Assembly (NCBI GenBank): GCA_019261985.1
Contig: JAFAQY010000121.1
Location: 1-64,000, forward strand
Reading direction: 5' to 3'
Source: Bryobacterales bacterium
GTDB taxonomy: Bacteria > Acidobacteriota > Terriglobia > Bryobacterales > Bryobacteraceae
Length of the DNA stretch: 64,000 nucleotides
Below the pieces are notes generated by a model. The model did no database searches, was not told the DNA's origin, and saw only the letters and a list, made by a program, of their open reading frames with translations. Both the position numbers and the translations under genes were made by a program. This document shows positions 1-64,000 of the stretch, in pieces (within the stretch, counting starts at the first letter, position 1; each line of letters opens with the position of its first letter).

Positions 1-1944
1 TCCGTCGTGGCCTGCGTACATATCGCCGTTGGCTCCCTTGGCCACGGCAGCGCTGCCGTTAGCCGTACTGACGCCGGCGCCCTTTGCGCCCGTGGTCGAC
101 TGGAACGATCCCCTAGTGCCCGCCGAAGTTGTGGTGTGTTGCGCGGTCGCGGTCTGGCCGTTTTTCGAGACCGCAGAAGCTCCCCACGACTCGCTGGGAG
201 TTGAACCGCCCGCATGCGCGCCGGAGGCTCCCGTATACGGATTGTACGCCCGCTCCGCGTTGGCGCTGCCGTTCGGCCCCGATACCGATGCGCCCCGCGA
301 GTAGGTGCCGGTATAGGGATTGTATTGGGCCGCTCGAGTCGCCGTCGAACCATTGGCTCCATAGGCGGTCTGCGAAACGCCGTAGGCTCCGTGCGCGGTT
401 GCGTATGGCGCACCATAGGTCGCCGCTGCCGGCATGTACGCCGGATATCCGACGCCGACTACGCCAACATATGGCGGATAGTAATAGCCCGTGCCTCCCG
501 CGATCACGGCGCCGACCGCCGCGCCCATGACGAATGCACCGAGATATCCAGCGGTATAGCTGGATTGGACACTGCCGTTGACGACGGTCTGCTTCACATA
601 GGTGACGTTGTAGACCGGCGAGCTCGGGGGAATGGTGTAAATCACCTGCGGCACCGACATTGCAGTGGTCCACGGCCCCGTGGCCGCGGAGGAGGTGAAC
701 CAAATCCCTTGCTCGCACAAATAGTACGAAGTGCCGACTTTAATGACCTTATTCTGCGTGTTCGTCGCGTAAGAGAGGGAGGTTCCCTCGATGGGCGCAA
801 ACTTGGGCGGGCCATCGTACTCGACTTTCGCTTCCGCCGCCGCGGCTTCGGGGTTCACGGTCATTACGGTGGGAACCTGCGCGATCAATACCGCGTCCTT
901 AGCCTCCTCTGTGCCGGGCACCGATGCAAGCACACGCGCCGCAGGTGAAGTGCGCGGGATCATAGCAAAGTCTGGAGGGAGATCAGGGGTCGCGAACGTC
1001 CATGGCCCTTGCAGACTGGCCGCACGAAACCAGCGGCCCGCCGTTAGGTAGTAGTACTGCATGGTCGGCGTATGAAAGAAAACGTCGCTAGCGGTATTGG
1101 ATGCAAAGGTGAGCTGAGTGCCGGGGATCTTCGCGAAAACCGGCGCTCCATTGAAGAGGATCACCTCCGCCGGAGACAGACTCATAAAGACCGTTGGAGT
1201 GGGTCCGCTTGAGGACGCGGGCGGCGGAATGTAAGCCTTGAGCGAAGCGAAGTGCGGATCGCTCGGCAATTTGTACATGTCTTTGTGAAGCGTCCTGGCC
1301 GGCATCCACGGACCTTGCAAACCGCTGGCGGTCAGCCATTGATTGCCGGCGAGCAGATAATAAGTCGTTCTGTTCCCGTCCACGAACACAGGCCAGCTGG
1401 TGTTGATCACATACAACAAGTCGGTGTTCCGAACCTTCCCGAATTGCGGCTCGCCGTCGATATAGAGCAGGATCGCCGGGGTGTTGCTGACGAAGATCTT
1501 GGGCGGATCGTTCTTGAGTTGCACCGTTTCCGCGGGAGCGTCCTTCTTCGGAAGGCAAGCCACCAGCCGGCGCATGGACATGGTGACTGACGCGGGTAGG
1601 AACGACCTTGCCAGCTGCTCCATCTGCGAAGCGGCAGCCGGATCAAGGCCCGGGAAGTTGATGTGTTTGATCGTTATATGATCAATGGTTACGTTGTCGT
1701 TTTCCGGATCGACGGCGGTGTGCGCGTGCGCCTCGATCGCTCCGACTTCCTGTTTGCCGCCTGCTGGAGTGATCGCGATAGCCTGGCGCCAATCTACCTC
1801 CGTGAAGTTCTGCCATGAGTCGACTTGCGGCTGGTAAGTGAGCAGTGTGGCTCCGTCTTTGTTCCATTGGCGGGGCCAGCCAGGATCTTGCGCGAACGCG
1901 CTGAAAGCGAATGTCAGAACCAATGATGTAAATGTGCGTTTCAT
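1..1944 (-). CDS. secreted protein with three internal repeats and a Gly/Ala/Ser-rich tail (3' end beyond window)
   Basis: An open frame starts at the ATG at 1944, behind an AGGGGA ribosome-binding site (1950-1955), and stays open for 648 codons to the left edge, so the C-terminus is missing. Residues 1-19 form a clear signal peptide (cleavage after AFSAFA). Three related units of about 75 residues follow at roughly 147-225, 257-330 and 378-440. Each begins with a Pro-Pro or Pro-Ala, carries a PxF or GxPxF strand, a Y-Y-L-x-G core and ends in W...GPW. Residues 464-485 are Gly/Ala-rich and could cross or anchor in a membrane. The tail from 500 is low-complexity and repeats the motif YNPYTG at 541 and 567. 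I recall similar proteins being annotated as carbohydrate-binding family V/XII in Acidobacteriota, but no binding residues can be identified. An envelope or surface role is inference. Confidence 0.8.
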   Translation of the reverse strand, partial: MKRTFTSLVLTFAFSAFAQDPGWPRQWNKDGATLLTYQPQVDSWQNFTEVDWRQAIAITPAGGKQEVGAIEAHAHTAVDPENDNVTIDHITIKHINFPGLDPAAASQMEQLARSFLPASVTMSMRRLVACLPKKDAPAETVQLKNDPPKIFVSNTPAILLYIDGEPQFGKVRNTDLLYVINTSWPVFVDGNRTTYYLLAGNQWLTASGLQGPWMPARTLHKDMYKLPSDPHFASLKAYIPPPASSSGPTPTVFMSLSPAEVILFNGAPVFAKIPGTQLTFASNTASDVFFHTPTMQYYYLTAGRWFRAASLQGPWTFATPDLPPDFAMIPRTSPAARVLASVPGTEEAKDAVLIAQVPTVMTVNPEAAAAEAKVEYDGPPKFAPIEGTSLSYATNTQNKVIKVGTSYYLCEQGIWFTSSAATGPWTTAMSVPQVIYTIPPSSPVYNVTYVKQTVVNGSVQSSYTAGYLGAFVMGAAVGAVIAGGTGYYYPPYVGVVGVGYPAYMPAAATYGAPYATAHGAYGVSQTAYGANGSTATRAAQYNPYTGTYSRGASVSGPNGSANAERAYNPYTGASGAHAGGSTPSESWGASAVSKNGQTATAQHTTTSAGTRGSFQSTTGAKGAGVSTANGSAAVAKGANGDMYAGHDG

Positions 1945-2204
1945 TTCATCCCCTGACTAGAGAGTGAAGGCAGCGGTAGCCGCTCCCCCGCACGGAGGGA
2001 GAACCCCGGACCCGCTCGGACTCGGTGTCTACGGGAAACAACGCGGTGGTCGCGACCGACCCGCGGGCTGCTGCATCAGCCCCGATAATTGTCCCGCGAA
2101 CCTTCAATGGGATGATATTCGTGGGCCACGCGCAGTTTCAGATCGTCGTCCATTCTCGCGTACTCCGGCGCGCTGCAGGATGCAGACGGATCCGAGCCGA
2201 ACAC

Positions 2205-2302
2205 GGCGCGCAAACAGCCGCGCAGGGAATCGCGCTGGGCGACCTTTGCTAACAGCCGCCCAGGCGGGTTGAAACCCGCCGCAGGTTTGCAACCTGCCCC
2301 AC
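2205..2302 (-). repeat. family-1 compound palindromic repeat, minus orientation
   Basis: Read on the minus strand from 2302, this begins GTGGGGCAGGTTTGCAACC, then a GGCGGGTT...AACCCGCC palindrome, then a degenerate GCGCGATT half-site. It is the same modular design as the copies at 5312, 11593 and 45148, but the distal half is decayed. It lies in the 587-bp gap between the divergent surface-protein gene and pgm. The rest of that gap (1945-2204 and 2303-2531) holds no gene I can support and presumably carries both promoters. Confidence 0.75.
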
Positions 2303-2531
2303 TTTGCCGCAATGGTATCCTGCGCGCGGATTGCTAATCGCGCGATGCGTTTCGCAAAAGACCGTATCCGATGCGCTTTGCCTCAAATTACAACCGCGTT
2401 TAAGGCTAGAGTTGTACACTGATCCCGATGCCGCCGGCGCAAAAGGCTATCCTGAATATAGCCAGGTCCGGAAAGTTCTCGAGCGACCGAACGATTTCGG
2501 AATGCGCGACCGGCATTTGGAATCTCCAACC

Positions 2532-4205
2532 ATGCCCAGTGCCATAGCCGAACCGACCATATCGCCTCTTGCGGGGCAGCCGGCCCCGAAGGAGATGCTG
2601 TTGGATGTTGCGCAGCTTGAGCGCGACTACTACGCGCGCCAGCCCGATATCGACGACCCCACCCAACTGGTCAGCTTCGGCACCAGCGGTCACCGCGGAT
2701 CGCCGCTAAGGGGCACGTTCACGGAAGCTCACATCCTTGCCATTACGCAGGCCATCTGCGATTACCGCGCTTTGCAGAAAACGGACGGCCCGCTGTACAT
2801 GGGCAAAGATACGCATGCGGTGTCCGGGCCCGCGCAGCGCACGGCGTTGGAAGTACTGGCCGCGAACGGAGTCCAGACGATCATCCAAGAGAACGATGGA
2901 GTGACCCCGACTCCGGTGATCTCGCGCGCGATTCTCGTTTACAATCGCGGCCGCAGGGGACATCTTGCGGACGGCATTGTCATTACGCCGTCGCACAATC
3001 CACCCGAGGATGGCGGCTTCAAGTACAACCCGCCCGATGGAGGTCCCGCCGATACCAAAGTTACGGGTTGGGTGCAGGATCGCGCGAATGAGCTGCTGCG
3101 CAAGCGTAATGGCGGCTTGAAGCGCATTTCGCTGGACCGTGCGATGACGGCAGACACCACGCGCCAGGAGGATTTCATTCTTCCGTACGTTCGCGATTTG
3201 GCGAACGTGTTGGACATGGATGCGATTCGCGCGGCTGGTTTGAAACTCGCAGTCGATCCTCTGGGCGGCGCGGCGCTCCCATACTGGGCGCCGGTGAATG
3301 CGATCTACGGCCTGGATATCGAGATCGTCAATCCGAAGCTCGATCCCACGTTTTCGTTTATGACGGTCGATCACGACGGCCGCATACGGATGGATTGCTC
3401 GAGTCCGTACGCCATGGCGCGGCTGGTTGGACTTAAGGATCGCTACCAACTTGCGTTTGCGAACGATCCCGACGCAGACCGGCACGGGATTGTTACCCCG
3501 TCCGCCGGGCTGATGAATCCGAATCATTACTTGGCGGTGGCTATTCAATATCTGCTGACCCACAGGCCGCAGTGGCCGCAGGCTGCGGCTGTGGGAAAAA
3601 CGCTGGTCAGCAGCAGCATGATCGACCGCGTGGTTCAGAAGCTGGGCCGCAAGCTTTGCGAGGTTCCTGTCGGATTTAAGTGGTTCGCGCCGGGATTGTT
3701 CGACGGGTCGTTCTGCTTTGGCGGAGAGGAGAGCGCGGGCGCCAGCTTTTTGCGCCGCGATGGAACCGTTTGGACGACGGATAAAGATGGTCCAATCCTC
3801 GGTTTGCTTGCGGCCGAGATTACCGCTCGCACGGGGCGCGATCCGGGCGAGCACTTCCGCGAGTTAGCCGCCGAATTCGGCATGCCGTATTACACGCGCA
3901 TCGATGCTCCCGCGACTCCCGAGCAGAAGGTGAAATTGGAAAAGCTCTCGCCGGAGACAGTGACGGAATCGACACTCGCCGGCGAGCCAATTACCGCCAA
4001 GGTGACGCGGGCGCTGGGAAATGATGCGCCAATTGGCGGCCTTAAGGTAGTGGCGAAAAGCGGCTGGTTCGCTGCCCGCCCCTCGGGAACGGAAAACATT
4101 TACAAGATATACGCGGAGAGCTTCAACAATGAAGCTCATCTGCAGGCGATCGTGCGGGAAGCACAAGAAATCATTTCCAATGCACTGACCTCTCCAATGC
4201 ACTGA
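2532..4205 (+). CDS. pgm: phosphoglucomutase (alpha-D-glucose-specific)
   Basis: This enzyme interconverts glucose 1-phosphate and glucose 6-phosphate in the cytoplasm. With the ATG at 2532 the protein is 557 residues, the usual length for the E. coli Pgm type. The N-terminus then matches that family ([17 protein letters not shown], then [11 protein letters not shown] at 48-57). The phosphoserine loop [12 protein letters not shown] has Ser154, the metal loop is [11 protein letters not shown], the sugar loop is GEESAGASF and the phosphate loop is [12 protein letters not shown]. Longer in-frame starts exist upstream (2502, 2304) but add residues unlike the family. No strong ribosome-binding site decides between 2502 and 2532. 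It is the first gene of the pgm-tal-pgi-glgX-xfp run and would feed G1P released from glycogen into G6P. Confidence 0.95.
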
Positions 4206-4209
4206 CCTC
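4176..4209 (+). repeat. perfect 17-bp tandem duplication over the pgm stop codon
   Basis: The sequence TCCAATGCACTGACCTC occurs twice back to back at 4176-4192 and 4193-4209. Because 17 is not a multiple of three, the duplication changes the reading frame at the end of pgm. The present protein ends ...LTSPMH with TGA at 4203. With one copy it would end ...LTS with the TGA now at 4211. The change affects only the last residues. Confidence 0.9.
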
Positions 4210-4219
4210 GTGAGGAATT

Positions 4220-5305
4220 ATGAAAGCCACTCAACTACTCCATAATCTCGGACAAAGCATCTGGCTCGACAACATCACGCGTGACATGCTCGACAGCGGC
4301 ACGCTAAAACGCTATATCGACGAATTCAGCGTAACGGGGCTTACTTCCAACCCAACCATCTTCGACAACGCCATCAAGAACAGCCGCCTGTATGACGACG
4401 ACATTCGCGACCGGCTGGCGAAAGGAAAATCGGGCGAAGACTTGTTTTTCGAAGTGGCCATGGAAGACATCCGCCGCGCGGCGGATCTTTTCCGGCCTGT
4501 TCACGACCGCACCAACGGTGTGGACGGGTGGGTATCGCTTGAGGTCTCGCCGTTGGTGGCCTACGATACGGCAGCGTCGTTGCGCATGGCCAAGGATCTC
4601 TACGGTCGTGTCCAGCGCCAGAACGTGTACATTAAAATTCCTGGAACGAAGGAAGGCCTGCCGGCGATCGAGGAATCGATCTTCGCCGGCGTTCCCATCA
4701 ATGTAACGTTGCTGTTCTCGCGCGAGCATTATCTCGCGGCCGCCGAGGCTTTCCTGCGCGGTATCGAACGCCGGATTCAGGCGGGGTTGAATCCTTTAGT
4801 CCCCTCCGTGGCTTCACTGTTTGTGAGCCGCTGGGATGCAGCCGTAAGCGGCAAGGTTCCCGAATCCCTGCGCAACCGGCTCGGAATCGCAATCGCGATG
4901 CGCAGCTACAAAGCCATGCGCGAGCTGTTGAGCTCTCCGCGCTGGCAGCGCACGTATAATTTCGGCGCCCGTCCCCAAAGGCTCTTATGGGCCAGCACGG
5001 GCACGAAAGATCCGTCCGCTTCGGACGTCTTGTATGTAAAGTCGCTGGCGTCTCCATTTACCGTGAATACGATGCCGGACGCAACATTGAAAGCTCTAGC
5101 CGACCACGGAGAGGTTTCCACGACTTTGTCCCCGGATGGCGGCAACAGCGAACAAGTGCTCGCCGACTTTGGGAAAGCCGGTGTGGATATCGATGCGCTC
5201 GCCGCGCGCCTGCAGGATGAGGGTGCAAAGGCCTTCTCGAAATCGTGGAGCGGACTGATGGACGTGATCGCGTCAAAGAGCGCCATGCTCGTCGGCCAGG
5301 CTTGA
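4220..5305 (+). CDS. tal: transaldolase
   Basis: The enzyme transfers a dihydroxyacetone unit between sedoheptulose 7-phosphate/glyceraldehyde 3-phosphate and erythrose 4-phosphate/fructose 6-phosphate. The protein is 361 residues, the longer bacterial transaldolase class. It shows the N-terminal signature GLTSNPTIFDNAI (40-52) and the Schiff-base lysine in NVYIKIPGT (Lys139). The ATG at 4220 sits just behind a GAGGAA ribosome-binding site, 14 nt after the pgm stop. Next to pgi and phosphoketolase it can recycle the erythrose 4-phosphate that phosphoketolase makes from fructose 6-phosphate. In some bacteria tal and pgi are fused; here they are separate genes split by a palindromic repeat. Confidence 0.95.
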   Translation: MKATQLLHNLGQSIWLDNITRDMLDSGTLKRYIDEFSVTGLTSNPTIFDNAIKNSRLYDDDIRDRLAKGKSGEDLFFEVAMEDIRRAADLFRPVHDRTNGVDGWVSLEVSPLVAYDTAASLRMAKDLYGRVQRQNVYIKIPGTKEGLPAIEESIFAGVPINVTLLFSREHYLAAAEAFLRGIERRIQAGLNPLVPSVASLFVSRWDAAVSGKVPESLRNRLGIAIAMRSYKAMRELLSSPRWQRTYNFGARPQRLLWASTGTKDPSASDVLYVKSLASPFTVNTMPDATLKALADHGEVSTTLSPDGGNSEQVLADFGKAGVDIDALAARLQDEGAKAFSKSWSGLMDVIASKSAMLVGQA

Positions 5306-5311
5306 GCGTGC

Positions 5312-5420
5312 GTGGGGCAGGTTGCCAACCTGCGGCGGGTTGCTAACCCGCCCTGGCCGTTGTATGCGAAAGCCGCCCAGCGCGATTGACAATCGCGCGC
5401 ACGATAGCATCCTGCCCCAC
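5312..5420 (+). repeat. family-1 compound palindromic repeat, complete copy
   Basis: This 109-bp unit is bounded by GTGGGGCAGG and its inverse CCTGCCCCAC. Inside are successive short palindromes: GCAGGTTGCCAACCTGC, GGCGGGTTGCTAACCCGCC and GCGCGATTGACAATCGCGC. Each could fold as a hairpin, and the whole unit could fold as a multi-arm structure. It separates tal from pgi inside the operon, so it could act as an mRNA-processing, stability or attenuation element. That role is inference. Confidence 0.85.
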
Positions 5421-5451
5421 ATAGCACAATACAGGTATTCAGAAAATATCC

Positions 5452-7086
5452 ATGCAACCAACTCCACCAATTGACCGCCCGGCATGGAAAGCTCTGCAAC
5501 CGCATTATCAACGAATTCGCGAGGTACATCTACGCGACCTCTTCGCCGCCGATCCCACGCGCGGCGAGCGTTTGACGGCGGAAGCAGCGGGTCTGTACCT
5601 CGACTACTCGAAAAACCGCGTCAACGATGAAACTCTCCGGCTGCTGGTTCAATTAGCGGAAGAATCCGGCTTGCGCAGCGGCATTGATGCGATGTTCCGC
5701 GGCGAGAAAATCAACGTCACGGAGAGCCGCGCTGTGCTGCATGTCGCCTTGCGCGCTCCCCGAGGCGCTTCGATTCTGGTGGATGGACAGAACGTTGTCC
5801 CCGAAGTTCATGCGGTGCTCGACAAAATGGCGGATTTCTGCAACCGCGTTCGCAGCGCCGAATGGAAGGGCTATACCGGAAAGCGCATTCGAAACGTGAT
5901 CAATGTCGGGATCGGCGGCTCCGACCTCGGACCGGTAATGGCGTACGAAGCGCTTAAGCATTACAGCGACCGCTCCATGACGTTCCGCTTCGTTTCGAAC
6001 GTCGATGACACGGATTTCGCCGAAGCGGTCCACGATTTAGATCCCCTGGAGACGCTTTTCATAATCTCTTCGAAGACGTTTACCACCCTGGAAACGATGA
6101 CCAATGCGCGTACTGCGCGGGCGTGGTCACTGAAGGGATTTGGAGGCGATGAAAACGCGGTTGCCAAACATTTCGTCGCCGTTTCGACGAACGCCAAGGA
6201 GGTCGCGAAATTCGGTATCGATACGGCGAACATGTTCGGATTCTGGGATTGGGTCGGCGGCCGGTACTCGATGGATTCCGCCATCGGCCTTTCAACTATG
6301 CTCGCGGCCGGTCCTGAGAATTTCCGCGCGATGCTCGATGGTTTTCATCGAATGGACGAGCATTTCCGCACCGCTCCATTCGATCGAAACCTTCCGGCCC
6401 TGATGGGCCTTCTCACGGTTTGGTACACCGATTTTTTCGGCTCGCAGACCGTCGCCGTTTTGCCGTATGAGCAATATCTGAAGCGCTTCCCCGCGTATCT
6501 GCAGCAATTGACCATGGAGAGCAACGGCAAGCATGTCATGCTCGACGGCAGACGGGTGGATTATGACACCGGTCCGATTTATTTTGGCGAGCCTGGAACC
6601 AACGGGCAGCATTCGTTCTACCAATTGATCCATCAGGGCACTCGTTTGATTCCCTGCGATTTTATTGCGTTCAAGCATTCACTGAACCCGATCGGCAGGC
6701 ATCACGACATCCTGATTGCGAACGTGTTTGCGCAAACCGAGGCGCTGGCGTTCGGCAAAAGCGCCGAGCAGGTTAAGGCTGAGGGAACTCCGGACTGGCT
6801 GGTCCCTCACCGGGAATTCGATGGTAACCGCCCATCCAATACCGTCCTGGCCGACAGGCTCACGCCGGCCGCGCTCGGTTCCCTCGTCGCGCTATATGAA
6901 CATTCCGTGTTCACGCAGGGCGTGATCTGGCAGATCGACTCATTCGACCAGTGGGGAGTGGAGCTTGGGAAAGTGCTCGCGCAGCGGATCATTCCCGAGT
7001 TAGAGAACAAAACCGAACCGCAGCTCGGGCACGACAGCTCGACGAACGCTCTGATCCGGCGATACCGCAAGGCGAAGGGGATCTGA
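5452..7086 (+). CDS. pgi: glucose-6-phosphate isomerase
   Basis: Interconverts glucose 6-phosphate and fructose 6-phosphate. The protein is 544 residues, like E. coli Pgi. The sugar-phosphate loop is [11 protein letters not shown] (151-161), followed by [12 protein letters not shown] (205-216). Expected catalytic residues are all present: Glu356 in TMESNGK, His387 in GTNGQHSF and Lys507 in [11 protein letters not shown]. No strong ribosome-binding site precedes the ATG at 5452. The stop is 3 nt before glgX, so these two are likely cotranslated. Here it links G6P from Pgm to F6P, a substrate for both Tal and phosphoketolase. Confidence 0.96.
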
Positions 7087-7089
7087 TCG

Positions 7090-9114
7090 ATGAGCGCGGC
7101 CGGGCATGTTATCGCGCGCGCCTCCGAGACAGGCACACCGCACCCACTCGGCGCGAGCCTGGTTGCGGGCGGCGTAAATTTCAGCCTGTATTCGCGGAGC
7201 GCCAGCGCGATAGAACTATTGCTGTTCGATCGGGAAGATGACTCGCGGCCCGCGCGTCTTGTGCCCATGGATCCGGTTACTAACCGGACATATCATTACT
7301 GGCACGTATTCGTTCCGGGGATCGGGCCCGGACAGATCTACGGTTTCCACGTGGACGGAAGTGGCGTACTGCTGGATCCCTACGGCCGGGCGGTAGCCAT
7401 TCCGAAAGCCTACGACCGCTGCAAGCCCGCCACCGCGACCGCAATGAAGAGCGTTGTCGTGAACAGCGGTGCTTATGATTGGGAAGGCGACGAGCCGCTG
7501 AGGCGCCCGGTTTCGCGCACCATCGTTTACGAAATGCACGTGCGCGGTTTCACGCGCCACCCGAGTTCGGGAGTTACACCAGCCAAGCGCGGCGCCTACG
7601 CCGGGCTGGTGGAGAAGATTCCGTATCTCAAGAACCTCGGCGTCACGGCAGTGGAACTACTGCCCGTGTTTGCGTTCGATGCTCAGGACGCTCCCCCCGG
7701 AAAGACCAATTATTGGGGTTACGCGCCGGTTTCGTTTTTCTCGCCCCATCCGGGGTACAGCTCCCGCGCAGGCACGCTGAACGTGCTGGATGAATTTCGC
7801 GACATGGTCAAAGCGCTCCACCGGGCCGGGATCGAAGTTATCCTCGACGTGGTCTACAACCATACCGCCGAAGGCGATCAGCGCGGCGCTACTTTTTGTT
7901 TTCGCGGCATCGACAATGAGACGTATTACATATTGAACGCGGATCGCACGTATGCCAATTACAGTGGCACCGGCAATACGCTTAACGCGAATCACCCGAT
8001 TGTGCGGCGAATGATTCTGGACAGCCTTCGCTACTGGGTGCAGGAGATGCACATCGACGGCTTTCGATTCGATCTTGCGTCCATTCTGTCGCGCGATTCG
8101 ACGGGAAACGTGCTGGCGAGTCCGCCGGTGCTGTGGGACATCGAAACCGATCCCGTGCTCGCGGGAACGAAGATGATAGCCGAAGCGTGGGATGCGGCGG
8201 GCTTATATCAGCTCGGCAGCTTTATAGGAGACAGTTGGAAGGAGTGGAATGGACGGTTCCGCGACGACGTGCGCGCTTTTTTCCGGGGGGAAGAAGGCCA
8301 TGTTGTGCCCGTGGCCGATCGCATTATCGGCAGTCCTGAAATTTTCGGTCACCGTGAGCGGGAAGCCGAGCAGAGTGTCAATTTCATTACGTGCCACGAC
8401 GGCTTCACGCTCAACGACCTGGTCTCGTACGACGAAAAACACAACCAGGAGAACGGCGAAAACAACCACGACGGAGCCGATGACAACCGCAGCTGGAACT
8501 GCGGCGTGGAGGGCCCGTCGGACGATTCGGAAATCGAGAAGCTGCGCAACCGCCAGGTGAAAAACTTCCTCGCCGTTACGATGCTCTCAATTGGGATGCC
8601 CATGCTTCTGATGGGCGATGAAATGCGGCGCACGCAGCGGGGAAATAACAATGCCTACTGCCAGGACAACGAAATCAGTTGGCTGGATTGGAATCTGCTC
8701 TCGAAGCACCCCGACGTGCACCGTTTTCTGAAGCTGCTGATTGCGCGGCGGCAGATGCGGGATAACGAGCATGAAGGCCGGCGCATCAGCTTGAATCAGT
8801 TGATTCGGGACGCCCGCAAAGTTTGGCACGGCGCCAAGCTGAATCAACCCGACTGGAGCTGCTCCTCGCATAGCATCGCCCTCGGCGAGGAGCTTCGACG
8901 AGAGGGGATGCTCCACCTGATTCTGAATGCCTACTGGGAGCCGCTCGATTTCGAGCTGCCGCATGCCGGGCGCTGGTTGCGTTGGATCGATACCGCTCTC
9001 CCCAGTCCCGAAGATATTGTCGAATGGCAATCGGCACAGTCCGTGCATTCCGATTTTTACCGGGCGGAAGCGCGCTCGGTGGTTGTACTCATATCGCGTT
9101 CGAACTCTGACTGA
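7090..9114 (+). CDS. glgX: glycogen debranching enzyme (GH13, GlgX type)
   Basis: Hydrolyses the alpha-1,6 branches left when phosphorylase shortens glycogen. The 674-residue protein has an N-terminal CBM48-like domain (about 15-110; [19 protein letters not shown]) and a GH13 barrel. [10 protein letters not shown] is at 253-262, [11 protein letters not shown] contains the nucleophile Asp328, [14 protein letters not shown] contains the acid/base Glu365, and [15 protein letters not shown] contains Asp437. The last motif is typical of GlgX. An AGGGGA ribosome-binding site lies inside the end of pgi, and the ATG follows the pgi stop by 3 nt. It supplies linear glucan, so its presence in this operon ties the pathway to storage glycogen. 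Confidence 0.93.
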
Positions 9115-9131
9115 AAAAGGGAGGACCTAAT

Positions 9132-11564
9132 ATGGCGGCGATCGTGACGGATCCCCGATCGAATCTTCTCAGCGCATATGGACCGGCGAGATCGACCATC
9201 CAAGGAGCGCCTCTTAGCGCGGAGGAGTTGCATAAAACGGACGCATTTTGGCGCGCCTGCAACTATCTCGCGCTGGGCATGATTTATTTGCAGGACAATC
9301 CGCTTCTAAAGGAGCCGCTGAAGCCCGAGCACATCAAGAATCGCCTGCTAGGGCATTGGGGATCGAGCCCCGGATTGGCCTTCGTCTACACGCATCTGAA
9401 CCGGCTGATCAAGAAATACGACCTCGACATGATCTATCTTGCCGGGCCAGGACATGGCGCGCCGGGCGTTTTGGGACCGGTCTACCTGGAGGGCACGTAC
9501 TCCGAAATCTATCCGGAAAAAAGCCAAGACACGGAAGGATTACGCGAGTTTTTCAAACAGTTCTCGTTTCCCGGCGGTATCGGCAGTCATTGCACTCCCG
9601 AGACCCCGGGATCGATTCATGAAGGCGGAGAGCTTGGGTACGTGCTGTCGCATGCTTGCGGAGCCGCTTTCGATAATCCCGATTTGATCGTTGGCGCGGT
9701 GGTGGGGGACGGCGAATCGGAAACCGGCCCTCTGGCAACTTCCTGGCACATCAACAAATTCTTAAACCCGGCTCGCGACGGCGCGGTTCTTCCGATTCTG
9801 CATTTGAACGGATACAAGATCGATAATCCGACGCTGCCGGCTCGCATAAGCCACCAGGAACTCGAGGACTTATTCCGCGGCTACGGATGGACGCCTTACT
9901 TTGTTGAAGGCTCGGATCACGACAGCATGCACCAGGCGATGGCCGCGACACTGGAGCACTGCATTTTAGAAATTCGGGAGCACCGGCGCGAAGCACGGGA
10001 ATCGGGGAAGGCCAGGCGGCAGCGCTGGCCGATGATCGTGATGCGATCGCCCAAGGGTTGGACCGCGCCGCCGGAGGTGGGCGGTCACAAGCTGGAGGGA
10101 TTCTGGCGCGCGCACCAGGTGCCGCTGCCCGATGTGAAGAAGAATCCGGATCAGCTCAAGCTGCTTGAAAACTGGATGCGCAGCCAGCAACCACAAGAGT
10201 TCTTCGATGGGAACGGCAGAATCGTTCCGGAGCTAAGAGATCTGGCGCCAACCGGTACGCGCCGCATGGGCGCGAATCCTCACGCCAACGGCGGCCGCCT
10301 GCGCAGGCCCTTGCGAATGCCCGATTTCCGCGCTTACGCGATCAAGGTGGACAAGCCGGCTCAGGTTCAAGCGGAAAACACCCGTTTCCTGGGCGTGCTG
10401 CTGCGCGATGTCATGAAATTCAACATGGATCGCTTCCGCGTTTTCGGCCCAGACGAGACCACCTCAAACAAGCTGCAGGAGATCTATGCAGTCAGCAAGA
10501 AATTTTGGATCGAGGAGTTCTTCCCCGAGGATCTGGATGGGAGCGAACTTTCGCCGGACGGCCGCGTAATAGAAATGCTGAGCGAGCATACCGTGGAAGG
10601 AATGCTGGAAGGCTATCTGCTGACGGGGCGCCACGGATTTCTTTCGTCCTACGAAGCCTTCATTCACATTATCGATTCCATGTTCAACCAACACGCGAAG
10701 TGGCTTTCCATCTGCAATCGTTTATCGTGGCGCGAAGCTATTTCGTCGCTGAATTTGTTGATTACGTCCACGGTGTGGAGGCAGGATCATAACGGCTTCA
10801 CGCACCAGGACCCAGGGTTCCTGGATGTTGTGGTGAATAAAAGCGCCGCCGTAACGCGCATTTATTTGCCGCCGGACGTAAACTCGCTGCTTTCGGTGGC
10901 GGATCACTGCTTGCGCAGCGTGAATTACGTGAATGTCATCGTCTGCGATAAGCAACTGCACCTGCAATATATGGACATGGATGCGGCTGTCCGGCATTGC
11001 ACGAAAGGGCTCGGCATTTGGGAATGGGCGAGCAGCGATAAGAACGGAGAACCGGATGTTGTAATGGCCTGCGCCGGCGACATTCCGACACAAGAAGCCC
11101 TCGCCGCGACGGCGCTGCTGCGCGGAGATTTTCCGGATTTGAAAATCCGGTTCATCAATGTCGTGGACCTTTTCAAGTTGCAGCCGAAATCGGAGCATCC
11201 GCACGGATTGTCCGATTGGGATTTCGACTCACTGTTTACGGTCGACAAACCGATCATTTTCAATTTCCACGGCTACCCCTGGCTGATCCACCGGCTGGCA
11301 TACCGCCGCACGAATCACGATAAGATGCACGTTCGCGGCTACAAGGAAAAGGGCAATATTAATACGCCCCTGGAGCTGGCGATTGATAACGAGATCGACC
11401 GCTTCAGCCTCGCCATCGATGTGATCAATCGCACACCGAAGCTACAACGCGCCGGAGCGCACGCGAAGGAGCGCTATCGCGATATGCAGATCGACTGCCG
11501 GGAGTACGCACACCAGTACGGGATCGATAAGCCGGATGTGGCCGGCTGGCGCTGGCCATATTAG
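9132..11564 (+). CDS. xfp: phosphoketolase (xylulose-5-P / fructose-6-P)
   Basis: A thiamine-diphosphate enzyme that cleaves xylulose 5-phosphate or fructose 6-phosphate with phosphate to give acetyl phosphate plus glyceraldehyde 3-phosphate or erythrose 4-phosphate. Length is 810 residues, as expected. Motifs seen are [10 protein letters not shown] (103-112), [20 protein letters not shown] (148-167) and the TPP/metal motif GDGESETG (192-199). A GGGAGGA ribosome-binding site precedes the ATG at 9132. The gene ends the operon, 17 nt after glgX. With Pgm, Pgi and Tal beside it, fructose 6-phosphate use (a bifid-shunt-like route) is the likely job. Acetate kinase and transketolase are not in the window. 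Confidence 0.95.
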
Positions 11565-11592
11565 TGCCGTGAGCTAGCTTGCAAAGCTGCGA

Positions 11593-11701
11593 GTGGGGCA
11601 GCTTGCCAAGCTGCGGCGGGTTGCCAACCCGCCTGGTCGCCTTTCCGAAAACCCCGACCAGCGCGGTTGGCAACCGCGCGCCGGATGGCATCCGGCCCTA
11701 C
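11593..11701 (+). repeat. family-1 compound palindromic repeat between convergent genes
   Basis: A 109-bp unit with the same modules as the copy at 5312 (GCAGCTTGCCAAGCTGC, GGCGGGTTGCCAACCCGCC, GCGCGGTTGGCAACCGCGC, GGATGGCATCC). Its right end reads CCGGCCCTAC, so on the minus strand it opens GTAGGG and supplies the TAG stop codon (11698-11700) of the GH15-like gene. Lying between convergent xfp and the GH15-like gene, it may act as a two-way terminator. Confidence 0.85.
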
Positions 11702-12936
11702 TGAGCAACATCAAGGCTCAGCTTCAAATCATGCAGTGCGACGGCCAGGTTCGCCTGCGTCCACGCCAGAGGGGTGTGATCGTTCGGGGTCCACTCGCCG
11801 CGTTTAAGGAAGTACAGTTCCGGGCACTGGCCGTCTTTTGTGACTTGGGATAGAGCGCGATTTAGATAACGGAGCTGAAGCTGGAAGAGTTCGGGGCGCG
11901 CCGTGACGCGGAAGCGGCTTCCGAAAATACTCGAGAGGATCGGATCGAACAGACACCACTGCGCCTCGCATCCCGGCCGCAGGAATTCGTCGCGGACATC
12001 CATGGAATTGCTGAAATCCGCGGTCTGTTCTTCGGGCGGGAACCACTCGTCGTAGTCCTGGCAAAAGTAGGAGTCGCCGTTGTAGCGGCGAATTCCGCGC
12101 TCGCCTTCGAGCCTCGCGCGCACCAACGACACGATCCGATGCGCCATACGGCGATCCTCGATTACGTCCAGCGGATGAACCAGCAGCAGCACCGCGGAAT
12201 CGGTCTTCCTTTCCGGCGGCGATTCGAACGGCAGTCGCCGGTGCAAAGTCGCGCTCCCGCGCGCGATCCACAAATCAAGCTCCGAGCCTTCTAACATTCC
12301 GAAGGAGCCCGTTCGTTCGCGATACCGTTTAAGCCCCTGCAACGCGGACAGCACGGTTCCCACGCTCGATGAGTTAACTTTGCGCTCTTCCTCCCACGGC
12401 CCGCTGTCCTTATCGTCCCAATACTCGATCGCGCCGAAGTAACGCGCCAGCGTGCCGAACAGCTCGACCTCGCCGGTCTCCAGCGCCAAATCGTTCTGCT
12501 CGGCCAGCAGGAACCGCAGCCACATCACATCGCCGAGCGCATCGTTTTGAGCATGGGACCATTTTTGGGGCAGTTCACGGAGAGTATTCGCTTCAAACCG
12601 CACGTGGGGCCGGTTATGGACTTCGTCTTTCGCCTCTGGCCGGTGAATAATTGCGCGCATCCTCGGCTCTTGCGTCTCCAGGAATTTCGCCAGGCTCTCG
12701 GCCGTTCGATGCGCCGATTGTGTATCGCCGCAGCGCCATCGCGAATACGCGACCATCACGTTGTCTCGCAGCCAAGCGTGCTGATAACCGCTGGCGTGCC
12801 CTGCTTCCGGTCCGCCCGCCGCCGCAAACAGTCCGTTCGCAAGCTGGGGAATGCACAATGTTCCGAACGCCGCCAGCTGTTCCTCGATTTCAGGCAGTGC
12901 GCGGCGAACCAAGGGGCCGCCCTCGGGAAGCCTCAC
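11698..12936 (-). CDS. GH15-like (glucoamylase / phosphorylase-kinase-alpha fold) protein
   Basis: A 412-residue protein of the (alpha/alpha)6-barrel type found in glucoamylases and in the alpha subunit of phosphorylase kinase. Recognisable stretches are GYQHAWLRDNVMVAYSRW, KWSHAQNDALGDVMW and SGPWEEERKVNSSSVGTVL, which match bacterial GH15-like proteins. A glucan-binding or hydrolysing role fits the neighbouring glycogen genes but is inference; I could not assign both catalytic acids with certainty. The start is a GTG at 12936 whose last two bases and the next A form the TGA stop of the upstream membrane-protein gene (GTGA overlap), so they are translationally coupled. The TAG stop lies inside a palindromic repeat. 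Confidence 0.75.
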   Translation of the reverse strand: MRLPEGGPLVRRALPEIEEQLAAFGTLCIPQLANGLFAAAGGPEAGHASGYQHAWLRDNVMVAYSRWRCGDTQSAHRTAESLAKFLETQEPRMRAIIHRPEAKDEVHNRPHVRFEANTLRELPQKWSHAQNDALGDVMWLRFLLAEQNDLALETGEVELFGTLARYFGAIEYWDDKDSGPWEEERKVNSSSVGTVLSALQGLKRYRERTGSFGMLEGSELDLWIARGSATLHRRLPFESPPERKTDSAVLLLVHPLDVIEDRRMAHRIVSLVRARLEGERGIRRYNGDSYFCQDYDEWFPPEEQTADFSNSMDVRDEFLRPGCEAQWCLFDPILSSIFGSRFRVTARPELFQLQLRYLNRALSQVTKDGQCPELYFLKRGEWTPNDHTPLAWTQANLAVALHDLKLSLDVAQ

Positions 12937-13475
12937 GGCTTTACGACCTTAAGGTGGAGTCTTCCGAAAACGTGTAATAGCACCATGAGAGCGATGATTA
13001 TCAGAGCGACATCCAAACCGTCAATCCAGGCCCACTTTTGGTGAACCACAAATCCGAAGATGGTAAAGTACGCCGACGGACCAAGGAAGAACAGCCATCG
13101 TAATTTGTCGAGTACGGCCATCAGCCCTGAGCCGGGGTGGTCGTCACGCAGGTAGTCTTCCCAGGTAAGTAATGACCCCGTCAGTTTGAGGATTTCGGGC
13201 CGCAAGCTTAAATGGACGTAGCGGGCGGCACGCATAATCCGAGCCGAGGCGTCCGCATACAGCAAAGCCAGCACAACGAACGGAATTGCAGCCAAAGACG
13301 CGTACTCGCCTGCCCGGCCTTGCAGGGCCGCCGCCGCCGCAATGCACGCGCTTAAAACCACAATGCTCATATTCAGAAATTGCCCCTGCAGCGCTTGGAA
13401 GGTGCTAATCTCCGCGCGCATGGCGGCGAATTCCGCAAGCAACACCGCCCGTAAATTCTCATCCGATGGTGTCAT
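12933..13475 (-). CDS. four-helix membrane protein of unknown function
   Basis: A 180-residue protein with a short soluble N-terminus followed by hydrophobic segments near residues 37-57, 62-82, 127-147 and 155-177. I do not recognise a family. The ATG at 13475 has a GAGG ribosome-binding site. Longer in-frame starts would run into the upstream M13 peptidase gene, whose stop is at 13492. The gene overlaps the GH15-like gene by four bases, so the order M13 peptidase, membrane protein, GH15-like probably forms one transcript. Confidence 0.7.
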   Translation of the reverse strand: MTPSDENLRAVLLAEFAAMRAEISTFQALQGQFLNMSIVVLSACIAAAAALQGRAGEYASLAAIPFVVLALLYADASARIMRAARYVHLSLRPEILKLTGSLLTWEDYLRDDHPGSGLMAVLDKLRWLFFLGPSAYFTIFGFVVHQKWAWIDGLDVALIIIALMVLLHVFGRLHLKVVKP

Positions 13476-13491
13476 CGCCTCGCGCTTTTGA

Positions 13492-15567
13492 CTACCAGAG
13501 TTTACACTGCCGCGCGGGCGGCCGTACCATCGGATCGCCTGTCTTGCACTGAAATGCACGATGAAACTCGGGCATGTTCTGTAACGTGGCCAAGGCGCGG
13601 TACTGGGAAACCGGGTGGTTATTCGTATTCAACTGCAGCCGCATGGCTTCCGGGCGATACTGAGTTCCCCAGACTCGCGCAAATGAAATGAAGAAGCGCT
13701 GATCCGCAGTGAAGCCGTCGAGCACCGGGCCGGGTTTTCCGCCTAGTGAACGTTGGTACGCGCGATAAGCAACCGTGAGCCCGCCTAAATCGCCGAGAGC
13801 CTCCCCCAGCACCTGTTTGCCGTTGTGGCGCAGGCCGTCACCCACATCCAGCGTATTGAACTGATCCACAACGCATGCCGTTCGCGCGTCGAATTTCTTG
13901 CGATCGTCCTCGGTCCACCAGTTGTTCAGCGCGCCCGTCGAGTCGTACTTCGATCCGCCATCGTCGAACTGGTGGCCGATTTCGTGGCCGATCACCGCTC
14001 CGATCGCGCCGTAGTTGGCGGCATCGTCGGATTGCATGTCGAAAAACGGCGGCTGAAGAATGCCCGCGGGAAAGACGACCACAACCTGACCTGCGCTTGA
14101 ATAGGCGTTTACGGTCGGTGGAGTCATGGTCCAATCGTTGCGCGTCAACGGCTTTCCGATCTTCGAGATTTCGTACTGCTGCCCGTTGATCCAGGCTGCG
14201 CGGACGTTCTCGAAAAATGTATTACGTTTTATTTCGAGCGACGAGTAGTCGCGCCACTTGTCCGGATATCCAATTTGCACGCGCAGGGCGTTGAGCTTCT
14301 CGACGGCGTTCTTTTTCGTCGCAGGCTGCATCCATTCGGAGTGATCCAGCTCATCGCGCATAGCCGCGCGGAGGTTTTCCACCAGCTCGCTCATCCGGCG
14401 CTTAGCTTCCGGCGGAAAATATTTGGCGACGTAAGCCTCGCCAAGCGCGTCGCTGAGGTCGCGGTCCAGGACCCTGGAACACGTTTGCCAGCGCGGCTCT
14501 TGCTCCTGGACTCCCGCTAAGACCGTACGCTCGAAATGAAAATCCTCATCGGCGAAGGGTTTCGCGAGATACGGTGCGGCGAGCTTCAGCGTCCGCCAGC
14601 GCAGCCACATTCTCCAGGTATCCAGAGTTTCTTCCGTCAACAACGAATTGAACTTTTTCACAAGCTCCGGCTCGGCGACGTTGATCGGTGTCGATTCGGG
14701 AAGGCCCACCTCGCGGAGTAAGCTGGGCCAATCGAAATCGGGTGCCAGCGCGCGCAATTCCGCGAGACCCATTGGGTGATACGTCGCCTCCGGATCGCGT
14801 TTGGCCGCGATGGGCATGACGGGTTCGGCGAGTTTGGTTTCGAAGGCAAGGATTTCGCGACCCTGCCGCGCGGCTTCCTCGCGCGGAGTGCCGGTCAATT
14901 CCAGCACCTTCGCGGCGTGCGCCACGAACGCTTCCCGGTTATTCCGCGATTTTTCGTCGGTCTTGAAGTAATAGTCGCGGTCCGGCAAAGACAAAATCGA
15001 GGTTCCCGAACGGCCCGCGCCATCACGCTCCACAATGCGGGCGACCACACGGGAAGGGTTCTTCGGGTCTTGGCCGGAGGTCAACCGGAATGCGCCAACT
15101 ACGGCTCCGTTGACCGCTCCAAACGGCCGCGCGGTTTTCTGAAAGCTGATGAGCGCGTCATTTAGATCCTTAATCGAATGAATGGCCGCGATGCGATCGA
15201 AATCCGGCTGAAGCGGCGCAATTCCGCGCGCGTCGATCGCGGCCGTATCCATGCAGCTTGCGTAGAAATCGCCCATCTTCTGTAGATTCGATCCCCGTTC
15301 GGCGCTATTGTCCGCGGCGGCGGCTTCCAAAATTGTTCTTGTGCGCTCCTGGTTCGCCTCGGTGAGGATCGAAAACGGTCCCCACGACGAGGCGCGTGCC
15401 GGGATCGGGTTCTTATCCATCCACCCGCCGTTCACGTACCGCCAAAAATCTGTGCACGGTTTGCACGTTGAATCCATGTCTTCGGGATGGATGCCGCTTC
15501 GCTGCGGACTCTGGCCGGTAAGGCCGATGGTCACAATGAAAAGAACGAAACAGGAACTGACTCGCAT
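13492..15567 (-). CDS. M13 family (neprilysin-like) zinc metallopeptidase, exported
   Basis: A 691-residue enzyme that should cut peptides outside the cytoplasm. The ATG at 15567 follows a GGAGGAAT ribosome-binding site and starts a signal peptide (residues 1-19). The mature N-terminus has the M13 signature CKPCTDFWRYVNGGWM (35-50). The zinc site is HEIGH (528-532) with the third ligand in GEALGDLGG (Glu589). The M13 substrate-binding region VNAYSSAG lies ahead of the zinc site, and the C-terminus CKLW resembles the family ending CxxW. An upstream in-frame start at 15624 would be translated from a palindromic repeat and is rejected. Such enzymes are often expanded in Acidobacteriota; the substrate cannot be told. 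Confidence 0.93.
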   Translation of the reverse strand: MRVSSCFVLFIVTIGLTGQSPQRSGIHPEDMDSTCKPCTDFWRYVNGGWMDKNPIPARASSWGPFSILTEANQERTRTILEAAAADNSAERGSNLQKMGDFYASCMDTAAIDARGIAPLQPDFDRIAAIHSIKDLNDALISFQKTARPFGAVNGAVVGAFRLTSGQDPKNPSRVVARIVERDGAGRSGTSILSLPDRDYYFKTDEKSRNNREAFVAHAAKVLELTGTPREEAARQGREILAFETKLAEPVMPIAAKRDPEATYHPMGLAELRALAPDFDWPSLLREVGLPESTPINVAEPELVKKFNSLLTEETLDTWRMWLRWRTLKLAAPYLAKPFADEDFHFERTVLAGVQEQEPRWQTCSRVLDRDLSDALGEAYVAKYFPPEAKRRMSELVENLRAAMRDELDHSEWMQPATKKNAVEKLNALRVQIGYPDKWRDYSSLEIKRNTFFENVRAAWINGQQYEISKIGKPLTRNDWTMTPPTVNAYSSAGQVVVVFPAGILQPPFFDMQSDDAANYGAIGAVIGHEIGHQFDDGGSKYDSTGALNNWWTEDDRKKFDARTACVVDQFNTLDVGDGLRHNGKQVLGEALGDLGGLTVAYRAYQRSLGGKPGPVLDGFTADQRFFISFARVWGTQYRPEAMRLQLNTNNHPVSQYRALATLQNMPEFHRAFQCKTGDPMVRPPARQCKLW

Positions 15568-15586
15568 GTTATTCCTCCGCGCCAAG

Positions 15587-15624
15587 AGGCCGATTGGCAA
15601 TCGGCCGCAGGTTGGCAACCCCAC
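15587..15624 (+). repeat. partial family-1 palindromic repeat
   Basis: A CCGATTGGCAATCGG palindrome followed by GCAGGTTGGCAACCCCAC. It is a truncated, decayed member of the same family as the copies at 5312 and 45148, and sits directly upstream of the M13 peptidase ribosome-binding site. Confidence 0.65.
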
Positions 15625-15704
15625 AATTAGAGTTTAGGCACCGCGATTGTACTATCGTCGGGCTTTCGATCCGCCAGCTTGTTCCATGGGTCCGTGCCGG
15701 CCTT

Positions 15705-15835
15705 GGGCTGTCGTGCCCCAGCCAACGCTTTTCAGGTGATTCATCACGATTACACCCACTTGCGGCAGATCCGGCGGGAACGGGAAATTCGAATGCGCAG
15801 CCCTTCGCCTGATTCGTGATGGGGCACGCCAGCAC
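15705..15835. other. 131-bp inverted-repeat element in a gene-free stretch
   Basis: The arms GGGCTGTCGTGCCCCA (15705-15720) and TGGGGCACGCCAGCAC (15820-15835) are inverse copies with two mismatches. The interior shows no convincing coding frame. It resembles a miniature non-autonomous element or a second type of intergenic repeat, but no second copy is visible in the window. The surrounding stretch 15625-16040 otherwise holds no gene I can support. Confidence 0.4.
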
Positions 15836-16040
15836 CAACTCAGAATTAAATTCGCTGGACTCAGCCTGAGGACCGGGACGCGCCGCTTGCTGGTGGCCCA
15901 GCCAGGGTCAAAGCTTATGCCCGAATTTCATTATTGAGCGGCCCTCCTGGCGCACTTTGTCGTATGATGCCGCTGCTCCGTTCGTATCGCAGGCTGTCCA
16001 CGCGTCATGTCCATGGGACGCGGTTCTGTATCCTAGCCTC

Positions 16041-16255
16041 ATGGAACTGATCTTTGAGATCGCGACGCCGAGGAAGGTGGCCTCTACGCACGGGCTTTGG
16101 GTTACAGCATTTTTACCGAAGCTGAAACCTGGGATGAGCTCCGTAACAAGGTGCTCGAAGCTGTTACCGTGCATTTCGACGATGCCACGACGCGCCCTCG
16201 ATTGGTTCAGATGCACTACGTCAAAGATGAACTGATCCCGGTCGAAGCTGCATGA
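16041..16255 (+). pseudogene. HicB-type antitoxin homologue with a one-base frameshift
   Basis: From the ATG at 16041 the first seven codons read MELIFEI. The frame then has to shift at about 16061-16064 to continue as DAEEGGLYARALGYSIFTEA, then ETWDELRNKVLEAVTVHF and ending LVQMHYVKDELIPVEAA at the TGA at 16253. The rejoined 71-residue protein looks like the small HicB-like family often paired with HicA (ARALGxSIFTEA and a C-terminal HYVKDE). One base is missing relative to a normal frame. Either the gene is dead or this is a sequence error. Confidence 0.75.
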
Positions 16256-16368
16256 AACTGCCGCGCGGAGCCTCCGCCGGCCGCTTGGCCCGGGTGCTAG
16301 AGCGTCCGGCACCCGGAACCGCACATTCATCTATTACCGAACCATCTGGCCAAAGGAATTTGCTTTAG
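16252..16368 (+). pseudogene. decayed HicA-type toxin remnant
   Basis: An ATG at 16252 overlaps the TGA of the HicB-like gene (ATGA), as in intact hicBA-type pairs. The frame opens MKLPRGASAGRLARVLER, close to the usual HicA start (MKLPR, a short serine loop, then an L-A-x-x-L helix). After about 18 residues it loses the expected G-Y...GSH core and stops at 16366, giving only 38 residues. A stretch in another frame (HIHLLPNHLAKG) vaguely recalls the HicA C-terminus. This is best read as a broken toxin gene. Confidence 0.5.
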
Positions 16369-16383
16369 ACTGAGCGCGGACGA

Positions 16384-17400
16384 CTAGGCGCTCTTGATCT
16401 CCGTCCACAGCCGGTCCCGCAGGCGCTGCGATGCGGCCGATTGCGGCTGGAACCATTCACCGCGCGCGAGTGTCCCGCCGGACGGGTACAGCACGGGATT
16501 ATCGCGCATTGCAGCCGGCAGGAGAGCGCGCGCGGCCCCATTCGCGGTCGCGGTCTGCGTCGCCGTTGCGATTTTTGCCGAAACTTCCGGGCGCAGCAAA
16601 TAATCGATGAACCTGTGAGCCGCTTGCTGACGGCGGCTCTCGCGCAGTACGGCGACGGTATCGGCGAAACGGGCGAAACCCTCCGACGGAAACGCGAATG
16701 CAAGCTTGTCCGGAGCGGCCTCTATTGCCTGCGCCGCCGTGATCGCCCATGCCTGCGCGGCCGCCACGTCGCCCGCCACTAGCTGATCGCGCACCTCGGC
16801 ATTCAAATACGCGCGCAAAAGCTTCTTCTGGGCGATGGCTTCCTGCTGCGCGCGCCGCAGTTGGGCCGGGTCGGATGAATTGAGCGAGTATCCGAGCATT
16901 TTTAGGCAGGCGCCAAGAACCTCAGGGGGATCGTCCAGCATCGTGATCTTTCCCGCGAGCCGCGGATTCCAAAGATCGCCCCAGGAGCACGGCGGGCGAT
17001 CCAAGCTGGTTTGATACGCGATTCCGGTGACGCCCCACATGTATGGAACGCTCCAGCGCAGTTCCGGATCCCACGGAGGATGGCGGAACGGAGCATCGAG
17101 CGCATCCAAATGCGGCAGCCATTCCGGCCGCAACGGAGCGAGCAGACCCATTTCGCGCATCGGCTGAATGTAATCGGCGGAAGGAAACACGACGTCCCAC
17201 CCCGAGTTTCCGCTCATGACCTTGGCGAGCATTTCCTGAACGCTTTCATACGTGCCATAGCGGACGAAAATTCCGGTCTCGCGCTCGAAATCGGGGATCG
17301 TTTCCGGAGCGACGTAATCGGACCAGTTGTAAACGTTCAAGCGCGGTCCACGGCTGCACGCAGCCGCCGCTGCGCTCAGTATGAACGCGCGGCGCTTCAT
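16384..17400 (-). CDS. potD: polyamine ABC transporter substrate-binding protein
   Basis: A periplasmic binding protein of 338 residues for spermidine/putrescine. The N-terminus MKRRAFILSAAAAACSRG has a short hydrophobic core and a Cys that could be lipidated. Family motifs are LNVYNWSDYVAPETIPDFE, then GWDVVFPSADY, WDPELRWSVPYMWGVTGIAY and LAGKITMLDD. The ATG at 17400 overlaps the stop of potC by four bases. It is the last gene of potABCD. Confidence 0.92.
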   Translation of the reverse strand: MKRRAFILSAAAAACSRGPRLNVYNWSDYVAPETIPDFERETGIFVRYGTYESVQEMLAKVMSGNSGWDVVFPSADYIQPMREMGLLAPLRPEWLPHLDALDAPFRHPPWDPELRWSVPYMWGVTGIAYQTSLDRPPCSWGDLWNPRLAGKITMLDDPPEVLGACLKMLGYSLNSSDPAQLRRAQQEAIAQKKLLRAYLNAEVRDQLVAGDVAAAQAWAITAAQAIEAAPDKLAFAFPSEGFARFADTVAVLRESRRQQAAHRFIDYLLRPEVSAKIATATQTATANGAARALLPAAMRDNPVLYPSGGTLARGEWFQPQSAASQRLRDRLWTEIKSA

Positions 17401-18155
17401 GCCTTCCGCAGCCTTTCCGAAAGAAGCACAACGATGCCAAGCAAAACCACAATAATCGTCGACACCGCGTTCAGCATCGGGTTCACGCCGCGGCGGGCAA
17501 GCGCATAGATGGTCATCGGCAAGGTCTGCGAATCCACGCCCGCAACCAGGCTGGTGATCACGTAATCGTCAATAGAAACCGTAAAAGCGAGCATGGCAGC
17601 GGCGGCGATGGCCGGAGCAAGGAAAGGAATGGTGACGCGACGAAATGCGGCGAACTCCGTCGCGCCCAAGTCGAGCGCGGCTTCCTCCAGTGCCGGGTCG
17701 AAGGTCCGCATGCGCGCGAGAATCACAACCACCACATAGGCCAGCGAAAAGCCGGCATGCGCGAGGATGACGGTGTGCATCCCCAGACGAAGATGCAGAT
17801 ATCGAAAAATCCATTGGAAAAACGCCAGCAGCGAAACGCCCGTGATGATTTCCGGGGTTACCAGCGACAGATAGAGCGAACCGGAGATCCAGACCGATCC
17901 GCGCTTCCACAAAGCGTATCCGGCCAGCGTTCCTATGATTGCCGCCAGGGCCGTTGCCGCCAGCGCGATGATCAGGCTGTTGACGGCGGATTCGATAAGT
18001 TCCCGATCCTGCGCCAGCGCGGCGTACCAATGCAACGAGAAACCCTGCCACACTGTGAACCGCGAGGCGTTGAAGCTGAAGATAGCCAGGATCAGAAGCG
18101 GCACATGGAGGAACGCATACGCGCCTAGCGCATACAATGCAAGACCTCGCCTCAT
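17397..18155 (-). CDS. potC: polyamine ABC transporter permease
   Basis: A 252-residue inner-membrane permease with about six helices. The cytoplasmic EAA loop reads EEAALDLGATEFAAFRRVTIP, broken here as EEAALDLGA...RRVTIP, and docks on the ATPase. The C-terminal part has DDYVITSLVAG, typical of PotC. It lies 13 nt after potB and overlaps potD by four bases. Confidence 0.93.
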   Translation of the reverse strand: MRRGLALYALGAYAFLHVPLLILAIFSFNASRFTVWQGFSLHWYAALAQDRELIESAVNSLIIALAATALAAIIGTLAGYALWKRGSVWISGSLYLSLVTPEIITGVSLLAFFQWIFRYLHLRLGMHTVILAHAGFSLAYVVVVILARMRTFDPALEEAALDLGATEFAAFRRVTIPFLAPAIAAAAMLAFTVSIDDYVITSLVAGVDSQTLPMTIYALARRGVNPMLNAVSTIIVVLLGIVVLLSERLRKA

Positions 18156-18168
18156 AGCAACCGTTTTC

Positions 18169-18996
18169 TCACAACAACTCCTCGCCCGAGCGGCGCGCCG
18201 CGAACAGCAGCAAGGTAGCGGCGGCCATTAATGCAAGCGAGGCCGCCGCTCCAAATGGCCAGTCGCGCGCGGACGTGAACTGGTTCTGCACCAGATTGCC
18301 GATGAGAATGGTCTTGCTGCCCCCCAATAAATCCGACGTAAGGTACGTTCCAAGGCAGGGCACGAACACAAGAATCGCTCCGGCGCGAATCCCCGGAGCG
18401 CACAATGGCAGGATCACTCGAAACAGGGTTTCGCGCGGGCGCGCGCCGAGGTCCGCGGCGGCCTCCATCAGGCTCGGGTCCAGCCGTTCGAGAATCGCGT
18501 ACAGGGGAAGCACCATGAACGGCAGGAACCCATACACCAGACCCAAAATCACGGCGCCGTTGTTATACAACATAGGCAGCGGCTCGCGAATGATTCCGGC
18601 CGAAAGGAGCGCGGTGTTGATCAGGCCGGTATCGCGCAGCAGAAACATCCATGCATAGGTCCGGATGAGGAAGCTGGTCCAGAACGGCAGGATAACCAGG
18701 CTCAGGTACAGGTTCTTCTTTTCGCCGCTCCGCGCGATGAAAAGCGCCAAAGGAAATCCCAGGGCCAGGCAGATCAACGTGGAAACAGCGGCCACCCAGA
18801 ACGACCGCCACAGAATCGCTCCATAGAGCGGATCCAGCAGACGCGTGTAGTTTTCAGAAGTAAACGGCTGCCCCACGCCGCCATATGCGCCGCGGCTCAT
18901 GAAGCTATACAGGCAGATAATCGCGAGCGGCGCGACGACGGTTAGGAACGCGAGCGCCGCGGCCGGGGCAAGCAACCTCGCGCGCAAACGATTCAT
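18169..18996 (-). CDS. potB: polyamine ABC transporter permease
   Basis: The partner permease, 275 residues from the ATG at 18996. That start overlaps the TGA of potA (ATGA), so the two are coupled. An in-frame start 33 bases further upstream is less likely. The EAA loop is MEAAADLGARPRETLFRV, followed by LPLCAPGIRAG. Hydrophobic segments cover most of the protein. PotB and PotC form the transmembrane channel with two PotA subunits. Confidence 0.93.
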   Translation of the reverse strand: MNRLRARLLAPAAALAFLTVVAPLAIICLYSFMSRGAYGGVGQPFTSENYTRLLDPLYGAILWRSFWVAAVSTLICLALGFPLALFIARSGEKKNLYLSLVILPFWTSFLIRTYAWMFLLRDTGLINTALLSAGIIREPLPMLYNNGAVILGLVYGFLPFMVLPLYAILERLDPSLMEAAADLGARPRETLFRVILPLCAPGIRAGAILVFVPCLGTYLTSDLLGGSKTILIGNLVQNQFTSARDWPFGAAASLALMAAATLLLFAARRSGEELL

Positions 18997-19952
18997 TCGG
19001 GCAGGCGAAGCTCGTCGGACTCGTTCCAAGAGATATGGACCACCTCGCCCGGCGTGAAATTGGCGGCGCCATTCACCGCCTGCGCGGAGCAGATTTCCCC
19101 GTTTTCGAGCTGTGATTCCACGTACACAACCGACCCCAGAAATGTTTTACCGGTCACCACCCCGCGCCTGGAGTTTACGGCGGCTTCGCGCGTCATCCGC
19201 AGCGCTTCCGGCCTCAGGCCTACGCCGCCGATCCAGTTCATTGTGCCGAGGAACGATGCCACGAATCGCGTCGCCGGACGGTGGTAAATTTCTTCCGGTG
19301 CGCCTATTTGTTCCACGGCTCCGCGACTCATCACCGCGATGTAATCCGACATCGCAAGGGCTTCTTCCTGATCGTGCGTGACGAACAAAAACGTAACGCC
19401 AACGCGCCGCTGCAGCTCTTTCAATTCCGCGCGGACTTGTTTGCGAAGCTGCGGATCGAGAGCCGATAATGGCTCGTCGAGTAAAAGCACATCGGGCTCC
19501 AGGACCAGCGCGCGCGCCAAGGCAACCCGCTGCCGCTCGCCGCCGGAAAGCTGAGCGGGCGAGCGCGATTCCTTGCCTGCCAGCCGCACCTGATCCAGCA
19601 CCCGGCGGACGCGATCGGCAATCCCATTCGCGGCCTTGTGCCGCAGTCCGAATTCGATATTGCCTTGCACGGTCAGATGCGGAAACAGAGCGTAATTTTG
19701 GAAAACCGTATTGACGTTCCGGCGGTAGGGCGGTAGCCCATCCAGCCGCGAGCCGTTCAGCCAGATTTCGCCCTGATCCGGCTGTTCAAATCCGGCAACC
19801 AGCCGCAAGGTGGTGGTTTTTCCGCAGCCTGAGGGCCCAAGCAAAGAGAAGAATGCGCCGCGCGGCACGCTCAACGACACGTCGCCGACGGCCAGTTGAC
19901 CCCCGAAGCGTTTGCTCACGCGGCGCAACTCCAAAACATTTTCCTGGCCCAT
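18993..19952 (-). CDS. potA: polyamine ABC transporter ATP-binding protein
   Basis: The cytoplasmic ATPase of the polyamine importer, 319 residues. Walker A is GPSGCGKTT, the signature is LSGGERQRVALARAL, Walker B is VLLLDEPLSALD and the switch is FVTHDQEEAL. A shortened C-terminal TOBE-like domain (about 235-315) follows the ATPase core, so the protein is somewhat shorter than E. coli PotA (378). It is the first gene of potABCD; the promoter must lie in 19953-20089, shared with a divergent small gene and a palindromic repeat. Confidence 0.93.
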   Translation of the reverse strand: MGQENVLELRRVSKRFGGQLAVGDVSLSVPRGAFFSLLGPSGCGKTTTLRLVAGFEQPDQGEIWLNGSRLDGLPPYRRNVNTVFQNYALFPHLTVQGNIEFGLRHKAANGIADRVRRVLDQVRLAGKESRSPAQLSGGERQRVALARALVLEPDVLLLDEPLSALDPQLRKQVRAELKELQRRVGVTFLFVTHDQEEALAMSDYIAVMSRGAVEQIGAPEEIYHRPATRFVASFLGTMNWIGGVGLRPEALRMTREAAVNSRRGVVTGKTFLGSVVYVESQLENGEICSAQAVNGAANFTPGEVVHISWNESDELRLPE

Positions 19953-20003
19953 GAAACCAATACTGTAACGCAGGGTCTAGCGCACGTCCGTAAGCATGAG
20001 CGA

Positions 20004-20049
20004 GATGGAGCGGGCTTTAGCCCGCGACGGGTGCTTCAGCACCCGCGGT
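20004..20049 (+). repeat. family-2 palindromic repeat, partial
   Basis: GATGGAGCGGGCTTTAGCCC then GCGACGGGTGCTTCAGCACC: two adjacent palindromes (GGGCTTTAGCCC and GGGTGCTTCAGCACCC). It matches the units at 42223, 46953 and 51022 and lies between divergent potA and the small membrane-protein gene. Confidence 0.8.
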
Positions 20050-20089
20050 GCCTTGACGCGAAGCGCCATACTTTGCTAAATAAAGCACT

Positions 20090-20401
20090 ATGCGAATACA
20101 CATTGTCGCCGCCATCGAACTCGCGTTGATCTTCCCCGCCGCGCTCTTCTTAGCCGCAGTGATAGCGCCCAACCTTATCTCTCAACCCGCGCCCGCCGCC
20201 CACGGCCTCGTCATGTGGTACGCGGCGCGCATGTGGACGCTGTGGGTATTATTGCTGGCTCTGCCTCTTACTGCGCTGGTCATCGGCTGCGCCACTCTCA
20301 AGCGTCTCCGGCCCGATCCGGGAACCCTCTACGTCGCCGTGGCGACCCTGGCAGCAGCCGGCATGCTGGCCATCGTGATCCTGCACATGCTGGCGAACTG
20401 A
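20090..20401 (+). CDS. small three-helix membrane protein
   Basis: A 103-residue protein with hydrophobic helices at about 7-29, 46-68 and 80-101. I do not recognise a family. The last two helices are followed only by MLAN. It stands alone, divergent from potA, 75 nt before the LigC-like dehydrogenase gene. The reading frame is clean, and the hydrophobic pattern makes a real gene likely. Confidence 0.6.
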   Translation: MRIHIVAAIELALIFPAALFLAAVIAPNLISQPAPAAHGLVMWYAARMWTLWVLLLALPLTALVIGCATLKRLRPDPGTLYVAVATLAAAGMLAIVILHMLAN

Positions 20402-20476
20402 GTTGCGAAGGCGCTGCCTTGCTCCTGCGACGCGGCGGCCAGAGTCAGAGAAAGACGCTAAGTTATCCTGGACCTT

Positions 20477-21451
20477 ATGAAGATAGCTGTAGCAGGCCAA
20501 GGCGCCTTTGGCATTAAACACCTTGAAGCGGTGGCAAATATTCCGGACGTCGAAGTGATCTCGCTCGCCGGCGGGAACCCTGCGGGGACGGAAGAGGTGG
20601 CGAAGAAGTTCAAGATTCCGCATTGGACCACGGATCTCGCCGAGAGTTTGAAACAGCCCGGCGTCGAAGCCGTGATCCTGACCACGCCGACGCAGTTGCA
20701 CGCCAGCCAGGCGATCCAATGCATGCGCGCCGGCAAGCACGTCATGGTGGAGATTCCCATGGCGGACACGCTGGAGGATTCCGAGAAAATCGTCCAGGTG
20801 CGGGGCGAAACCGGCCTGGTGGCGATGGCCGGGCACACCAGGCGCTTCAACCCCAGCCATCAATGGGTCCACAAAAAAATCGAAGCCGGAGAGTTAAGAG
20901 TCCAACAGATGAACGTGCAGACGTACTTTTTCCGGCGCACGAACATGAATGCCGCCGGCAAGCCGCGAAGCTGGACGGATCACCTGCTGTGGCACCACGC
21001 CTGCCACACGGTAGACCTGTTTCAGTACCAGACCGGTGAGACGGCCGAAATCGCGCAAGCCGTGCAGGGCCCCGTTCATCCGGAACTCGGCATCGCTATG
21101 GATATGGGCATTCTGCTCCGCACGCATTCGGGAGCGGTCTGCACACTTTCGCTGTCGTTCAACAACAAAGGCCCCCAGGGAACGTTCTTCCGCTACATCT
21201 GCGATAACGGAACCTACGTCGCGTACTACGACGATCTGGTCGATGGAGAGAATAAGCCGGTCGATCTTACTAAAGTCGATGTCTCCATGAACGGGATCGA
21301 GCTTCAGGATCGCGAATTCTTCGCGGCCATCAAAGAGAAACGCGAGCCGAACTCGAGCGTGCAGCAGGTGCTCCCCGCGATGCAGACGCTGGACCGGCTG
21401 GAGCACTGCGTCGGCCGGCAGGGCAAAGCGGTGTTGAAGCAGGCGCGGTAG
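20477..21451 (+). CDS. ligC: Gfo/Idh/MocA dehydrogenase, LigC-like
   Basis: A 324-residue NAD(P)-dependent oxidoreductase. The Rossmann loop is GQGAFG (7-12), followed by VEAVILTTPTQLHASQAI and the EIPMAD motif at about 94. The middle reads HTRRFNPSHQ, YFFRRTNMNA and RSWTDHLLWHHACHTVDLF, then ELGIAMDMGI, FRYICDNGTY and DVSMNGIELQDREF. From memory this whole pattern closely follows LigC of Sphingobium, the 4-carboxy-2-hydroxymuconate-6-semialdehyde dehydrogenase of protocatechuate 4,5-cleavage. If so, it makes 2-pyrone-4,6-dicarboxylate. The ring-cleaving dioxygenase (LigAB) is not in the window, so the substrate remains inferred. Confidence 0.8.
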   Translation: MKIAVAGQGAFGIKHLEAVANIPDVEVISLAGGNPAGTEEVAKKFKIPHWTTDLAESLKQPGVEAVILTTPTQLHASQAIQCMRAGKHVMVEIPMADTLEDSEKIVQVRGETGLVAMAGHTRRFNPSHQWVHKKIEAGELRVQQMNVQTYFFRRTNMNAAGKPRSWTDHLLWHHACHTVDLFQYQTGETAEIAQAVQGPVHPELGIAMDMGILLRTHSGAVCTLSLSFNNKGPQGTFFRYICDNGTYVAYYDDLVDGENKPVDLTKVDVSMNGIELQDREFFAAIKEKREPNSSVQQVLPAMQTLDRLEHCVGRQGKAVLKQAR

Positions 21452-21453
21452 GC

Positions 21454-21483
21454 TTGTAATACAGACTCTCATCTGTATTACAA
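21454..21483. promoter_or_regulatory. 12-bp-arm palindrome, probable VapB operator
   Basis: A perfect inverted repeat, TTGTAATACAGA - six bases - TCTGTATTACAA, lies immediately upstream of the antitoxin ATG (21491). It is AT-rich against its surroundings and contains a plausible -10 (TATTAC). Toxin-antitoxin operons usually repress themselves through such a site, so this is very likely the VapB(C) operator. Confidence 0.75.
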
Positions 21484-21490
21484 TTGAGGT

Positions 21491-21724
21491 ATGACTTCAG
21501 TAGTTCAGGCCCGCTTGGATGCGGACGAACAGAAGATCCTGGATAACTTGGTCCACCAGCTTGGCTGGAGTCCCTCCAAAATAGTTCGCGAAGGAATTCG
21601 TCTGGTGGCGGCATGTCATCCCCCGCGCAAACGCCCTCGGATCATTGGAACCGGCGAGTTCTCATCCGGGATCGGCGACCTCAGCTTCAATAAAAAGCAC
21701 TTGGAAGACTTCGGACGGGATTGA
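21491..21724 (+). CDS. vapB: ribbon-helix-helix antitoxin, VapB-like
   Basis: A 77-residue protein. The N-terminus SVVQARLDADEQKILDNLV followed by WSPSKIVREGIRLV has the strand-helix-helix pattern of MetJ/Arc DNA-binding proteins. The tail (GTGEFSSGIGDLSFNKKHLE) should wrap the toxin. A GAGG sits directly before the ATG. The stop overlaps the toxin start, as usual in TA pairs. It should repress its own promoter at the upstream palindrome. Confidence 0.85.
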   Translation: MTSVVQARLDADEQKILDNLVHQLGWSPSKIVREGIRLVAACHPPRKRPRIIGTGEFSSGIGDLSFNKKHLEDFGRD

Positions 21725-22131
21725 AACCAGTTCTTCTCGATGCGGGCGTAATTGTCGCGGTGCTCGACAATAGCGACCAGTGGCACCACGTATGTGTTCA
21801 GGCGATCGAGGAGGTCGCCGGAACGCTTATCACTTGTGAAGCCGTTATCGCGGAGAGTTGCCATCTGCTCCGGCGTATACATGGCGCGACCGCCAAGATT
21901 CTTGAGAACGTCGCGATGGGTGTTTTTCAGATTCCGTTTCAGCTTTCCCGCGACTCCCGAGCGATTCAGCGAGTACTACAAAAGTATCGAGATCGCCATG
22001 TAGATCTGGCCGATGCATGTCTCATCCACCTTGCAGACGAGTTCAAGACCGGTGATATTTTGACGACTGATAGCGACTTCGATATCTACCGCTGGGGCAG
22101 CAATAAACCCTTCCGCCGCTTGATACCATAG
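21721..22131 (+). CDS. vapC: PIN-domain toxin ribonuclease, VapC-like
   Basis: A 136-residue PIN nuclease. The acidic residues expected in the active site are present in VLLDAGVIVAVLD, CEAVIAESCHLL, VDLADACLIHLAD and ILTTDSDFDIYR. It starts with TTG at 21721, whose TTGA overlaps the TGA of vapB. A TTG start would keep toxin synthesis low. The pair lies between the ligC-like gene and the anion transporter, with 8 nt to the transporter, so it seems to be inserted in that catabolic set. Confidence 0.88.
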   Translation: MKPVLLDAGVIVAVLDNSDQWHHVCVQAIEEVAGTLITCEAVIAESCHLLRRIHGATAKILENVAMGVFQIPFQLSRDSRAIQRVLQKYRDRHVDLADACLIHLADEFKTGDILTTDSDFDIYRWGSNKPFRRLIP

Positions 22132-22139
22132 GTCTTCTT

Positions 22140-23603
22140 ATGAGCACCTCCGTCGCTGCCCCGCAACCCGCCCTAGCCGCAAAGCACCAAGTCAAATGGG
22201 GATGGCTCGGCGTCGCTATCGCGGTCGGGCTGGCGGTGGCGTTCATTCCGACGCCGGCAGGGCTGACGCGAACCGCGCAGCTTGTCTTGGCCATCATCGC
22301 CGGCACAGTCGTCTTATGGGCCGCCGAGGTGATGAACAACGGCATCGCGTCGTTGCTGATGATGGCTCTGCTAATGACCGTGGGCGTGCGGCCTCTGCTC
22401 ACGGTGCCGGATTCGGGCGATATCAGCGGCGCGCTTAGCGGATTCTCCGATGGCGCGTGGTGGACGCTGCTGGTTGTCGTCTACTACGGCTTCGCGATGA
22501 AGAAAACCGGCCTCGCCGAGCGCATCGCATATTACATCCTGTCGCTATTCCCGGGCACCTACGCCGGCATTCTTTCGGCGTTCTTTCTGATTGGGCTGCT
22601 GCTTTCGCTCGGCATCCCTTCCATGACGGTGCGTACGGCCATCATGGCGCCGATCGCTTGGAGCCTGGTGCAGACTCTCGGCCTGCCGCCGCGCAGCCGC
22701 GGGTCCGCGCTGATCATGATCACCGTTATTGAAATGGCCGTGGTGCCAGGGCTCGCATGGGAACTCGGTTCGCTCAATGGACCCGTGGTCGTCAGTATGT
22801 TTGCCGCGAAGAAGATTCCGTTGACCTGGCTCGGTTATGCCCAGTTCATGACGGTTCCGACATTGATTTTGTGCGGGCTGATTCTGGTGGCGAATCTAGC
22901 GCTGTTCAAACCTGAGGCTCCGGTCCGCGCGGATCGTAAGTTCGCTCTGGGTAAGCTTCATGCGCTGGGCTCATTCAAACGCGCAGAAGCAATCACTGGT
23001 TTGGTGGTCCTGATCTCTATCGGCTTTTGGATCACGGCGTCCGTGCACCACCTGCCGACATTCGTAGTTGGAATGTTCGGCCTCGCCATTCTGACCCTTG
23101 CAGGAATTTTTCAGGATCAAGACATCGGCACCGGCATTTCGTGGACGCTGATGTTGTTCCTGGGCGGCATCTTCAGCTTGACTCACATCATTCCGCAATA
23201 CAAAATCACGAACTGGATCGCGGGCATTATGGTGCCACGGGTTGCGCCGCTCATCGGCAGTCCGGTGGCGTTGCTGAGCGTGGTGGGCGTGATGATGCTC
23301 GCGATGCGCTTCATCGATCCGACGGCATTCATCGCCATGCCGCTGATCTGGACGCCGCTGGTCGACGCGGTTTCGGGCGGAGGCATTCCGCCGCTGGCGC
23401 TCGCCGCCGCGGTCTTACTCACCTCGGCGCCATTCTGGCTGCTGTACATGAACTTCTGGATGGCGATGGGCGACGGCATGACAGGTAAGCAAGGCTACAC
23501 CAAGGGCCAGCTTGCGTATCTCGGCACGATATATGCGATTGCGTCTCTGATTGCGTTAGCGGTCGCGGTATTCTACTGGCGCGTGCTCGGACTGATGCAT
23601 TGA
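22140..23603 (+). CDS. DASS-family (SLC13-like) anion transporter
   Basis: A 487-residue inner-membrane carrier with about twelve hydrophobic segments. Divalent anion:Na+ symporter features are seen in LGIPSMTVRTAIMAPIAW and, near the end, RFIDPTAFIAMPLIWTP. Family members carry di- or tricarboxylates. Lying between the LigC-like and DUF1932-like dehydrogenases, it could import an aromatic-derived dicarboxylate, but that is inference. The ATG at 22140 starts 8 nt after the vapC stop. Confidence 0.8.
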   Translation: MSTSVAAPQPALAAKHQVKWGWLGVAIAVGLAVAFIPTPAGLTRTAQLVLAIIAGTVVLWAAEVMNNGIASLLMMALLMTVGVRPLLTVPDSGDISGALSGFSDGAWWTLLVVVYYGFAMKKTGLAERIAYYILSLFPGTYAGILSAFFLIGLLLSLGIPSMTVRTAIMAPIAWSLVQTLGLPPRSRGSALIMITVIEMAVVPGLAWELGSLNGPVVVSMFAAKKIPLTWLGYAQFMTVPTLILCGLILVANLALFKPEAPVRADRKFALGKLHALGSFKRAEAITGLVVLISIGFWITASVHHLPTFVVGMFGLAILTLAGIFQDQDIGTGISWTLMLFLGGIFSLTHIIPQYKITNWIAGIMVPRVAPLIGSPVALLSVVGVMMLAMRFIDPTAFIAMPLIWTPLVDAVSGGGIPPLALAAAVLLTSAPFWLLYMNFWMAMGDGMTGKQGYTKGQLAYLGTIYAIASLIALAVAVFYWRVLGLMH

Positions 23604-23607
23604 TCGC

Positions 23608-24507
23608 ATGATGGAGAGCGCCGGTTTTATAGGCTTCGGAGAAGCTGCCTTTCATATTGCAAAGGGATTGCGTGGAGCGGGCCTCGCGCACACATTTGCC
23701 TATGACATCAATACCCACACGCCCGGGCTCGGCGAGAAGATTCGCGCTCGCGCTGCTGAAACCCAGACAGAGTTGCTGCCCTCAAATGGAGACCTTGCGT
23801 CGGCGTGCCAAGTGATCTTCTCCGCCGTTACCGCCGATCAGGCGCTCACGGCCGCGGAACAGACCGCGGCGTTTCTCGGTTCTGGGCAGTACTACGCGGA
23901 CCTCAATTCCGTCTCGCCGCGAATGAAGCAGGCGATTGGCGGCACGGTCTCCAAGACCGGCGCGAACTTCGTGGAAGCCGTGATGATGGCGCCGGTGCCG
24001 CCTCACGGCCATAAAGTCCCGGCGCTTCTTGGCGGCGAAGCGGCGCCTGCGTTCCTCAAGCTTCTTCAGCCGTTCGGAGTGCGGATGGAAGTGGTCTCGA
24101 CGGACCAGATCGGCCGCGCTGCCGCGGTGAAAATGTTTCGAAGTATCGTCTATAAGGGACTGGAGGCTTTGATGCTCGAATGCGTGCTCGGCGCGAGCCA
24201 GTACGGCGCCGAGCCTCGCGTTTTCGCCTCGCTCAATGAAAGCTTCCCCGGGGTCGACTTCCAGAAGCTCGCCGATTACATGATCGGCCGCGTCGCGATT
24301 CATGGCGGGCGGCGCGCGCGGGAAATGGAAGAAGTCGCCACTACCCTTCGGGAAATCGGCGTCGAACCGATGATGGCCGAGGCTACGGTGCGGCGGATGG
24401 ATTGGGCCGCGGAATTCGATTTGCGTTCGCGGCTTGGCGGAGAATTTCCGGAAACTTACAAACAAGTGCTGGACGCGATCGCGCAAGCAGACGCAGTGGC
24501 GGGCTGA
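23608..24507 (+). CDS. 6-phosphogluconate-dehydrogenase-like NAD(P) oxidoreductase (DUF1932 type)
   Basis: A 299-residue protein beginning MMESAGFIGFGEAAFHIAKG, with the dinucleotide-binding loop GFGEAA. ADLNSVSPRMKQ sits where hydroxyacid dehydrogenases have their substrate loop, and AVKMFRSIVYKGLEAL carries the conserved lysine helix (K in AAAVKMFRS). The C-terminal helical domain resembles DUF1932. It lies 4 nt after the DASS transporter, so it belongs to that operon. The substrate is unknown. Its stop and that of the opposing stress-protein gene together form TGATCA with no bases between. Confidence 0.8.
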   Translation: MMESAGFIGFGEAAFHIAKGLRGAGLAHTFAYDINTHTPGLGEKIRARAAETQTELLPSNGDLASACQVIFSAVTADQALTAAEQTAAFLGSGQYYADLNSVSPRMKQAIGGTVSKTGANFVEAVMMAPVPPHGHKVPALLGGEAAPAFLKLLQPFGVRMEVVSTDQIGRAAAVKMFRSIVYKGLEALMLECVLGASQYGAEPRVFASLNESFPGVDFQKLADYMIGRVAIHGGRRAREMEEVATTLREIGVEPMMAEATVRRMDWAAEFDLRSRLGGEFPETYKQVLDAIAQADAVAG

Positions 24508-25335
24508 TCAAACGCTCACTACCGGGCACGGCGACTGCTGAATGATCGAGTACGCCCTCGCCGCCAGCCGGCCCATGATCCCCGGCTCGGCCCTTCGCCC
24601 GATGACCAGCAAATCGGCCCCCCACTGCTCGGCGGTCGCAGACACCAGCTTCGCGGGGTCTCCACCCTCGATCAGCACGGTCGCCTGCGAGCCAACGCGT
24701 GCCTGCAGCTCGTCGATCAATTTCTGGATGCTCGCCCGCAGATCGGCTTCCTGCTCGGGCTGCATGTAGCCGGGCGTCATTCCCGGAAGCACATGCAGCA
24801 GCGCTAGCTCCGCCTGATACTCGTCCGCCATGTGGCGGGCCCAGTCGAGAACTTGGCCGCTCGCGGGCTGTAAATCGACCGCGCACAGAATGCGCTGGGT
24901 AGAAACTGCATCCATCCGGGGCGCCGTCTCCATGTGTACTCCAGTCCAGACGGGGCAGTCTGCATCATGCAGAACCTTTGCCGCAGTCGAGCCGAGAATG
25001 AGGCGGCGGAACGTCCCCAGCCCCTTTGTCGGCAGCATGATGAGATCCACTGCTCGCGCGTGCGCGAAGCCTACGATTTCCGCGCCGGCTTCGCCGTATG
25101 CGATCTCCCGGTCAACGCGCAATAGCTTCCGGCCGAGCCCGAGGAACCGGTCGAACGACTCCGGCGCAGGCTCGTGCATCTCCTGAAGGGGGACGCCGCC
25201 CGCGGGCGGTTCGACTACGTTCAGCAGGATTACTTCCGCGTCAAACTTGCCCGCCATGGCTTCGACGTAGCCGATGGCTCCGCGGCAGCGCGGCGAAAAA
25301 TCGACTGGGAAAAGGATCTTTTTTATTTGAAACAC
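24508..25335 (-). CDS. universal stress protein, two tandem Usp domains
   Basis: 275 residues made of two UspA-like domains. The first (about 1-140) opens KKILFPVDFSPRCRGAI and includes LIMLPTKGLGTFRRLILGSTA near an ATP-binding loop. The second (about 150-275) opens QRILCAVDLQPASGQVL and ends DLLVIGRRAEPGIMGRLA and PCPVVSV. The role in stress or nucleotide sensing is known only for the family. It is downstream of the exported DinB-like gene on the same strand and ends back to back with the dehydrogenase gene. Confidence 0.88.
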   Translation of the reverse strand: MFQIKKILFPVDFSPRCRGAIGYVEAMAGKFDAEVILLNVVEPPAGGVPLQEMHEPAPESFDRFLGLGRKLLRVDREIAYGEAGAEIVGFAHARAVDLIMLPTKGLGTFRRLILGSTAAKVLHDADCPVWTGVHMETAPRMDAVSTQRILCAVDLQPASGQVLDWARHMADEYQAELALLHVLPGMTPGYMQPEQEADLRASIQKLIDELQARVGSQATVLIEGGDPAKLVSATAEQWGADLLVIGRRAEPGIMGRLAARAYSIIQQSPCPVVSV

Positions 25336-25410
25336 GGGACCGGTAACTCCGCCGGCGGGTCCGGCTTCGACGTTCTTGGCGCGTGTGGCCTCGCGCCCGG
25401 CCCTGCACGC

Positions 25411-25938
25411 CTACGGCCGGCCTTCGCTCGACGGAGGCACGATACCCTTGATCCGCAGGTAGGCCACCATCGTGCCGTACATTTCATTGTCGTGCGCGAT
25501 GTTGAAGCTAAGCACGCCAAGTTTCGTAACTTGACGTCCGAACATGTTGACCTTCGTTGCCCCACCTGCATCGGTCATCGAGTCATACACGGCATCGCAG
25601 TAATCGAAGGATTGCTTCAGGGCCGCCGTTAAATCCGCTTTAGATGTTTTCCCCGCCGAGACAGGCTTCGCCTGCTCGCCTTTCACCAGCCCGCACAGCA
25701 TCATCTGAATATCCGCGACGTGACCGACCATCTCGCCATAAGTGCGGACCTGCTGCGTGGTGCGGAAGGAATAGTTTTCCTCCGGCATCTTGTCGGCCGC
25801 CTTCAATAGTGTATTCTTGATGCCCGTGTAGCTTTGCTTGGTGTCCGCGCTGAACGGATTCTGCGCATTGCTATTCTGCGCGAACGCGGCGGCGCATGCA
25901 ATCGAAAGCGCTAACGTGGTACTTAAGAAGCGAGACAT
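25411..25938 (-). CDS. exported DinB-superfamily protein
   Basis: A 175-residue protein with a signal peptide (MSRFLSTTLALSIACAAAFA, cleavage near 20). The mature part has DinB-like helices: ADKMPEENYSFRTTQQVRTYGEMVGHVADIQ, broken here as MPEENYSF and TYGEMVGHVADIQ, where the histidine after GEM/V is a usual metal ligand. A second histidine is in NIAHDNEMYG. Bacterial DinB-like proteins are metal-dependent thiol transferases or unknown. Exported forms are common in Acidobacteriota, from memory. It is divergent from the racemase-family gene, 38 nt away. Confidence 0.8.
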   Translation of the reverse strand: MSRFLSTTLALSIACAAAFAQNSNAQNPFSADTKQSYTGIKNTLLKAADKMPEENYSFRTTQQVRTYGEMVGHVADIQMMLCGLVKGEQAKPVSAGKTSKADLTAALKQSFDYCDAVYDSMTDAGGATKVNMFGRQVTKLGVLSFNIAHDNEMYGTMVAYLRIKGIVPPSSEGRP

Positions 25939-25976
25939 TTGGGTTTTCTCCTCTGGCAGTATAGCAACTAACGTTT

Positions 25977-26699
25977 ATGGCTCAACACATCGGCATCGTC
26001 GCTTGCAGCGCGGAAGGCGCGGCTCTTTGTTACAGGACCATCTGCATCGAGGGCGCGGCGTTATTGGGTCCTCACAATCATCCCGAAGTCAGCATGCACA
26101 CCTATTCCCTGGCGCGGTACATGGAGGCGATCAACGCGGAAAACTGGCAGGGAGCAGCGGAACTTATGGTGGCGTCCGCGGAAAAGCTGGCGAAGATCGG
26201 GGCCGATTTTTTGATCTGCCCGGATAACACCATCCATCGTGTGCTGCCCGATGTCGTTCGCCGCACTTTGCTTCCGTGGCTGCATATAGCGGATTGCGTT
26301 ATCGCCGAGGCAAACGAGAGAGGGTTCATGCGCCTGGGCCTCACGGGGACAAAATTTTTGATGGAAAGCGATGTTTATCCCGAACATTTTGTCAGGCCAT
26401 CGGCCGATGAGCGCGAAAGAATGAACGCCATTATTTTTGAAGAGCTGGTTTACGGCCGTTTCCGGTTGGAGGCCCTGCGCTATTTTCAACAGGTGATCCA
26501 GCGCATGCATGAGGCGGGGTGCGATGCGGTGGTGCTTGGCTGCACCGAGATTCCGCTGTTGGTGCAACCCGAGGATTCTCCATTACCCGTTTTGGATTCC
26601 ACTCGTCTGCTTGCGCGGGCGGCGTTAAAGCGAGCGGCGGGCGATCAATCGCCCCAGGACCCGAGTAGCCGGCGAACCAGAACGAGTTCACCCAAGTGA
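25977..26699 (+). CDS. aspartate/glutamate racemase family protein
   Basis: A 240-residue cytoplasmic protein of the Asp/Glu racemase superfamily. The two catalytic cysteines are Cys81 in LICPDNTIH and Cys189 in VVLGCTEIPLLV, at the expected spacing. The N-terminus is IGIVACSAEGAALCYRTI. The last 17 codons (rich in Ser/Arg) overlap the convergent DinB-like gene by 55 bases, so the true C-terminus is longer than typical. Whether it racemises aspartate or another amino acid cannot be told. Confidence 0.85.
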   Translation: MAQHIGIVACSAEGAALCYRTICIEGAALLGPHNHPEVSMHTYSLARYMEAINAENWQGAAELMVASAEKLAKIGADFLICPDNTIHRVLPDVVRRTLLPWLHIADCVIAEANERGFMRLGLTGTKFLMESDVYPEHFVRPSADERERMNAIIFEELVYGRFRLEALRYFQQVIQRMHEAGCDAVVLGCTEIPLLVQPEDSPLPVLDSTRLLARAALKRAAGDQSPQDPSSRRTRTSSPK

Positions 26700-27121
26700 T
26701 AGGCGTTGTGATCGGCAACCAGCAAGGCCTCGCGGAGAATCGTCTGGCCCGTGCCGTGAGGGATGCGGGCGAACAAATCGGTGGATTTCGATTCCACCAG
26801 TCCGCACATCGCCTCCAGGTCCGACTTGAATGCGCTGACGCTGCGAGTCCACGCGGCCGTGTCTGGCGGCGCCGTGCTCTTCGGCCAATAACCCTCTGGC
26901 CACTCGGGCGAAACGTGCTTGGCGTTGCGGCTGAATTCCAGAATGTCATGTTGCGCGAGCCGCATGTGCTCCAGGATTTCCCAAGGCGAGTGAGAAGCTC
27001 CCTCCGGCCGTTTGCCAATCAGGCCGGTCGCCAGCTCTTTCACCGCCGCGTCGAAATCGATGTGCGCGCCTCCGCCGCGCAGCAGATACAGCACGTGGTC
27101 GCGCAATGCTTGATCGTTCAT
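26645..27121 (-). CDS. DinB-superfamily cytoplasmic protein
   Basis: A 158-residue protein without a signal peptide. ASHSPWEILEHMRLAQHDIL and LVADHNAYHLGELVLVRRLLG match the DinB/YfiT fold, whose three histidines bind a metal (His in LEHM, and both in DHNAYH). The ATG at 27121 overlaps the stop of the upstream cupin gene (ATGA). The 3' end overlaps the racemase-family gene on the other strand. Confidence 0.83.
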   Translation of the reverse strand: MNDQALRDHVLYLLRGGGAHIDFDAAVKELATGLIGKRPEGASHSPWEILEHMRLAQHDILEFSRNAKHVSPEWPEGYWPKSTAPPDTAAWTRSVSAFKSDLEAMCGLVESKSTDLFARIPHGTGQTILREALLVADHNAYHLGELVLVRRLLGSWGD

Positions 27122-27468
27122 GTTCTCGGAATTTGCGCGACCACAAGGTGGAACAACTTGAGCGTCGCGCCTTCGCCGGCCTGAATCGTCGCCGCCTCCG
27201 AAGGCCCCAAATACACGCCTGCGCCGCGCGACACGTCGTAATCTTTGTTGTCGAGGTTGATCCGCCCGCTGCCTTCCATCAAGTAAATGAGCTGATGCTT
27301 TTCGCTTGCAGCCGCCTCGAACTTTTCGCCGTTCTTAAGCCAGCGCAACGTTCCGACCACGTTTTTTGCCCCGGCGAGTTTTTCGTTCAAAATCTCGGTG
27401 AACTCCCCGGCGCCGGACATTTCCCGGGGCAGCGACTTCGTATCGATAAACTGAGTTGCCGTTGTCAT
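27118..27468 (-). CDS. cupin-domain protein
   Basis: A 116-residue single cupin. The barrel shows KHQLIYLMEGSGRINLDNKD and GVYLGPSEAATIQAG. The usual first metal motif G(X)5HXH is only partly kept, so metal binding is uncertain. The ATG at 27468 shares its first base with the TAA of the upstream cupin (TAATG), giving coupled translation. Longer in-frame starts lie inside the upstream gene and are rejected. Confidence 0.78.
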   Translation of the reverse strand: MTTATQFIDTKSLPREMSGAGEFTEILNEKLAGAKNVVGTLRWLKNGEKFEAAASEKHQLIYLMEGSGRINLDNKDYDVSRGAGVYLGPSEAATIQAGEGATLKLFHLVVAQIPRT

Positions 27469-27884
27469 TACGTTTGCACCCATACGCGGCCGTCCACGCG
27501 GTTCCAGCGCAGATCGTCCGGCGTTCCGTCGAGGATTGTCGTCTTGAACCGGTTCGGCGCCTGAAATTCGAAGTAGAACAGCGGTGAATCCGTGGCCCTG
27601 AGACGATGCTTCGCCTCCGCGGGAATAAACACCATGTCTCCCGGGCCCACTTTGCGCACGCCTTCCGGTGTCTCCACTGTGCCGTTGCCTTCCATGATGA
27701 AATAAAAGTGCTCGCAATTTACGTGGTAATGATACGGCGACGAAGCACCCTGCTTATAGTGCATGACGCCTGCGAGCATATCGTCGATATCGGTAAGCTC
27801 TTTGTTGACGAAGAACGTCCGTTCGCGTCCCGGAACTACGGAGACCAATTTCGGCAGCTCGTCTTCGTGGAAGATGTATGCCAT
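27468..27884 (-). CDS. cupin-domain protein
   Basis: A 138-residue cupin starting MAYIFHEDELPKLVSVVPG. The metal motif is visible in SPYHYHVNCEHFYFIMEGNG (two His, Glu-like position, third His) and PAEAKHRLRATD. It probably binds an iron or other divalent metal. The function could be an oxygenase or a sensor; I cannot say. An upstream start at 27962 adds residues unlike the fold. It heads the cupin-cupin-DinB operon. Confidence 0.8.
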   Translation of the reverse strand: MAYIFHEDELPKLVSVVPGRERTFFVNKELTDIDDMLAGVMHYKQGASSPYHYHVNCEHFYFIMEGNGTVETPEGVRKVGPGDMVFIPAEAKHRLRATDSPLFYFEFQAPNRFKTTILDGTPDDLRWNRVDGRVWVQT

Positions 27885-28000
27885 AGTGTCCGATTGTATC
27901 GCTATCCCTGGGCAGCGATGTGGCCGGGCGAAAAATAGAAATTCGTGTAATCTGTTCGTCATTAAGCCCGGCGTAATGGCTCGGCTACACTGACAAGGTT

Positions 28001-30079
28001 ATGGCTTCACGAGCCGCACAACGCCGTTCCCGCACTGCCCAGCTAAACGATCCCTCGCTATATATCAATCGCGAGCTGAGCCATTTGGAGTTTCAGCGCC
28101 GCGTTCTTGAAGAAGCTCGGGACGTGGCTCATCCAGTTTTAGAACGTGTAAAGTTCCTGTCGATACTTGGCTCGAATCTGGACGAGTTCTTTATGGTCCG
28201 CGTGGCCGCCTTGATGCAGCAGGTGGAGAATGGCGTGAGTGAGCCAGGCCTTGACGGCCGTTCCCCGGCTGAAACATTGCAGGCCATCGACGGTTCCGTT
28301 CGAAGTTTGATAGACGAGGCGTATCGTTTCCTCGAAACCGAGCTGCTGCCCCTTCTGGAGCAATGCGGAATCCGTTTTACAGATTTATCCGCTTTGAACC
28401 GCGAGGAGCGGGAGCGCCTGGACAAGTTTTTTTATGAGAAACTTTTCCCGGTCCTTACGCCGCTGGCCTTCGATCCCGGCCGGCCGTGGCCGCACATTTC
28501 AAACCTTAGCCTAAACGTGGCGGTCATGCTGCGCGATCCGGAGGGCAACGAGCATTTTGCGCGCGTAAAAATCCCCGCGAGCGTTCCGCAGCTCGTGCCA
28601 GTGCAGCACAACGGACCGGCATTTGTGTGGGTCGAACAACTATTAATATCCAATTTGCATCGTTTATTTCCTGGGCTGGATATCCTGCACGCCTATGTAT
28701 TCCATGTGACTCGCGATGCGGAAGTGGCGATTAAGGAACTCGAAAGCGACGACCTGCTCGAAACCATTGAAGAGGCCGTGCGGCAACGGCGTTTTCGCGA
28801 TGTGGTGCGCCTGCAAATCCAGGCGGACATGCCGGGAGCGACCGTGCAACTGCTCGCCAATCAGTTGGAGACGGAGCCGAGCGGAATCTTTCGCGTTTCG
28901 GGTCTGGTCGACCTCAGCCGGCTCAAACATCTGCTGAATATCGAGCGTCCCGACCTTAAAGACAAGCCCTTTCTCCCATATATTCCCCCAGGATTTGGGG
29001 CGAAAGAAGATGATTTTTTCGGCCTGATCCGGCATCAGGATCAACTTCTTCACCATCCCTATGATTCTTTTCAGGTCGTGATCGATTTCCTGCAAAAAAG
29101 CGCGAGGGATCCGGATGTGCTGGCGATCAAGATGACCCTATACCGGCTCGGCCGTAATGCTCCCGTCGTTGACGCCTTGCTCGAAGCAGTAAGGAACGGC
29201 AAGCAGGTAGCCGTGGTCGTCGAATTGAAGGCGCGCTTCGACGAAGAGAGCAACATCGAATGGGCGAGAGCGCTGGAAAGCGAGGGCGTGCATGTCGTGT
29301 ATGGATTGGTCGGCCTGAAAGTGCATTCGAAGATCGTTTTGGTCGTCCGCCGGGAAGGCGATGCCATTCGGCGCTATTGTCATCTGGGCACCGGAAACTA
29401 TAACGCCGTTACCGCGCGGCTTTATACGGACCTCGGCATGTTAACCGCGGACGAGGAAACTGGCGCGGATGCGACCGCTTTGTTTAATTATTTGACCGGA
29501 TATTCGCGTCAAAAGAAGTTCCAGAAGCTGCTGGTGGCGCCGCTGAACATGCGTCCGCGGTTGGAAGAACTGATCGAGCGCGAAATCGCGGTGCAGCAAA
29601 ATGGCGGCAGCGGACATCTGATTTTCAAGATGAACGCGCTGGAAGACGGGCCGATGATAAAACTCCTGTATCGCGCTTCACAGGCGGGCGTGAGGATCGA
29701 TTTAATTGTCCGGGGCGCCTGCTGCCTGCGTCCGGAGTTGGCCGGAATCAGCGAAAACATCCGGGTGACAAGCATCTTGGGCCGTTATCTCGAACACAGC
29801 CGCATCTTTTATTTCCACAACAACGGCGAGCCGCAATGTTATCTCGGAAGCGCGGATCTGATGCCTCGCAACCTGAACCGGCGCGTCGAAGTGCTTTTCC
29901 CCGTCCAAAGCGCGACGCTTGTGAAGAGGTTGCGGGAAGAGATTCTTGAAACCTATCTGCGCGACGAAATCGGAGCCCGGCGCATGGACAGCCAGGGAAT
30001 CTACGCGGCGAAAGTGCTCAACGGCGGAAGCGATTGCCAGATGGTGTTCATGACCCAGCCGCACCGCCCTAACGCGTAG
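28001..30079 (+). CDS. ppk: polyphosphate kinase 1
   Basis: Makes inorganic polyphosphate from ATP, and the reverse. The protein is 692 residues, like E. coli Ppk1 (688). The N-terminal domain begins YINRELSHLEFQRRVLEEA and FLSILGSNLDEFFMVRVA. The phospho-histidine is His442 in GLKVHSKIVLVVRREGD, and His461 is in RYCHLGTGNYN, each seven residues off the E. coli positions 435 and 454. The C-terminal phospholipase-D-like domains (LIVRGACCLRPEL, NNGEPQCYLGSADLMPRNL) are complete. It stands alone, convergent with the purine cluster, 14 nt away. Confidence 0.96.
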   Translation: MASRAAQRRSRTAQLNDPSLYINRELSHLEFQRRVLEEARDVAHPVLERVKFLSILGSNLDEFFMVRVAALMQQVENGVSEPGLDGRSPAETLQAIDGSVRSLIDEAYRFLETELLPLLEQCGIRFTDLSALNREERERLDKFFYEKLFPVLTPLAFDPGRPWPHISNLSLNVAVMLRDPEGNEHFARVKIPASVPQLVPVQHNGPAFVWVEQLLISNLHRLFPGLDILHAYVFHVTRDAEVAIKELESDDLLETIEEAVRQRRFRDVVRLQIQADMPGATVQLLANQLETEPSGIFRVSGLVDLSRLKHLLNIERPDLKDKPFLPYIPPGFGAKEDDFFGLIRHQDQLLHHPYDSFQVVIDFLQKSARDPDVLAIKMTLYRLGRNAPVVDALLEAVRNGKQVAVVVELKARFDEESNIEWARALESEGVHVVYGLVGLKVHSKIVLVVRREGDAIRRYCHLGTGNYNAVTARLYTDLGMLTADEETGADATALFNYLTGYSRQKKFQKLLVAPLNMRPRLEELIEREIAVQQNGGSGHLIFKMNALEDGPMIKLLYRASQAGVRIDLIVRGACCLRPELAGISENIRVTSILGRYLEHSRIFYFHNNGEPQCYLGSADLMPRNLNRRVEVLFPVQSATLVKRLREEILETYLRDEIGARRMDSQGIYAAKVLNGGSDCQMVFMTQPHRPNA

Positions 30080-30093
30080 GCGCTGCCCTTCAA

Positions 30094-31332
30094 TCACCCA
30101 CTCAGCGACGCTAAAGCTTCCGCCAAAACCAGCGTCCCCCGCGCGATCGCTTCGGGTGATGCGTACTCATCCGGCCTGTGACTTACTCCACCGCGGCACG
30201 GGATGAAAAGCATCGCCGCCGGCGCGATCAGAGACATAAAGAGCGAATCGTGGTAGGCGCGGCTGATCATTCGTTTGGAAGAAGCGCGATGAGCTTCGCA
30301 GGCACAAGTCAGCGCGGTTATCACCATCGGATCGCACCGCCCCGGCGGATCGGCATTCAGAACCTCGGTCGTCACGCTTACGCGCCGCCGCGCCGCCACC
30401 TGCTCCGCCGCAGCCATTATTTTGTCGAGCACGCGATCGCGGCGGGCAAGATCGATATCGCGGACATCCGCCTCCATGCGCACCTGGCTTGGAATGCTGT
30501 TCATCGCTCCCGGAAATACGTCGCAAACGCCGGTCGTGGCAACCGTGTCCGATCCGCCACTGGCCTTAGCGGCGGATTCGATGCACAACGCGATTTCCGC
30601 CGCTGCGAGAAACGCATCCTGCCGGTCCGCCATCGGAACCGCGCCCGCGTGCCCGCCTTCGCCTTCAATCCAAAAGCGCATGCCCGCGGGCGCGGCGATT
30701 GCAGTTACGATACCGAGATCGATGTGCTCTTGCTCCAGAATCGGGCCTTGTTCGATATGCAATTCGACGAACGCATGATAATACTTGTCGGGCAATCGAA
30801 TATGATCCAGTGAACCGGAAAAGTTGGCGGCCAACCGAACATCATCCAGCGTTTTTCCTTCGCGATCTTTTAAGCGTCCGCCCGCGGAAGCATCCAATGC
30901 TCCCGATAGAAGACGGCTACCCAGGCAGCCCACCCCGAATCGTGTAGGCTCTTCGGCTGTAAAGATCACCAGCTCGATTGAGCGACGAGGCTGAAATCCG
31001 GCACGCGCCAGCGCGCGAATGGCCTCAAGGCCTCCCAACACGCCCACCGTTCCATCGAAACGGCCGGCGTTCGGGATCGCATCGATATGCGATCCAGTTC
31101 CCACGGCCGGCAGTTTCGGTTCTATTCCAACCCATCGGACAAACGTATTCCCAACGGCATCCTCGCGAATCTGCAGACCAGCTTCGCTGCAAAGGCCTTT
31201 GAGGAAAGCCCTGGCGCGCAGATCCGCTTCCGTGAACACAACGCGCGTGACCACCGGAGCCGGTGCGTCGGAAATCGACGCGAGCTGATCCAATTCCCGC
31301 GCCAGCCGGTCTTTGTCGATGTGCAACTTCAT
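30094..31332 (-). CDS. uah: ureidoglycolate amidohydrolase (plant UAH-like, M20 family)
   Basis: Should hydrolyse ureidoglycolate to glyoxylate, ammonia and CO2, the last step of the ureide pathway. The 412-residue M20 enzyme has GSHIDAIPNAGRFDG, FTAEEPTRFGVGCLGSRLL, AFVELHIEQGPILE, VTAIAAPAGMRFWIEGEGGH and RMISRAYHDSLFM. These match what I recall of the Arabidopsis UAH (GSHIDAIP, TSEEPTRFGISCLGSRLL, ISRAYHDSLFM) far better than allantoate amidohydrolase. The start at 31332 forms an ATGA overlap with the ureidoglycine aminohydrolase gene. Last gene of the purine operon. Bacterial ureidoglycolate lyase is the alternative route and is not in the window. Confidence 0.85.
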   Translation of the reverse strand: MKLHIDKDRLARELDQLASISDAPAPVVTRVVFTEADLRARAFLKGLCSEAGLQIREDAVGNTFVRWVGIEPKLPAVGTGSHIDAIPNAGRFDGTVGVLGGLEAIRALARAGFQPRRSIELVIFTAEEPTRFGVGCLGSRLLSGALDASAGGRLKDREGKTLDDVRLAANFSGSLDHIRLPDKYYHAFVELHIEQGPILEQEHIDLGIVTAIAAPAGMRFWIEGEGGHAGAVPMADRQDAFLAAAEIALCIESAAKASGGSDTVATTGVCDVFPGAMNSIPSQVRMEADVRDIDLARRDRVLDKIMAAAEQVAARRRVSVTTEVLNADPPGRCDPMVITALTCACEAHRASSKRMISRAYHDSLFMSLIAPAAMLFIPCRGGVSHRPDEYASPEAIARGTLVLAEALASLSG

Positions 31333-32054
31333 GCCGCCGGGTCGCGGTTCCAATCCTTATAGATGAGATATTTTGCGGGCCTTTTTCCAATTGCCCCGAA
31401 CCATTGCGGGCAAAAGGGCGCCATCCAGATGAAGTCGCCCGCGCTCACTGGATACCAGCAATCGTTTAGGCGGTAGATTCCGCCGCCTTCAAGCATCAGC
31501 AGGCCGTGTTCCATGACGTGGATCTCTACCATGGGCAAAGCCGCGCCGGGCTGATACGTCATCGTGTTCACCGCGAAATCGAAGCACGGGTCCGCCGGCA
31601 CCAGAGCGCGGACTTCAAGGTCTTGGTCGCCCATGAATGTTTCGGGCTTAATCTCGTTCTCGCGCCCGGTAAAGAATTTCGGAGCCGGCTTTCCATCAAG
31701 AGTTTGGAATGGTTTCTCAATCACGGCTGCTCTCGCGCGTTCACGGGTAGCCAGACACTTTTTCGAACCGGCCGGAAAGTATGCGTAGTCTCCCGCGCGC
31801 AGCAGCGTTTGTTCACCGCACTCCAACTCGCCCTCGAGCACATATAGGAACCTCTGCATGGCCGCCGCGGGCAGCATCCCGCCACGCTCGAATTCGGCGG
31901 TGTATTGCATGAACTTTGCGCCGATCTGCGGCGCCGCGTGGATAACAGCGGTCGCGCCGGTCATCCCTGGAAGCGGCGCCCGCACGAAAGTATCCGGCGT
32001 TTGTAATAGATGATCCTGCCGGCGCGCGCTGCGCGTTACTCCGAGTTCATGCAT
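31329..32054 (-). CDS. allE: (S)-ureidoglycine aminohydrolase
   Basis: A bicupin of 241 residues that releases ammonia from (S)-ureidoglycine to form (S)-ureidoglycolate. Cupin one contains FERGGMLPAAAMQRFLYVLEG, and cupin two contains MVEIHVMEHGLLMLEGGGIY, with Glu and His metal ligands. The C-terminal part GDFIWMAPFCPQWFGAIG and KYLIYKDWNRDP are typical of the AllE/YlbA/UGHY family. It overlaps both neighbours. It protects stereochemistry between AllC and the ureidoglycolate enzyme. Confidence 0.92.
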   Translation of the reverse strand: MHELGVTRSARRQDHLLQTPDTFVRAPLPGMTGATAVIHAAPQIGAKFMQYTAEFERGGMLPAAAMQRFLYVLEGELECGEQTLLRAGDYAYFPAGSKKCLATRERARAAVIEKPFQTLDGKPAPKFFTGRENEIKPETFMGDQDLEVRALVPADPCFDFAVNTMTYQPGAALPMVEIHVMEHGLLMLEGGGIYRLNDCWYPVSAGDFIWMAPFCPQWFGAIGKRPAKYLIYKDWNRDPAA

Positions 32055-33405
32055 GGTTTTGTTTTCCGCTACAAGGGCGGACCAACTTCCCTCTATGCAT
32101 CGCTGTTATTGCTCCGTTTTTGAAAATGATTTCTCCGCGCCGGATCGTTTGCTGAACCGCGCCCCGAAATGCCTCGCCTATGTACGGACTCAGACGGTGG
32201 CGCTGGTGCAAATCCCCCGCGCGTAAGGCGTAAGAACCGTGCAAATCAACCAGCACCATATCGGCATCGTTGCCGATTTGCAAGCTGCCCTTATTGGGTA
32301 TCTGGAATCTGTGCGCGGGAAAACCGGCCAGCAGGCTCGCAATACGCTCCAGCGGCAGCTTTCGCCGATGAAACCCGCGATCCAGCAGCACCGAAAGAGT
32401 GGATTGCACGCCCTGAATTCCTCCCCACGCATTCCAGAAATCGCCGGTTTTCATTTCGGGCGGCGCGGGGGAGTGGTCCGACGCCACCGCGTTGACGGAC
32501 CCGTCCATTATTCTGTTCCACAGTTCTTCGCGATGGGCGGCATCGCGAAGTGGGGGCGCGCATTTAGCGATTGCGCCAAGGCGCTCGACATCCTCTTCGG
32601 TGAAGAACAAGTAGTGCGGGCAAGTTTCAATGGAGACATCGGCGCCGCGCGCCTGTCCTTCTATGGCGGCCGCAATTCCACGCCCGGAGCTTACGTGCAC
32701 AATATGGAGCTTCGCCCCCGCTTCGGCGGCCAGCAGCATCGCGCGCTGGATAGCCTCCACCTCGGTGATTACTGGCCGCGAATCGAGGAAATCCCGAACG
32801 CTGCGCCGGCCCTGTTCCCTGGCGCGCTTCGATAATGCGCTGGTCAGTTCATGATTTTCAGCGTGGACGGCTACTGGAAGACCCAACCGCGCTGCTTCCT
32901 TCAATCCATCGAAAAGTGTGGCATCGTCCGCGCGCGGAAATTCCGCGAGCCCAGAGTCGCACATGAAGGCCTTAAAGCCCACGACGCCGCGTTCTGCAAG
33001 CTCCTCCATCTCACCGGCATTGCCCGGAACCAGCCCTCCCCATAATCCAAAATCGGCGATGGAAGCGGCTTCCAGCGCCGCGCGCTTGCGATCGAACTCA
33101 TGGGCATTCGTAGTACAAGGCGTGGAATTGAGGGGCATATCGAAAAATACAGTTCCGCCGCCGGCTGCCAGGGCCCGGCTTCCCGTTGCCGCTCCTTCCC
33201 ATTCCGTCCTGCCCGGTTCGTTGAAGTGCAGATGAATATCGATGACGGCGGGGAAGACGTGCAGTCCGGTTGCGTCAATCTCCTGGGCGGAACTAGGCAG
33301 CTCGTGGCCGATTGCGGAAATGTTGCCGTCCTCAATGGCAATGTCGAGTTTCCGGAGAACATCCGGCAACACGAGCGTGCCGCCGCGAATCACGCAGTCA
33401 CTCAC
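32047..33405 (-). CDS. allB: allantoinase
   Basis: Opens the hydantoin ring of allantoin to give allantoate. The 452-residue protein belongs to the cyclic amidohydrolases. DIHLHFNEPG holds the two metal-binding histidines, GFKAFMCDSG the lysine that becomes carboxylated, VAVHAENHE and LHIVHVSSGRG two more histidines, and AVASDHSPAPPEMK the catalytic aspartate. It starts with GTG at 33405 and overlaps allC by eight bases; the 3' end overlaps allE by eight bases. Confidence 0.95.
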   Translation of the reverse strand: MSDCVIRGGTLVLPDVLRKLDIAIEDGNISAIGHELPSSAQEIDATGLHVFPAVIDIHLHFNEPGRTEWEGAATGSRALAAGGGTVFFDMPLNSTPCTTNAHEFDRKRAALEAASIADFGLWGGLVPGNAGEMEELAERGVVGFKAFMCDSGLAEFPRADDATLFDGLKEAARLGLPVAVHAENHELTSALSKRAREQGRRSVRDFLDSRPVITEVEAIQRAMLLAAEAGAKLHIVHVSSGRGIAAAIEGQARGADVSIETCPHYLFFTEEDVERLGAIAKCAPPLRDAAHREELWNRIMDGSVNAVASDHSPAPPEMKTGDFWNAWGGIQGVQSTLSVLLDRGFHRRKLPLERIASLLAGFPAHRFQIPNKGSLQIGNDADMVLVDLHGSYALRAGDLHQRHRLSPYIGEAFRGAVQQTIRRGEIIFKNGAITAMHRGKLVRPCSGKQNHA

Positions 33406-34627
33406 CGCCCGCCTCCAAAAAATTCACAAACTTCGCTCCAACCGCCAGCGCCGCCGCGACATCTTCGACGAACACGGCTTCATCCGGGTAATGACTGATC
33501 CCGCCAGGACTCCGCAGGAACAACATCGCCGCGGGCATACGCCGAGCCATAATCATCGCGTCATGCCCTGCTCCGCTGTTCATGCGATGAACGGGATGAT
33601 CGCAGTCCTCAACGGCTCGCGCGAGCCCGTCCGTCAAGGCGCCGTCCATCGAGACGGATGGCTGATCCAGGCGCTTCTCGAAAGAAACGTTTAAACCGCG
33701 CCGGGTTGCGATCTGGCGCGCGCAATCGAGAAACGCAACCACGTTCTCGCGCCGGGTAGCGTCGCTGCCATGCCGCACGTCCAAGGTCAGAGAAACCTCG
33801 CCAGGGATCACGTTGCCGGCGCCAGGCTTGGCTTCGATTTGGCCCACTGTTGCGACCAGATCGGCCGTCGCGCGTGCTTTATGTTCCACGGCTTGCATCC
33901 ACTCGGCTGCGCCCGCCAGCGCGTCCCGGCGAAGGTTCATTGGCGTGGTCCCGGCGTGGTTTGCTTGGCCACAAAATCGCACGCCAAGACGGCTCTGCCC
34001 GACGATTGTCTCCACCACTCCGAGCGGCAGATCGAGGCTTTCGAGCACTGGGCCCTGCTCGATGTGCAATTCAAGATAGCGTCCCGCGGCAACTGAATCC
34101 TCACCGATCCGCGCAGGATCCAATCCGAATTCCCGAATCGCCTGCTCCACCGATACGCCTTTAGAATCCATTCGCGCCAACAGATCGTTATCTACGTCGC
34201 CGGTCAGTGCGCGGCTGCCGATGAACGGCACGCCGAAGCGGACCCCCTCTTCTTCGGAAAATCCGATCACGTGCATTGGAAATTTGAGCCTGCGGCCGCC
34301 GAGCATCTCGACCAGCCCGATTCCCAGCAGCACTCCTAACGGGCCGTCGAATGCGCCCGCATGCGGCACGGTATCCAGATGCGAGCCGATGATCAGAGGG
34401 GCGGCGCTGCAACTCGTTCCGGCGTAGCAGCCGCGAATGTTACCCGCGTTGTCTATCCTCACGCTCATGCCGGCTTGCTTCATCCAATTTCCGACGTCCG
34501 CATGAACGGCGCGCATCGGAGACGAAAGAAATGTCCGCGTGAGGAACTCCGGTTCTTCGCTGTACGACGCCAATATCCGGCAGCGGGAGACGATTTCGTT
34601 TGCGTGCTTCAGAATCGCCGTCATCAT
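33398..34627 (-). CDS. allC: allantoate amidohydrolase (M20 family)
   Basis: Converts allantoate to ureidoglycine, CO2 and ammonia. The 409-residue enzyme shows IGSHLDTVPHAGAFDGPLGV, GFSEEEGVRFGVPFIGSRAL, YLELHIEQGPVLE, CGQANHAGTTPM and NSGAGHDAMIMA, with the dinuclear-metal ligands in HLDT, D (FDG), EE and H. The pattern fits allantoate amidohydrolase; carbamoyl-amino-acid hydrolases are close relatives, but the neighbours decide. The ATG pair at 34624/34627 overlaps the uraH stop. Confidence 0.92.
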   Translation of the reverse strand: MMTAILKHANEIVSRCRILASYSEEPEFLTRTFLSSPMRAVHADVGNWMKQAGMSVRIDNAGNIRGCYAGTSCSAAPLIIGSHLDTVPHAGAFDGPLGVLLGIGLVEMLGGRRLKFPMHVIGFSEEEGVRFGVPFIGSRALTGDVDNDLLARMDSKGVSVEQAIREFGLDPARIGEDSVAAGRYLELHIEQGPVLESLDLPLGVVETIVGQSRLGVRFCGQANHAGTTPMNLRRDALAGAAEWMQAVEHKARATADLVATVGQIEAKPGAGNVIPGEVSLTLDVRHGSDATRRENVVAFLDCARQIATRRGLNVSFEKRLDQPSVSMDGALTDGLARAVEDCDHPVHRMNSGAGHDAMIMARRMPAAMLFLRSPGGISHYPDEAVFVEDVAAALAVGAKFVNFLEAGGE

Positions 34628-34977
34628 GACCCTCGGTAGGTGCTGTACCCATACGGCGAAACCAGCAGCGGTACGTGATAATTCGCGCTCGAATCGGCAA
34701 TGCCGAAGCGGATCACGATTTCATCCAGAAAGGGGGGATTCGGAACGGAAATGCCGGCCCGCCGGAAATATTCGCCCGCGTAAAACGTCAGTTCGTAAAC
34801 GCCGGGTTGGATTCTGTCGCCTCCGAGCAGCGGCTGGCTGGTGCGGCCATCCGCATTGGTCGCATCGCGCTTGACGTGGAAGCGGCCGGCTCCTTCCAAG
34901 CGATGCAAATCGACTGTCACACCGCCGGCGGGCACGCCGCGCGCTGTATCCAGTACATGTGTCGATACACGAGCCAT
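34624..34977 (-). CDS. uraH: 5-hydroxyisourate hydrolase
   Basis: A transthyretin-related enzyme of 117 residues that hydrolyses 5-hydroxyisourate to OHCU. Diagnostic stretches are STHVLDTARGVPAG (His6 region), the central arginine in GRTSQPLL and the C-terminal YHVPLLVSPYGYSTYRGS, ending in the conserved YRGS. The ATG follows the uricase TAG with no gap. Confidence 0.97.
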   Translation of the reverse strand: MARVSTHVLDTARGVPAGGVTVDLHRLEGAGRFHVKRDATNADGRTSQPLLGGDRIQPGVYELTFYAGEYFRRAGISVPNPPFLDEIVIRFGIADSSANYHVPLLVSPYGYSTYRGS

Positions 34978-35829
34978 CTATCGCCGCAATCTTAATCCCA
35001 AGCAGCCATACGGCGGACGGGCGTCTGTGTACACGCCAAGGTCCTCTCCACGCTCGGCGATTGTATCCCAGGTGCGATTGTTCGCTTCCAGGCGGATTTC
35101 GGCAATCTCTGAAATTTTCCCGAGGATTTCCGTCCCCGCCTGATAAATGATTTGCTGGATGCTGCCCGATTCGAACGACTCAAATACTTCGCGCACGATT
35201 CGCCGCACCGTGCACGGAATGTTGCCGCCGCTGAACCCCGATTCGGGAGCAGTGTAAAACCATTCCAGATCCAGCCACATATGCAGCGGACGATTGTAAA
35301 TATCCGGCAGCGTCGTGTATTGATCGCGCACAAATCCGTGGAACGCGCTTCCGCCCAGCCGCAGCATTCGGAAGCCTTGAATTCCCGATGCGATTTCGAT
35401 TACGCCATCGCGGCTGAGTTCCACCCGCGCCCAAAGATGCTCCGGCCCGGACGGTGCAAAAGCCTTCGACTGTCCCGAAAACGGCGCATACGGAATCTCA
35501 CTCGCGGAAACCTGAACTCCTTCTACTTGAGGATAGGTTTCGAGAAATTTCACGGCGAGAAAACGGCAGTAACATTCCAGATCGGCGCCCGCATAATTCA
35601 GGCTTTCCCGTTGAATGAAATTCTTCATCGAGTCCGTAGCGATAAGCCCGGTGTTGTCGCCGGTGGTATACGTCGCCCAGAAGGCCTCCCCGTATATGAG
35701 CATCCTGACGTTGGCGCCGAAAACCCGACTATGCCCATCCGGAGCCGCGCCGTCGCGATTCAAGCGGTAGACGATCACGTCTCCTTTGCCGTAGTAGTTC
35801 CGTTTCCAACCGCTGGCAAACTGCTGCAC
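34978..35829 (-). CDS. uox: urate oxidase (uricase)
   Basis: Oxidises urate to 5-hydroxyisourate with O2 and no cofactor. The protein is 283 residues. YTTGDNTGLIATDSMKNF carries the catalytic Thr and Asp region, SGIQGFRMLRLGGSAFHGF and DQYTTLPDIYNRPLHMWLD the second binding loop with the conserved Asn. It resembles the uricase half of Bacillus PucL, without the fused decarboxylase domain, which is here a separate gene (uraD) just upstream. It begins with GTG at 35829 behind a strong AAGGAGG ribosome-binding site. Confidence 0.95.
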   Translation of the reverse strand: MQQFASGWKRNYYGKGDVIVYRLNRDGAAPDGHSRVFGANVRMLIYGEAFWATYTTGDNTGLIATDSMKNFIQRESLNYAGADLECYCRFLAVKFLETYPQVEGVQVSASEIPYAPFSGQSKAFAPSGPEHLWARVELSRDGVIEIASGIQGFRMLRLGGSAFHGFVRDQYTTLPDIYNRPLHMWLDLEWFYTAPESGFSGGNIPCTVRRIVREVFESFESGSIQQIIYQAGTEILGKISEIAEIRLEANNRTWDTIAERGEDLGVYTDARPPYGCLGLRLRR

Positions 35830-35856
35830 GCTCCTCCTTGGGCAGCCTAGCTGACC

Positions 35857-36348
35857 CTACCTCACTGTGTCGTCGATGCGGAAGCGCGCGATGCGATAAA
35901 CCTGCCGCAACGCCTCTGCATATTCCTCTTCGCGGCTGCACCGAAGCCGCCCGCGCAGCGCGCGCAAAATATCGTGCTTCGTGCTTCCTTTTACCGCGAA
36001 TAAGAATGGAAACCCGAAGTTATTACGATACTCGTTATTCAAGCACTGCAATTCTTCAAATTCCGGCTGAGTCAGGCGGTCCAGGCCCGCTCCGCCTTGC
36101 TCTGCCGCCGAGGCGCCGCTTACTCGCGCTCGCGTTCCCAAATCCGGATGCGCGCGCAGCAGCATGAGTTGTTCTTCATGCGAAGCCGCCTCGACCTGCT
36201 CGATCATACAGCGGTGAAGCACATCGACATCGGCGAACGGCCGTCTATCCCAAGCTCTCTCCGCAACCCAAGGCGAGTGCTCAAAAACCCAGCCAATGGC
36301 CTCAACGAAACCCTCGCGGTCCAGCGAGTTCAATTCGTCAATCGTCAT
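35857..36348 (-). CDS. uraD: OHCU decarboxylase
   Basis: Decarboxylates OHCU to (S)-allantoin. With the ATG at 36348 the protein is 163 residues, the usual size. MTIDELNSLDREGFVEAIGW is the family start, LLRAHPDLG holds the catalytic histidine, and FGFPFLFAVKG and RIARFRI follow. A start at 36408 is possible but adds 20 residues lying within guaD. The chosen start overlaps the guaD stop by 11 bases; 27 bases separate it from uricase. Confidence 0.93.
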   Translation of the reverse strand: MTIDELNSLDREGFVEAIGWVFEHSPWVAERAWDRRPFADVDVLHRCMIEQVEAASHEEQLMLLRAHPDLGTRARVSGASAAEQGGAGLDRLTQPEFEELQCLNNEYRNNFGFPFLFAVKGSTKHDILRALRGRLRCSREEEYAEALRQVYRIARFRIDDTVR

Positions 36349-37660
36349 CGGATCCGGCGCAATAGACTTTCGATCCCGCAACGCGGACTTCCCGTACGCA
36401 GGTGGCATCCCCGAGCGTAAATAGCGCCGCTAAAACGCGCTGGAGATCATCCGCTCGCTCGATCACCGCGGCAAGCGTACTGTTCTTCGGCGGTCGCAGA
36501 TAAACGAAATCGGCTGCCTTGCCCGGCGTGAAATCGCCGATCTCGTCTCCTAGGTTCAAAGCTTCCGCTCCTCCGCGAGTGGCAAGGTACAACAGATGCT
36601 CGGGATCGAGTGTGAAGCCTTCGGGCGCCAGGCGTTGCAGCAGATAAGCCTGCAAACCCTCCTTTAGTATTCCGAACCCTGTACCGGCGCCCACGTCCGT
36701 GCCGAGCGAGCACTGAACGCCCGCTTGAATGTGACGCCTAAGCGGAAAGAATCCGCTGCCTAGCGCGGCGTTGCTGCATGGACAGTGTGAGACGGCGGTT
36801 CCCGAGCCCGCCAGACGCTCCAGTTCCGCGTCCGAGCAATGCACATTATGCGCCATCACCGCGCCGCGGCCAGTTAAGCCGAAGCGATCGTAAACTCCGA
36901 GATAATCCTGCGCCCAGGGAAACAGCCGCGCGACTTCCTCTACCTCCCGGCGATTTTCATTCAGATGCGTTTGGAAACGGAGTCCCTCATGCTCGCGCAT
37001 CAAGGTTGTGCAGACTTCGAGCATCGCTTCCGAGCTTGAAAGAGCGAAGCGCGGAGTCACGGCGTACAGCAGGCGCGCCTGGCGGTGAAAACGGGCGATC
37101 AAGTCCGTGCAGTCTCGATATGCATGTTCGTGAGTCTGACGCAGCTCCGGCCGCAGCAGCCGGTCGGAAAGCACCATTCCGGAAACGATGCGCAAACCGG
37201 ACTGCAACCCTGCTTGGAACAAGGCCGCCGTAGCGCCGCCGAAGTGCGCGCCGAATACGAGGGCGGTCGTCGTCCCGTGCGAAACCAGCGCCCGCACGAA
37301 CCGGTGAGCCGTTTCGCACGCATACGAAAGCTCGGCCATGCGCGCTTCTTCCGGTAGAGCGAATTCCTCCAGCCAGGTCAACAGCTCTTTCCCTAGGCCG
37401 CCGAGCACGCGAAGCTGTGGAAAGTGAATATGCGTGTCGATTAATCCGGGCAACAGAAATCCGCCCCGCAGATCTGTAACCGTCGCGTCCGGATGAGCGG
37501 CTTGAAGCGCGGTATAGTCGCCGCAATCCAGAATTTTTCCTTGCTGGATAAAGAGCGCTCCGTCGGAAAATGCTTCCAGCGCCGCAGCTTCCAAGAACGG
37601 ATTCCGCGGGGTGTGAAACAGGGGCGCCCGCACAATTTCGCCCCGGACGGGAAACGTCAC
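36338..37660 (-). CDS. guaD: guanine deaminase
   Basis: Deaminates guanine to xanthine. The 440-residue amidohydrolase has the zinc ligands in LIDTHIHFPQ, FQTHLNENRREVEEV, MAHNVHCSD and SLGTDVGAG, and SHCPCSNAALGSG between them. These are the guanine-deaminase forms of the motifs. The start is GTG at 37660, overlapping the xdhB stop as GTGA. It brings guanine into the pathway at the level of the xanthine dehydrogenase encoded just upstream. Confidence 0.94.
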   Translation of the reverse strand: MTFPVRGEIVRAPLFHTPRNPFLEAAALEAFSDGALFIQQGKILDCGDYTALQAAHPDATVTDLRGGFLLPGLIDTHIHFPQLRVLGGLGKELLTWLEEFALPEEARMAELSYACETAHRFVRALVSHGTTTALVFGAHFGGATAALFQAGLQSGLRIVSGMVLSDRLLRPELRQTHEHAYRDCTDLIARFHRQARLLYAVTPRFALSSSEAMLEVCTTLMREHEGLRFQTHLNENRREVEEVARLFPWAQDYLGVYDRFGLTGRGAVMAHNVHCSDAELERLAGSGTAVSHCPCSNAALGSGFFPLRRHIQAGVQCSLGTDVGAGTGFGILKEGLQAYLLQRLAPEGFTLDPEHLLYLATRGGAEALNLGDEIGDFTPGKAADFVYLRPPKNSTLAAVIERADDLQRVLAALFTLGDATCVREVRVAGSKVYCAGSDDD

Positions 37661-39981
37661 CGATGGACGACTCCCGTAACGGCGCTCGCCACCTGCTGTT
37701 GTTCCCGCGCGCGGCGGATTGCGAAAAAGATACGCTCCGGGGTCGCCGGGCTTTGTAGCTCTACAGGTCCGCCGCTTCCGAACGCAGCGATCGCATCGCG
37801 GATCGCCTCGCGCACGGAGATGGCCAGCATTAACGGCGGCTCGCCGACGGCTTTACTGCCGAAGATTACATCCGGGTCTGCCGCGCGTTCGAGAAAATCG
37901 ACGTTGAAGATTTCCGGAACGTCGCACCAGGAGGGCACCTTGTACGTGGATGCACCCGCCGTTGCAAGCCGCCCTTGCGAGTCCCACAGTAGTTCCTCAA
38001 TCGTCAGCCATCCGGCGCCTTGAACGAACCCGCCCTCGATCTGCCCGCGATCGATCAGCGGCGATATGGAATCGCCCGCGTCTTCCAAAATATCGGCGCG
38101 CAATAGCCGGAAATCGCCCGTAAATGCGTCGACTTCGACCTCTGATACCGCGGCGCCGTAAACAAAATAGTGGAACGGCTTTCCCGACGCAGTTGCCGGG
38201 TTGTAATGGATTCCGGGAGTCCGGTAAAAGCCTTGCGCCACCAAAGGAACCCGCTGCCGGTAGGCATGCTCGCACAGCTTCGCGAAAGAAATCGCCTGCA
38301 ATTCCGAGCCTTGCTGAAATACTTCTCCATCGCAAAAGCAGACCTTGCCGGCCTCGCAGCCCAAGATCGCAGCCGCAACTGGCGTGAGTCTGTCTTTGAT
38401 TAGTGTGCATGCGTCCAGCACAGCGGCGCCGTTCAGATCTGTCCCGGCCGATGCCGCGGTTGCGGAAGTATTGGGCAGCTTATCGGTGCGCGCGGGCATC
38501 ATGCGCACCGAAGTCAATGGAACGCCCAGGCACTCCGCCGCGATCTGGCGGATTTTCGTGTATAACCCCTGGCCCATCTCCGTTCCGCCGTGATTCACCT
38601 GGACGCTGCCATCGCGATAAATAAGGACCAACGCTTCGGCTTGATTGAAGAACGTGGCGGTGAAAGATATGCCGAATTTCACCGGCGTGATCGCAAGGCC
38701 CCGTTTCGTGTGGATGGTTTGAGCATTGCTCGCCGCGATTTCCGCCCGGCGCGCGCCAAAATCGCTCGATTCCTTCAGCCGACTCCAGATGGTTTCAATC
38801 CGCCCGGCATCCTTGACCATCTGTCCGTAGTGCGTCGTATCCCCTTCCCGATAAAAATTTCGCTCGCGCACAATTTCGGGGCAAAGACCAAGGCGGCGCG
38901 CGGCCTGGTCCAAAATCTCTTCAATCACCACCATTCCTTGCGGGCCGCCAAATCCGCGGAATGCGGTCTGTGACGTCTTGTGAGTCCGGCAAATGTAGCC
39001 CTTTAATTCGACCGCCCGAAGAAGATAGGCATTGTCCACATGAAACAGGGCGCGGGACATTACCGGCTCCGATAGATCCAGGCTCCAGCCGCCGTCGGAA
39101 TAAAGTGAAATTGCAACGCCCTCAATGCGCCCATCTTCCCGGAAACCCGCGTGGTAGCGCGCGAGGAATGGGTGGCGTTTGCCGGTAAGCGCCATATCCA
39201 GCGCGCGCGTCAGGCGGACTCGCACTGGCCTTCGAATCTTCCACGCTCCCAGCGCGGCGATTGCAGCGAAAGCATTGGCCTGCACTTCCTTCCCACCGAA
39301 TGCGCCGCCCATGCGCAGGCATTCAACCGTAACTTGATTTCGAGAAACACCCAAAGCACGAGCCACCACCTCTTGTGTTTCCGTTGGATGTTGCGTGGAG
39401 GACTGGATCGCGATTCCGCCGCTTTCGTCCAGCCAAGCGATGGCGCATTGCGTCTCCAAATAAAAGTGCTCCTGGCCGCCAATAAACAGCTCGCCTGAGA
39501 ATCGTAAAGCGCTTCGCTCGATAACGGATACATCTCCGCGCGACATCTTTATCGGACCTGAAAGAAAGCTACCGGCTTCAATGGCTTCTTCAATGGTGAG
39601 AATGGGCGCGAGCGGCCCGTACTCCGCGCGCGCCAGCTCGGCTCCGCGCCGGGCAGCTTCGAGCGATTCCCCGAGCACCCACGCCACCGGCTGCCCGTGG
39701 AACATCACCTCCGTTGGGAACAGCGGCTCGTCGCGCCGGTTCGAACCCGAGTCGGCTTCGCCGGGCGCGTCGGCGCCGGTCAGGACGGTGACAACTCCCG
39801 GCTGTTTGAGCGCCTCCGAAAAATCCAACGCTTTCACTGCCGCGTATGCATGTGGAGCGCACACCGGCCACGCGTGTAGCAGCCCGGGAAACCGCCGGCA
39901 AAGATCGTCTGTATAAAGAGCGGAGCCAGTGACGTGATCACGCGCGCTCTCGTGTGGTTCCGGCCGGCCTGCGATCTTCAT
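37657..39981 (-). CDS. xdhB: xanthine dehydrogenase, molybdopterin subunit
   Basis: The catalytic subunit that oxidises hypoxanthine and xanthine to urate. The ATG at 39981 overlaps the xdhA stop (ATGA) and gives 774 residues. Motifs are GGAFGGKEVQANAF, with the Glu that contacts purine in true xanthine dehydrogenases, TAFRGFGGPQG, with the second purine-binding Arg, GGTEMGQGLYTK for molybdopterin, and GSKAVGEPPLML, with the catalytic Glu. These substrate residues favour xanthine over aldehydes. A maturation factor (XdhC) is not seen nearby. Confidence 0.95.
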   Translation of the reverse strand: MKIAGRPEPHESARDHVTGSALYTDDLCRRFPGLLHAWPVCAPHAYAAVKALDFSEALKQPGVVTVLTGADAPGEADSGSNRRDEPLFPTEVMFHGQPVAWVLGESLEAARRGAELARAEYGPLAPILTIEEAIEAGSFLSGPIKMSRGDVSVIERSALRFSGELFIGGQEHFYLETQCAIAWLDESGGIAIQSSTQHPTETQEVVARALGVSRNQVTVECLRMGGAFGGKEVQANAFAAIAALGAWKIRRPVRVRLTRALDMALTGKRHPFLARYHAGFREDGRIEGVAISLYSDGGWSLDLSEPVMSRALFHVDNAYLLRAVELKGYICRTHKTSQTAFRGFGGPQGMVVIEEILDQAARRLGLCPEIVRERNFYREGDTTHYGQMVKDAGRIETIWSRLKESSDFGARRAEIAASNAQTIHTKRGLAITPVKFGISFTATFFNQAEALVLIYRDGSVQVNHGGTEMGQGLYTKIRQIAAECLGVPLTSVRMMPARTDKLPNTSATAASAGTDLNGAAVLDACTLIKDRLTPVAAAILGCEAGKVCFCDGEVFQQGSELQAISFAKLCEHAYRQRVPLVAQGFYRTPGIHYNPATASGKPFHYFVYGAAVSEVEVDAFTGDFRLLRADILEDAGDSISPLIDRGQIEGGFVQGAGWLTIEELLWDSQGRLATAGASTYKVPSWCDVPEIFNVDFLERAADPDVIFGSKAVGEPPLMLAISVREAIRDAIAAFGSGGPVELQSPATPERIFFAIRRAREQQQVASAVTGVVHR

Positions 39982-41390
39982 GCGGCAGCCTCTTGATATT
40001 CCCAACAAAACTTTTCAATCAGAGAGTTGGCGATCTCACGGCGGTATTCGGCAGATCCACGGTGATCGCCGATCGGATTCAGCGCATTTTCAAGAGCCGA
40101 TTGCACGCGCTTGATAGTGGCTTTGTTCCAGCGCTCTCCCAAAATAGCTTCCTCCGCCGCGTAGATTCGCAGCGGCGTGGCCGCCACTCCCCCGAAGGCG
40201 AAGCGCGCCCGAGTAACGCGACCGTTTAAGTCCAGGTCGGCCGCGAATCCGGCCGCTACGGTGCTGATATCATCCATACGGCGCTTGGCGACTTTATAGA
40301 ACCGGCTATACGCCGGCAGAGGCTTCGGAATCTCGATGGCCACGATCAGCTCGCCCGGTTCCAATACGGAGTGGCGGTAGCCCGTAAAAAACGACGTCAG
40401 CGGAATCGTCCGCGCGGCGCGCGCGCTTGTCAGGCGAACGCTCGCGTCCAGCGCGAGAAGCATCGGCGCTCCGTCTCCAATGGGCGAAGCAGTCGCAAGA
40501 TTGCCTCCCAGAGTCGCGGAATTGCGCAGCGGAGGCGAGGCAAAAAGCGGCAGCCATTGCCCGAATATTCCGGGCGCGTTTTGCCATTGCAACGCGATGT
40601 CCGTAAGCGGCAGCGCTCCACCGATCCCCACATACTCTGCTGTGTCCGAAAACTCGCGCAAGTCCGGTACAGCCTCCAAGCTCACCAGATGCGGCCAGCG
40701 GCGAAATCGCAAATTCGACTCCACGCCCAGGTCGGTCGCGCCGGCGATCCACCGCACTTGGGGATCTTCCGCAGCGATCGATAAGCAGCGCGCCAGTGTT
40801 GTTGGCCGCTCGAACTGCTGCCCGTCGCTTTGGTAATTAAAGTTCAGCAGTGGCTGCGGCGGCTGCGAAAGCCGGTCTCGAAAGTATCCCGGCGGCGGAG
40901 CGCCTAACGATCTGGCGGCATCGCCGATCGGGCGATAGCCCGTACAGCGGCACAAATTTCCCGCGAGCGCATGCGGGTCGCAGGACCCGGTGCGTTCCGG
41001 ACGATACTGTTCGGCAAACAGACTAACCACGAATCCCGGCGTGCAGTATCCGCATTGCGACCCTCCCGCCGCCGCCATCGCCCGCTGTGCCTCGGCGAGT
41101 TCGCCGTTTTCCGCCAGCGCCTCCACCGTGTATATCTCGCGCCCGCCCGCCATCGGCGCTAGCATCAAGCAACTGTTGATCGCTTGATACCTGCATCCCC
41201 CCTCCCGCGCCGCGACATCCAGGACCATGCAGGCCCCGCACTCGCCTTCCGCGCAGCCCTCCTTCGCTCCCGTGAGGCCGTAGTCGCGCAAAACATCGAG
41301 CAGCGTGGTTTGCGTACCGGCATTCTCAATCGAAGCCGGCTGCCCGTTCAGCAGAAATTGTATTGAGTTGGTAATCGGTTCCGCGGTCAC
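39978..41390 (-). CDS. xdhA: xanthine dehydrogenase, FeS-FAD subunit
   Basis: The electron-transfer subunit, 470 residues. The first 2Fe-2S cluster is held by Cys46, 51, 54 and 74 (EGCAEGECGAC...C), the second by Cys113, 116, 147 and 149 (QCGYCTPGF...CRCTG). The FAD domain has IAGATDLGV and NSATLGGNLATASPIGD. It begins with GTG at 41390; no better ATG is available. It is the first gene of the ten-gene purine operon, 62 nt after the methyltransferase gene on the same strand, so the operon may start there or at a promoter in that gap. Confidence 0.94.
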   Translation of the reverse strand: MTAEPITNSIQFLLNGQPASIENAGTQTTLLDVLRDYGLTGAKEGCAEGECGACMVLDVAAREGGCRYQAINSCLMLAPMAGGREIYTVEALAENGELAEAQRAMAAAGGSQCGYCTPGFVVSLFAEQYRPERTGSCDPHALAGNLCRCTGYRPIGDAARSLGAPPPGYFRDRLSQPPQPLLNFNYQSDGQQFERPTTLARCLSIAAEDPQVRWIAGATDLGVESNLRFRRWPHLVSLEAVPDLREFSDTAEYVGIGGALPLTDIALQWQNAPGIFGQWLPLFASPPLRNSATLGGNLATASPIGDGAPMLLALDASVRLTSARAARTIPLTSFFTGYRHSVLEPGELIVAIEIPKPLPAYSRFYKVAKRRMDDISTVAAGFAADLDLNGRVTRARFAFGGVAATPLRIYAAEEAILGERWNKATIKRVQSALENALNPIGDHRGSAEYRREIANSLIEKFCWEYQEAAA

Positions 41391-41452
41391 ATCTCACCAC
41401 TTATGAAACCGCTAGCCTCGCGAAGCAGGTGTCCCAAACGGACGCATACACT

Positions 41453-42127
41453 TCATGATTGGCAGCTAACAACAAGGTCGTCGCTATAGCGCAAGCCGCG
41501 CAAGATACCGCCGGAGATCGCCTGCCAGCTCACGAGAAGTTTCGGTACCATCCCCGATCTGCTGTAGCTGAAACGTAGATGTCGAAATCCGGCAAAACGC
41601 AAAATCTTTTCAAAATCGCTTCGAACCAGCGTCGTCAAATTAATGCTGGTAACAAAATGACCACGCATCACCAGCGATATGAGCCTACGCCAATTTTCAT
41701 TATTGGGAGTCGTCAGGATTGCCGTTCCTCCAGGGCGCAACACTCGATGCAGTTCGCGTGCGAACGCATACGGGTTCTCAAGATACTCAATTAGACCTAA
41801 GCAGGTAACTACATCGAACGAATGCGCGGGACAAGCGATCGGCTGATTTAAATCCGCATGCTGCCACTGCACATGTGGAGGAAGGTCCGGCGGCCGCTCC
41901 ATAAGATCGAATGCGGTAATTGATGAGAAACGATGCATTTCGAGAAACGAGCGGATCACGTCCCCCTTACCGGCGCCGATATCGGCTACAGCGCCTCGAA
42001 GATCCAATTCCCGGATGAGTTCGAACACCGTCGTGCGAAGATCGTTGCCGCTAGTGCCGCCGCTAGCATCGGCGATTTTTCTCCTCCTCGCGCCCAACTG
42101 CATCGGCCCAAAATCTTGAATCTGCAT
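41453..42127 (-). CDS. class I SAM-dependent methyltransferase
   Basis: A 224-residue protein. The SAM loop is AVADIGAGKGDVI, followed by DVVTCLGLIEYLENPYAFAR and HRVLRPGGTAILTTPNNENW, the motif order of UbiE/Methyltransf-11 enzymes. The substrate is unknown. I chose the ATG at 42127; the longer frame to 42262 is translated from a palindromic repeat (its first residues MLKHPLRAEA come from it). It is on the strand of the purine operon but has no evident link to it. Confidence 0.8.
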   Translation of the reverse strand: MQIQDFGPMQLGARRRKIADASGGTSGNDLRTTVFELIRELDLRGAVADIGAGKGDVIRSFLEMHRFSSITAFDLMERPPDLPPHVQWQHADLNQPIACPAHSFDVVTCLGLIEYLENPYAFARELHRVLRPGGTAILTTPNNENWRRLISLVMRGHFVTSINLTTLVRSDFEKILRFAGFRHLRFSYSRSGMVPKLLVSWQAISGGILRGLRYSDDLVVSCQS

Positions 42128-42222
42128 TTGGCTTTCTTTAACCCGCGATTGGGACCGTTCCCGGCAAAGGGGCCGATACGGTCGGTAGTGTAACACACGG
42201 CGCAGATGCTGGCCGGTGCCAG

Positions 42223-42279
42223 GGTGGAGCGGGGCTTCAGCCCGCAACGGGTGCTTCAGCACCCGCCGGTGCTGGGGCT
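42223..42279 (+). repeat. family-2 palindromic repeat
   Basis: Begins GGTGGAGCGGGGCTTCAGCC, then a GGGTGCTTCAGCACCC palindrome, and ends near GCTGGGGCT. It matches the units at 20004, 46953 and 51022. It lies between the divergent methyltransferase and xylanase genes. The rest of that gap (42128-42415) holds no gene; a promoter for each side is expected. Confidence 0.8.
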
Positions 42280-42415
42280 AACTAGAACCGCCAACTACCT
42301 TAGTTGCGGCCAAATCGGCTCGATCGAGATCAGTTCGATCTCGTCACTGCGTGCTCTCCTGTCGGACGGCGTAGTGCGAGGCCTGAGCATAATAGTACGT
42401 TTGGGTTCAGCTTCA

Positions 42416-43495
42416 ATGCCACCACTCTTGCTGTCAGCGCAGAGTAAGAATGTCGCATGTCCGCTCTGTCTGGTTTTCAGTGTCGCCGCCATGCTTTCCG
42501 CGCAATCGCTCCGCGAGCTAGGCGACGCACGCGGCGTTCACGTGGGTTCCGCGGTTAACCCGTCCCACTTGGCAGAACCTGAATATTCGGCCACCCTCGC
42601 AAAAGAGTTTAGCCAAATCGAGCCGGAGAACGCGATGAAATTCGGCCCCATTCATCCCGCCCCGGGGAACTACAACTTTGGCCCGGCCGACGAGGTTGCA
42701 CAGTTTGCCCGCTCCCACAACCAGCTCCTTCGCGGAGCCGTGCTGGTATGGCACAACCAGAACCCTTCCTGGGTTACCGGCGGAAAACACACCCCTGAGC
42801 AACTTTCCTCGATACTGCGCGACCACATCGCTGCCGTGGTGGGGCACTACGCCGGTCAGGTTTACGCATGGGACGTGGTCAACGAAGCTTTTACCGCCGG
42901 CGGCAAGCTCCGCAGCACCATCTGGTACGACTCGCCTGGTATCGGCCTGAGCGGCACTGGCTACGTGGAGCAAGCTTTCCGCTGGGCGCGCTCCGCGGAC
43001 CCGAAAGCGCTTCTGTTCTACAACGACTATGAGACCGAGACCATCAATTCGAAATCGGATGCCGTTTACGCCATGGCGCGGGATTTCAAATCCCGGGGAG
43101 TCCCGATCGACGGCATCGGTTTTCAGATGCACTTGACCAGAGAAACCGAACGGGTTGGCCGCATGGAGGCAAACATCCGCCGCTTTACGGCCTTGGGTCT
43201 ACAGGTGCAGATTACAGAACTCGACGTGCGTCTTCCACTCGACTCCGGCAACCTTGCCTCGCCGCGGGCTCTTGCCAGGCAGGCCAAGATTTATCGACAA
43301 ATCGTGGAGCTCTGCCTTAAGTTCAAACAGTGCACGGCGGTCCAGACCTGGGGCTTCACGGACAAGTATTCCTGGATTCCACGAACATATCCCGGAAAGG
43401 GAGACGCGCTCCCATTCGATTCCGGCTATAAGCCAAAGCCCGCCTACGAAGGAATAGTCGCGGCATTCAAATCGCGCCGCCCTAAGCAGCCCTAA
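42416..43495 (+). CDS. GH10 endo-1,4-beta-xylanase, secreted
   Basis: Cleaves the xylan backbone outside the cell. With the ATG at 42416 the protein is 359 residues with a signal peptide ending near AAMLSAQ (about residue 30). The GH10 motifs are complete: NAMKFGPIHP (72-81), VWHNQNPSWV, the acid/base Glu157 in AWDVVNEAFT, FYNDYETE, GIGFQMHL and the nucleophile Glu268 in VQITELDVRLP. TWGFTDKYSWIP is the C-terminal tryptophan motif. No carbohydrate-binding module is attached. The start is uncertain by some codons, since no strong ribosome-binding site is seen. Confidence 0.92.
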   Translation: MPPLLLSAQSKNVACPLCLVFSVAAMLSAQSLRELGDARGVHVGSAVNPSHLAEPEYSATLAKEFSQIEPENAMKFGPIHPAPGNYNFGPADEVAQFARSHNQLLRGAVLVWHNQNPSWVTGGKHTPEQLSSILRDHIAAVVGHYAGQVYAWDVVNEAFTAGGKLRSTIWYDSPGIGLSGTGYVEQAFRWARSADPKALLFYNDYETETINSKSDAVYAMARDFKSRGVPIDGIGFQMHLTRETERVGRMEANIRRFTALGLQVQITELDVRLPLDSGNLASPRALARQAKIYRQIVELCLKFKQCTAVQTWGFTDKYSWIPRTYPGKGDALPFDSGYKPKPAYEGIVAAFKSRRPKQP

Positions 43496-43845
43496 GCCGC
43501 GGCGCCGGCTCGCCGGGCCGATCAACGCCGTGTTACGCCGCTAGATGAATGAAGATATCCCGCCTAGCCGGCGCCGGCACCCAACCAGACCAGCGCGATG
43601 AAGGGCGGTGCACCCCTTGGGTGAGACAAACAGTCAAGAGACAGTTGACCGTTCGCTGCTTTTCCGTTGAGCGGGCGAACGGGTTAATCCATAATGAGCC
43701 TACCGGCATCGGAAGCGATAGAGCTCTGCTGGGATGCAACTCGAGCGACCGGTGCCGCGGCCGGGGCGGCAGCCAGACTGCCGCCCCACGCACGCGAAAG
43801 CAAAATGCCCCATTCTGGCGGAAAAAAGCGGAAAAATCCCGGGGG

Positions 43846-43866
43846 CTTGGGGGCGGAGCCCCCAAG
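43846..43866. terminator. strong hairpin downstream of the IS3 transposase
   Basis: CTTGGGGGC GGA GCCCCCAAG: a perfect nine-base stem with a three-base loop, 36 bases beyond the transposase stop inside the element. No U-run follows on the minus strand, so it is either an atypical terminator or a structure with another role. A second small hairpin (GGCGGCAG...CTGCCGCC) lies further toward the left end. Confidence 0.5.
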
Positions 43867-43901
43867 TAACGAGACGCGAAGCCGCCGCAAGACCACCTGG
43901 C

Positions 43902-45077
43902 TCATGCATGCACCTCGGGTTGCCGTTCGAAGCTGGCCGGTGGTTGGTAACCCAACGCGGAATGAAGGCGCTGCCGATTGTAGACGGTTTCCAGGAAGCG
44001 ACCGATTTGCGAACGGACGTCCTCCAGATCGCGATATTCCGAACGGTAGACCTCTTCGGACTTCAGCGTTTTCATGAAAGCTTCGGCTCGGGCATTGTCC
44101 CAGGGCGTGCCGCGCCGGCTCATGCTGATGGAGATGCCGCGCGCCTCCAGCAAACTCGTGTAGTCGTGCGAGGCGTACTGCATCCCTTGATCGGAATGAT
44201 GGACTAGTCCGCGCCGTATGCGGCGACAGCTTAACGCCATGCGCAAAGCGGCCACGGCCAGTTCCGCTTGCCAGGTGCGATCTAAAGCCCACCCGATCAC
44301 GCGACGCGAGTGGGCGTCCAAAATCACCGCCAAATACATGAACTCCCAACGCAGCCGCACGTACGTGAGATCCGCCACCCAGAGCTGATCGATTCCGCTG
44401 AGCGTCATCTCCCGCGCCAAGTTCGGATACACGGCCAAGCTGTGTCTGGAATCGGTGGTCAGAACGAATTTCCGCCGCCGCACGCACAACAGATTGTCCT
44501 GGCGCATCATCCGCAACACCCGCTTGTGGTTCACCGCGTGCCCTTGCCGCCGCAGCTCCGCGGCGATGCGCCGGTAGCCGTAAACCGGATGCGCCAGAGC
44601 GATCTTGTGGATCAGATCGCGTGTTTCCATGTCCGTGGCCCGGGGATCGCTCCTTCGCCGAAAGCGGTAAAACCCCGCCCGGCTCACGCGCGCCCATTCG
44701 CATAACCCATCGGTGGGCAGCATGGGCGCTTTCATCGCTTCCTCGATTTGCGGCGTAGAGCGTATCGCGCCATTTGCGCCTTCCCGCCGGCGTTGTTCCT
44801 CGAAGCACCGCAAGGCTTTTTTTAAAAAATCGTTCTCCATGGTGAGTTGGCCGATTTTGCGTTCCAACTCCGCCTCCCGGCTGTCGGCGACGATCGCCTT
44901 GCCCATGCCCGGGAAAGCCGCTGTCGGATTGGCCCGATACTCCTGCCGCCAGCGGTGTAGCGCGTTCGGGCTGACCTCCAGGTCGCGGGCAACTCTTCCT
45001 ACCGGCTGTCCGGATTCCAGCAGCCGGATGGCCGAAAGTTTGAACTCACGCGTAAAGCTTCTTCGAGACAATTCCAT
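43902..45077 (-). CDS. IS3-family transposase, OrfA and OrfB in one frame
   Basis: A 391-residue protein. The N-terminal helix-turn-helix (SFTREFKLSAIRLLESG, DLEVSPNALHRWRQEY) and coiled coil (REAELERKIGQLTMENDFLKK, broken here at LTMENDFLKK) equal OrfA; the rest equals OrfB. The DDE residues are in WVADLTYVRL, VHHSDQGMQYAS and PWDNARAEAFMKTLKSE. Most IS3 elements join these halves by a -1 frameshift on an A-rich slippery run. Here a T6A7G run on the minus strand (+ strand 44817-44829) sits at the junction, but the frame is continuous. A +1 shift there would stop after about 28 codons, the length of a normal OrfA end. Confidence 0.93.
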   Translation of the reverse strand: MELSRRSFTREFKLSAIRLLESGQPVGRVARDLEVSPNALHRWRQEYRANPTAAFPGMGKAIVADSREAELERKIGQLTMENDFLKKALRCFEEQRRREGANGAIRSTPQIEEAMKAPMLPTDGLCEWARVSRAGFYRFRRRSDPRATDMETRDLIHKIALAHPVYGYRRIAAELRRQGHAVNHKRVLRMMRQDNLLCVRRRKFVLTTDSRHSLAVYPNLAREMTLSGIDQLWVADLTYVRLRWEFMYLAVILDAHSRRVIGWALDRTWQAELAVAALRMALSCRRIRRGLVHHSDQGMQYASHDYTSLLEARGISISMSRRGTPWDNARAEAFMKTLKSEEVYRSEYRDLEDVRSQIGRFLETVYNRQRLHSALGYQPPASFERQPEVHA

Positions 45078-45147
45078 CGCTCCTTACTCCATTGAATGAA
45101 ATTTGTCTGTTGACTGCGTGTCTCACTTTTGGCGTGCACTCCAAAGA

Positions 45148-45499
45148 GTGGGGCAACTTGCCAAGCTGCGGCGGGATGCCAACCCGCGTCGGCGTTGGCA
45201 TACAAGCAGACCAGCGCGATTAGCAATCGCGCGCAGGATGGCATCCCGGATGGCGTCCTGCCCCACGGCAAGAGTGGGGCAGCTTGCCAAGCTGCGGCGG
45301 GTTACCCGGCCGGCCCGCGCTGGCACGCAAGCAGACCAGCGCGATTAACAATCGCCCGCAGGATGGCATCCTGCCCCGCAGGAAGAGTGCCAGCTTGCCA
45401 AGCTGCGGCGGGTTGCCATGCCAACCCGCCCGGCCGGCGCTGGCACGCGAGCAGACCAGCGCGATTAGCAATCGCGCGCACGATGACATCCTGCCCCAC
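45148..45499 (+). repeat. three tandem copies of the family-1 palindromic repeat
   Basis: Units at 45148-45266, 45274-45378 and 45387-45499, each opening with GTGGGGCA or GTGCCA and closing with CCTGCCCCAC or near it. Each contains the palindromes GCAGCTTGCCAAGCTGC-like, GGCGGGTT...AACCCGCC-like and GCGCGATTAGCAATCGCGC-like. Short spacers of 7-8 bases separate them. This is the only tandem array of the family in the window, and lies directly beside the IS3 element. Confidence 0.9.
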
Positions 45500-45550
45500 T
45501 GGCCGGCGCTACACTACACTCAAATAGCCCAGGCGCAATTACCCTCGCGC

Positions 45551-46885
45551 TCAAGGAAGCGGCCGGGCCATATACTCCAACTCGGCTTGCTGTCCCGGAC
45601 CAGGCGGCAAGCGGTCGACGTTCATGAACATCGATACCATCTGGTAATAACCGGCGCTGACCAGCAGATCCACCATGCCGCGCTCGCCAACCAGCTTCTT
45701 TACCGCATCGAACGTCGCATCGCTCACTTGTCTGGTTTTGAACAGTTCGGCGATAAATGTGTACACAGTCTCTTCATCCGGAGACATACCAGCGGGCCGC
45801 CTCCCCTCCGCGATCGCCTTCACCTTGTCTTCCGTAAGGCCGGCTTGAATGCCCGCGCGCCGGTGCGCGAGCCACTCGAACTGCGCACCCCAGTAGCGCC
45901 CGGTGATCAGGATCGCCAATTCCTTAAGCTTGTCCGGGACCGACATGTGGAACCGGACACGCTCGCCCATGGCGAAAAACAATTGGCCTGCATCGGGGCT
46001 GTGCAGGTTGATGTTGAAGCTTCCAGCGGTGCCCCTTCCGGCGAGGGCCACTTCCAAAAATTTCTTCTGCTCCGGCGTCATCTGTTCGTACGCCGGCGGC
46101 TTGAACCGATCGCCTGTCAAGCTGTACATTTTGCCGTTCACTGTACCCGTCACGGTTACAGGAGCCGTCGGCCCGGGAATTGCGGTCGCGAATCCCTGTC
46201 CCACGACGGGCAGCGGATTTTCGAGAGGCTTTAACTCGGGCTGCACGCCCGGTCCCAGCGGATATCGGTCCAGATTGAGCGCCATCGATACCAGGCAATA
46301 CCACCCACTCAGCCCCATCATGTCGACAACGCCTTTTTCGCCGTATCTATCCTTCGCGGCTTTGAAAGTGGCGTCGGTCACCTGGTGAGTGGTGAGCAGT
46401 TCATCGATAAAGTTGTATGCGATTTCCATATCGGCCGGCATACCCGCCGGGCGCTTGCCCCCGGCGATTGCATCGACAATCTCCGGTTTGACGCCCGCTT
46501 GGAGCGCTGCCGCCTTATGCGCGTTCCACTCGTACTGTGCCATCCAATAACGGCCGGTCATGATGATGATCGTTTCGGAAACGTCCTTCGGAAGACCAGT
46601 GCGGAAACGCATCGCGCCGCCGAACTGTTGCGCAAAATCGCCGACTTCCGGACTCCGCAGAAGCACGTTGAAAGGCCCCCGCACGCCGCCGCGCTCGCCC
46701 GCGAGCAGGTGCTCGACCATGATCTTCTGCTCGGGCGTCATCTCGTCGTACTTGAGCGGCTTAAAGCGGTCGCCGGCGAGAACGATACTGTGTGGATCGG
46801 GCGCTTGTTTGCCCTGTATGGATGAGGTCTGGGCGTTGACAACTGACATGGCGCAAACGGTAACGCAGAGAAACTGAAAGCGCAT
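45551..46885 (-). CDS. exported protein with two carboxymuconolactone-decarboxylase-like domains
   Basis: A 444-residue protein with a signal peptide (MRFQFLCVTVCAMSVVNAQ). Two homologous halves follow (about 35-215 and 255-440). Each opens DRFKPL(or P)xYxxMTPEQK and has a GRYWxAQ(Y/F)EWxAH motif and MVSMxxNxDRxPxGPG. These match the CMD/AhpD fold, but the CxxC of peroxidase-type AhpD is absent. Only the Glu and His of the EWxAH motif remain, so a decarboxylase or lactonase-type reaction is more likely than peroxidase. Secretion of such a protein is unusual. It faces the tannase-like gene across a palindromic repeat. Confidence 0.82.
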   Translation of the reverse strand: MRFQFLCVTVCAMSVVNAQTSSIQGKQAPDPHSIVLAGDRFKPLKYDEMTPEQKIMVEHLLAGERGGVRGPFNVLLRSPEVGDFAQQFGGAMRFRTGLPKDVSETIIIMTGRYWMAQYEWNAHKAAALQAGVKPEIVDAIAGGKRPAGMPADMEIAYNFIDELLTTHQVTDATFKAAKDRYGEKGVVDMMGLSGWYCLVSMALNLDRYPLGPGVQPELKPLENPLPVVGQGFATAIPGPTAPVTVTGTVNGKMYSLTGDRFKPPAYEQMTPEQKKFLEVALAGRGTAGSFNINLHSPDAGQLFFAMGERVRFHMSVPDKLKELAILITGRYWGAQFEWLAHRRAGIQAGLTEDKVKAIAEGRRPAGMSPDEETVYTFIAELFKTRQVSDATFDAVKKLVGERGMVDLLVSAGYYQMVSMFMNVDRLPPGPGQQAELEYMARPLP

Positions 46886-46952
46886 CGCGGTCCTCCTGAT
46901 TTTGGTCTCCTGTCTTAGATAATGCTTCGCGCATCGAGTTGTCAAGCCCGCA

Positions 46953-47011
46953 GGTGGAGCAGGCTTTAGCCTGCGACGGGTGCTTCAGCACCCGCGGCCG
47001 CCGGGGCTGAA
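46953..47011 (+). repeat. family-2 palindromic repeat
   Basis: GGTGGAGCAGGCTTTAGCCT, then GGGTGCTTCAGCACCC and GCCGCCGGGGCTGAA. It lies in the 161-bp gap between the divergent CMD-like and tannase-like genes, upstream of both. Confidence 0.8.
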
Positions 47012-47046
47012 CGCGCCCGCGATAATCTTTATCCGATAATCTTTCA

Positions 47047-48735
47047 ATGACACGTCTCCCCCACACTCTCCTTTTGGTGCTGTTGCCCGCTGCCTTCGCG
47101 CAGGATTCCGCACAGAAGTGCTCCGGTCTAACCAGTGCAAAAGGTCTTCCGAACTCGACCACAGCCATCGTGTCCGCCACTATGAATGCCGCGGCAGCCG
47201 CGCCGGAACACTGCGAAATAATAGGCAAAATCAACGAGCGCACCGGCGTAAACAACCAACACTACGCGATCAAGTTTCATTTGCGCCTGCCGGCAAATTG
47301 GAACGGGCGCTTCTTCTTTGAAGGCGGAGGCGGCTCGAACGGAAATCTCGGCAATGCGATGGGCACCTTACAGGGGCAGCAGCGAGCCAACGCGCTAGGT
47401 CTCGGCTATGCCGTGGTGTCGCAAGACTCCGGTCACGACAATCGCGAGAACAACGATCCTGAACGAAACGGCGCGACAACTTTCGGCTTCGATCCGCAGG
47501 CGCGGCTCGATTTCGGCTATAACTCCTACGATCAGGTCACGCAAGCGGCGAAGGCGCTGATTCGCATCTATTACGGGCGTGCGCCTGAGCGATCGTATTT
47601 CGTAGGGTGTTCGGAAGGCGGGCGGGAAGGCATGATGATGTCGCAGCGCTTCCCCGATTACTTTGACGGAATCCTCGCTTGCTCGCCCGGTTTCAAACTG
47701 CCGAAGGCTGCGCTTTATGGGCATTCGTGGGACGCGCAGGCCTTCGCTGAGATCGCCAAAGCTTCCGGAATTTACGACCGTTTCGGCCAGCCGCTCCTGA
47801 ATAAAACGTTCACCGATGAAGATCTGGATCTTGCGGCGCAATCCATTTTGGGCGCCTGCGATGAATTGGACGGACTGAAGGACGGTATGATTGTGAATTT
47901 CCCGGCGTGCACGGCCGCGGTCGTGAGTCCCAAACTGGAAGCGATCGCCTGCAAAGGTCCCAAGCGGACCACCTGTCTTTCAACCACCCAAATTGCTGCG
48001 ATTAAGAAAGTAATGGCGGGCGCAAAGGATTCAAAAGGTGAGTTGCTTTACGCCGATTGGGCCTGGGATCGAGGCATCGGCGGAAAGACCGGCGAAACGT
48101 ACAACCAAGGCTGGCGAATTTGGAAAATTGGAGCCTTCGATGCACCCGCAAATTCGGCCATCATCGTGGGCTTGGGAAGCGGAGCGGTTTCGGCGGTATT
48201 TACCACGCCGCCGACGGTCGTGGCCGCCACGGGACCGGGGCCGGTGAAGTATTTACTTGATATCGATCTCAACAAAGACGCCAATAAGATTTACTCGGAA
48301 TCCGGCGTATACACCAAATCCGCCTGGGATTTCATGATGGCCAGTTCCACGGATCTCTCGCGCTATAAATCTCACGGCGGAAAGCTCGTGATCGTCCATG
48401 GCGTCAGCGATCCTGTGTTTTCGATTAACGACACGATCAACTGGTGGAATGAGGTAAATAGGGCGAATAACGGCGCGGCCGAGGATTTCGTGCGGCTGTT
48501 CGCGGTTCCCGGAATGAACCATTGCGCGGGGGGTCCGGCAACAGATCAGTTCGACGCCTTCACCGCGCTGGTGAATTGGGTGGAAAAGAGCTCGCCCCCG
48601 GAAAAAATTCTCGCGACCGCAGGCCCCGCATCGCCCTGGCCCGGCCGCACCCGGCCGCTCTGCCCATATCCCGCGCAAGCCCGGTACAACGGATCGGGCA
48701 GTATCGACGACGCGGCCAATTTTTCATGCCGGTGA
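47047..48735 (+). CDS. tannase / feruloyl esterase family hydrolase, secreted
   Basis: A 562-residue enzyme with signal peptide (residues 1-18, ending AAFA). It should cut ester bonds of plant phenolics such as ferulate on xylan or gallate in tannins. The nucleophile is Ser189 in VGCSEGGREG, the acid is in VHGVSDPVFS and the histidine in GMNHCAGGPATDQFD. The cysteine next to the Ser and the one next to the His form the disulphide typical of this family. RLPANWNGRFFFEGGGG is the family oxyanion region. It fits with the GH10 xylanase 3.5 kb upstream. Confidence 0.9.
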   Translation: MTRLPHTLLLVLLPAAFAQDSAQKCSGLTSAKGLPNSTTAIVSATMNAAAAAPEHCEIIGKINERTGVNNQHYAIKFHLRLPANWNGRFFFEGGGGSNGNLGNAMGTLQGQQRANALGLGYAVVSQDSGHDNRENNDPERNGATTFGFDPQARLDFGYNSYDQVTQAAKALIRIYYGRAPERSYFVGCSEGGREGMMMSQRFPDYFDGILACSPGFKLPKAALYGHSWDAQAFAEIAKASGIYDRFGQPLLNKTFTDEDLDLAAQSILGACDELDGLKDGMIVNFPACTAAVVSPKLEAIACKGPKRTTCLSTTQIAAIKKVMAGAKDSKGELLYADWAWDRGIGGKTGETYNQGWRIWKIGAFDAPANSAIIVGLGSGAVSAVFTTPPTVVAATGPGPVKYLLDIDLNKDANKIYSESGVYTKSAWDFMMASSTDLSRYKSHGGKLVIVHGVSDPVFSINDTINWWNEVNRANNGAAEDFVRLFAVPGMNHCAGGPATDQFDAFTALVNWVEKSSPPEKILATAGPASPWPGRTRPLCPYPAQARYNGSGSIDDAANFSCR

Positions 48736-49037
48736 GTACTTAATTACAGAGGTTGCCCCCTGTAGGGCAGGCGTCCGTCCGGCGTCAGCCTGCGGCGGAC
48801 TTTAACTCGCCCTCGCGATTACGTGAACTCCTAGAATTAAGCCTCGACTCGGCGGATAAATAACGGGTGTTTGGACTTCTTAGCTCGCACAAAAACCGGA
48901 TGCACATACACCGCGTGGTTCGAGACCGATCGCCCCGGTTCGCCGCTGAACCACGCCCGTCGCCCCAGTTGAGTTTACGCGTGGGCGAAAACGTCCGTTT
49001 AGATTGATCGCTCGCATGAACTGTTGAAAATCAGCTT
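48736..49037. other. 302-bp intergenic stretch with a decayed palindromic repeat
   Basis: Convergent genes end on both sides. At about 48755-48815 the sequence CCTGTAGGGCAGGCGTCC... GCGGCGGACTTTAACTCGCC resembles a worn family-1 or -2 repeat. No open frame with coding character is seen. Confidence 0.5.
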
Positions 49038-50864
49038 CTAGCGGCCAGGGGCGGCTGCGTCAGCCGCCGCCGTGCGCATCTTGCCCAGCATTTCCCTCCA
49101 TTGCTGCATCTCCGGACGGAGCCGCACAGCCAACTCCATCTGGTAAATGGCTTCCTGTAAGCGCCCTGGCGCCCTCGCCAACGCGGCGGCGAAATTCGCG
49201 TGCGCCTCTGCGAGATTGGGATTTATCGCCAGCGCGGCTTGAAATTCAGCTATCGCCGCCGGAAGTCGGTCCGGAAGCTCCGACAGTGCGCTCCCCAGGT
49301 TGTTGTGGGCTTCCGCGTAGTTCGGCCGTATAGCGAGGGCTTTTCGAAACTCGCCAATAGCTTCCTCGCGCCGTCCGGCATCGGACAGCGCGCTGCCTAA
49401 ATTATTGTGTGCCTCCGCATAATTTGGCTTTGATCGCAAGGCAGCCTGGAACTCCGAGATAGCATCGTTCAGGCGCTGCGGATCGTCGGAAAGAATCAAG
49501 CCCAGATTGTTGTGCGCCTCGGCCAGGCCCGGGTTAAGACGGAGGGCGGCTTGAAGGTGCGGCACTGCTTCTGCCGTCCGGCCCGGAATTTTCATCAGCT
49601 CGCTTCCCAGATTGCCCTCGGCCATCCATGCCCCGGGATTGCGCGCAAGGGTCTCGCGATAGAGCGTCTCCGCACTGCGATAAGCTCCGCTTTGCGACCA
49701 CGTCAGAAGCATCAAAGCGGTTACGATCACCGACCCGGCCCACGCCGCGGCGGGCGGAACTCGCCGTCCCGCCATAGCCAATCCGCCGGCCGCGGGCACA
49801 ATAACTCCGAGGCTTGCCAGATATTGGAAGTGATCCGCGACGTAGGAAAAAAGAAATGGGTAGACGTTGAGGAAACCAAGCGCGGGCATCAATGTGCCCG
49901 CGAAGAACAGGAATCCGGCGAGCGGACCGCGCCATCGCCTGGCCATCCAAATCAGCCCCGCCGCAACGATCAACACACCCGCCAGGAACAGATACTGCAA
50001 CGGGGCATGAGCGTCGATATTCCAACGCGGGTACACGAACATCAGATTCGCCGGCCACACCAGCTTCGCGCAGTAAAACCATAGCGCGCGCCCAGCGATC
50101 AACAGGCGCTGAACAAAGCTCAAATCGAATTGCACGCCTTCCGCTCCGACGAACTTCCTTTCCATCCAGGCTGTAACAATTCCTCCCCCGATACCGACCG
50201 CCAGCCAAGGAGCAAGAGGGGCTACATCGTTTTTCGAATCCAACTTTCCATGCCGCCACCAGAGCACCACAAGCAGCGCAGCCGGTAACGTGGCGGTAAC
50301 GGATTTACTTAATATGGCCAACAGGAACAGAGTGAACGCCCAAAAGTATAGTTTTCTTTTTCGGCTCTCATCGAACCGCAAATAAAGCAGCGCGGCAGAC
50401 AAGTAGAAGACGCCCGATAACGTGTTTTTTTGCTCGGTGATCCACGCCACGGATTCAACAAAGACAGGATGAAGCGCGAAGATCAACGCTCCCAACCAAG
50501 CCCCCGGAAGGAATAGCCGGCGCATGATGGCAAGGATCAGGCAAGCGGAGATCGTGTGGAAAATTATATTAACGAGGTGATAGCCCAGCGTGGCATCGCC
50601 CCAAATCCGGTGTTCGATCCAGAAAGCGCTGTAAACAAACGGATAGTACTGCGCGGTGGCTCCGAGATCGAACCAGATTCGCCCCAAGCCCTGCGCGGAT
50701 TGAAGCTCCGGCGGCGTAACATAGGCGTCGTCGTCCCACAGCAAACCGCCTTCTAACGCAGGAAGATACGCCATGACGAGCAGAACGAAAATCAGCAATC
50801 CGGCGCCTAGATAATACAGCCCGGCAATTCGTCGCTGCGCCGCCGCTGGCGCTTTCTTCTCCAT
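49038..50864 (-). CDS. multi-pass membrane protein with C-terminal TPRs (TMTC-like)
   Basis: 608 residues. The first about 400 contain roughly ten hydrophobic segments. The first loop GLLWDDDAYVTPPELQS carries the DDD motif typical of the GT-C glycosyltransferase fold, where an Asp is catalytic. ALHPVFVESVAWITEQKN is the hallmark of the TMTC/O-mannosyltransferase type. From about 425 on, at least five TPRs repeat the pattern NxAEAHNNLGxxLS...RxxEAIxEFxxAL. A role in protein glycosylation is inference from animal TMTC proteins. No neighbours share its operon. Confidence 0.82.
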   Translation of the reverse strand: MEKKAPAAAQRRIAGLYYLGAGLLIFVLLVMAYLPALEGGLLWDDDAYVTPPELQSAQGLGRIWFDLGATAQYYPFVYSAFWIEHRIWGDATLGYHLVNIIFHTISACLILAIMRRLFLPGAWLGALIFALHPVFVESVAWITEQKNTLSGVFYLSAALLYLRFDESRKRKLYFWAFTLFLLAILSKSVTATLPAALLVVLWWRHGKLDSKNDVAPLAPWLAVGIGGGIVTAWMERKFVGAEGVQFDLSFVQRLLIAGRALWFYCAKLVWPANLMFVYPRWNIDAHAPLQYLFLAGVLIVAAGLIWMARRWRGPLAGFLFFAGTLMPALGFLNVYPFLFSYVADHFQYLASLGVIVPAAGGLAMAGRRVPPAAAWAGSVIVTALMLLTWSQSGAYRSAETLYRETLARNPGAWMAEGNLGSELMKIPGRTAEAVPHLQAALRLNPGLAEAHNNLGLILSDDPQRLNDAISEFQAALRSKPNYAEAHNNLGSALSDAGRREEAIGEFRKALAIRPNYAEAHNNLGSALSELPDRLPAAIAEFQAALAINPNLAEAHANFAAALARAPGRLQEAIYQMELAVRLRPEMQQWREMLGKMRTAAADAAAPGR

Positions 50865-51021
50865 GAATGAAAAAGAATAGCGCGAGCTTGCGCCGGCGGC
50901 AATCTTTTTCTTGATCTTTCTTCTGTCGGAGGCGCATTAGGCAAACCAGAGAACAATTAAGTATGTTTTGGATCAAATTCCGCCCGTATTTGTATGGTCT
51001 GGCTTGCCACGATGCCGGGCG

Positions 51022-51124
51022 GGTGGAGCGGGCTTTAGCCCGCGACGGGTGCTTCAGCACCCGCGCGGGCGCCGGGGCTGAAACCCCGGTTGCACGCTAG
51101 AGCGGCGCTAAAGCGTGCTCCACC
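51022..51124 (+). repeat. family-2 palindromic repeat, complete copy
   Basis: A 103-bp unit bounded by GGTGGAGC and its inverse GCTCCACC. Inside are GGGCTTTAGCCC, GGGTGCTTCAGCACCC, CCGGGGCTGAAACCCCGG and a GCGCTAAAGCG-like module. It therefore has the same plan as family 1: a terminal inverted repeat enclosing short palindromes. It lies in the 336-bp gap between the TMTC-like gene and tolQ; the tolQ promoter should be downstream of it (51125-51200). Nothing else is seen in the gap. Confidence 0.85.
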
Positions 51125-51200
51125 GGCGATTGCCCGGGCACAAACATTTAAAACACATTCTGTTTTTCGCTTAGCGCGTCGCGTACAATAGTCCGTAGGC

Positions 51201-51875
51201 ATGTTTGCGCCGTACGCGCTTTCTCTGGACGTGAATTTTTGGGAGCTGGTGAAAAGCTCCGATCCGGTGACGTTAGCTGTAATGGGGATTCTCGGCTTAG
51301 CGTCGCTGCTCTCCTGGACGATCATCCTTGGAAAATTGTTTTCTTTCAGCCGGGCGCGCTCGTCTAACCGCAAATTTCTGCGGGCGTTCCGCAAAGCGCC
51401 GAGGCTCGACGCGGTGGCCGCCGCAAGCGAGCAGTACCGCGACGCTCCCCTGGTGGGAGTCTTCGATTTCGGCTACAGCGAAGCCGCGCGGCAGATGGCG
51501 GCGGGCAAAATTACCAATCAAGTGGCGCTGGAGCGCACGCTCCAACTCGGCGTCAGCGAAGAAATCACGCGCTTGGAGCGCAACATGAACTGGCTCGCCA
51601 CCTGCGCCGCCGTATGCCCCTTTATCGGCCTCTTCGGTACGGTGCTCGGCATCATCGACGCCTTCCAGCAGCTTGGCCTCAGCGGTTCCACCAGCATGCG
51701 CGCTGTCGGCCCCGGCATCGCGCGCGCATTGGTCGCTACGGCGATGGGCCTTGCCGCCGCGATTCCCGCCGCTATCTTTTACAATTATTTCGGGAGCGCG
51801 ATCAGGGAGATCGCCGCGCGCATGGAAGACTTCTGCCTGGAGTTCCTCAACTTAACGGAACGCAATAACGAATAG
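51201..51875 (+). CDS. tolQ: TolQ/ExbB/MotA-family proton channel protein
   Basis: A 224-residue inner-membrane protein. Three hydrophobic helices lie near 20-42, 130-152 and 170-194, the TolQ arrangement. GLFGTVLGIIDAFQQLG and IARALVATAMGLAAAIPAAIFYNYF, here split as VATAMGLAAAIPA, are the pore-helix signatures. TolQ and TolR form the proton-driven motor that energises the Tol-Pal system at the division septum. It heads a six-gene operon. Confidence 0.93.
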   Translation: MFAPYALSLDVNFWELVKSSDPVTLAVMGILGLASLLSWTIILGKLFSFSRARSSNRKFLRAFRKAPRLDAVAAASEQYRDAPLVGVFDFGYSEAARQMAAGKITNQVALERTLQLGVSEEITRLERNMNWLATCAAVCPFIGLFGTVLGIIDAFQQLGLSGSTSMRAVGPGIARALVATAMGLAAAIPAAIFYNYFGSAIREIAARMEDFCLEFLNLTERNNE

Positions 51876-51894
51876 GAGCCATCTAAGGAGAAGT

Positions 51895-52335
51895 ATGGCC
51901 ATTTCTACCGGCAACTCCAATGGTTGGCGCGGGCGCGGACGCGCCCGGCTTTCGACCACCGCCTTAGCCGAGATGAACGTGGTGCCGCTGGTGGACGTGG
52001 TCTTAGTGCTGCTGATCATCTTTATGCTCACGGCGCACGTCATGGAGTATGGGCTGGATGTCCAAGCGCCGGTGGTAAAGGAGGCATCGGAGACCAACGA
52101 AGATCTGCCCGTAGTCACCATTACACGCGATTCGAAGCTTTATGTGAATGAAGCGCCGGCAAAAAACATAAACCTTTTGGGTTCGGATATCCGCTCGCGT
52201 TTCAAAACTAACGCTGTATTCGTTCGCGCGGACCGCCGCCTGCAGTGGGAGCAAGTGGCTACGGTGATCGCGGCGCTCGGTAAGGAGAAATTCGATATCA
52301 AGCTGGTTACCATGACGGAGGACGTTGGTAAGTGA
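51895..52335 (+). CDS. tolR: TolR/ExbD-family protein
   Basis: 146 residues with one transmembrane helix at about 30-50. The proton-carrying Asp is in VPLVDVVLVLLIIFML. The periplasmic part ends VFVRADRRLQWEQVATVIAA, a typical TolR domain. The ATG follows an AAGGAG ribosome-binding site. The TGA overlaps the GTG start of the next gene. Confidence 0.93.
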   Translation: MAISTGNSNGWRGRGRARLSTTALAEMNVVPLVDVVLVLLIIFMLTAHVMEYGLDVQAPVVKEASETNEDLPVVTITRDSKLYVNEAPAKNINLLGSDIRSRFKTNAVFVRADRRLQWEQVATVIAALGKEKFDIKLVTMTEDVGK

Positions 52336-53111
52336 CCGCGCAGGCGGACATTCTGGACCGCACCGATAGCTTGCGCGGGCCATTCTTCGGCGCAGTTGCC
52401 CTGCACGGCGCCTTAATCGGCGGCTTCTTTTTGTCCACATCGCTTGCAGGCCACCGCACATCGTTCGGCGCGCTACAAGCCGGAGGCAATGCGATCGGAG
52501 TTCAAGCGGTGAATACGATTCCGCTGATCCACCATGGTTCTCCGAATCCGGTCGCTAACGATACGGAGTCCGAGGTCCCCCAGACTCCAGTGAAAGCGCC
52601 GGACCGGGTGAAAGCGGAAAAGCCTCCGCCCGACGCGATCCCGCTCAAAATAAAGAAGGCGAAAAAGAAACCGGCGGAAGTCGCCGCGGCGCGCCAGCAC
52701 TTCCGTCCGCTGGAAGAACTGCTGCCAAATCAGATCACGAGTTCGTCCGCGCCGCAAGTTTCGAATCCGGCTTTTTCCGCGGTGCCGGGTTCCGGCCGGC
52801 TCGGGACGGGGGCGAACACTACGCTTGGCAACCGTTTTGCGGGTTATGCCGACCAGATCCGGCAGATTGTGGCCTCTAAGTGGCGGACGGGTGACGTTAA
52901 TGCCCAGTCGGGCCCGATCGTGATCGCGACCTTCGATCTAATGCGGGATGGCTCCATCCGCAACCTTCAGCTTTTGCAGCGCAGCGGAAATACTTCGCTG
53001 GATTTGTCCGTTCAACGGGCGATTCAGGATTCCGCTCCGCTGCCCCCGATTCCTCCAGGCTTCGACCGCGATCATGCGTCGGTTGAATTTTGGTTTGAGC
53101 TAAAGCGATGA
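52332..53111 (+). CDS. tolA: TolA/TonB-like linker protein
   Basis: 259 residues starting with GTG at 52332, overlapping the tolR stop (GTGA). One hydrophobic segment (about 16-36) anchors it in the inner membrane. A Pro/Lys-rich stretch (80-120; KAPDRVKAEKPPPDAIPLKI) spans the periplasm. The C-terminal domain (about 165-259), with GYADQIRQIVASKWRTGD and VQRAIQDSAPLPPIP, is of the TonB/TolA C-terminal type. Position in the operon marks it as TolA, though it is shorter than E. coli TolA and lacks the long helical domain. Confidence 0.85.
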   Translation: MTAQADILDRTDSLRGPFFGAVALHGALIGGFFLSTSLAGHRTSFGALQAGGNAIGVQAVNTIPLIHHGSPNPVANDTESEVPQTPVKAPDRVKAEKPPPDAIPLKIKKAKKKPAEVAAARQHFRPLEELLPNQITSSSAPQVSNPAFSAVPGSGRLGTGANTTLGNRFAGYADQIRQIVASKWRTGDVNAQSGPIVIATFDLMRDGSIRNLQLLQRSGNTSLDLSVQRAIQDSAPLPPIPPGFDRDHASVEFWFELKR

Positions 53112-54568
53112 AATTCAGAATTGTTCTTGTCATGTCAGGCGTGCTGCTGATGACCGGCGCGCTTCTAATGCTCGGACAGCAGCCGACCGGCGTAGACATC
53201 CCCGGAGTTATCAAAGAAGGCGAAAAGCCCGTTATCGCCGTGCCCGACTTCCGCGGCGCGGGAGATGCCCAAAAGGCGATGGACCAGTTCAACAAGACTC
53301 TTTGGAGCGAACTCGAAGGATCGGGCGCTCTGAAGATGGCGCCGAAGACGCTGTACCCGCTGGCGATTCCGCAGCAGCCGTCGGATTTCAGGCCGCCCAC
53401 GGTCACTACTCCGGTCACTCGCGGCGCCCAGCCTCAAGTAATCAAGAACGGTCCATGGCTGACGGATTGGTCGGGGCCGCCTGTGAACGCGAACGATCTG
53501 GCCATCGGATACACCGTAGCGCAGGACGGGCGCCTGGTTTTATATGGCTACCTTTACAACTTGAGCCAGTCGACCGTCGCTTCCGCTCAGTTGATCAACA
53601 AGACGTATTTCGGATCGCTGGACAACGCGGGCGCCACGCTGGTGGCGCGCCAGTTCGCCGCGGACATCCTCCAGCAATTCGGAGCGAAATCCCTTCTCGG
53701 AAGTAAGATTTTCTTCGTGTCCGACCGCAGCGGCGTCAAAACCCTTCCAAACGGCTCCAAATTTCCTATGAAAGAAATCTGGTCGATGGATTACGATGGC
53801 TCCAACCAGAAGCAATTGACGTTCTACAAAACGACCACTACGGAGCCGGCTGTTTCACCGGATGGAAAGCTTCTGGCATTCGTCACCTATCCGCAAAGCA
53901 CGCGCAACGGGGTGGAAGTCGACGGGCAGCCTCAAATCATGATGCATTCAGTGGAAACCGGCCGCCGGTTGACGTTCAGTAATTTTGTTTCTTCCGTTGT
54001 CGAGACGCCCGAGTTTACGCCGGACGGCAAGCGCTTGCTTTTTTCGACGACCGTTGACAAGGATCCACAGGTTTGCATCTCAGATATAAACGGCGGTAAT
54101 TTCCAGCGGATCTCGCGGATACGCGCGATCGAAGTTTCACCGAAAGTAAACCCGCGTACGGGAAGCGAGGTCCTGTTTATCTCCGGGCGCTCCGGCCATC
54201 AACAGCTCTGGCGCATGAACATCGACGGCAGCGATCCGGAGATGCTGACCACGGGCGAGGGCGACGTGGCGAATCCCTCGTGGCGGCCGGACGGCCAGTT
54301 CGTCGCGTTCGCCTGGACGCGCGGCTACGAGCCCGGAAACTTCAATATCTTCATCATGGATATGGGCAAACGAGTGCCCATTCAACTGACCCATGGCATG
54401 GGACGGAATGAAAACCCATCCTGGGCGCCGGATGGCATCCACTTGGTTTTTTCATCCAAGCAGGGCCGGTCGACGCAACTATTTACGATGCTGGCGGATG
54501 GCACTCACGTTCAGCAACTCACGAATGCGGGGAATAACTTGGAACCGGTATGGGCCAAGGGCAATTAA
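53108..54568 (+). CDS. tolB: TolB beta-propeller protein
   Basis: 486 residues with signal peptide (1-24). An N-terminal domain (to about 190; VIAVPDFRGAGDAQKAM) precedes a six-bladed propeller. Its blades repeat motifs such as EIWSMDYDGSNQKQLTFYKT, SPDGKLLAF, TPDGKRLLFSTT, LWRMNIDGSDPEMLT, RPDGQFVAFAW and APDGIHLVFSS. TolB connects TolA with Pal in the periplasm. The ATG at 53108 overlaps the previous stop (ATGA). Confidence 0.94.
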   Translation: MKFRIVLVMSGVLLMTGALLMLGQQPTGVDIPGVIKEGEKPVIAVPDFRGAGDAQKAMDQFNKTLWSELEGSGALKMAPKTLYPLAIPQQPSDFRPPTVTTPVTRGAQPQVIKNGPWLTDWSGPPVNANDLAIGYTVAQDGRLVLYGYLYNLSQSTVASAQLINKTYFGSLDNAGATLVARQFAADILQQFGAKSLLGSKIFFVSDRSGVKTLPNGSKFPMKEIWSMDYDGSNQKQLTFYKTTTTEPAVSPDGKLLAFVTYPQSTRNGVEVDGQPQIMMHSVETGRRLTFSNFVSSVVETPEFTPDGKRLLFSTTVDKDPQVCISDINGGNFQRISRIRAIEVSPKVNPRTGSEVLFISGRSGHQQLWRMNIDGSDPEMLTTGEGDVANPSWRPDGQFVAFAWTRGYEPGNFNIFIMDMGKRVPIQLTHGMGRNENPSWAPDGIHLVFSSKQGRSTQLFTMLADGTHVQQLTNAGNNLEPVWAKGN

Positions 54569-54596
54569 TTAGTGTTCAAGGAGAATTTAAGTAGCA

Positions 54597-55400
54597 ATGC
54601 GAATCGATCAGAAAACTGTCAGAGTGGCGGCGATGGGTGCGCTGCTGCTCGCGGCGGCGGCGTGTTCTAAGAAGGCGCCGATAGCTCCCGTGCTCCCGCC
54701 GTCGGCGGCGGCGAGCAATGCCCCTCCACCGAGCCCGCCACCCCCCGCCAAGGGCGTGGTGCCGCGCATCGATGTCTTTATGGCAAATCCATCTTCGATT
54801 CAGCCGGGCGAGTCTTCCACCCTAAGCTGGTCGGTAGCCAATGCAACCGATATCACCATCGATCAAAATGTCGGGACCGTAGCGGCGAACGGCACGCGCG
54901 ACGTTTTTCCAAACACTACAACTACATTTACGTTGGCGGCGCGCGGTCCGGGCGGCATGGCCAACCGCTCCGTAACGATTGCAGTCACCAGTCCTCCGCC
55001 TCCGCCTCCTAGCGCGCCGAAAGGGCCGTCGGTCTCCGGCGCGGAGATTCTTAGCCGCGAAGCGCAGGACGTGTATTTCGATTACGACAAAAGCGACATT
55101 CGCGAGGACGCGCGGCAAGCACTGACGAAAGACGCGGATCTGTTGCGGCGCATCTTCGCCACCGATCCTACGTTTAGCGTAGTGATCGAAGGGCATTGCG
55201 ACGAGCGAGGCTCGGCCGAATACAACCTGGGCCTGGGCGACCGGCGCGCCAGTTCCGCCAAGGATTTTCTGGTGCAGCTTGGATTGCCTACCGATCGCAT
55301 CCGCACCATCAGCTACGGCAAGGAGCGGCCCGTCTGCACGGACGCGAACGAAGGCTGCTACCAGCGCAACCGGCGCGCTCATCTGGCGCCGGCGCAATAG
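54597..55400 (+). CDS. pal: Pal lipoprotein with an extra Ig-like domain
   Basis: 267 residues. The lipobox LAAAAC (Cys23) marks a lipoprotein. After a Pro-rich stretch comes an Ig-like domain (about 58-130), with IQPGESSTLSWSVANATDIT and TTTFTLAARGPGG, not present in E. coli Pal. A second Pro-rich linker leads to the OmpA domain (about 145-267): VYFDYDKSDIREDA, VIEGHCDERGSAEYNLGLGD and RRASSAKDFL, which bind peptidoglycan diaminopimelate. An AAGGAG ribosome-binding site precedes the ATG. Confidence 0.92.
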   Translation: MRIDQKTVRVAAMGALLLAAAACSKKAPIAPVLPPSAAASNAPPPSPPPPAKGVVPRIDVFMANPSSIQPGESSTLSWSVANATDITIDQNVGTVAANGTRDVFPNTTTTFTLAARGPGGMANRSVTIAVTSPPPPPPSAPKGPSVSGAEILSREAQDVYFDYDKSDIREDARQALTKDADLLRRIFATDPTFSVVIEGHCDERGSAEYNLGLGDRRASSAKDFLVQLGLPTDRIRTISYGKERPVCTDANEGCYQRNRRAHLAPAQ

Positions 55401-55426
55401 GCGATCATAAAGAAAGGGGTACTAAC

Positions 55427-56344
55427 GTGCGAAGAACCAGCGCCTTTCTAATATTCACGCTTGCTGCGCTTCCCTCTCTTGTGCTCGCGCAGAAAAAGGA
55501 GGACTTCATTTCTTTGCAGCGCGACGTCGCTCAGCTGGAGGACGAGGTATCGCAGCTCAAGAAATCGCAGGATGAAAAGCTGGATGTACTGAAGCGGATG
55601 TTGCAGGAGGCGCTAGATGCATCGAACAAAAATGCGGCCGCGATTGCCGGCTTGCAGCGCAGCCTCAGCGATACGGTGAACGATCAGAAGAAAGCTCTTG
55701 ATCCGATCAGCGGGCAACTGGTGGACGTTCGCACCAAGGCGAGCCAAACCTCGGAAGACGTCGGCACGCTGCGCGAGACTGTCGCCGATGTGCAGCGCCG
55801 GGTGAATGCGCTGGACTCGAAGCTGGGCGATATTTTGACGCAGCTTCATCTGCTGACGCAGCCGCCCGCGCCGCCTCCTTCGGCCGCCGCGCCTGGGACC
55901 GCCGGAACGGCGGCTAACGCTCCTCCGGCTGGATTTTCCTGCACGACGGGATTCGAGGACGCCCGGCGCGATTTCTCGGGAGGCCGAGACGAGCTGGCCA
56001 TGCAAGGCTTTGTCGATATGGTGAAGTACTGCCCCGACGATTCCAATGCCCCTACGGCGCAATACTACATTGGGATGCTTTTTGACCGGTCCGGCCAATA
56101 TGAGGACGCCGCGAAGGCTTTCGATCGCGTATCGGAACAGTTTCCCAAGAACCCGCGCACCTGCGAGTCACTGTATCGCAAAGGCGATGAGCTCCGGAAG
56201 GCCAAGCATCTGACGGATGCAGTAGCGGCGCTGAACGAATTCATCAAGACCTGCCCGGGCGACGATCGCGTCCCCACGGCGCGCTCGGATATTCGCGCGA
56301 TGGGGATGACCCCGACAGGAGCGCGGAACACGAAAAAGAAGTAG
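55427..56344 (+). CDS. cpoB: Tol-Pal system coiled-coil/TPR protein (CpoB/YbgF)
   Basis: 305 residues from the GTG at 55427, behind an AAAGGGG ribosome-binding site. The signal peptide ends at LVLA (about residue 20). A long coiled coil (25-145; LQRDVAQLEDEVSQLKKSQD) is followed by an Ala/Pro linker and TPR repeats (175-290): AMQGFVDMVKYCPDDSNAP, QYYIGMLFDRSGQYEDAAKA and HLTDAVAALNEFIKTCPGD. CpoB coordinates outer-membrane constriction with wall synthesis. The TAG stop lies inside a palindromic repeat. An in-frame ATG at 55196 lies inside pal and is rejected. Confidence 0.9.
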   Translation: MRRTSAFLIFTLAALPSLVLAQKKEDFISLQRDVAQLEDEVSQLKKSQDEKLDVLKRMLQEALDASNKNAAAIAGLQRSLSDTVNDQKKALDPISGQLVDVRTKASQTSEDVGTLRETVADVQRRVNALDSKLGDILTQLHLLTQPPAPPPSAAAPGTAGTAANAPPAGFSCTTGFEDARRDFSGGRDELAMQGFVDMVKYCPDDSNAPTAQYYIGMLFDRSGQYEDAAKAFDRVSEQFPKNPRTCESLYRKGDELRKAKHLTDAVAALNEFIKTCPGDDRVPTARSDIRAMGMTPTGARNTKKK

Positions 56345-56388
56345 GGCAAGCTTCAGCTTGCCCTGGGACAAGCTGAAGCTTGTCCTAC
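56341..56388. repeat. family-3 palindromic repeat, likely terminator
   Basis: A 48-bp unit bounded by GTAGG and CCTAC, with two hairpins: GGGCAAGC TTCA GCTTGCCC and GGACAAGCT GA AGCTTGTCC. Its leading GTAGGG supplies the TAG stop of cpoB (56342-56344). It closes the tol-pal operon and could end transcription, although no U-run follows. Confidence 0.75.
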
Positions 56389-56400
56389 TATACTGTCCTC

Positions 56401-57417
56401 ATGCGCCGCGCTTGCGCCTTGGCTCTTTTTCTTGCCGCCCTCGCGCCGGCGCAGAAGATCACCCTCAACTATCCCACGCGCAGTGGAGCGTCCTGGCCTC
56501 TTTTCATCGCTAAAGAAGGCGGCTATTACCAGAAATACGGGCTTGACGCTACGCTTGTCTTCGCCGGGCACCCCAGCGGCATTGCCATGGTCGTCAGTGG
56601 CGAAGCGCAGATGGCCAGCTACTCGCTCGAATCCGTGATGCAGGCGGCCGCGCGCGATCCGAATTTCATCGTGGTCGGCAGCTCGCTCAACAAGGCCTAT
56701 TTCGCGCTGATGACCAGGAAGGATATCGGCAGTGTGAAGCAGCTCAAAGGCAAGCGCCTCGCGGTGAGCTTCCTGGGAGACCCGCCGTACAACTATACCG
56801 TCGCGTTACTCCGGAACTTCGGCCTAACCTCGCGCGATATTCAATGGGTGCCGGTCGGCGCGGACGCAAACGGGCGCGCGGCCGCGCTCGCTGGAGGACG
56901 CGTCGATGGAACGCTTTTAACACCGCCCTCTTATTTCAGACTCGAAGAATCCGGGTTCAACCGTCTGGCGAACGTCGCCGATTACGACAACATCTTCGCG
57001 TCCACGACGTATTTGATGCGCAAGACCACGGTCGCGGCGAATCCGAAATTGCCCGAGCAGTTGATCAAAGCTCACGCCGAAGCAATCAAGCGGTTTTATG
57101 AAGACAAGAACTTCGCCGTAAAGGCTTACCAGGTTTACGATCCCCAATCCACAGGCGATATAGAGCGCGTCTATGACGGCTACGCGAAGGGCAACCTGCT
57201 GGAGCGCGTGCCATTCGTGCTCGCCGCCGCCCTCAAATCCGTGCTCGATCAGCAAACGGACCCGCAGATCGCCGCCGCGATGAAGGCCGCCGATTATCGC
57301 AAGCTGGTGGACAACAGCACAGTGGACCGGCTGATGAAGGAAGGCTACTTCGAAGCTCTGTTCGGACCCGGCATCAAAGCCGAGGAGCAGCGGAAATCGA
57401 AGCTGGCCTACCGGTAA
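56401..57417 (+). CDS. orphan ABC transporter substrate-binding protein (SsuA/NMT1 type)
   Basis: 338 residues from the ATG at 56401. The signal peptide ends near ALAPAQ (about 17). KITLNYPTRSGASWPLFIAKEGGYYQKYGLDAT, in parts ASWPLFIAKEGGYYQKYGL, is the start of the nitrate/sulfonate/taurine binding family, followed by KQLKGKRLAVS and PPYNYTVALLRNFGL. No permease or ATPase gene is next to it. The ligand is unknown. Confidence 0.82.
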   Translation: MRRACALALFLAALAPAQKITLNYPTRSGASWPLFIAKEGGYYQKYGLDATLVFAGHPSGIAMVVSGEAQMASYSLESVMQAAARDPNFIVVGSSLNKAYFALMTRKDIGSVKQLKGKRLAVSFLGDPPYNYTVALLRNFGLTSRDIQWVPVGADANGRAAALAGGRVDGTLLTPPSYFRLEESGFNRLANVADYDNIFASTTYLMRKTTVAANPKLPEQLIKAHAEAIKRFYEDKNFAVKAYQVYDPQSTGDIERVYDGYAKGNLLERVPFVLAAALKSVLDQQTDPQIAAAMKAADYRKLVDNSTVDRLMKEGYFEALFGPGIKAEEQRKSKLAYR

Positions 57418-57418
57418 G

Positions 57419-57898
57419 CTAGTCGAACATCTTCATCTGGTCCTCCACCGCCTTCTTCGCCGGTCTCCGCAGAGGACTCCCGATCACCCCCAGCACCTGC
57501 ACATTTGAAAGCGCGGCGCGAGGCACGAATACGCGCTGGTTCTGAAATGTCGGGTCGGGTGGCACTGCTTGAAAACCGTTGTTTTCCACAAGCAGCAGGT
57601 TATTGGGCGCTATCCCCTCCAGCCAATCGCCGTCGCGGAAGAAAAAACGAAGCCAAAGCCCCGCCGTTTTCGGCCGAGTGGTGAAAGCGCGGTGGTCGCG
57701 CCAAGTCTCCCCGGCCTCGAAATCTCTGACAAAACAAACGACTTTGGTTTCCGAAAACGGAATTTTTACCACGCTTCCGGCTAAGCGAAGCAGCTCCACG
57801 CAATCCCCCTCCAGCGCGGCGGGCACCTGCACGAAACCGGGTAAGGTTTCACGGTCAAAGCGGACTACCAGCACCTTCTTATTGGAGGAGTTCGCCAA
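57419..57898 (-). CDS. conserved protein of unknown function
   Basis: 159 residues with a TTG start at 57898. I recall very similar proteins across Acidobacteriota (MANSSNKKVLVVRFDRE, then KVVCFVRDFE, GLWLRFFFRDGDWLEG and a C-terminal QVLGVIGSPLRRPAKK) but no function. It is beta-rich, has no signal peptide and could be a PilZ-like small-ligand or RNA-binding fold, which is a guess. It is divergent from the Xer recombinase gene across a 53-bp AT-rich gap and ends one base from the stop of the convergent binding-protein gene. Confidence 0.75.
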   Translation of the reverse strand: MANSSNKKVLVVRFDRETLPGFVQVPAALEGDCVELLRLAGSVVKIPFSETKVVCFVRDFEAGETWRDHRAFTTRPKTAGLWLRFFFRDGDWLEGIAPNNLLLVENNGFQAVPPDPTFQNQRVFVPRAALSNVQVLGVIGSPLRRPAKKAVEDQMKMFD

Positions 57899-57951
57899 GT
57901 TGTTAAGGTTTTACTTTCAAACAATTTCGCAAGTATTGTATCATTGGCTGA

Positions 57952-58857
57952 ATGACTGGGAAGGTTTCGGCAAACACTGGCGTATCCGAATCTGTTAAGG
58001 CCTTTCTTAATTTTTGCAGGGTGGAAAAGGGGCTGGCGCAGAATTCGATTGCCTCATACAAGAATGATTTGAATAGGTTTAGCTCGTTCATCCAGACGCG
58101 CGTCACGGAGATCGCGGCCGAGGATCTGAACCGCTACGTAGACTCACTTTATGCCGCCGGTATGTCGCCGCGCTCAATCGCCCGGCATATTGCAACTCTT
58201 AGAAATTTCTACGGTTTCCTCACATCCGAGGGCGCTATCGCCACCGATCCATCGGAATTTCTGAGCTCACCGCGGCAGTGGTCAAATCTGCCTAAGTATC
58301 TGAACGAGGAAGAGGTTGAGAAGCTTATTGCGGCCCCACCGGAAACCAAGGCCACGGGTCTTCGCGATCGCGCCATGCTGGAAATGTTGTATGCGACCGG
58401 CTTACGCGTTAGCGAATTGTGCGGCTTGGAAACCAACGCCGTCGAACGGCAGCTCGGGGTCCTTCGAGTCCTCGGCAAGGGTAACAAGCAGCGCATGGTT
58501 CCTTTCGGGGAGGCGGCCGGACGCGCGCTCGACCGGTATATGTCCGAAGGCCGCCCGCAATTGCTGAAGCGGCGCGCGAGTCCCTATGTCTTCGTGACCG
58601 CCCGCGCCTCGGCGATGACCCGGCAATGCTTCTGGATGCTCCTGAAGGCCTATGGGCGCAAAGTGGGCATTACGCGCCGGCTCACACCGCATGTCATCCG
58701 TCACAGTTTTGCCACCCATCTAGTGGAAGGCGGCGCAGACCTGCGGAGCGTGCAAATCATGTTGGGCCACTCGGATATTTCTACGACGCAAGTCTACACG
58801 CATGTGGTCAAGCGCCGCTTGCGCGAAACCGTCGACCAGCATCATCCTCGCGCCTGA
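57952..58857 (+). CDS. xerD: XerC/XerD-family tyrosine recombinase
   Basis: 301 residues, the Xer length. The N-terminal SAM-like domain covers 15-105 (FLNFCRVEKGLAQNSIASYK). The catalytic set is complete: Arg152 (ATGLRVSELCGL), Lys176 (VLGKGNKQR), His247 and Arg250 (TPHVIRHSFATHL), His273 (IMLGHSDISTTQ) and the nucleophile Tyr282 (VYTHV). It is most likely a chromosome-dimer resolvase. XerC versus XerD cannot be fixed from one gene, and the dif site is not seen here. Confidence 0.92.
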   Translation: MTGKVSANTGVSESVKAFLNFCRVEKGLAQNSIASYKNDLNRFSSFIQTRVTEIAAEDLNRYVDSLYAAGMSPRSIARHIATLRNFYGFLTSEGAIATDPSEFLSSPRQWSNLPKYLNEEEVEKLIAAPPETKATGLRDRAMLEMLYATGLRVSELCGLETNAVERQLGVLRVLGKGNKQRMVPFGEAAGRALDRYMSEGRPQLLKRRASPYVFVTARASAMTRQCFWMLLKAYGRKVGITRRLTPHVIRHSFATHLVEGGADLRSVQIMLGHSDISTTQVYTHVVKRRLRETVDQHHPRA

Positions 58858-58893
58858 AGCTGCCGGCGCGGGCAGCGGGAGAGTGAGATCGGA

Positions 58894-60216
58894 ATGAGCG
58901 ACTACATGTTCATGCTGGAAAGCCACCTGAGCGCGGACCAGTTCCGGGTTGTGGGCGAGGTGCGCGACCTGGCATCGGCCGCCGGGCTGAGTGTCTTCTT
59001 AACAGGGGGCGCCATGCGGGACATGTTGGGCGGCTTTCCCGTTCGTGATCTGGATTTCACAGTGGAGGGCGCGGCCCTCAAATTCGCGCGCTCGGTGGAG
59101 CAAAAGCACGGCGTGAAGGTTGAATCTACCGACGAGCTGCGGAAATGCGCGGAGCTGCGTTTTCCAAATGGCGTCACGGCCGAGATTGGGCAGGCGCATT
59201 CGGAGAAATTTGCGAAGTCGGGCGGCCGCCCCCAGGTGGCGCCCGCCACGATTCACGAGGACCTGCGCTGCCGCGATTTCACCATCAACGCGATCGCGCT
59301 TTCGCTAAATAAGGCTTCCTTGGGCCTGCTGATCGATCCAACGAACGGCGCGGGCGACATCGAACGAAAAGAACTGCGTGCGATCCAAAATTACTCGTTC
59401 TATGACGACCCGGCGCGCATGCTGGGCTTGATCCGCTTCAAAGTGCGCCTTGGGTACGCGGTGGACGAACGAACGAAGCTTCAGTTTGAAAACGCGCGCG
59501 AGGCGGACATGCTAACGCGCATTACGCCGGAAGCCCTCGGCGCGGAGTTCCGGCGGATTGCCAGCGAGCCCAGCCCGCACGATTTGCTCCGCGCGCTGGA
59601 AGAAGAGCGGCTGACGCAGCTTTTCTGCGCCACTCTGGTAGGCCCGAAGCTAAATTTGCCGGTGTTCTCAAGGCTGCAAAAGGCACGGCAGCTAGCGCCT
59701 TTCGGCTGGGACCTGCGTATTCATGCTTTGCCGTTGTTCCTTACGGTTTTGTTTGAGAAGCTGAACCCGAAGGAACGGTCGGAGCTAGCCACGAATACAT
59801 CTTTATCCAAAGCCGATGTCGCGGCGGTCCAGAAGCTGGAGACTGCCGCGAAGAAACTCGAGCGCGACCTGAAAGCGCCCAAGCTTCAAAAGCCGTCTCT
59901 GCTGTATCAAGCGATTTCGAAAGCGCCCGGCGAGCAGGTGATGTACCTGGCGGTATATTCCGAACAACGCATCGTGCAGGACAGAATTCGGAACTACTTC
60001 CAGAAGTACCTGCCCGCGGCGGGAGAAGTCACGGACGAAATGGTAGCGGCGGCTGGAATCGCCCCCGGCTCGCCCAAGTTCCTGAAGGCGAAAGAGGAGA
60101 TGGTACTGAAACGGCTCGACGCGCGGCCTAAGAAACCGGAACCTGTGCCGGAGCCACCTCCGCCGCCTCCTATGTCGAGCTTCGCCCGAGGCTCAGGCTT
60201 TCGCCAGGCGCGATGA
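58894..60216 (+). CDS. CCA-adding / poly(A) polymerase family nucleotidyltransferase
   Basis: 440 residues. The class II nucleotidyltransferase head is TGGAMRDMLGGFPVRDLDFT (37-56), with two catalytic Asp in DLDF. CRDFTINAIALSL and YDDPARMLGLIRFKVRLGY are the neck motifs. It could add CCA or A to tRNA 3' ends. The RNA-binding region is large, and the tail has a long proline run (PEPPPPPPMSS). It lies 37 nt after the Xer gene. Confidence 0.85.
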   Translation: MSDYMFMLESHLSADQFRVVGEVRDLASAAGLSVFLTGGAMRDMLGGFPVRDLDFTVEGAALKFARSVEQKHGVKVESTDELRKCAELRFPNGVTAEIGQAHSEKFAKSGGRPQVAPATIHEDLRCRDFTINAIALSLNKASLGLLIDPTNGAGDIERKELRAIQNYSFYDDPARMLGLIRFKVRLGYAVDERTKLQFENAREADMLTRITPEALGAEFRRIASEPSPHDLLRALEEERLTQLFCATLVGPKLNLPVFSRLQKARQLAPFGWDLRIHALPLFLTVLFEKLNPKERSELATNTSLSKADVAAVQKLETAAKKLERDLKAPKLQKPSLLYQAISKAPGEQVMYLAVYSEQRIVQDRIRNYFQKYLPAAGEVTDEMVAAAGIAPGSPKFLKAKEEMVLKRLDARPKKPEPVPEPPPPPPMSSFARGSGFRQAR

Positions 60217-60817
60217 TCGTTATCGGACTATCCATGGACCGCAAAGTTTTCTCGGGACTCCGGTACGGTGTGCTTTCGAGGATCGCCAACGCTGCCGGAT
60301 GCGTCTCTGAAAAACCTGAACTTCACTAACCATTTCAAAACGTAACGGTAGAGCTGGCCGCCCAAAAAATTTTCTGTACCTGAAGGTGAACTGCCGCTGG
60401 TTGCCCGCGTCGACGCAGTAAGAACGAGACGTTCTGCGTCGTCCCTGCGATATTGCTCCCAAAGCGTGCCCCCGCGCCTTGCCGGTCATGATTAGCGGCA
60501 CGCAGCGCTGCCTGCGCCACAACGTTCGCATTCGCCTGCCCGGTCTGCATTTGCCGCGGCTGCGTCTGCTGGACCGTTGCGATAACCGTAGGGGTCTAAG
60601 ATTGTCGCAGTGCCACTCGGGCGTTTTTGCGGTGAGGCTCACCGAAGCCGAGAGTTTGTCTCGAGCCTCGTGCCCACTACTGCCGTATAGTGCGTCCACT
60701 GCTTTCACCGCGTCGGGCCCCCGACTTGCACCAAGAATGCGAAAGAGTCCTGAATTGGCCCCTGTTGAAAGCTAAACTGGCTATACTGTTTTGGGCGGTT
60801 TAAGCCCGGAACTATAC
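60217..60817. other. 600-bp gap with possible decayed minus-strand gene
   Basis: On the minus strand two frames of protein-like sequence follow one another. MKAVDALYGSSGHEARDKL is read from 60708. Further on, in another frame, come VIATVQQTQPRQMQTGQANA and FGSNIAGTTQNVSFLLRR, stopping near 60334. They may be pieces of one frameshifted gene. I do not recognise it, and no intact gene can be supported. Confidence 0.3.
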
Positions 60818-61261
60818 ATGAAAACACCCGCGCCGGTAGAATCTGCCTCCGCATTAATCGACGAGAAGGTCAAGCAACTTGGGGACTGGCGCGGGAAGAT
60901 GCTCGCGAAAGTGCGCCAAATCATACATGAGGCCGACCCTGAGATCGTCGAAGAGTGGAAGTGGGTGAAACCGACGAACCCCGGGACCCCGGTCTGGTCT
61001 CATGGCGGCATCGTCTGTACGGGAGAGACCTACAAGAACGTCGTAAAACTGACATTCGCGAAGGGATCTGCCTTGCCAGACCCTTCCGGTCTATTCAATT
61101 CCAGTCTCGAGGGGAATGTCAGGCGCGCCATTGACATCCACGAAGGCGACAAGCTCAACGAGAGGGCCTTGAAGGACCTAATTCGTGCCGCGGTAGAGCT
61201 GAACAATGACCGCAAGAGCACGCCGAAGCGCGGGCGCGCGAGCAGCAAGCGGGCCGGCTAG
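60818..61261 (+). CDS. DUF1801 (YdhG-like) protein
   Basis: 147 residues from the ATG at 60818. LIDEKVKQLGDWRGKMLAKV then RQIIHEADPEIVEEWKW, a central VWSHGGIVCTGETYKNVVKL and a C-terminal IDIHEGDKLNERALKDLIRA are typical of the DUF1801 fold. Function unknown. The tail (KSTPKRGRASSKRAG) is strongly basic and may bind nucleic acid. It stands alone. Confidence 0.82.
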   Translation: MKTPAPVESASALIDEKVKQLGDWRGKMLAKVRQIIHEADPEIVEEWKWVKPTNPGTPVWSHGGIVCTGETYKNVVKLTFAKGSALPDPSGLFNSSLEGNVRRAIDIHEGDKLNERALKDLIRAAVELNNDRKSTPKRGRASSKRAG

Positions 61262-61313
61262 CTTGATGTTGCTTTGCACTAGAAAAGAAGTCGTGCCGTG
61301 CTGTCCCTCTTGG

Positions 61314-61535
61314 TTACTGTTTCGGAGTACCGCGAAACTTGCGCCTGAGCACGGGAACGATGCCGAGCAACACTGCGCCGGCGAAAACCAAAACCGCAGG
61401 TTCGGGTGTCGCCGCAGAGTTGACGGTTACGCCGGGAATATCGCCACCGGTTTCATTACGAATCTCGGCCCGCGTGTGCGAGCCGAGCAGACCCGCCAAT
61501 AGGATTCCAGCTACAGGTACGGCCCTGCACAACAT
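61314..61535 (-). CDS. small secreted protein with PEP-CTERM sorting signal
   Basis: 73 residues behind a strong GGAGGG ribosome-binding site. A signal peptide (1-23) is followed by about 20 residues and then TPEPAVLVFAGAVLLGIVPVLRRKF: the PEP motif at 44-46, a hydrophobic helix at 48-62 and a basic cluster (RR) at 64-65. That tripartite end is the PEP-CTERM signal recognised by exosortase. The mature part is only some 20 residues long, so it is an unusually small substrate. Confidence 0.8.
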   Translation of the reverse strand: MLCRAVPVAGILLAGLLGSHTRAEIRNETGGDIPGVTVNSAATPEPAVLVFAGAVLLGIVPVLRRKFRGTPKQ

Positions 61536-61741
61536 TGCTACCCTCCGAACAATTTTTTTTAATATAGGCTGCTTGGTTTATTGTTCAACAGCGTAGCTGC
61601 AATCCCGATTCCAGTAAACCGGCAGTGTTAAGTAACCCTGCGGAACGACTTAGCTTTCCAGGAATTGGTCCTGATTCGCCTTTGTCTTCTCTAAGGGTGA
61701 AAATTCGGGATAGATCGCATGCCACTCTTGAAAAAAATCTA

Positions 61742-61781
61742 TTGACTTGCTTCCCGCCTTTATGCTAAATAAATAGCATAA
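61742..61781 (+). promoter_or_regulatory. blaI promoter with overlapping palindromic operator
   Basis: TTGACT (61742-61747) is a good -35. At 17-18 bases from it lies TAAATA/CTAAAT, a plausible -10. Over it is the inverted repeat TTATGCTA - AATAAA - TAGCATAA (61760-61781), and a second ATGCTAAAT begins at 61781. The stretch is AT-rich. Since the downstream gene is a BlaI repressor, this is most likely its own operator. Confidence 0.7.
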
Positions 61782-61809
61782 TGCTAAATTACCAGCAGGA
61801 ACTGCCGGC

Positions 61810-62184
61810 ATGACCGATCTCAGCCGCCGCGAGCGCCAAATCATGGACATCCTGTACCAACGCGGAAAATCTTCCGCCATGGAAGTCCGCGAAGCCATGC
61901 CCGACCCGCCCAGCTACTCCGCGGTTCGCGCCATGCTGCGGATTCTCGAGGAAAAAGGGCACGTGAAGCATCAAGCGGAAGGCCTGAAGTACGTATACTT
62001 GCCCACCGTGGCGCGCGAAAAAGCAAAGCGTTCCGCTGTGAAACACCTGATGGAAACATTCTTTAAGGATTCGCCGGAGCAGGTGATGGCGGCGCTCCTG
62101 GACGTCTCCTCCACGCGCCTCACCCGCGAGGAGTTGGAGCGGATGGCCGAAATGATCGAGCGCGCAAAGGAAGAGGGTAAATAA
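61810..62184 (+). CDS. blaI: BlaI/MecI-family transcriptional repressor
   Basis: 124 residues. LSRRERQIMDILYQRGKSSA, then SYSAVRAMLRILEEKGHVKH, form the winged helix of the Penicillinase_R family. The C-terminal helices dimerise the protein and in this family are cut after signalling. It is directly followed by an M56/BlaR1-type membrane peptidase (next ATG right after the TAA), the usual pair. No beta-lactamase is seen here. Confidence 0.93.
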   Translation: MTDLSRRERQIMDILYQRGKSSAMEVREAMPDPPSYSAVRAMLRILEEKGHVKHQAEGLKYVYLPTVAREKAKRSAVKHLMETFFKDSPEQVMAALLDVSSTRLTREELERMAEMIERAKEEGK

Positions 62185-64000
62185 ATGTTCACATGGACTG
62201 AGACAAGATTGTTTTCCGAGTTGCTAAATGCCGCGCTGAAGAGCACTTTGCTATTCGGCCTCGCCTGGATTCTTACGCTTTCGCTTCGCCGCTGCTCCGC
62301 GGCCGCACGCCATCTGGTCTGGACCGCGGCGGCGGCGGCAGCAGTCGGGCTCCCATTTCTATCGATCGCGATTCCGGAAGTGAGCTTTCCAGTGCGAGTG
62401 CTCCCCGACATAGTTTTCCAGACAACCGCGATTGCTACGCCGGGCAACGCCGCGGACTTGAGCGCAACCCATTCTGTCCCGGCCGCGGTAGCGCAGGTTT
62501 CGCACTGGCACCCCGATTGGAAGCTCTGGCTGATGCTGCTCTGGGCTGTCGGATCCACGAATTCTCTGGCGCAAATGATTGCCGGGCGGGCGGCCGTGCG
62601 CCGCGCCCGGCGAGCCGCCGGGCCTTTCGCGGATTCCGGTCTATGTACCGATTTGTGCCGTTCACTCGGGATGCGGCGCAAGGTCGAGCTTCTCGAATCC
62701 AGGTCCGGCAGCATGCCAACCACCGCCGGCGTGTTCAGGCCGGCGATCTTCTTGCCTTCGGAGGCAGTGCAATGGAGCGAAGCACGCCTTCGCGTGGTAC
62801 TGCTGCATGAACTCGCGCACGTCCGCCGTGGCGACACTTGGACACACTGGGTTGCCCGCACCGCCCTGATGCTCTATTGGTGGAATCCGCTGGCGTGGAA
62901 AGCATGGCGCGAACTCTTGAAGGAACGCGAGCGAGCCACCGACGATTTAGTATTAAACTCCGGCGAAGGCGCCTCCGATTATGCGGGTCATCTTCTGGCC
63001 GTGGCTACTTCGATGCGCGCGGCGCCGGTTCTCGCATGGGCGACGGTTTCGATGGCGCGCCCGTCGCAACTCGAAGGCCGGCTGATCGCGATCCTCGATT
63101 CCGAAGTAAATAGGAGGATGCCGGGACCCGCATTCATGACTGCCGCGGCGGTGTTAACCGCAGCCGTGGTCGCGCCGCTCGCCGCTTTACACGCGCAGGA
63201 TAATGCCGCCATACCCGCGGATGTAGACGCCGCGATCCGAGTGGCGAAATCCGAGCAGAATTACGAAGTGCTTGAAAACGCCGCGAAAGCGGCTGAGAAG
63301 CAGGGCAAGTTCGACACCGCCGAACAACTGCTTCAACCCGCCGTTGCAATTCGGGCGGACAAAGCGGGCCAAGAGAGCACGGAGTACGCCGTCGGACTGC
63401 TCAAACTCGGCGATCTCGAAAATCTGCGCGGCAACGATAAGTCCGCCCAAGACTTCTACGCACGCGCCATGCAAATCTTGCGCGATACACCGCAAGCAGC
63501 GCCCGCTTTGATGTATCTCGGGAGGGCTGCCATGAAGCAAAAAGATTACTCAAAAGCCCTGGAGTATTTCCAGCGTGCGCAAACCGCCGATCCGGCCAAT
63601 GCTGGTGTTGCGCTCATGTGGACGGGAATCGTACAACAAAGCCAGAACGATACGCAGGAGGCGGAAACCGCTTATAGGAACTCGCTGCTGCGCCAGGAAC
63701 CAAACACGACCGCCGCTGCGGCCACGATGTTGGTCTACGCGAAATTTTTGCGAAACCAGAGCCGTAACGACGAGGCGAATGACCTCGAAGCCCGGGCGTT
63801 GGCAATTCAGAAGGCGAATGCAGTTACACCGAAGCTCCCGGCGGACACTTTCCGGATCGGCCCCGGAATTTCGACGCCGAAACCGCTGCAACAGATTGAG
63901 CCCACTTACAGCGAAGATGCTCGCTTGGCGCATTTGGAGGGAACGGTGGTCCTGTCGATCGTAGTCGGAGCCGACGGTTTGACTCACGATATTAACGTCG
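62185..64000 (+). CDS. BlaR1-like M56 metallopeptidase with TPR and TonB C-terminal domains (3' end beyond window)
   Basis: 605 codons are visible to the right edge. Hydrophobic segments lie near 20-34, 44-63 and 112-130. The zinc motif LLHELAHVRRGD is at 206-217 (HELAH at 208-212), and a likely third ligand is in ERERATDDLVL at 248-258. A further membrane helix is at 312-330. TPR-like repeats cover about 355-540 (KQKDYSKALEYFQRAQTADP). At 555-605 comes the start of a TonB C-terminal domain (QIEPTYSEDARLAHLEGTVV). With BlaI this is a membrane sensor that probably inactivates the repressor, but the TPR and TonB parts are not in classical BlaR1. Confidence 0.88.
   Translation, partial: MFTWTETRLFSELLNAALKSTLLFGLAWILTLSLRRCSAAARHLVWTAAAAAAVGLPFLSIAIPEVSFPVRVLPDIVFQTTAIATPGNAADLSATHSVPAAVAQVSHWHPDWKLWLMLLWAVGSTNSLAQMIAGRAAVRRARRAAGPFADSGLCTDLCRSLGMRRKVELLESRSGSMPTTAGVFRPAIFLPSEAVQWSEARLRVVLLHELAHVRRGDTWTHWVARTALMLYWWNPLAWKAWRELLKERERATDDLVLNSGEGASDYAGHLLAVATSMRAAPVLAWATVSMARPSQLEGRLIAILDSEVNRRMPGPAFMTAAAVLTAAVVAPLAALHAQDNAAIPADVDAAIRVAKSEQNYEVLENAAKAAEKQGKFDTAEQLLQPAVAIRADKAGQESTEYAVGLLKLGDLENLRGNDKSAQDFYARAMQILRDTPQAAPALMYLGRAAMKQKDYSKALEYFQRAQTADPANAGVALMWTGIVQQSQNDTQEAETAYRNSLLRQEPNTTAAAATMLVYAKFLRNQSRNDEANDLEARALAIQKANAVTPKLPADTFRIGPGISTPKPLQQIEPTYSEDARLAHLEGTVVLSIVVGADGLTHDINV

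What the first reader, a model, noticed from the sequence alone, without database searches (positions are those of the whole stretch)
43902..45077. IS3 transposase in which OrfA and OrfB are fused at the slippery run
At + strand 44817-44829 (minus T6A7G) the coding frame runs straight from the helix-turn-helix half into the DDE half. If the run were one base shorter, the first frame would meet a TGA 27 codons later and the DDE half would be in -1: the normal IS3 arrangement. So a one-base expansion of the run seems to have joined the frames. That would make fused transposase without frameshifting and perhaps leave OrfA to be made by slippage.
Basis: partly seen in the sequence, partly recalled or inferred. 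Interest (0 to 1): 0.55.

Follow-up and report, generated by a model that had tools for sequence, protein, structure and literature searches.

The report
Solitary IS3 copy with displaced frame
This is an ordinary jumping gene of the IS3 family in an Acidobacterium: its two overlapping reading frames have been joined by a net gain of one base near the end of the first frame, not at the slippery run, so it looks like a mutated copy; the more unusual part is a folded non-coding tail related to one found behind several unrelated jumping genes.

Summary
In detail: one 391-codon frame runs through T6A7 at 44817-44829, and dropping one base there would meet a TGA 27 codons on. The reading does not hold. 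In 33 of 36 distinct relatives OrfB is in -1 relative to OrfA; five of those 33 carry A7 in the same phase, and 20 of the 36 have no A run of five or more. From the run to about 44752 the window still resembles OrfA in frame 0 and OrfB in frame -1; only after about 44747-44754 does OrfB lie in frame 0. A frame-switch scan gives 86.9 bits there, 45.4 at the run, 43.6 for the fused frame. So a net +1 in the overlap, about 70 nt past a slippery site of normal phase, fused the frames. A -1 slip now leads into a 381-codon frame that leaves OrfB; it does not make OrfA. Best explanation: a decaying (or mis-sequenced) single-copy IS3. Beyond the finding: the ~300-nt tail of this IS is a divergent variant of a structured module; the better-preserved form covaries at 32 of 34 pairs and lies beside IS3, IS21 or ISNCY transposase genes in 65 of 92 loci examined, with no Rfam match.

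The parts
43604..45143 (-). IS3-family element, about 1540 bp
   Evidence: Terminal inverted repeats, 29 of 40 positions equal; longer match; flanked by a 3-bp repeat CTT
45104..45143 (-). left terminal inverted repeat, begins 5'-TGGAGTGCAC
   Evidence: same opening in relatives such as L011, L125, L126
43604..43643 (+). right terminal inverted repeat; tip reads GGCG where relatives read TGGAG
45144..45146 (.). possible target duplication CTT (minus strand), left
   Evidence: 3 bp only, weak
43601..43603 (.). possible target duplication CTT (minus strand), right
   Evidence: 3 bp only, weak
43902..45077 (-). single open frame joining OrfA and OrfB, 391 aa
44817..44829 (-). T6A7 run (G at 44816) holding two overlapping slippery heptamers, T_TTT_TTA and A_AAA_AAA, in the normal phase
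44747..44754 (-). place where the OrfB homology passes from frame -1 to frame 0 (net +1 relative to relatives)
   Evidence: frame-switch scan: 86.0, 86.9 and 85.4 bits at 44754, 44751, 44748
44732..44734 (-). TGA, the likely former OrfA stop, now out of frame
   Evidence: OrfA tails of relatives end at about this distance
43690..43872 (-). non-coding tail: variant (type A) of a conserved structured module between the transposase stop and the right repeat
   Evidence: alignment A5 with six relatives, 39 pairs, 12 with changes on both sides; its 3' hairpin (43721-43742) matches model R1 at 9.0 bits, E 0.0025

Best explanation
A single-copy IS3-family element whose ancestor had the usual two overlapping frames with -1 frameshifting at the T6A7 run. 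A net +1 change (one base gained, or two lost) at about 44747-44754, just before the OrfA stop, moved the rest of OrfB into the OrfA frame and put the OrfA stop out of frame. The result is a long open frame whose DNA-binding and catalytic halves are intact, but whose joint of about 22 residues is the OrfA tail and not the start of OrfB. Shown by sequence: the single frame, the normal phase of the run, the displaced place of the frame change. Inferred: that it is a mutation in a decaying copy (more likely) or a base error in the assembly (less likely), and that the fused protein is not a selected, working arrangement.
For: 33 of 36 distinct relatives have OrfB in -1; the other three (L017, L115, L108) are interrupted or displaced, so none of the 36 is an uninterrupted fusion. 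Linker test on 32 distinct -1 relatives (L016 left out, no DF motif found): frame -1 of the window against OrfB starts, mean 41.0, against 17.8 +/- 1.6 (maximum 23.0) for 200 shuffles; frame 0 against OrfA tails, mean 26.4, against 15.8 +/- 1.2 (maximum 21.3). Frame-switch scan with a profile of 26 of those 32 (six divergent ones dropped): peak 86.9 bits at 44751, 45.4 at the run, 43.6 for the fused frame, 31.3 for all -1. Frame breaks are common in such copies: L014, L016, L097, L115, L108, L017 carry others. The window's right repeat tip departs from that of relatives.
Against: No relative nearer than about 60-70% identity in OrfB was found, so the ancestral bases are inferred and the exact base and type of change (+1 or -2) are not known. 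The catalytic half is free of stops and keeps D, D and E, so the copy is young, selected, or broken only in the assembly. Of the 32 tails, 4 did not fit frame 0 best and 5 starts did not fit -1 best. No reads were available.
Confidence: 0.88

Rival explanations
1. One reading: the A run grew by one base and joined the frames there.
For: Arithmetic: removing one base from the run opens the way to the TGA 27 codons on. The same fusion has been engineered in IS2 by changing A6G to A7G (PMC3219604, passages).
Against: A7 in the same phase stands in five two-frame relatives, and the run phase is the same in relatives without an A run. The 70 nt after the run are in normal register for both proteins; a switch at the run scores 41 bits less than one at 44751.
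Confidence: 0.03
2. Assembly or sequencing error: the living organism has the normal two-frame IS, and one base too many was called near 44747-44754.
For: Metagenome-like draft of 138 contigs, single copy, no second copy to compare; intact domains either side.
Against: The site is not a long homopolymer (GCCGCAAATCG). No reads to test it.
Confidence: 0.25
3. A working constitutive OrfAB: the fusion is functional, makes transposase without frameshifting and no OrfA.
For: One open frame with both domains; engineered frame-fused OrfAB of IS2 is made as the main product (PMC3219604, passages).
Against: The joint is read in the wrong frame for OrfB, unlike the engineered fusion; single copy in the genome; none of 36 relatives has it; right repeat tip altered.
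Confidence: 0.1

Closest known systems
IS3 family with -1 programmed frameshifting (review PMC5009743, passages and part 1 of 2 of section 11)
   Same: HTH half and DDE half in an overlap with a slippery run; terminal repeats; NF033516 match far above cut-off
   Different: this copy has both halves in one frame because of a net +1 downstream of the run
Engineered frame-fused IS2 OrfAB, A6G to A7G (PMC3219604, passages)
   Same: one frame for OrfAB
   Different: engineered at the run, so the joint is the true OrfB start; here the change is ~70 nt later and the joint is the OrfA tail
Slippery motifs of IS1 and IS3 elements (PMC4066793, passages and section 18)
   Same: X_XXZ_ZZN heptamer in the overlap
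   Different: there 72% of heptamers are A_AAA_AAG or A_AAA_AAA; among the 33 two-frame relatives here 24 have T_TTT_TTN and 11 have A_AAA_AAN, plus 2 with A_AAG_GGN
IS110/IS1111 seekRNA and IS200/IS605 end structures (PMC11187229 and PMC6006769, search listings only), for the structured tail
   Same: a structured non-coding part inside or at the end of an IS
   Different: here the same module lies beside DDE transposase genes of three families, in either orientation; no guide function is shown

Membership tests
IS3 family | transposase of the IS3 type | tested here: met
   NF033516 361.7 bits, cut-off 160; rve, rve_3, HTH_21, HTH_Tnp_1
IS3 family | D-D-35-E catalytic residues | tested here: met
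   D236, D296, E332; 35 residues between the last two (identification by motif, recalled)
IS3 family | two overlapping frames, OrfB in -1 (usual, not universal) | tested here: not met
   one frame in this copy; -1 in 33 of 36 distinct relatives
IS3 family | imperfect terminal inverted repeats ending TG...CA | tested here: inconclusive
   29 of 40 positions; left end TG, right tip GG instead; the exact right end is uncertain
IS3 family | short target duplication | tested here: inconclusive
   3-bp CTT on both sides; 1 in 64 by chance at a fixed boundary
programmed -1 frameshift site | slippery heptamer in the right phase | tested here: met
   T_TTT_TTA and A_AAA_AAA both in phase
programmed -1 frameshift site | -1 frame leads into OrfB | tested here: not met
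   only to ~44750; then the -1 frame leaves OrfB and stays open to 43684
programmed -1 frameshift site | stimulatory RNA structure downstream | tested here: inconclusive
   90 nt after the T run: z = 0.2 in the window; -3.1 to 1.1 in the 23 relatives printed, L073 alone below -2

The most novel reading that the evidence does not exclude
Beyond the finding itself: the tail of this IS (43690-43872) is a diverged relative of a structured RNA or single-strand DNA module that different IS families (IS3, IS21, ISNCY) share in Acidobacteria, mostly Bryobacteraceae. It stands within tens of bases of the transposase stop, in either orientation according to the IS group, and takes part in the life of the element (for example as a hairpin recognised in single-stranded DNA, as a non-coding RNA, or as an insulating 3' end). 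Existence of the folded module is well supported; the tie between the window's type A and the modelled type B rests on the shared 3' hairpin; function is not shown.
Probability: 0.4. Interest if true: 0.7.

Novelty: new member of a known kind. Interest (0 to 1): 0.3.

Why it matters
The fusion itself matters little: it shows how a frame break can imitate a biological fusion, and that OrfA and OrfB register should be checked on both sides of a slippery run before the run is blamed. What may matter is met on the way: a covarying, 130-200-nt module beside the transposase genes of three IS families in one bacterial phylum. If it serves transposition or its control, it would be a part that unrelated IS share, and a tractable one.

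Tried and rejected
Tried: read-level check (not possible); a second copy in the same genome (none); near relatives (63 loci in genome contigs; 61, 200, 396 and 237 genomes, the last three listing only matches at or below 1e-60, 1e-60 and 1e-108): nothing close enough to fix the ancestral base. RNA stimulator after the run: no support. Rfam on the element: no match at E up to 1. Model R1 on the window: only the 3' hairpin, 9.0 bits, so I do not claim the window's tail is type B. tRNA in the window: none. No structure prediction was run, since a model would not tell a working joint from a broken one. Rejected: fusion at the run; a whole lineage of fused elements (none of 36); slippage as source of OrfA in the -1 direction.

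Literature: searches (IS3 frameshifting, fused frames, Bryobacter; structured element beside transposases). I read passages of PMC5009743, PMC3219604, PMC4066793, PMC3196728 and PMC1088944, section 11 part 1 of PMC5009743 and section 18 of PMC4066793; all else was seen in listings only. I did not find the module described in those listings; that is no proof that it is unpublished.

Full report
What is there. The minus-strand frame 43902-45077 (391 aa) is real and uninterrupted. It is an IS3-family transposase (NF033516, 361.7 bits against a cut-off of 160; HTH_Tnp_1, HTH_21, rve, rve_3). The element runs from about 43604 to 45143 by its terminal repeats (29 of 40 positions), with CTT on both sides. 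It is the only copy found in its genome. The host genome (6.49 Mb, 138 contigs) belongs to a family that I take to be Bryobacteraceae, since contigs of named records coincide in length and place with contigs of same-family genomes (L011 and G107:C343; L007 and G182:C173); some submitters' names in that set differ.

The run. T6A7 lies at 44829-44817, G at 44816.

What relatives show. I compared the halves in all loci where both were found close together and OrfB was at least 44% identical. Of 36 distinct relatives, 33 have OrfB in -1; two are in frame 0 but hold stops (L017 three, L115 one) and one is in +1 (L108). So none of the 36 is an open fusion. Five of the 33 two-frame relatives have A7 in the same phase as the window (L006, L008, L009, L010, L013), others have A6 or less, and 20 of the 36 have no run of five or more A. 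The run length is thus not what sets one frame or two.

Where the frames were joined. I read the 22 codons after the run in three frames and compared them with the OrfA tails and OrfB starts of 32 distinct -1 relatives (L016 left out). OrfA tails fit frame 0 best in 28 of 32 (mean 26.4; shuffles 15.8 +/- 1.2, maximum 21.3). OrfB starts fit frame -1 best in 27 of 32 (mean 41.0; shuffles 17.8 +/- 1.6, maximum 23.0). So both proteins are in normal register there: a frame -1 reading gives SLAVLRGTTPAGRRKWRDTLYA, the familiar OrfB start, and frame 0 gives ALRCFEEQRRREGANGAIRSTP, the familiar OrfA tail. A profile of 26 OrfB starts (six divergent of the 32 dropped) was then used to score every switch from -1 to 0: 86.0, 86.9 and 85.4 bits at 44754, 44751, 44748; 45.4 at the run; 43.6 with no switch; 31.3 all in -1. 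The change is therefore a net +1 at about 44747-44754, a few codons before the old OrfA stop. One base gained or two lost cannot be told apart, nor the exact base, since the nearest relatives are only about 60-70% identical in OrfB.

What follows for expression. Frame 0 gives a 391-aa protein with both domains but the OrfA tail as joint. A -1 slip at the run, for which the heptamers T_TTT_TTA and A_AAA_AAA are in phase, enters a frame open for 381 codons to 43684 that matches OrfB only to ~44750. A +1 realignment would end at the TGA with 27 residues unlike any OrfA tail. So the slippage that serves a normal IS3 no longer yields its product, and OrfA is no longer made by plain translation. I hold a decaying copy most likely: other relatives carry other frame breaks (L014, L016, L097 within OrfB; L115, L108, L017), the right tip is altered, and the copy is alone. 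A base error in the draft is possible and could not be tested. A working fusion is possible but less likely.

A side result on slippery sites. Among the 33 two-frame relatives 24 have T_TTT_TTN, 11 have A_AAA_AAN and 2 have A_AAG_GGN (5 have a T and another heptamer; 1, L014, has neither). A survey of IS1 and IS3 elements found 72% of heptamers to be A_AAA_AAG or A_AAA_AAA (PMC4066793, section 18). So in this group the T run may be the older slip site. That is inference from conservation; no frameshifting was measured, and a downstream stimulator was not supported.

The tail. Between the stop at 43902 and the right repeat lie about 300 nt. Parts are 71-80% identical in other acidobacterial IS3. 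Looking at tails of 45 loci I saw two kinds. Type B (12 distinct in A1) has a long hairpin, then a short hairpin CGGGTTGC..GCAGAGCCCG. In the plain MAFFT alignment RNAalifold already finds 22 pairs, 6 with changes on both sides; four of the 12 were folded alone, z = -3.4, -2.8, -2.0, -4.2. A covariance model from six (R1) matches in 129 of 237 genomes of the family and in 13 of 386 drawn from the phylum, three of these in the window's genus. On 103 distinct aligned matches 90.6% of cells pair, 32 of 34 pairs show changes on both sides, 354 such cells against 96.5 in shuffles (0 of 500 as high) and at most 76 when slid. This alignment was fitted to the structure and holds some weak second-strand matches, so the figures lean towards it; the unfitted one search points the same way.

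Where the module lies. I classed 92 of the 110 matches (18 dropped: 11 weak second matches, 7 repeats of a place or at contig edges). The loci were the top matches plus picks down the list, not a random draw. Same-strand IS3 upstream: 26; IS21 IstB upstream: 10; ISNCY upstream: 11; IS3 on the other strand: 18; no transposase of these kinds recognised: 23; no room: 4. So 65 of 92 lie beside one of three families. Names: IstB_IS21 for L155, L157, L154, ISNCY for L163, in the window's own genome (NF033594, 359.2 bits, cut-off 250), IS3 for L213 (164.3 bits, cut-off 160). Gaps between stop and module are 7-12 nt in many same-strand cases and 11, 20, 25, 26 nt in four of the other-strand cases; in others they are larger. 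Some copies stand beside ordinary genes (for example L210, L191), which fits decayed IS or free copies. The inverted cases argue against a plain sense-strand 3' end as the only role.

The window's own tail is type A. Aligned with six relatives it gives 39 pairs, 12 with changes on both sides, but the window lacks part of the central pairing partner and model R1 finds only its 3' hairpin (9.0 bits, E 0.0025 for 601 bases, filters off). Folding the tail alone gives z = -2.7. In L077, L078 and L079, and partly L090, the second half appears inverted. No Rfam family matches the window stretch or the module in ten loci (where the only hits were a tRNA and one below its gathering score).

Verdict. 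The finding is a sound observation with a mislocated cause; on its own I would score it about 0.15. The overall 0.3 reflects the structured tail that belongs to the same element.

Noticed in passing
window 43690-43872 (-), and L133-L232 (model R1): Structured non-coding module behind or beside IS3, IS21 and ISNCY transposase genes in Acidobacteria; 129 of 237 family genomes, covariation at 32 of 34 pairs, no Rfam match. The window holds a divergent variant.
   Followed up: partly
window 44824-44829 and relatives: In 24 of 33 two-frame relatives the slippery heptamer is T_TTT_TTN; only 11 have A_AAA_AAN.
   Followed up: partly
window 45147-45500 and 43559-43602: Units of about 110-125 bp repeated beside the IS, with a shorter copy across it; a 24-base core with up to two mismatches occurs 28 times in the genome, control 0. 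The IS may have landed in such an array.
   Followed up: partly
L077, L078, L079, L090: In these more distant IS3 elements the second half of the type A tail is inverted relative to the first.
   Followed up: no
L014, L016, L097, L108, L115, L017: Other relatives carry their own frame breaks or stops, a sign that decayed IS3 copies are common here.
   Followed up: partly
G000:C130:26845-27042 (L163): A type B module in the window's own genome directly behind an ISNCY-family transposase.
   Followed up: partly
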